From assembly GCA_017617145.1 (NCBI GenBank), contig JAFZWX010000033.1, forward strand, positions 1 to 7,160: a DNA stretch of 7,160 bases. Reading direction: 5' to 3'. Every line of letters begins with the position of its first letter. The stretch's first letter is position 1. The stretch is from Treponema sp. GTDB taxonomy: Bacteria > Spirochaetota > Spirochaetia > Treponematales > Treponemataceae. Below the pieces are notes generated by a model. The model did not search any database. It was not told the origin of the DNA and saw nothing but the letters and a program-made list of their open reading frames with translations. A program made the translations under genes and the position numbers. Below are positions 1 to 7,160 of this stretch, piece by piece.

Positions 1-46
1 ATTCAGTTTTGTTTTTTATTTTGATGAGAGACCTTTTTTTGTTCTC

Positions 47-77
47 AAAAAAAAAGACTGTTTACTTTGAAAAACAG
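47..77 (-). terminator. Probable Rho-independent terminator downstream of higA
   Basis: On the minus strand CTGTTT (77-72) and AAACAG (63-58) pair around an 8-nt loop, followed after TC by nine T residues (55-47). The stem is short and AT-rich, but the T-tract is strong. It lies about 65 bp after the higA stop codon. Confidence 0.5.
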
Positions 78-122
78 CCCTAAGTTGTATTTTTTTTAGA
101 ATTAGTATTGACAACTTGGGGC
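77..122. repeat. Inverted repeat between higA and the terminator
   Basis: GCCCTAAGTTGT (77-88) and ACAACTTGGGGC (111-122) are complementary at 11 of 12 positions, with a 22-nt AT-rich loop. On the minus strand the second arm is followed by TGTTTTT, so it may be a second terminator for higBA. A nearby ACCTAAC on the minus strand (138-132) fits an R'' consensus, but no matching GTTRRRY box or bulged stem follows, so it is not called an attC. Confidence 0.4.
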
Positions 123-142
123 CTTATATGTGTTAGGTTTTC

Positions 143-448
143 TTATACTTTCAACAGAACTTTTTCCTGTTTCTTTGAAACTGCCATTTTCGGGTAAGTT
201 ATTATTTCTAATCCCATTCCAAGACTATCAAGATAATCTATTAATGTTGAAATTTTTATATCTTTCCTTTTTTCAATTTTTGAAACAGATGATTGAGTAA
301 AATTTGTCATTTCTGACTGTTTTACATTCTGTTCTTCACGGAGCTGGGCAAGACGGATTGTCATAATATCCTGTTCAGCTTTTATGTGAGCGCGGCGAAC
401 TGCTTCCGGAGACATATTACTTTCCATCATTTTGATTGCGTCTTTCAT
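143..448 (-). CDS. higA: HigA-type antitoxin with XRE helix-turn-helix domain
   Basis: A 101-residue protein, read as the antitoxin and autorepressor of the HigB toxin encoded just upstream. A helix-turn-helix of the XRE/Cro type spans about residues 30-80; the stretch QSEMTNFTQSSVSKIEKRK has the usual recognition-helix pattern, with S-S-V-S-K-I-E at its centre. The N-terminal 30 residues are charged and helical and may contact the toxin. The frame is open to a TTG at 475, but the start chosen is the ATG at 448, because AAGGAG (461-456) lies 7 nt before it. With this start the gene overlaps higB by 32 bp, so translation is probably coupled. Toxin-first order is typical of the higBA family. 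In this family the antitoxin normally binds an operator in the toxin promoter, here expected near 795-832. Family call is firm; cognate pairing is inferred from position. Confidence 0.88.
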   Translation of the reverse strand: MKDAIKMMESNMSPEAVRRAHIKAEQDIMTIRLAQLREEQNVKQSEMTNFTQSSVSKIEKRKDIKISTLIDYLDSLGMGLEIITYPKMAVSKKQEKVLLKV

Positions 449-797
449 TTTCCAACTCCTTTTCATGCCTTTCAATTATAACTTCAGATTCAGCAATTAA
501 ATCCTTGTAAAACTTATCTTGATCTTTTCCTTTCTTATCACCACCAGTAAGAAGAAAGCCGTTTCTTTCAGAATCAAAATAATATGATACTCGAAGTACA
601 TGCTGTTCTGTCTGATTCCGTAATTCTTTTAGGTTCTTATATTTCTTAGAACCTTTTAAAGTATCAGCATAAGGTCGAGGCAATTGTGGACCATACTGAC
701 GAAGAAGTAACACTCTTGATAAGACAGCTACCTGACTTTCTTCGTCTAGTGTTTTGAACCATACATCATATTCTTTTGATGAATCTACATTCCACAT
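417..797 (-). CDS. higB: HigB-type toxin (RelE/ParE superfamily, phage Gp49-like)
   Basis: A 126-residue protein of the HigB/Gp49-like branch of the RelE superfamily; characterised relatives are ribosome-dependent mRNA endonucleases. The family signature is visible in order: an N-terminal W-N-V strand, L-P-R-P-Y-A-D-T-L-K-G-S near residues 40-51, N-L-K-E-L-R near 55-60, then V-L-R-V-S-Y-Y-F and L-L-T-G-G-D-K-K-G-K, ending in a charged C-terminal helix. The start at 797 fits the family, whose members begin just before the W-x-V strand. There is no Shine-Dalgarno sequence, and a near-consensus promoter ends only 5 bp before the ATG, so the mRNA is probably leaderless. The gene overlaps the downstream antitoxin. 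It follows a membrane-protein gene in the same integron cassette, with about 57 bp between them holding the promoter. Confidence 0.9.
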   Translation of the reverse strand: MWNVDSSKEYDVWFKTLDEESQVAVLSRVLLLRQYGPQLPRPYADTLKGSKKYKNLKELRNQTEQHVLRVSYYFDSERNGFLLTGGDKKGKDQDKFYKDLIAESEVIIERHEKELENERRNQNDGK

Positions 798-802
798 AAT
801 TT

Positions 803-832
803 ATTATATGAACTAAAGTGAATATTTGTCAA
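803..832 (-). promoter_or_regulatory. Sigma-70-type promoter of the higBA pair
   Basis: On the minus strand a perfect -35 hexamer TTGACA (832-827) is followed after 18 bp by a perfect -10 hexamer TATAAT (808-803). The -10 box ends 5 bp before the higB ATG, placing the likely transcription start at or within a base or two of the start codon. This is the best promoter match in the window and lies in the gap between the membrane-protein gene and higB, so the toxin-antitoxin pair does not depend on an upstream integron promoter. The spacer holds ACT-TT-AGT, a weak inverted repeat that could be part of an operator. Confidence 0.8.
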
Positions 833-854
833 GAAGAAAATGATTGTTGTAATA

Positions 855-1361
855 CTAGGGTCTAGGATATAAAAATACATGGTCATCACCGCGTCTTATT
901 CTTGCACCATGACCATGAAGTTCATAATCATATCCTTCATCATATATTTCACCTGAAATTTGAACATGCAATTCTTTAAGTTTCTCATCGTTATTATCTG
1001 GAAGTGAACCGTTTTGTTCATAATATTGCTCAACATAGGATTGTGCCTGAAGAAGCTGATTTTTTGTTTTCTTTGTATCCGCGGAATCAATTCTCATTCC
1101 TATTATTAATGAAATAAAAGCAGGCAGTAAATATAAAGTATATAGTTCAAAGGTATGATTTTTTATGGATTTTATAAGGTAATAAACAGAAACTATTGAT
1201 GAAACAATAAATATTGGTGGGTATAAAAGAATACCAAAAGGCATGTATCTTCCACCAAGAAACGCGATTATTACGAAAATAAAATTCAAGCAAAATAATA
1301 ATACTTTGGGAATACTATCTTCGTTCTTATCGTTTTGCAGAAAAATTACAGGTCTTTTCAT
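855..1361 (-). CDS. Integral membrane protein of unknown function, three predicted helices
   Basis: A 168-residue protein that I do not recognise. A short polar N-terminus is followed by three hydrophobic segments at about residues 19-37, 42-64 and 72-88, then a soluble C-terminal domain of about 80 residues. That domain starts with a helix rich in Gln, Tyr and Glu (roughly 100-115) followed by N-G-S-L-P-D, a pattern reminiscent of the helix-to-strand turn of pilin-like and DUF4190-neighbour domains, though no homology is claimed. It ends in a His/Gly/Arg-rich tail with Y-D-Y-E-L-H and V-F-L-Y-P-R-P. The start at ATG 1361 has a TGAGGA ribosome-binding site about 5 nt before it. It is the first gene of the cassette starting at attC-A. 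Its leader carries the conserved hairpin (1411-1426) and a 13-bp palindrome, ATTCTT-T-AAGAAT (1377-1389). No terminator follows; the higBA promoter lies directly downstream. Confidence 0.75.
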   Translation of the reverse strand: MKRPVIFLQNDKNEDSIPKVLLFCLNFIFVIIAFLGGRYMPFGILLYPPIFIVSSIVSVYYLIKSIKNHTFELYTLYLLPAFISLIIGMRIDSADTKKTKNQLLQAQSYVEQYYEQNGSLPDNNDEKLKELHVQISGEIYDEGYDYELHGHGARIRRGDDHVFLYPRP

Positions 1362-1410
1362 TTTTCCTCATTTTGTATTCTTTAAGAATTATTAAATATT
1401 TAGAAATCAG

Positions 1411-1426
1411 CGCCCCAATGCGGGCG
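1411..1426 (-). promoter_or_regulatory. Cassette 5' leader hairpin, copy 1
   Basis: On the minus strand CGCCC and GGGCG form a 5-bp stem around the loop GCATTG, 3 nt after the R' box of attC-A and upstream of the membrane-protein gene. Stem sequence differs from the other copies but pairing is kept. Possible roles are a 5' mRNA stabiliser, a translational control element, or an extension of the recombination site. The structure is seen directly; the role is unknown. Confidence 0.6.
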
Positions 1427-1429
1427 TCC

Positions 1430-1492
1430 ACATAACAACTGGTTGTACCGCAGGCAGCTTGACTGCCTGTCGGTTACGAACCTTTGTTATGT
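1430..1492 (-). other. attC recombination site A
   Basis: An imperfect palindrome of 63 bp. On the minus strand R'' is ACATAAC (1492-1486) and R' is GTTATGT (1436-1430), perfectly complementary. Inside, GGTT pairs with AACC, GTA with TAC, CCG with CGG, and AGGCAG with CTGCCT, closing on the loop TCAAG; a single C and a single A remain unpaired on one side, as expected of extrahelical bases in attC. The expected cleavage is between G and TT in R'. The toxin stop codon lies 4 bp before R'', a typical cassette arrangement. The core differs from sites B and C by one base, at 1474, which falls in the unpaired purine. The flank TGATTTT next to R'' is shared with site C. Confidence 0.88.
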
Positions 1493-1496
1493 GATT

Positions 1497-1838
1497 TTAA
1501 TTGTTTGATACAAGTTTTACGACTGCTGTAACAAGTTTTTGATAATTCTCTTCGGAAAGTTTTCCGACTTTTTTATCAAAACAGAATTTATTTACAGCAC
1601 CTATAAGATGTATTACTGAAACAGAATCTTTAGGAAGACCAGTTTCTTCTTTCTTAAAAAGAATATTGGGCTCATAATTTGCCCGATCAAGATTTGAAGT
1701 AAATGGAATAACAACTGCTGTATTCAAATCTTTAATACCAAGCAAATCATTTTGCATTATTACAGCGGGACGGAGTTTAGAGGGGAGGCTTCCAAGTGGT
1801 TCACCAAAATCAATAAGCCAGATTTCACCATGTGTCAT
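1497..1838 (-). CDS. mazF: PemK/MazF-family endoribonuclease toxin
   Basis: A 113-residue protein, the usual length for MazF-type sequence-specific mRNA interferases. The N-terminal strand G-E-I-W-L-I-D-F is followed by a basic loop and K-L-R-P-A-V-I-M-Q-N-D, in which the Arg of R-P-A (residue 23) matches a conserved active-site Arg; V-V-I-P-F-T-S-N (42-49) supplies the conserved Thr-Ser. The start at 1838 is set by GGGAGG about 8 nt upstream and lies inside the antitoxin gene (14-bp overlap), giving coupled translation. The stop codon is only 4 bp from attC-A, and no terminator separates it from the next cassette. Its likely partner is the 65-residue protein just upstream. Family assignment is firm; target sequence cannot be read from the protein. 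Confidence 0.92.
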   Translation of the reverse strand: MTHGEIWLIDFGEPLGSLPSKLRPAVIMQNDLLGIKDLNTAVVIPFTSNLDRANYEPNILFKKEETGLPKDSVSVIHLIGAVNKFCFDKKVGKLSEENYQKLVTAVVKLVSNN

Positions 1839-2022
1839 TCTTTAATTCCTCCCACATGGCCTTCATGGAAGTTCTTGTCATGTCTTTTTCGAATTCAGTA
1901 TAATCTTCGGCAATTCGTTTTGACTTTAATGATTCGAGCATTTTTCCCATCAATATAATGGTTTGTTCGTAAGAAAGAGAAAGTACTTGTTCTGAAAAAT
2001 CTGCAAAAGCTGAATCTGACAT
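1825..2022 (-). CDS. Putative antitoxin of the PemK/MazF-type toxin
   Basis: A 65-residue acidic protein placed directly before the toxin gene and overlapping it by 14 bp, the usual antitoxin position. Residues 10-32 (E-Q-V-L-S-L-S-Y-E-Q-T-I-I-L-M-G) resemble the helix seen in RelB-like and small addiction-module antitoxins, where a leucine-rich segment with S-x-E-x is followed by a flexible toxin-binding tail. The tail here is charged and ends E-L-K-N-D-T-W, with Trp at the terminus. No clear AbrB, ribbon-helix-helix or HTH DNA-binding fold is evident, so whether it represses its own promoter is uncertain. The ATG at 2022 has a strong GGAGGT site (2036-2031). The role is inferred mainly from position, size and the toxin next door. 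Confidence 0.75.
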   Translation of the reverse strand: MSDSAFADFSEQVLSLSYEQTIILMGKMLESLKSKRIAEDYTEFEKDMTRTSMKAMWEELKNDTW

Positions 2023-2043
2023 TACTATTTACCTCCATATATT

Positions 2044-2072
2044 ATTATACTACATTTTTTATATTTTTTGTT
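2044..2072 (-). promoter_or_regulatory. Probable promoter of the antitoxin/toxin pair
   Basis: On the minus strand a perfect -10 hexamer TATAAT lies at 2049-2044, about 7 bp before the GGAGGT ribosome-binding site of the antitoxin. The region 17 bp further upstream (2072-2067, AACAAA) is a poor -35 match within a very AT-rich stretch. The predicted leader is short, with the ribosome-binding site at the transcript's 5' end. The 95-bp gap to the lipoprotein gene (2023-2117) also contains a short AT-only hairpin before CCGTTTTTTT at about 2091-2115, which could be a weak terminator for that gene. Confidence 0.5.
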
Positions 2073-2117
2073 TTAAAATTTTAAATACAAAAAAACGGAA
2101 AATATTCACATTATATT

Positions 2118-3929
2118 CTATAAACCAAGTTTAGTTTGAATCTTAAAGAATTCTTCCGGGCTTACTTCCATTGTTCTTTCAAATAATCTTTTTAATGTTT
2201 CAGCATTTTCTTTGTTGTCTGATTTGTAACGCTTGTAGGATGTTGCCAGAATTGCACTGAAACAGGTGTCCTGATATTTTGTTCCCGGATATACTTCTTT
2301 AATTGTAAGACGGATTTTAGTAGTAGGTTTTTCAAGAATTACTGTATTGAAATATACATAATCTTCAAATGAAACTGTTCTTGTAGTGTTGTTTTCCAAA
2401 TCTTCCAATTTAAAAGTTTTAACACGTGCATTTTCTTTGTAGAGTTTCATGTTGTTGATATCTGAATAGCCGTTAATCAGTTCAAGTTCAATCACAGGTT
2501 CTGTAAATTCTACTGTAATGTATTCACCGATACCATTTCCATCAACTCCTTCTACCCATGGAATGTGATTATAATTCCACCAGTATGGATGACATTTGCA
2601 GCCTTGTTCAAAGGCTTTTCCAAGATTGTCAGGAGTATATTTGATGAGCTTACCTTTTATTGTTTCCTCAAATGAAGATGATGCTGTAATTGATTTTATA
2701 TTTCTGTTGTGAAAGCCATCGGTTTTATCTGGATCATCGTAAGTGTTTTCTCCATCATTTTTGAAATCTCGGAAAACCTGATCTATTCCACCTGTAATGA
2801 AAAGCATTGAATATTGATTGTATTTGCATTTGAGGTAACCGTCACTATCAACAGCAAGACATGATCTAGGGAGCACTGTATATAATCCTGTATACCCTGT
2901 TACAAACCATATATTATTATCATCATAGAAGAAATAAGATTCTGCATCTGGTTCAATATCAAAACAGTTTATTTCAGAAGGAAGATTACTTGTGTCTGCC
3001 TGAACAATTTGTACAGTACCAGCTTTTTCAAGTTTGTCTATTAAGGAAGCAAAACGTGACTTTGATTCTTGTGCTGTGTCAGATACACTTGTAGATTTTC
3101 CATTTATCCAGCCGTATTTTGAATCTGTAAGAGAGTCAATTCTTACATAATACCAGGTTTCATCTGTTTTATCTTTTGGAACATATTTGGCTCTTGTTTT
3201 AAGGCGTATTCCTTCAACAGCAGGAATAGAGAAGGGCTGATTTATAATTTTAAGTTTCTGATTAAAATACATTCTGTCTTTTGAATAATCAAGATCAGCG
3301 AGTGGATTTTTTGTTATAAAGATTTTATTGCTTGAGGAATCTGGTTTTTCAAAAAAATATGTCTCTTCTGAAACTGTTATATTTAATTGTGAACAGGTGA
3401 CGGCGTAATCATTTAAAGTAAACTTATCAAGAGCTTTTGACCGGTTTTCATCTATAAAGGAAATTCCATTTATTACGTATGCGCCTGATTTCTGTTCTTC
3501 TAAATCAAAGCGATCCTGATCCCATTTTAAGATGGCAGTTTCTTTATTTGGAAAAATAAGGCCCAGCCATTTTGAAATATAATCAGAATCAGCGGTTTCA
3601 TTTATGGTGTCTGGATATTCAAGATAAAACTCATCTTTTGTCATCTTGAGGTTTCCTGTCATCACGGTAGCTCTGTCTTTTTTGAATTCATAAATTGCTG
3701 ATGTTGCATCATCTGTTTTTGGACCATTAAAAGTAAGTTGAGATACAACTCCGTCTTCGGTAGTGTATTTTAATCTTCTTACTCTTGATGGAATATTTAC
3801 AAACTCTTGTGAGACTTGAGCTGTTGATTCAACTTTTGGTTCTTCAGTAATAACATTTGATGACACATTCCTTTTTGAACAACTGAAAAAACATAATACA
3901 GTAAAAAATAAGAATAACACTTTTTTCAT
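2118..3929 (-). CDS. Large lipoprotein with SH3-like and NADase-type glycan-binding-like domains
   Basis: A 603-residue protein, probably anchored in the envelope. It starts with a lipoprotein signal peptide: M-K-K, a hydrophobic core, then F-F-S-C with the acylated Cys at residue 17, a relaxed lipobox of the kind spirochetes use. Residues about 190-278 look like a bacterial SH3 domain (E-K-P-D-S-S-S-N near the start, W-Y-Y-V-R-I-D and Y-G-W-I-N-G-K at the end). Residues about 411-562 match the pattern of the NADase-type glycan-binding (discoidin-like) domain: W-V-E-G-V-D-G-N-G-I-G-E-Y-I, E-L-I-N-G-Y, then K-E-N-A-R-V-K. Cysteines 444, 446 and 556 lie in that domain. The frame is open back to a GTG at 3968 that overlaps R' of attC-B, but the ATG at 3929 is chosen because GAGGGAG (3942-3936) precedes it by 6 nt and the signal peptide starts there. 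Suggested role is binding a glycan or cell-wall component; no catalytic domain is recognised. Confidence 0.85.
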   Translation of the reverse strand: MKKVLFLFFTVLCFFSCSKRNVSSNVITEEPKVESTAQVSQEFVNIPSRVRRLKYTTEDGVVSQLTFNGPKTDDATSAIYEFKKDRATVMTGNLKMTKDEFYLEYPDTINETADSDYISKWLGLIFPNKETAILKWDQDRFDLEEQKSGAYVINGISFIDENRSKALDKFTLNDYAVTCSQLNITVSEETYFFEKPDSSSNKIFITKNPLADLDYSKDRMYFNQKLKIINQPFSIPAVEGIRLKTRAKYVPKDKTDETWYYVRIDSLTDSKYGWINGKSTSVSDTAQESKSRFASLIDKLEKAGTVQIVQADTSNLPSEINCFDIEPDAESYFFYDDNNIWFVTGYTGLYTVLPRSCLAVDSDGYLKCKYNQYSMLFITGGIDQVFRDFKNDGENTYDDPDKTDGFHNRNIKSITASSSFEETIKGKLIKYTPDNLGKAFEQGCKCHPYWWNYNHIPWVEGVDGNGIGEYITVEFTEPVIELELINGYSDINNMKLYKENARVKTFKLEDLENNTTRTVSFEDYVYFNTVILEKPTTKIRLTIKEVYPGTKYQDTCFSAILATSYKRYKSDNKENAETLKRLFERTMEVSPEEFFKIQTKLGL

Positions 3930-3947
3930 TTTTTTCTCCCTCGGAAG

Positions 3948-3963
3948 CACCCCAGTGCGGGTG
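3948..3963 (-). promoter_or_regulatory. Cassette 5' leader hairpin, copy 2
   Basis: On the minus strand CACCC and GGGTG pair around the loop GCACTG, 3 nt after R' of attC-B. Relative to copy 1, a G-C pair has become an A-T pair, a compensatory change. The ribosome-binding site of the lipoprotein gene follows directly. Role unknown. Confidence 0.6.
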
Positions 3964-3966
3964 TCC

Positions 3967-4029
3967 ACATAACAACTGGTTGTACCGCAGGCAGCTTGAC
4001 TGCCTGTCGGCTACGAACCTTTGTTATGA
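3967..4029 (-). other. attC recombination site B
   Basis: A 63-bp site with the same bulged stem and TCAAG loop as sites A and C. On the minus strand R'' is TCATAAC (4029-4023), while R' is GTTATGT (3973-3967), so the outermost base pair is mismatched in the array. That is expected: the TTATGT part of R' belongs to the next cassette. R'' instead matches the TTATGA at the start of its own cassette (attC-C R'). Confidence 0.87.
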
Positions 4030-4041
4030 CAATTATATTTC

Positions 4042-4150
4042 TTATACAGAATTGGATTTCATAAATACTCTTTTCTTTAAGAATATTCTGTATAACCATT
4101 TGAAGCGTATGCTTCTATTATTATATTTTTCCTAAGCGGCGTAAAGCCGC
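4042..4150. repeat. Cluster of palindromes in the 3' region of cassette C-to-B
   Basis: The 204 bp between the ankyrin gene and attC-B hold no ORF but several inverted repeats: an 11-bp perfect pair, TTATACAGAAT (4042-4052) with ATTCTGTATAA (4085-4095), separated by 32 bp; GAAGC-GTAT-GCTTC (4102-4115); and GCGGC-GTAAA-GCCGC (4136-4150), followed by a G+C-rich tail to about 4172 in which CGTAAA recurs. The last part is much richer in G+C than its surroundings and resembles a REP-like intergenic element. It could be a small mobile palindromic element, a structured RNA, or part of a decayed attC. A TATAAT on the minus strand at 4037-4032, just before attC-B, could serve the next cassette but lacks a good -35. 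Confidence 0.5.
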
Positions 4151-4190
4151 GTACTACCGCTTCCTCGCGTAAACCCTAAAGTTCAATTTC

Positions 4191-4223
4191 ATTTTTTAAT
4201 CGAGCTTGTTTCGATTAAAAAAT
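4191..4223 (-). terminator. Rho-independent terminator after the ankyrin-repeat gene
   Basis: A 13-bp perfect inverted repeat, ATTTTTTAATCGA (4191-4203) with TCGATTAAAAAAT (4211-4223), closing a 7-nt loop. It begins 10 bp after the ankyrin-gene stop codon. On the minus strand the 3' arm runs through AAAAAAT and the A/T tracts flank the stem on both sides, so termination could also act in the opposite direction. It would limit read-through into the lipoprotein cassette. Confidence 0.65.
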
Positions 4224-4233
4224 ATACCAAAAT

Positions 4234-5007
4234 CTATTTTTCCTGACAAAGCTTTTCTATTTTTTTAATCATATCTTCATCACCACTTAGTTTTGCAGCT
4301 TCTAAACAGGATTCATCAAGAGTTGCGCCATATTTTAGAAGCAGGTCAACCTGGCTTTCCCATTTCATACCTTTTTTTATCGCTTCGTAAAGAGGGGTTG
4401 TCGCTTCTTTTGAGTTAAAATATTTAAAGGCCTTTTTATCAGTAAAAAATAATAATTGCAAGCTCGTCCCGAACGGGAACGGATGTCCCTTCATATTTGG
4501 ATCTGCACCTGCCAAGAGAAGTTTTTCTATTACCCTGTTTATTTTGGCTACCCATTCTCGTTCTTCTTTTTCTTTTACAGCACCCTCATAAAGTATTCCA
4601 TCATCTTTATGGTTATTCTTAAACCATCTTTCTAAAAACTTAAGACTTTCATCATTGTAACGGTAAATTCTATCCCAAACATATGGAAGCCTGTTTACAT
4701 CTGCACCATATTGAATCAATAAATCAACTATCATCGTATCAGAATTTTGTCCGTCGATTATGTATGAATGCAATGTTTCTACAACAACTTTTAATGGAAT
4801 GGAATCTACCCAACCGGCTTCTCCCTTGCATTTTTCAGGATCATATCCAGCTTTAAGATGATTTTTTACCCATTCAAAGTCTTTTCCATAAACCGCATCA
4901 TAAAAATATCTGTATGATAAATATGACCTGAAATCTTCTGAAAACAAGTTGCATAAAAAGAGACAGACAGCAGTTATTGTGATTAGTAATTTTGATTTAA
5001 ATTTCAT
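4234..5007 (-). CDS. Exported ankyrin-repeat protein
   Basis: A 257-residue protein with a hydrophobic N-terminal segment (about residues 7-21, after K-F-K-S-K) that looks like a signal peptide, with possible cleavage near F-S-E-D (22-25). The rest carries degenerate ankyrin repeats, recognisable by their ends: V-K-N-H-L-K-A-G-Y-D-P (47-57), L-L-I-Q-Y-G-A-D-V-N (96-105), L-L-L-A-G-A-D-P-N (163-171) and L-L-L-K-Y-G-A-T-L-D (222-231), with T-P-L-Y-E-A-I-K-K-G (204-213) as a repeat start. Ankyrin repeats bind other proteins; no enzymatic motif is seen. The ATG at 5007 has GGAGGG about 5 nt upstream. It lies 47 bp after the other exported protein in the same cassette, and that gap holds a damaged cassette leader, so the two genes may have come from separate cassettes. 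A strong terminator follows. Confidence 0.82.
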   Translation of the reverse strand: MKFKSKLLITITAVCLFLCNLFSEDFRSYLSYRYFYDAVYGKDFEWVKNHLKAGYDPEKCKGEAGWVDSIPLKVVVETLHSYIIDGQNSDTMIVDLLIQYGADVNRLPYVWDRIYRYNDESLKFLERWFKNNHKDDGILYEGAVKEKEEREWVAKINRVIEKLLLAGADPNMKGHPFPFGTSLQLLFFTDKKAFKYFNSKEATTPLYEAIKKGMKWESQVDLLLKYGATLDESCLEAAKLSGDEDMIKKIEKLCQEK

Positions 5008-5026
5008 TTATCCCTCCGAAAAAGAG

Positions 5027-5042
5027 CAGGCCAGTAAGACTG
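5027..5042 (-). promoter_or_regulatory. Damaged cassette leader hairpin, copy 5 (fossil cassette junction)
   Basis: On the minus strand CAGTC and GCCTG surround the loop TTACTG, with one mismatch in the 5-bp stem. ACTGGCCTGCT is identical to the leader at 6200-6210 downstream of attC-C. Three bases away, where an R' box would be expected (5052-5046), stands ATGATGC, which no longer fits GTTRRRY. No attC stem remains; the upstream gene's stop codon is only 3 bp further on. Read as what is left of a cassette boundary after deletion of the attC. Confidence 0.5.
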
Positions 5043-5054
5043 GACGCATCATTC

Positions 5055-6161
5055 TTATTTATCTATTTCTTCATAAAATATTGCTTTATATAAAGCCTTG
5101 TAACATTGTGTAATTTCAAATGTCAACAAATAGACAGGTTTTGCAAAATCTTTTTTGAAAAGTTCTTCGGGTACAATTATCAGATAATAATATTCACGAT
5201 AATCTTTACGAATACTTTCTGGTATCAGCCAGGAATCATTCAGTTCTTTAGTTATGATGATTTTGTTACCGTTATAGTCACCTAGCAAAACCTTTCTGCC
5301 TTTGACTTCATCATTAATTTCATCCATTTTTAATACGATATTTGTAATTTCCACATCAGTATAATTTGGGTAGGGTTGTTCTTCTACTGCATAGGCTTTG
5401 CCATTTAATGTCAGGTTATACGAATCATCCTTTCTGGTTAAAACAGCAGTTCCAATTTCTTCGCACTTTTTTTCATAACTATAGATTTTATGACTGCCCG
5501 TTTTTATGTCTATTCCATTTTGTGGAACCGGCGGCCTATTTTTTATTTTGATTTCAATTTCATCGCCTTCATTCCCTAAAGACCTGAGTTTCGGATATTT
5601 TTTATTTTCATCAAAAAGATTTTCGTAATAAATCCATTTTTCCTGATAATATCTGATTTCCTCATCACTATTATGATCTTTTGAACCGGCAGTATAATAA
5701 ATCTTACAGTTTTTATAACGCTTATCAGGGGTGTATGTGTACTTTTTAACATCAGGTTCATCCAAAGGAATATTTTGTAAATAATATGCTTTTTTATCGT
5801 CCGATAAATTTTTATCCACACATTCAGCATTTATTGTAATTTCCTGATACTTAATTTCTACGTTAATTCCAGCCGGAATCCATTTTTCTTCAAGAAACGC
5901 TTCGCCGTTTTCGTCAGTTTCATATTCACCAAGCAGACAATATCTATGCAGTCTGTTGATCATAAATAATCTGGTTACTGGCGATTCTGGCTCGTGAATT
6001 TCAGCAGTGTTATAAACTTTAAGCCCTTTTACAGGCAGTCCGGTTTTTTCGCTTACTACACGAACCTTTACAGGCCTGATATAAATATCATTTGCATAAA
6101 ATGCACTGGCAAAACTAAAAAATAGAAATGTACATAAAGCTATTTTAAGTTTTTTCTTCAT
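5055..6161 (-). CDS. Secreted protein of unknown function with a CNA-B/carboxypeptidase-regulatory-like N-terminal domain
   Basis: A 368-residue protein with a clear signal peptide: M-K-K-K-L-K, a hydrophobic core, then A-S-A (18-20) or F-Y-A (21-23) before N-D, so it is exported. Residues about 30-115 have the look of a transthyretin-like or CNA-B-like beta-sandwich: V-K-V-R-V-V-S-E-K-T-G-L-P-V-K-G-L-K-V, then E-T-D-E-N-G-E-A-F, the usual turn of such domains. The middle and C-terminal parts are rich in Tyr, Lys and Asp/Glu, with K-I-Y-Y-T-A-G-S and a hydrophobic stretch Y-Y-Y-L-I-I-V-P-E; I do not recognise them. AAAGGAG about 9 nt before the ATG supports the start. It is the first gene after attC-C and lies about 5 bp after an A-rich leader. 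A surface or periplasmic adaptor role is possible but unproven. Confidence 0.75.
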   Translation of the reverse strand: MKKKLKIALCTFLFFSFASAFYANDIYIRPVKVRVVSEKTGLPVKGLKVYNTAEIHEPESPVTRLFMINRLHRYCLLGEYETDENGEAFLEEKWIPAGINVEIKYQEITINAECVDKNLSDDKKAYYLQNIPLDEPDVKKYTYTPDKRYKNCKIYYTAGSKDHNSDEEIRYYQEKWIYYENLFDENKKYPKLRSLGNEGDEIEIKIKNRPPVPQNGIDIKTGSHKIYSYEKKCEEIGTAVLTRKDDSYNLTLNGKAYAVEEQPYPNYTDVEITNIVLKMDEINDEVKGRKVLLGDYNGNKIIITKELNDSWLIPESIRKDYREYYYLIIVPEELFKKDFAKPVYLLTFEITQCYKALYKAIFYEEIDK

Positions 6162-6200
6162 TTTGCTTTCTCCTTTTTTAATTTTTCCTTCCTAAAAAAG

Positions 6201-6216
6201 CAGGCCAGTGCGCCTG
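6201..6216 (-). promoter_or_regulatory. Cassette 5' leader hairpin, copy 3
   Basis: On the minus strand CAGGC and GCCTG form a perfect 5-bp stem around GCACTG, 3 nt after R' of attC-C. Three of the five pairs differ from copy 2 while complementarity is kept. It is followed by CTTTTTT, so this copy could also act as a weak attenuator before the downstream gene. Confidence 0.6.
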
Positions 6217-6219
6217 TCG

Positions 6220-6282
6220 TCATAACAACTGGTTGTACCGCAGGCAGCTTGACTGCCTGTCGGCTACGAACCTTTGTTATGT
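6220..6282 (-). other. attC recombination site C
   Basis: A 63-bp site identical to site B in its core. On the minus strand R'' is ACATAAC (6282-6276) and R' is GTTATGA (6226-6220). R' carries the start of the C-to-B cassette. R'' does not match the start of its own cassette (TTAGGC from attC-D), suggesting that this cassette has been rearranged. The 93-bp stretch between the upstream gene and this site (6283-6377) is AT-rich, holds a TATAAT-like element near 6335-6345 without a -35, and has no clear terminator. Confidence 0.87.
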
Positions 6283-6377
6283 GATTTTTCATATTAGTAT
6301 TAATAACTAAAAAATCCAACACTTTACTTATTATAATATTTCTATTAAAAAAAGCGTTGCCACCTATAATAAAAACA

Positions 6378-6986
6378 CTATGGAATCACAAATAAAGTTA
6401 TAAAATCATTAATAGAAAAGTTATGAGGTTCACATATATATTCAATACAATAGGTATAATTTTTTCCGTTAAGATTATAATCTACCGTAACATAAATTTT
6501 TTTATTATTTTTTCCTTTTACTTTTCTTCCTGATATCTTAAAATCCAAATCAACTATTGTGTAATAAATTTCTTTGTCATTAATCTTATAAATATTTCCT
6601 TTTTCAGTATAAAGCCTGTTTTCATCCAAATTTGAAGAAATTTCAAATTGCTTATTAATAATTAAATCAAAAAGTTCTTTTTTAGAATCTTTTATTCTAA
6701 TTGATTTTATAAATAGATTATTTATAGTTTCAGGACAAATTATTTCTGCTTTTAAATAAAGATTTGTATCTAATGTACCAATAAAACCTCTTGTAGAAAT
6801 TGGATAGAAATAAATCGTTAAGGGAAAATTACTGTCAATTTCTCGTTTTATAGGACTCCATCCTTCTATATGCTGATATACAACCTCTTTATTCTGTGTA
6901 TCTAAATGATACAAATCTACTACATCTGCAAATATTACTGATGAAAAGAGTATTAATGAAAGTATTATTAATATATTTTTTTTCAT
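6378..6986 (-). CDS. Small secreted protein of unknown function
   Basis: A 202-residue protein with a typical signal peptide: M-K-K-N, a hydrophobic core of Ile/Leu, and cleavage predicted after V-I-F-A (17-20) before D-V-V-D. The mature part is about 180 residues of alternating hydrophobic and polar residues that suggest beta structure, with few cysteines (C-P-E and a late Y-C-I-E-Y-I-C pair). I recognise no family. The frame is open back to a GTG at 7001, but the ATG at 6986 is preferred because the signal peptide begins there and TTTAGG lies 4 nt before it; the ribosome-binding site is weak. It is the only gene in its cassette and the most AT-rich gene in the window. No promoter of its own is visible, so it probably depends on transcription entering through attC-D. 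Confidence 0.72.
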   Translation of the reverse strand: MKKNILIILSLILFSSVIFADVVDLYHLDTQNKEVVYQHIEGWSPIKREIDSNFPLTIYFYPISTRGFIGTLDTNLYLKAEIICPETINNLFIKSIRIKDSKKELFDLIINKQFEISSNLDENRLYTEKGNIYKINDKEIYYTIVDLDFKISGRKVKGKNNKKIYVTVDYNLNGKNYTYCIEYICEPHNFSINDFITLFVIP

Positions 6987-6998
6987 TTTACCTAAATG

Positions 6999-7013
6999 CA
7001 CCGCAGTGCGGTG
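6999..7013 (-). promoter_or_regulatory. Cassette 5' leader hairpin, copy 4
   Basis: On the minus strand CACCG and CGGTG pair around CACTG, 3 nt after R' of attC-D. It sits next to a different attC type (R' GTTAGGC), so the hairpin is conserved independently of the attC sequence. The small secreted protein's weak ribosome-binding site follows within 6 nt. Confidence 0.6.
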
Positions 7014-7016
7014 TCC

Positions 7017-7090
7017 GCCTAACTAGCGTTTTAAACGGTGGCGCAGCTTGACTGCGACATCCGCTTTGAAAACCATGAAAATCATTAAGG
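7017..7090 (-). other. Divergent attC recombination site D, R'' box degenerate
   Basis: On the minus strand R' is the canonical GTTAGGC (7023-7017). The stem keeps the plan of the other sites with different bases: GTTTT pairs with AAAAC, a bulged C, AAA with TTT, a bulged G, CGG with CCG, then an unpaired region, CGCAG with CTGCG and the same TCAAG loop (stem 7073-7028). Beyond the stem the expected R'' GCCTAAC is missing; the best candidate is CCTTAAT (7090-7084), with a 10-nt rather than 4-nt spacer. The site may accept insertions at R' poorly or be unable to excise the upstream cassette. Confidence 0.65.
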
Positions 7091-7099
7091 CCCCAAGGT

Positions 7100-7159
7100 T
7101 TATCGTGCTAAGATAGATAAGCCCATCCGGGCACGATATCCTACTTTTTCTGGAGGGAA
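7100..7159 (-). CDS. Possible 3' end of an upstream gene, cut by the window edge
   Basis: One minus-strand frame is open from the window edge to a TAA at 7102-7100 and reads F-P-P-E-K-V-G-Y, then R-A-R-M-G-L-S-I-L-A-R. A stop shortly before an attC is what a preceding cassette gene would show. The stretch is too short to identify, and another frame stays open further, to about 7024. ATCGTGC (7102-7108) and GCACGAT (7132-7138) form an inverted repeat inside it that is not followed by a T-run. Confidence 0.25.
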   Translation of the reverse strand, partial: FPPEKVGYRARMGLSILAR

Positions 7160-7160
7160 C

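Follow-up and report, generated by a model that had tools for sequence, protein, structure and literature searches.

Among the described systems that resemble the element analysed here is the integron attC site. According to the available parts of the cited papers, IntI1 binds and recombines the bottom strand of attC (PMC2117344), and flipped-out attC bases are read by the integrase of V. cholerae (PMC2727003). The small hairpin found at cassette starts in treponeme integrons resembles attC in that both are structure-conserved, sequence-poor DNA hairpins with unpaired bases, located at a cassette end near the point of strand exchange. Unlike attC, the mini-hairpin lies outside R', has a stem of only 3-8 bp, and is part of the following cassette.

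Three further systems invite comparison. In the available part of PMC4686876, GNA and GNNA loops on G-C pairs, for example in d(GCGAAGC), are described as forming extraordinarily stable DNA mini-hairpins, and many treponeme copies carry such a loop, closed by C-G, on the bottom strand; the copies CGC-TTC-GCG read CGCGAAGCG on that strand, a sequence used in the same paper. However, the hairpins published there are designed or synthetic oligonucleotides, whereas the treponeme element is natural and covarying, and the AGT loop of the genus studied here falls outside the class. The leader hairpin of cmlA, which functions in translation attenuation, is also a stem-loop ahead of a cassette gene, but, as described in the available part of PMC8876359, it is gene specific, overlaps the ribosome-binding site, and has a leader peptide. 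The treponeme hairpin, in contrast, is found in most cassettes and at a fixed distance from R'. Finally, the promoters of phage N4 virion RNA polymerase and Frpo of the F plasmid are start sites on single-stranded DNA, at which a short DNA hairpin lies on the template strand upstream of the gene. The treponeme hairpin resembles these only in geometry. In the available text of the Treponema integron paper PMC3607928, the word "hairpin" does not occur and "stem" is used for attC, and the available parts of PMC6557892, PMC4909258, and PMC8352920 mention no element past R'. A literature search over titles and the beginnings of abstracts, which covered few subscription papers, returned no paper on a cassette-start hairpin.

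The window, i.e., the whole stretch of DNA that was analysed, is an entire contig of 7,160 bases from a 2.55 Mb genome; further sites of the same kind lie on other contigs of this genome. An earlier note on this DNA had described four hairpins within it, and the sequence confirms all four at the coordinates given there: on the coding (-) strand each is fully paired and begins 3 nt past R'. The hairpins, attC sites, and adjoining genes are listed below; "attC survey" refers to the hairpin-blind search described further on.

855..1361, (-) strand: first gene past hairpin 1 (ORF; 49 nt from hairpin to start codon, counted on the sequence)
1411..1426, (-) strand: cassette-start hairpin 1, CGCCC-GCATTG-GGGCG (sequence; also recovered by the attC survey)
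1427..1436, (-) strand: spacer GGA (1427-1429) and R' GTTATGT (1430-1436) of hairpin 1 (sequence)
1430..1492, (-) strand: attC preceding hairpin 1 (R-box palindrome and DNA fold)
2118..3929, (-) strand: gene past hairpin 2 (ORF; 18 nt from the hairpin; the ATG start probably lies inside the listed ORF)
3948..3963, (-) strand: cassette-start hairpin 2, CACCC-GCACTG-GGGTG, spacer GGA (sequence and attC survey)
3967..4029, (-) strand: attC preceding hairpin 2, R' GTTATGT at 3967-3973 (R-box palindrome and DNA fold)
5055..6161, (-) strand: first gene past hairpin 3 (ORF; 39 nt from the hairpin)
6201..6216, (-) strand: cassette-start hairpin 3, CAGGC-GCACTG-GCCTG, spacer CGA (sequence and attC survey)
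6220..6282, (-) strand: attC preceding hairpin 3, R' GTTATGA at 6220-6226 (R-box palindrome and DNA fold)
6378..6986, (-) strand: gene past hairpin 4 (ORF; 12 nt from the hairpin; the ATG start probably lies inside the listed ORF)
6999..7013, (-) strand: cassette-start hairpin 4, CACCGC-ACT-GCGGTG, spacer GGA (sequence)
7017..7023, (-) strand: R' GTTAGGC of the fourth attC, unlike the other three (sequence)

In hairpins 1-3 the stem is 5 bp long and the loop 6 nt, while hairpin 4 is better drawn with a 6-bp stem and an ACT triloop; it is missing from the palindromic-site set because the R'' of its attC is degenerate. A further feature, absent from the earlier note, is that in all four window copies the G at spacer position 2 and a C just past the hairpin can form a pair, so that the A at spacer position 3 is bulged; for hairpin 1 the partner is the C at 1410, as read from the sequence and from the pattern in 77 unique hairpins. 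The earlier note had placed the hairpin outside the attC core, and indeed the R and L boxes sit in a separate, adjoining palindrome. The mini-hairpin was also considered as an attC site and rejected, since it contains no R''/R' pairing (AAC...GTT), L boxes, or extrahelical base, all of which belong to that palindrome. Its independence from the preceding attC, likewise claimed earlier, is borne out by the R' triplet, which matches the far end of the cassette itself in 147 of 183 cases and the host attC in 45 of 183.

The hairpin was then ignored in a search for attC sites, based on paired R boxes and DNA folding, in 127 loci, some of which overlap, with same-context repeats removed. This search found 290 attC sites, of which 276 were oriented by L-box asymmetry (also hairpin-blind) and 14 were set aside. 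With a perfect stem defined as at least 3 bp, and at least 3 G or C required of stems of 3-4 bp, a perfect stem is present exactly 3 nt past R' at 225 of the 276 oriented sites; the stem at this offset reaches at least 4 bp in 203 and at least 5 bp in 152. On the other side of attC, a perfect stem is found in 6 of 276 sites, and at control offsets of 23, 43, 63, and 83 in 9, 6, 5, and 7 of 276, respectively. In a cruder count made earlier, the hairpin was present at 66 of 94 sites, where 0.6% per position would be expected at random. The constant spacing described in the earlier note (4 of 4 in the window) thus recurs at independently found sites more often than by chance. The 51 sites without a perfect hairpin, some of them hairpin-less cassettes that recur in several species, count against the reading preferred below. 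One-mismatch stems are present at 21 of these 51 sites but also at 42 of 276 positions on the other side of attC, and because of this background they were left uncounted.

By genus label, the hairpin is present at 130 of 160 sites in g1 (the genus of the window), 60 of 71 in g21, 10 of 15 in g22, 16 of 18 in g33, 2 of 3 in g27, and 1 of 1 in g24. Most g1 stretches were first picked by BLAST with attC plus hairpin, which biases them toward hairpin carriers, although within the family stretches picked by integrase alone agree with the BLAST-picked ones. In other families the counts are 3/3 (g10), 1/1 (g20), 1/1 (g36), and 1/3 (g53), and the evidence there is thin, with a credible attC absent from most of 20 integrase-picked stretches. 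Among the cases from other families of the order that were listed for having the hairpin, stems are 3-6 bp and top-strand loops are TTC, TCC, TAC, TGC, TCT, or TATC; two further cases with other loops (L218, and L140 at 1557) look like chance. The earlier note had described a near-constant GCAYTG loop. That this loop is the essential part of the element is not supported: it is typical of this genus, and relatives have other loops (TTC, TAC, TGC, TATC, TAAC, TTAC, and others) in the same geometry. In the 39 genomes searched, 51 copies of the exact class CGCCCGCAYTGGGGCG were found, with matches in 16 genomes, all of this genus, and GTTANNNNNA precedes 45 of the 51 occurrences. Four of the six occurrences that lack GTTANNNNNA were inspected; three have an R' with altered GTT and one has no recognisable R'.

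Outside treponemes, the frequency of the hairpin is at background, as judged from a limited control. The sample consisted of named integrase loci, the best 80 of 583, which represent many phyla; 79 of them are non-treponeme, and the attC finder recovers few sites there. Among oriented attC-like sites, from 15 of the 79 loci, an offset-3 stem of at least 3 bp was found in 2 of 28; counted more loosely, and with the one treponeme included, the figure is 4 of 60. At Vibrio and Pseudoalteromonas attC sites, chosen by their L' letters, the hairpin was found at 0 of 16.

The 225 hairpins represent 77 different sequences and 38 different stems of 3-8 bp, and pairing is kept while the sequence varies, as the earlier note had proposed from the four window copies. 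Covariation was assessed on sites picked by their loop letters with the arms unseen, in five loop classes with 5000 shuffles each; related sequences are non-independent, and the p-values given here are therefore guides only. The class with a 5-nt CAYTG/A loop is decisive: its 14 unique arm pairs are Watson-Crick at a fraction of 0.929, compared with 0.502 after shuffling, a value that 0 of 5000 shuffles reach. The 6-nt loop class (11 pairs, 0.836 vs. 0.749, reached in 215/5000) is weak alone because most of its stems are CGCCC. The TNC triloop with 4-nt arms (6 pairs, 0.708 vs. 0.489, 74/5000) and the TNNC loop with 6-nt arms (7 pairs, 0.714 vs. 0.474, 12/5000) also exceed their shuffles, whereas the TNNC loop with 4-nt arms gives no covariation (13 pairs, 0.404 vs. 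0.426, 3619/5000), since its pattern also matches out of register. In 17 cassette starts that share a homologous leader, stems such as TGGCGC, TGGGCC, TGGTGC, CGGGCC, and CAGCCC each have their matching partner, although some of the 17 contain a mismatch. Structure extends into the spacer, where position 3 is occupied by A in 76 of 77 cases (one site per unique hairpin). Position 2 and the base past the hairpin form GC in 68, CG in 10, and TA in 1 of 89 distinct combinations; the number of pairs is 79, whereas the margins predict 61. The hairpin as a structural element, its fixed place, and its covariation are thus well supported.

The earlier note offered two possibilities, that the element works as RNA or that it is a DNA structure aiding the capture of cassettes, and the results favour the second and disfavour the first. 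As an mRNA element, the hairpin would sit at the 5' end of the transcript, where it could protect the message, keep the attC stem apart from the ribosome-binding site, or bind a regulator by its loop. Such a role would fit the conservation of the CAYTG loop within this genus and the known inhibitory effect of an attC stem on translation of the cassette that follows it (PMC8876359, available part). It would also fit the gene order. Of 194 closed cassettes, 186 have their longest ORF in the forward orientation, so that transcription almost always passes through the hairpin before it reaches a gene; this ORF is reverse in 5 and absent in 3, and with so few such cases gene orientation is no arbiter between expression and recombination. 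The loops, however, are biased toward a DNA-stable type on the opposite strand. Among 56 unique hairpins with 3-4-nt loops, G..A loops are found on the bottom strand in 26 and on the top strand in 0, and every one of the 77 sites that bear a loop of this kind closes it with a C-G pair. A G-N-A or G-NN-A loop on at least 2 G-C pairs is present on the bottom strand in 26 of the 77 unique hairpins, a set that the CAYTG class of the window lies outside. These loops are carried by short stems, in 18 of 20 hairpins with 3-4 bp compared with 8 of 57 with longer stems (p=1.4e-9), and the same is seen in g21 alone (15/16 vs. 3/18) and between homologous cassette families (17/18 in the TGCC-stem family vs. 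3/12 in the CCTGCC-stem family, p=1.3e-4). The TGCC family, with 19 members and an intact stem in 18, is largely ORF-less and yet keeps the hairpin; in 17 of the 19, no forward ORF within the following 650 nt exceeds 81 aa. Moreover, the distance to the first start codon of the longest ORF varies from 11.5 to 727.5 nt (10th-90th percentile), whereas the spacing to R' is fixed. Taken as RNA, the mRNA strand is less stable than its complement in 55 of the 77 unique hairpins, and the reverse holds in 19. G-U is not in excess over A-C in one-mismatch stems (8 vs. 7), shuffling the hairpin leaves the predicted accessibility of the start codon unaltered (0.490 vs. 0.493, n=72), and an Rfam 15 search of the window returned no family at gathering score, its three matches all lying below it with E of 2-4.1. 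Because G..A loops are confined to the bottom strand and carried by short stems, and because ORF-less cassettes keep the hairpin and its distance to the gene is variable, DNA is favoured over mRNA, and we regard an mRNA element as rather unlikely.

Some observations run against a bottom-strand reading. The loop of this genus, C-ACT-G (C-AGT-G on the bottom strand), does not belong to the GNA type. Selection on the bottom strand should favour A-C on top, yet neither strand is preferred among one-mismatch stems, with 8 G-T/T-G and 7 A-C/C-A among 21; counts this even, given also the background of such stems noted above, decide neither way. According to DNA energy tables, the top strand is the more stable in 49 of the 77 unique hairpins and the bottom strand in 21, but these energies, though they favour the top strand as they stand, cannot decide because the tables give GNA loops no bonus, as seen with test oligonucleotides. 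Predicted pairing of the R boxes on the bottom strand is 0.779 with the native hairpin and 0.758 with a shuffled one (of 110 cases, the native hairpin gives more pairing in 42 and less in 9), so the predicted effect of the hairpin on attC folding is small. A perfect hairpin is present at 62 of 72 sites in genomes with a full integrase and at 22 of 32 in those without (p=0.058, with G006, whose integrase is cut off, left out), which is only suggestive of hairpin loss where a full integrase is lacking and gives the bottom-strand reading weak support. In a Pfam search of six integrases, only integrase domains reached the cut-offs, with no match for the N-terminal extension.

It is also conceivable that the hairpins are functionless palindromes that descend from former cassette starts and persist through template-switch correction, in which one arm is copied onto the other. 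Template-switch correction of quasi-palindromes yields paired changes without selection, and a few stem types do dominate, with the commonest, CGCCC-GCACTG-GGGCG, alone accounting for 36 of 225 sites. Nonetheless, such a process predicts neither the loop bias on the bottom strand, nor the association of these loops with short stems, nor a covarying pair across a bulged A, nor 38 different stems at one exact offset, and we consider it distinctly improbable. The cassette gene is read from the bottom strand as template, and most cassettes have the hairpin immediately upstream of that gene. Small template-strand DNA hairpins fit the geometry of single-strand start sites, and a bottom-strand hairpin might therefore begin second-strand synthesis or transcription of an arriving or excised single-stranded cassette. 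Here, however, it is the distance to R' that is constant while that to the gene varies, and no conserved sequence was found beside the hairpin except the spacer, which makes this role very unlikely. An intrinsic transcription terminator at the cassette boundary was rejected and is barely credible: a T run follows some copies, such as hairpin 3 of the window, but at least 6 T in the next 9 nt are found at only 25 of 225 hairpins, and a terminator here would stop transcription ahead of the cassette's own gene.

We therefore think it probable, although well short of assured, that the element is a cassette-borne single-stranded DNA mini-hairpin that lies beside attC, acts on the bottom strand, and assists recombination. 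The circular cassette reads R'-N-(G/C)-A-stem-loop-stem-(C/G)-gene: a single base separates R' from a G-C or C-G pair, next to which an A (T on the bottom strand) is bulged, and a 3-8-bp stem then closes a tight loop. The hairpin moves with its own cassette and not with the preceding attC. When the bottom strand becomes single-stranded, as we infer it does while the element acts during recombination, the hairpin would close one base from the folded attC. Judging from this structure and from the small effect predicted by folding, the closed hairpin may shield R' and the base of attC from variable cassette sequence, and it would presumably resist melting and single-strand-binding protein near R'. 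That the bulged T is presented to the integrase beside R' and contacted by it is a guess. A stronger version, in which the mini-hairpin is a second structured recombination element whose bulged T, one base from R', is recognised by the integrase or a partner, such that the working site is attC plus hairpin, is possible, though we would not expect it. In a bolder form of the proposal, the hairpin would also start second-strand synthesis or transcription on single-stranded cassettes.

If the proposed role is correct, how an attC site folds correctly next to any gene becomes a question that simple stem-swap mutants could answer. The role would also bear on how integrases recognise cassettes, on the design of attC finders, and on synthetic integrons. 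A hairpin 3 nt past R' would, in addition, be a marker of cassettes of treponeme descent, useful for tracing the origins of cassettes. Within treponemes, the recombination unit of the integron would then be longer than the textbook attC and would include a built-in aid to DNA folding.

In integron cassettes of treponemes, the cassette-start hairpin, which lies 3 nt after the R' box of attC, is followed immediately on its 3' side by another hairpin, likewise covarying (CTTATC-GTT-GATAAG or a variant of it), at 17 cassette starts from 12 of the surveyed loci (e.g., L072, L066, and L267). The stretch AAATCNTCCAAC comes next and, because in several copies it is complementary to the downstream ribosome-binding site GGAGGATT, the second hairpin together with this stretch may constitute a translation-control leader.

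Within the window, the gene at 4234-5007 (- strand) has no attC upstream of it. At 5015-5048 on the same strand, ACTGGCCTGC, with a T-rich tract and GGAGGG coming after it, is similar to the 3' half of a cassette-start hairpin of the CAGGC class (stem CAGGC/GCCTG); a different 5-bp stem, CCAGT-CTT-ACTGG, can also form there. This region and its gene look like a fused cassette that has lost its own attC.

Other observations concern cassette content. Nineteen cassettes, mostly lacking an ORF, form one family (L260, L261, L263, L264, L274, and others), in which a conserved body, AACTGTAACTTTGAAAA, is located 3' of a TGCC..GGCA hairpin. In several species, cassettes that are otherwise unrelated share near-identical copies of CAATTATATTTCTTATACAGAATTGGATTTC near their 3' ends, where the copy precedes R''; the window copy is able to pair with AAGAATATTCTGTATAA. 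Two gene pairs in the window resemble toxin-antitoxin modules, as assessed by eye from translations. The window features are as follows:

143-797, - strand: HTH-type protein and small partner
1497-2022, - strand: MazF/PemK-like protein and small partner
4024-4100, + strand: stretch of the CAATTATATTTCTTATACAGAATTGGATTTC type (also at L071, L073, L077, and L085)

The treponeme integron integrases (L115, L120, and others) carry an N-terminal extension of approx. 90 aa with a PGR..W motif, for which no Pfam match above the cut-off was obtained with the six integrases searched. We take this extension to be reminiscent of the HARP domain, which binds DNA forks. A different extension is present in integrases from the order's other genera.

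Finally, of the 51 attC sites that lack a perfect hairpin, most still keep A at position 3 after R', NGA being the most frequent triplet; thus, R'-NNA may be a sequence contact in its own right.
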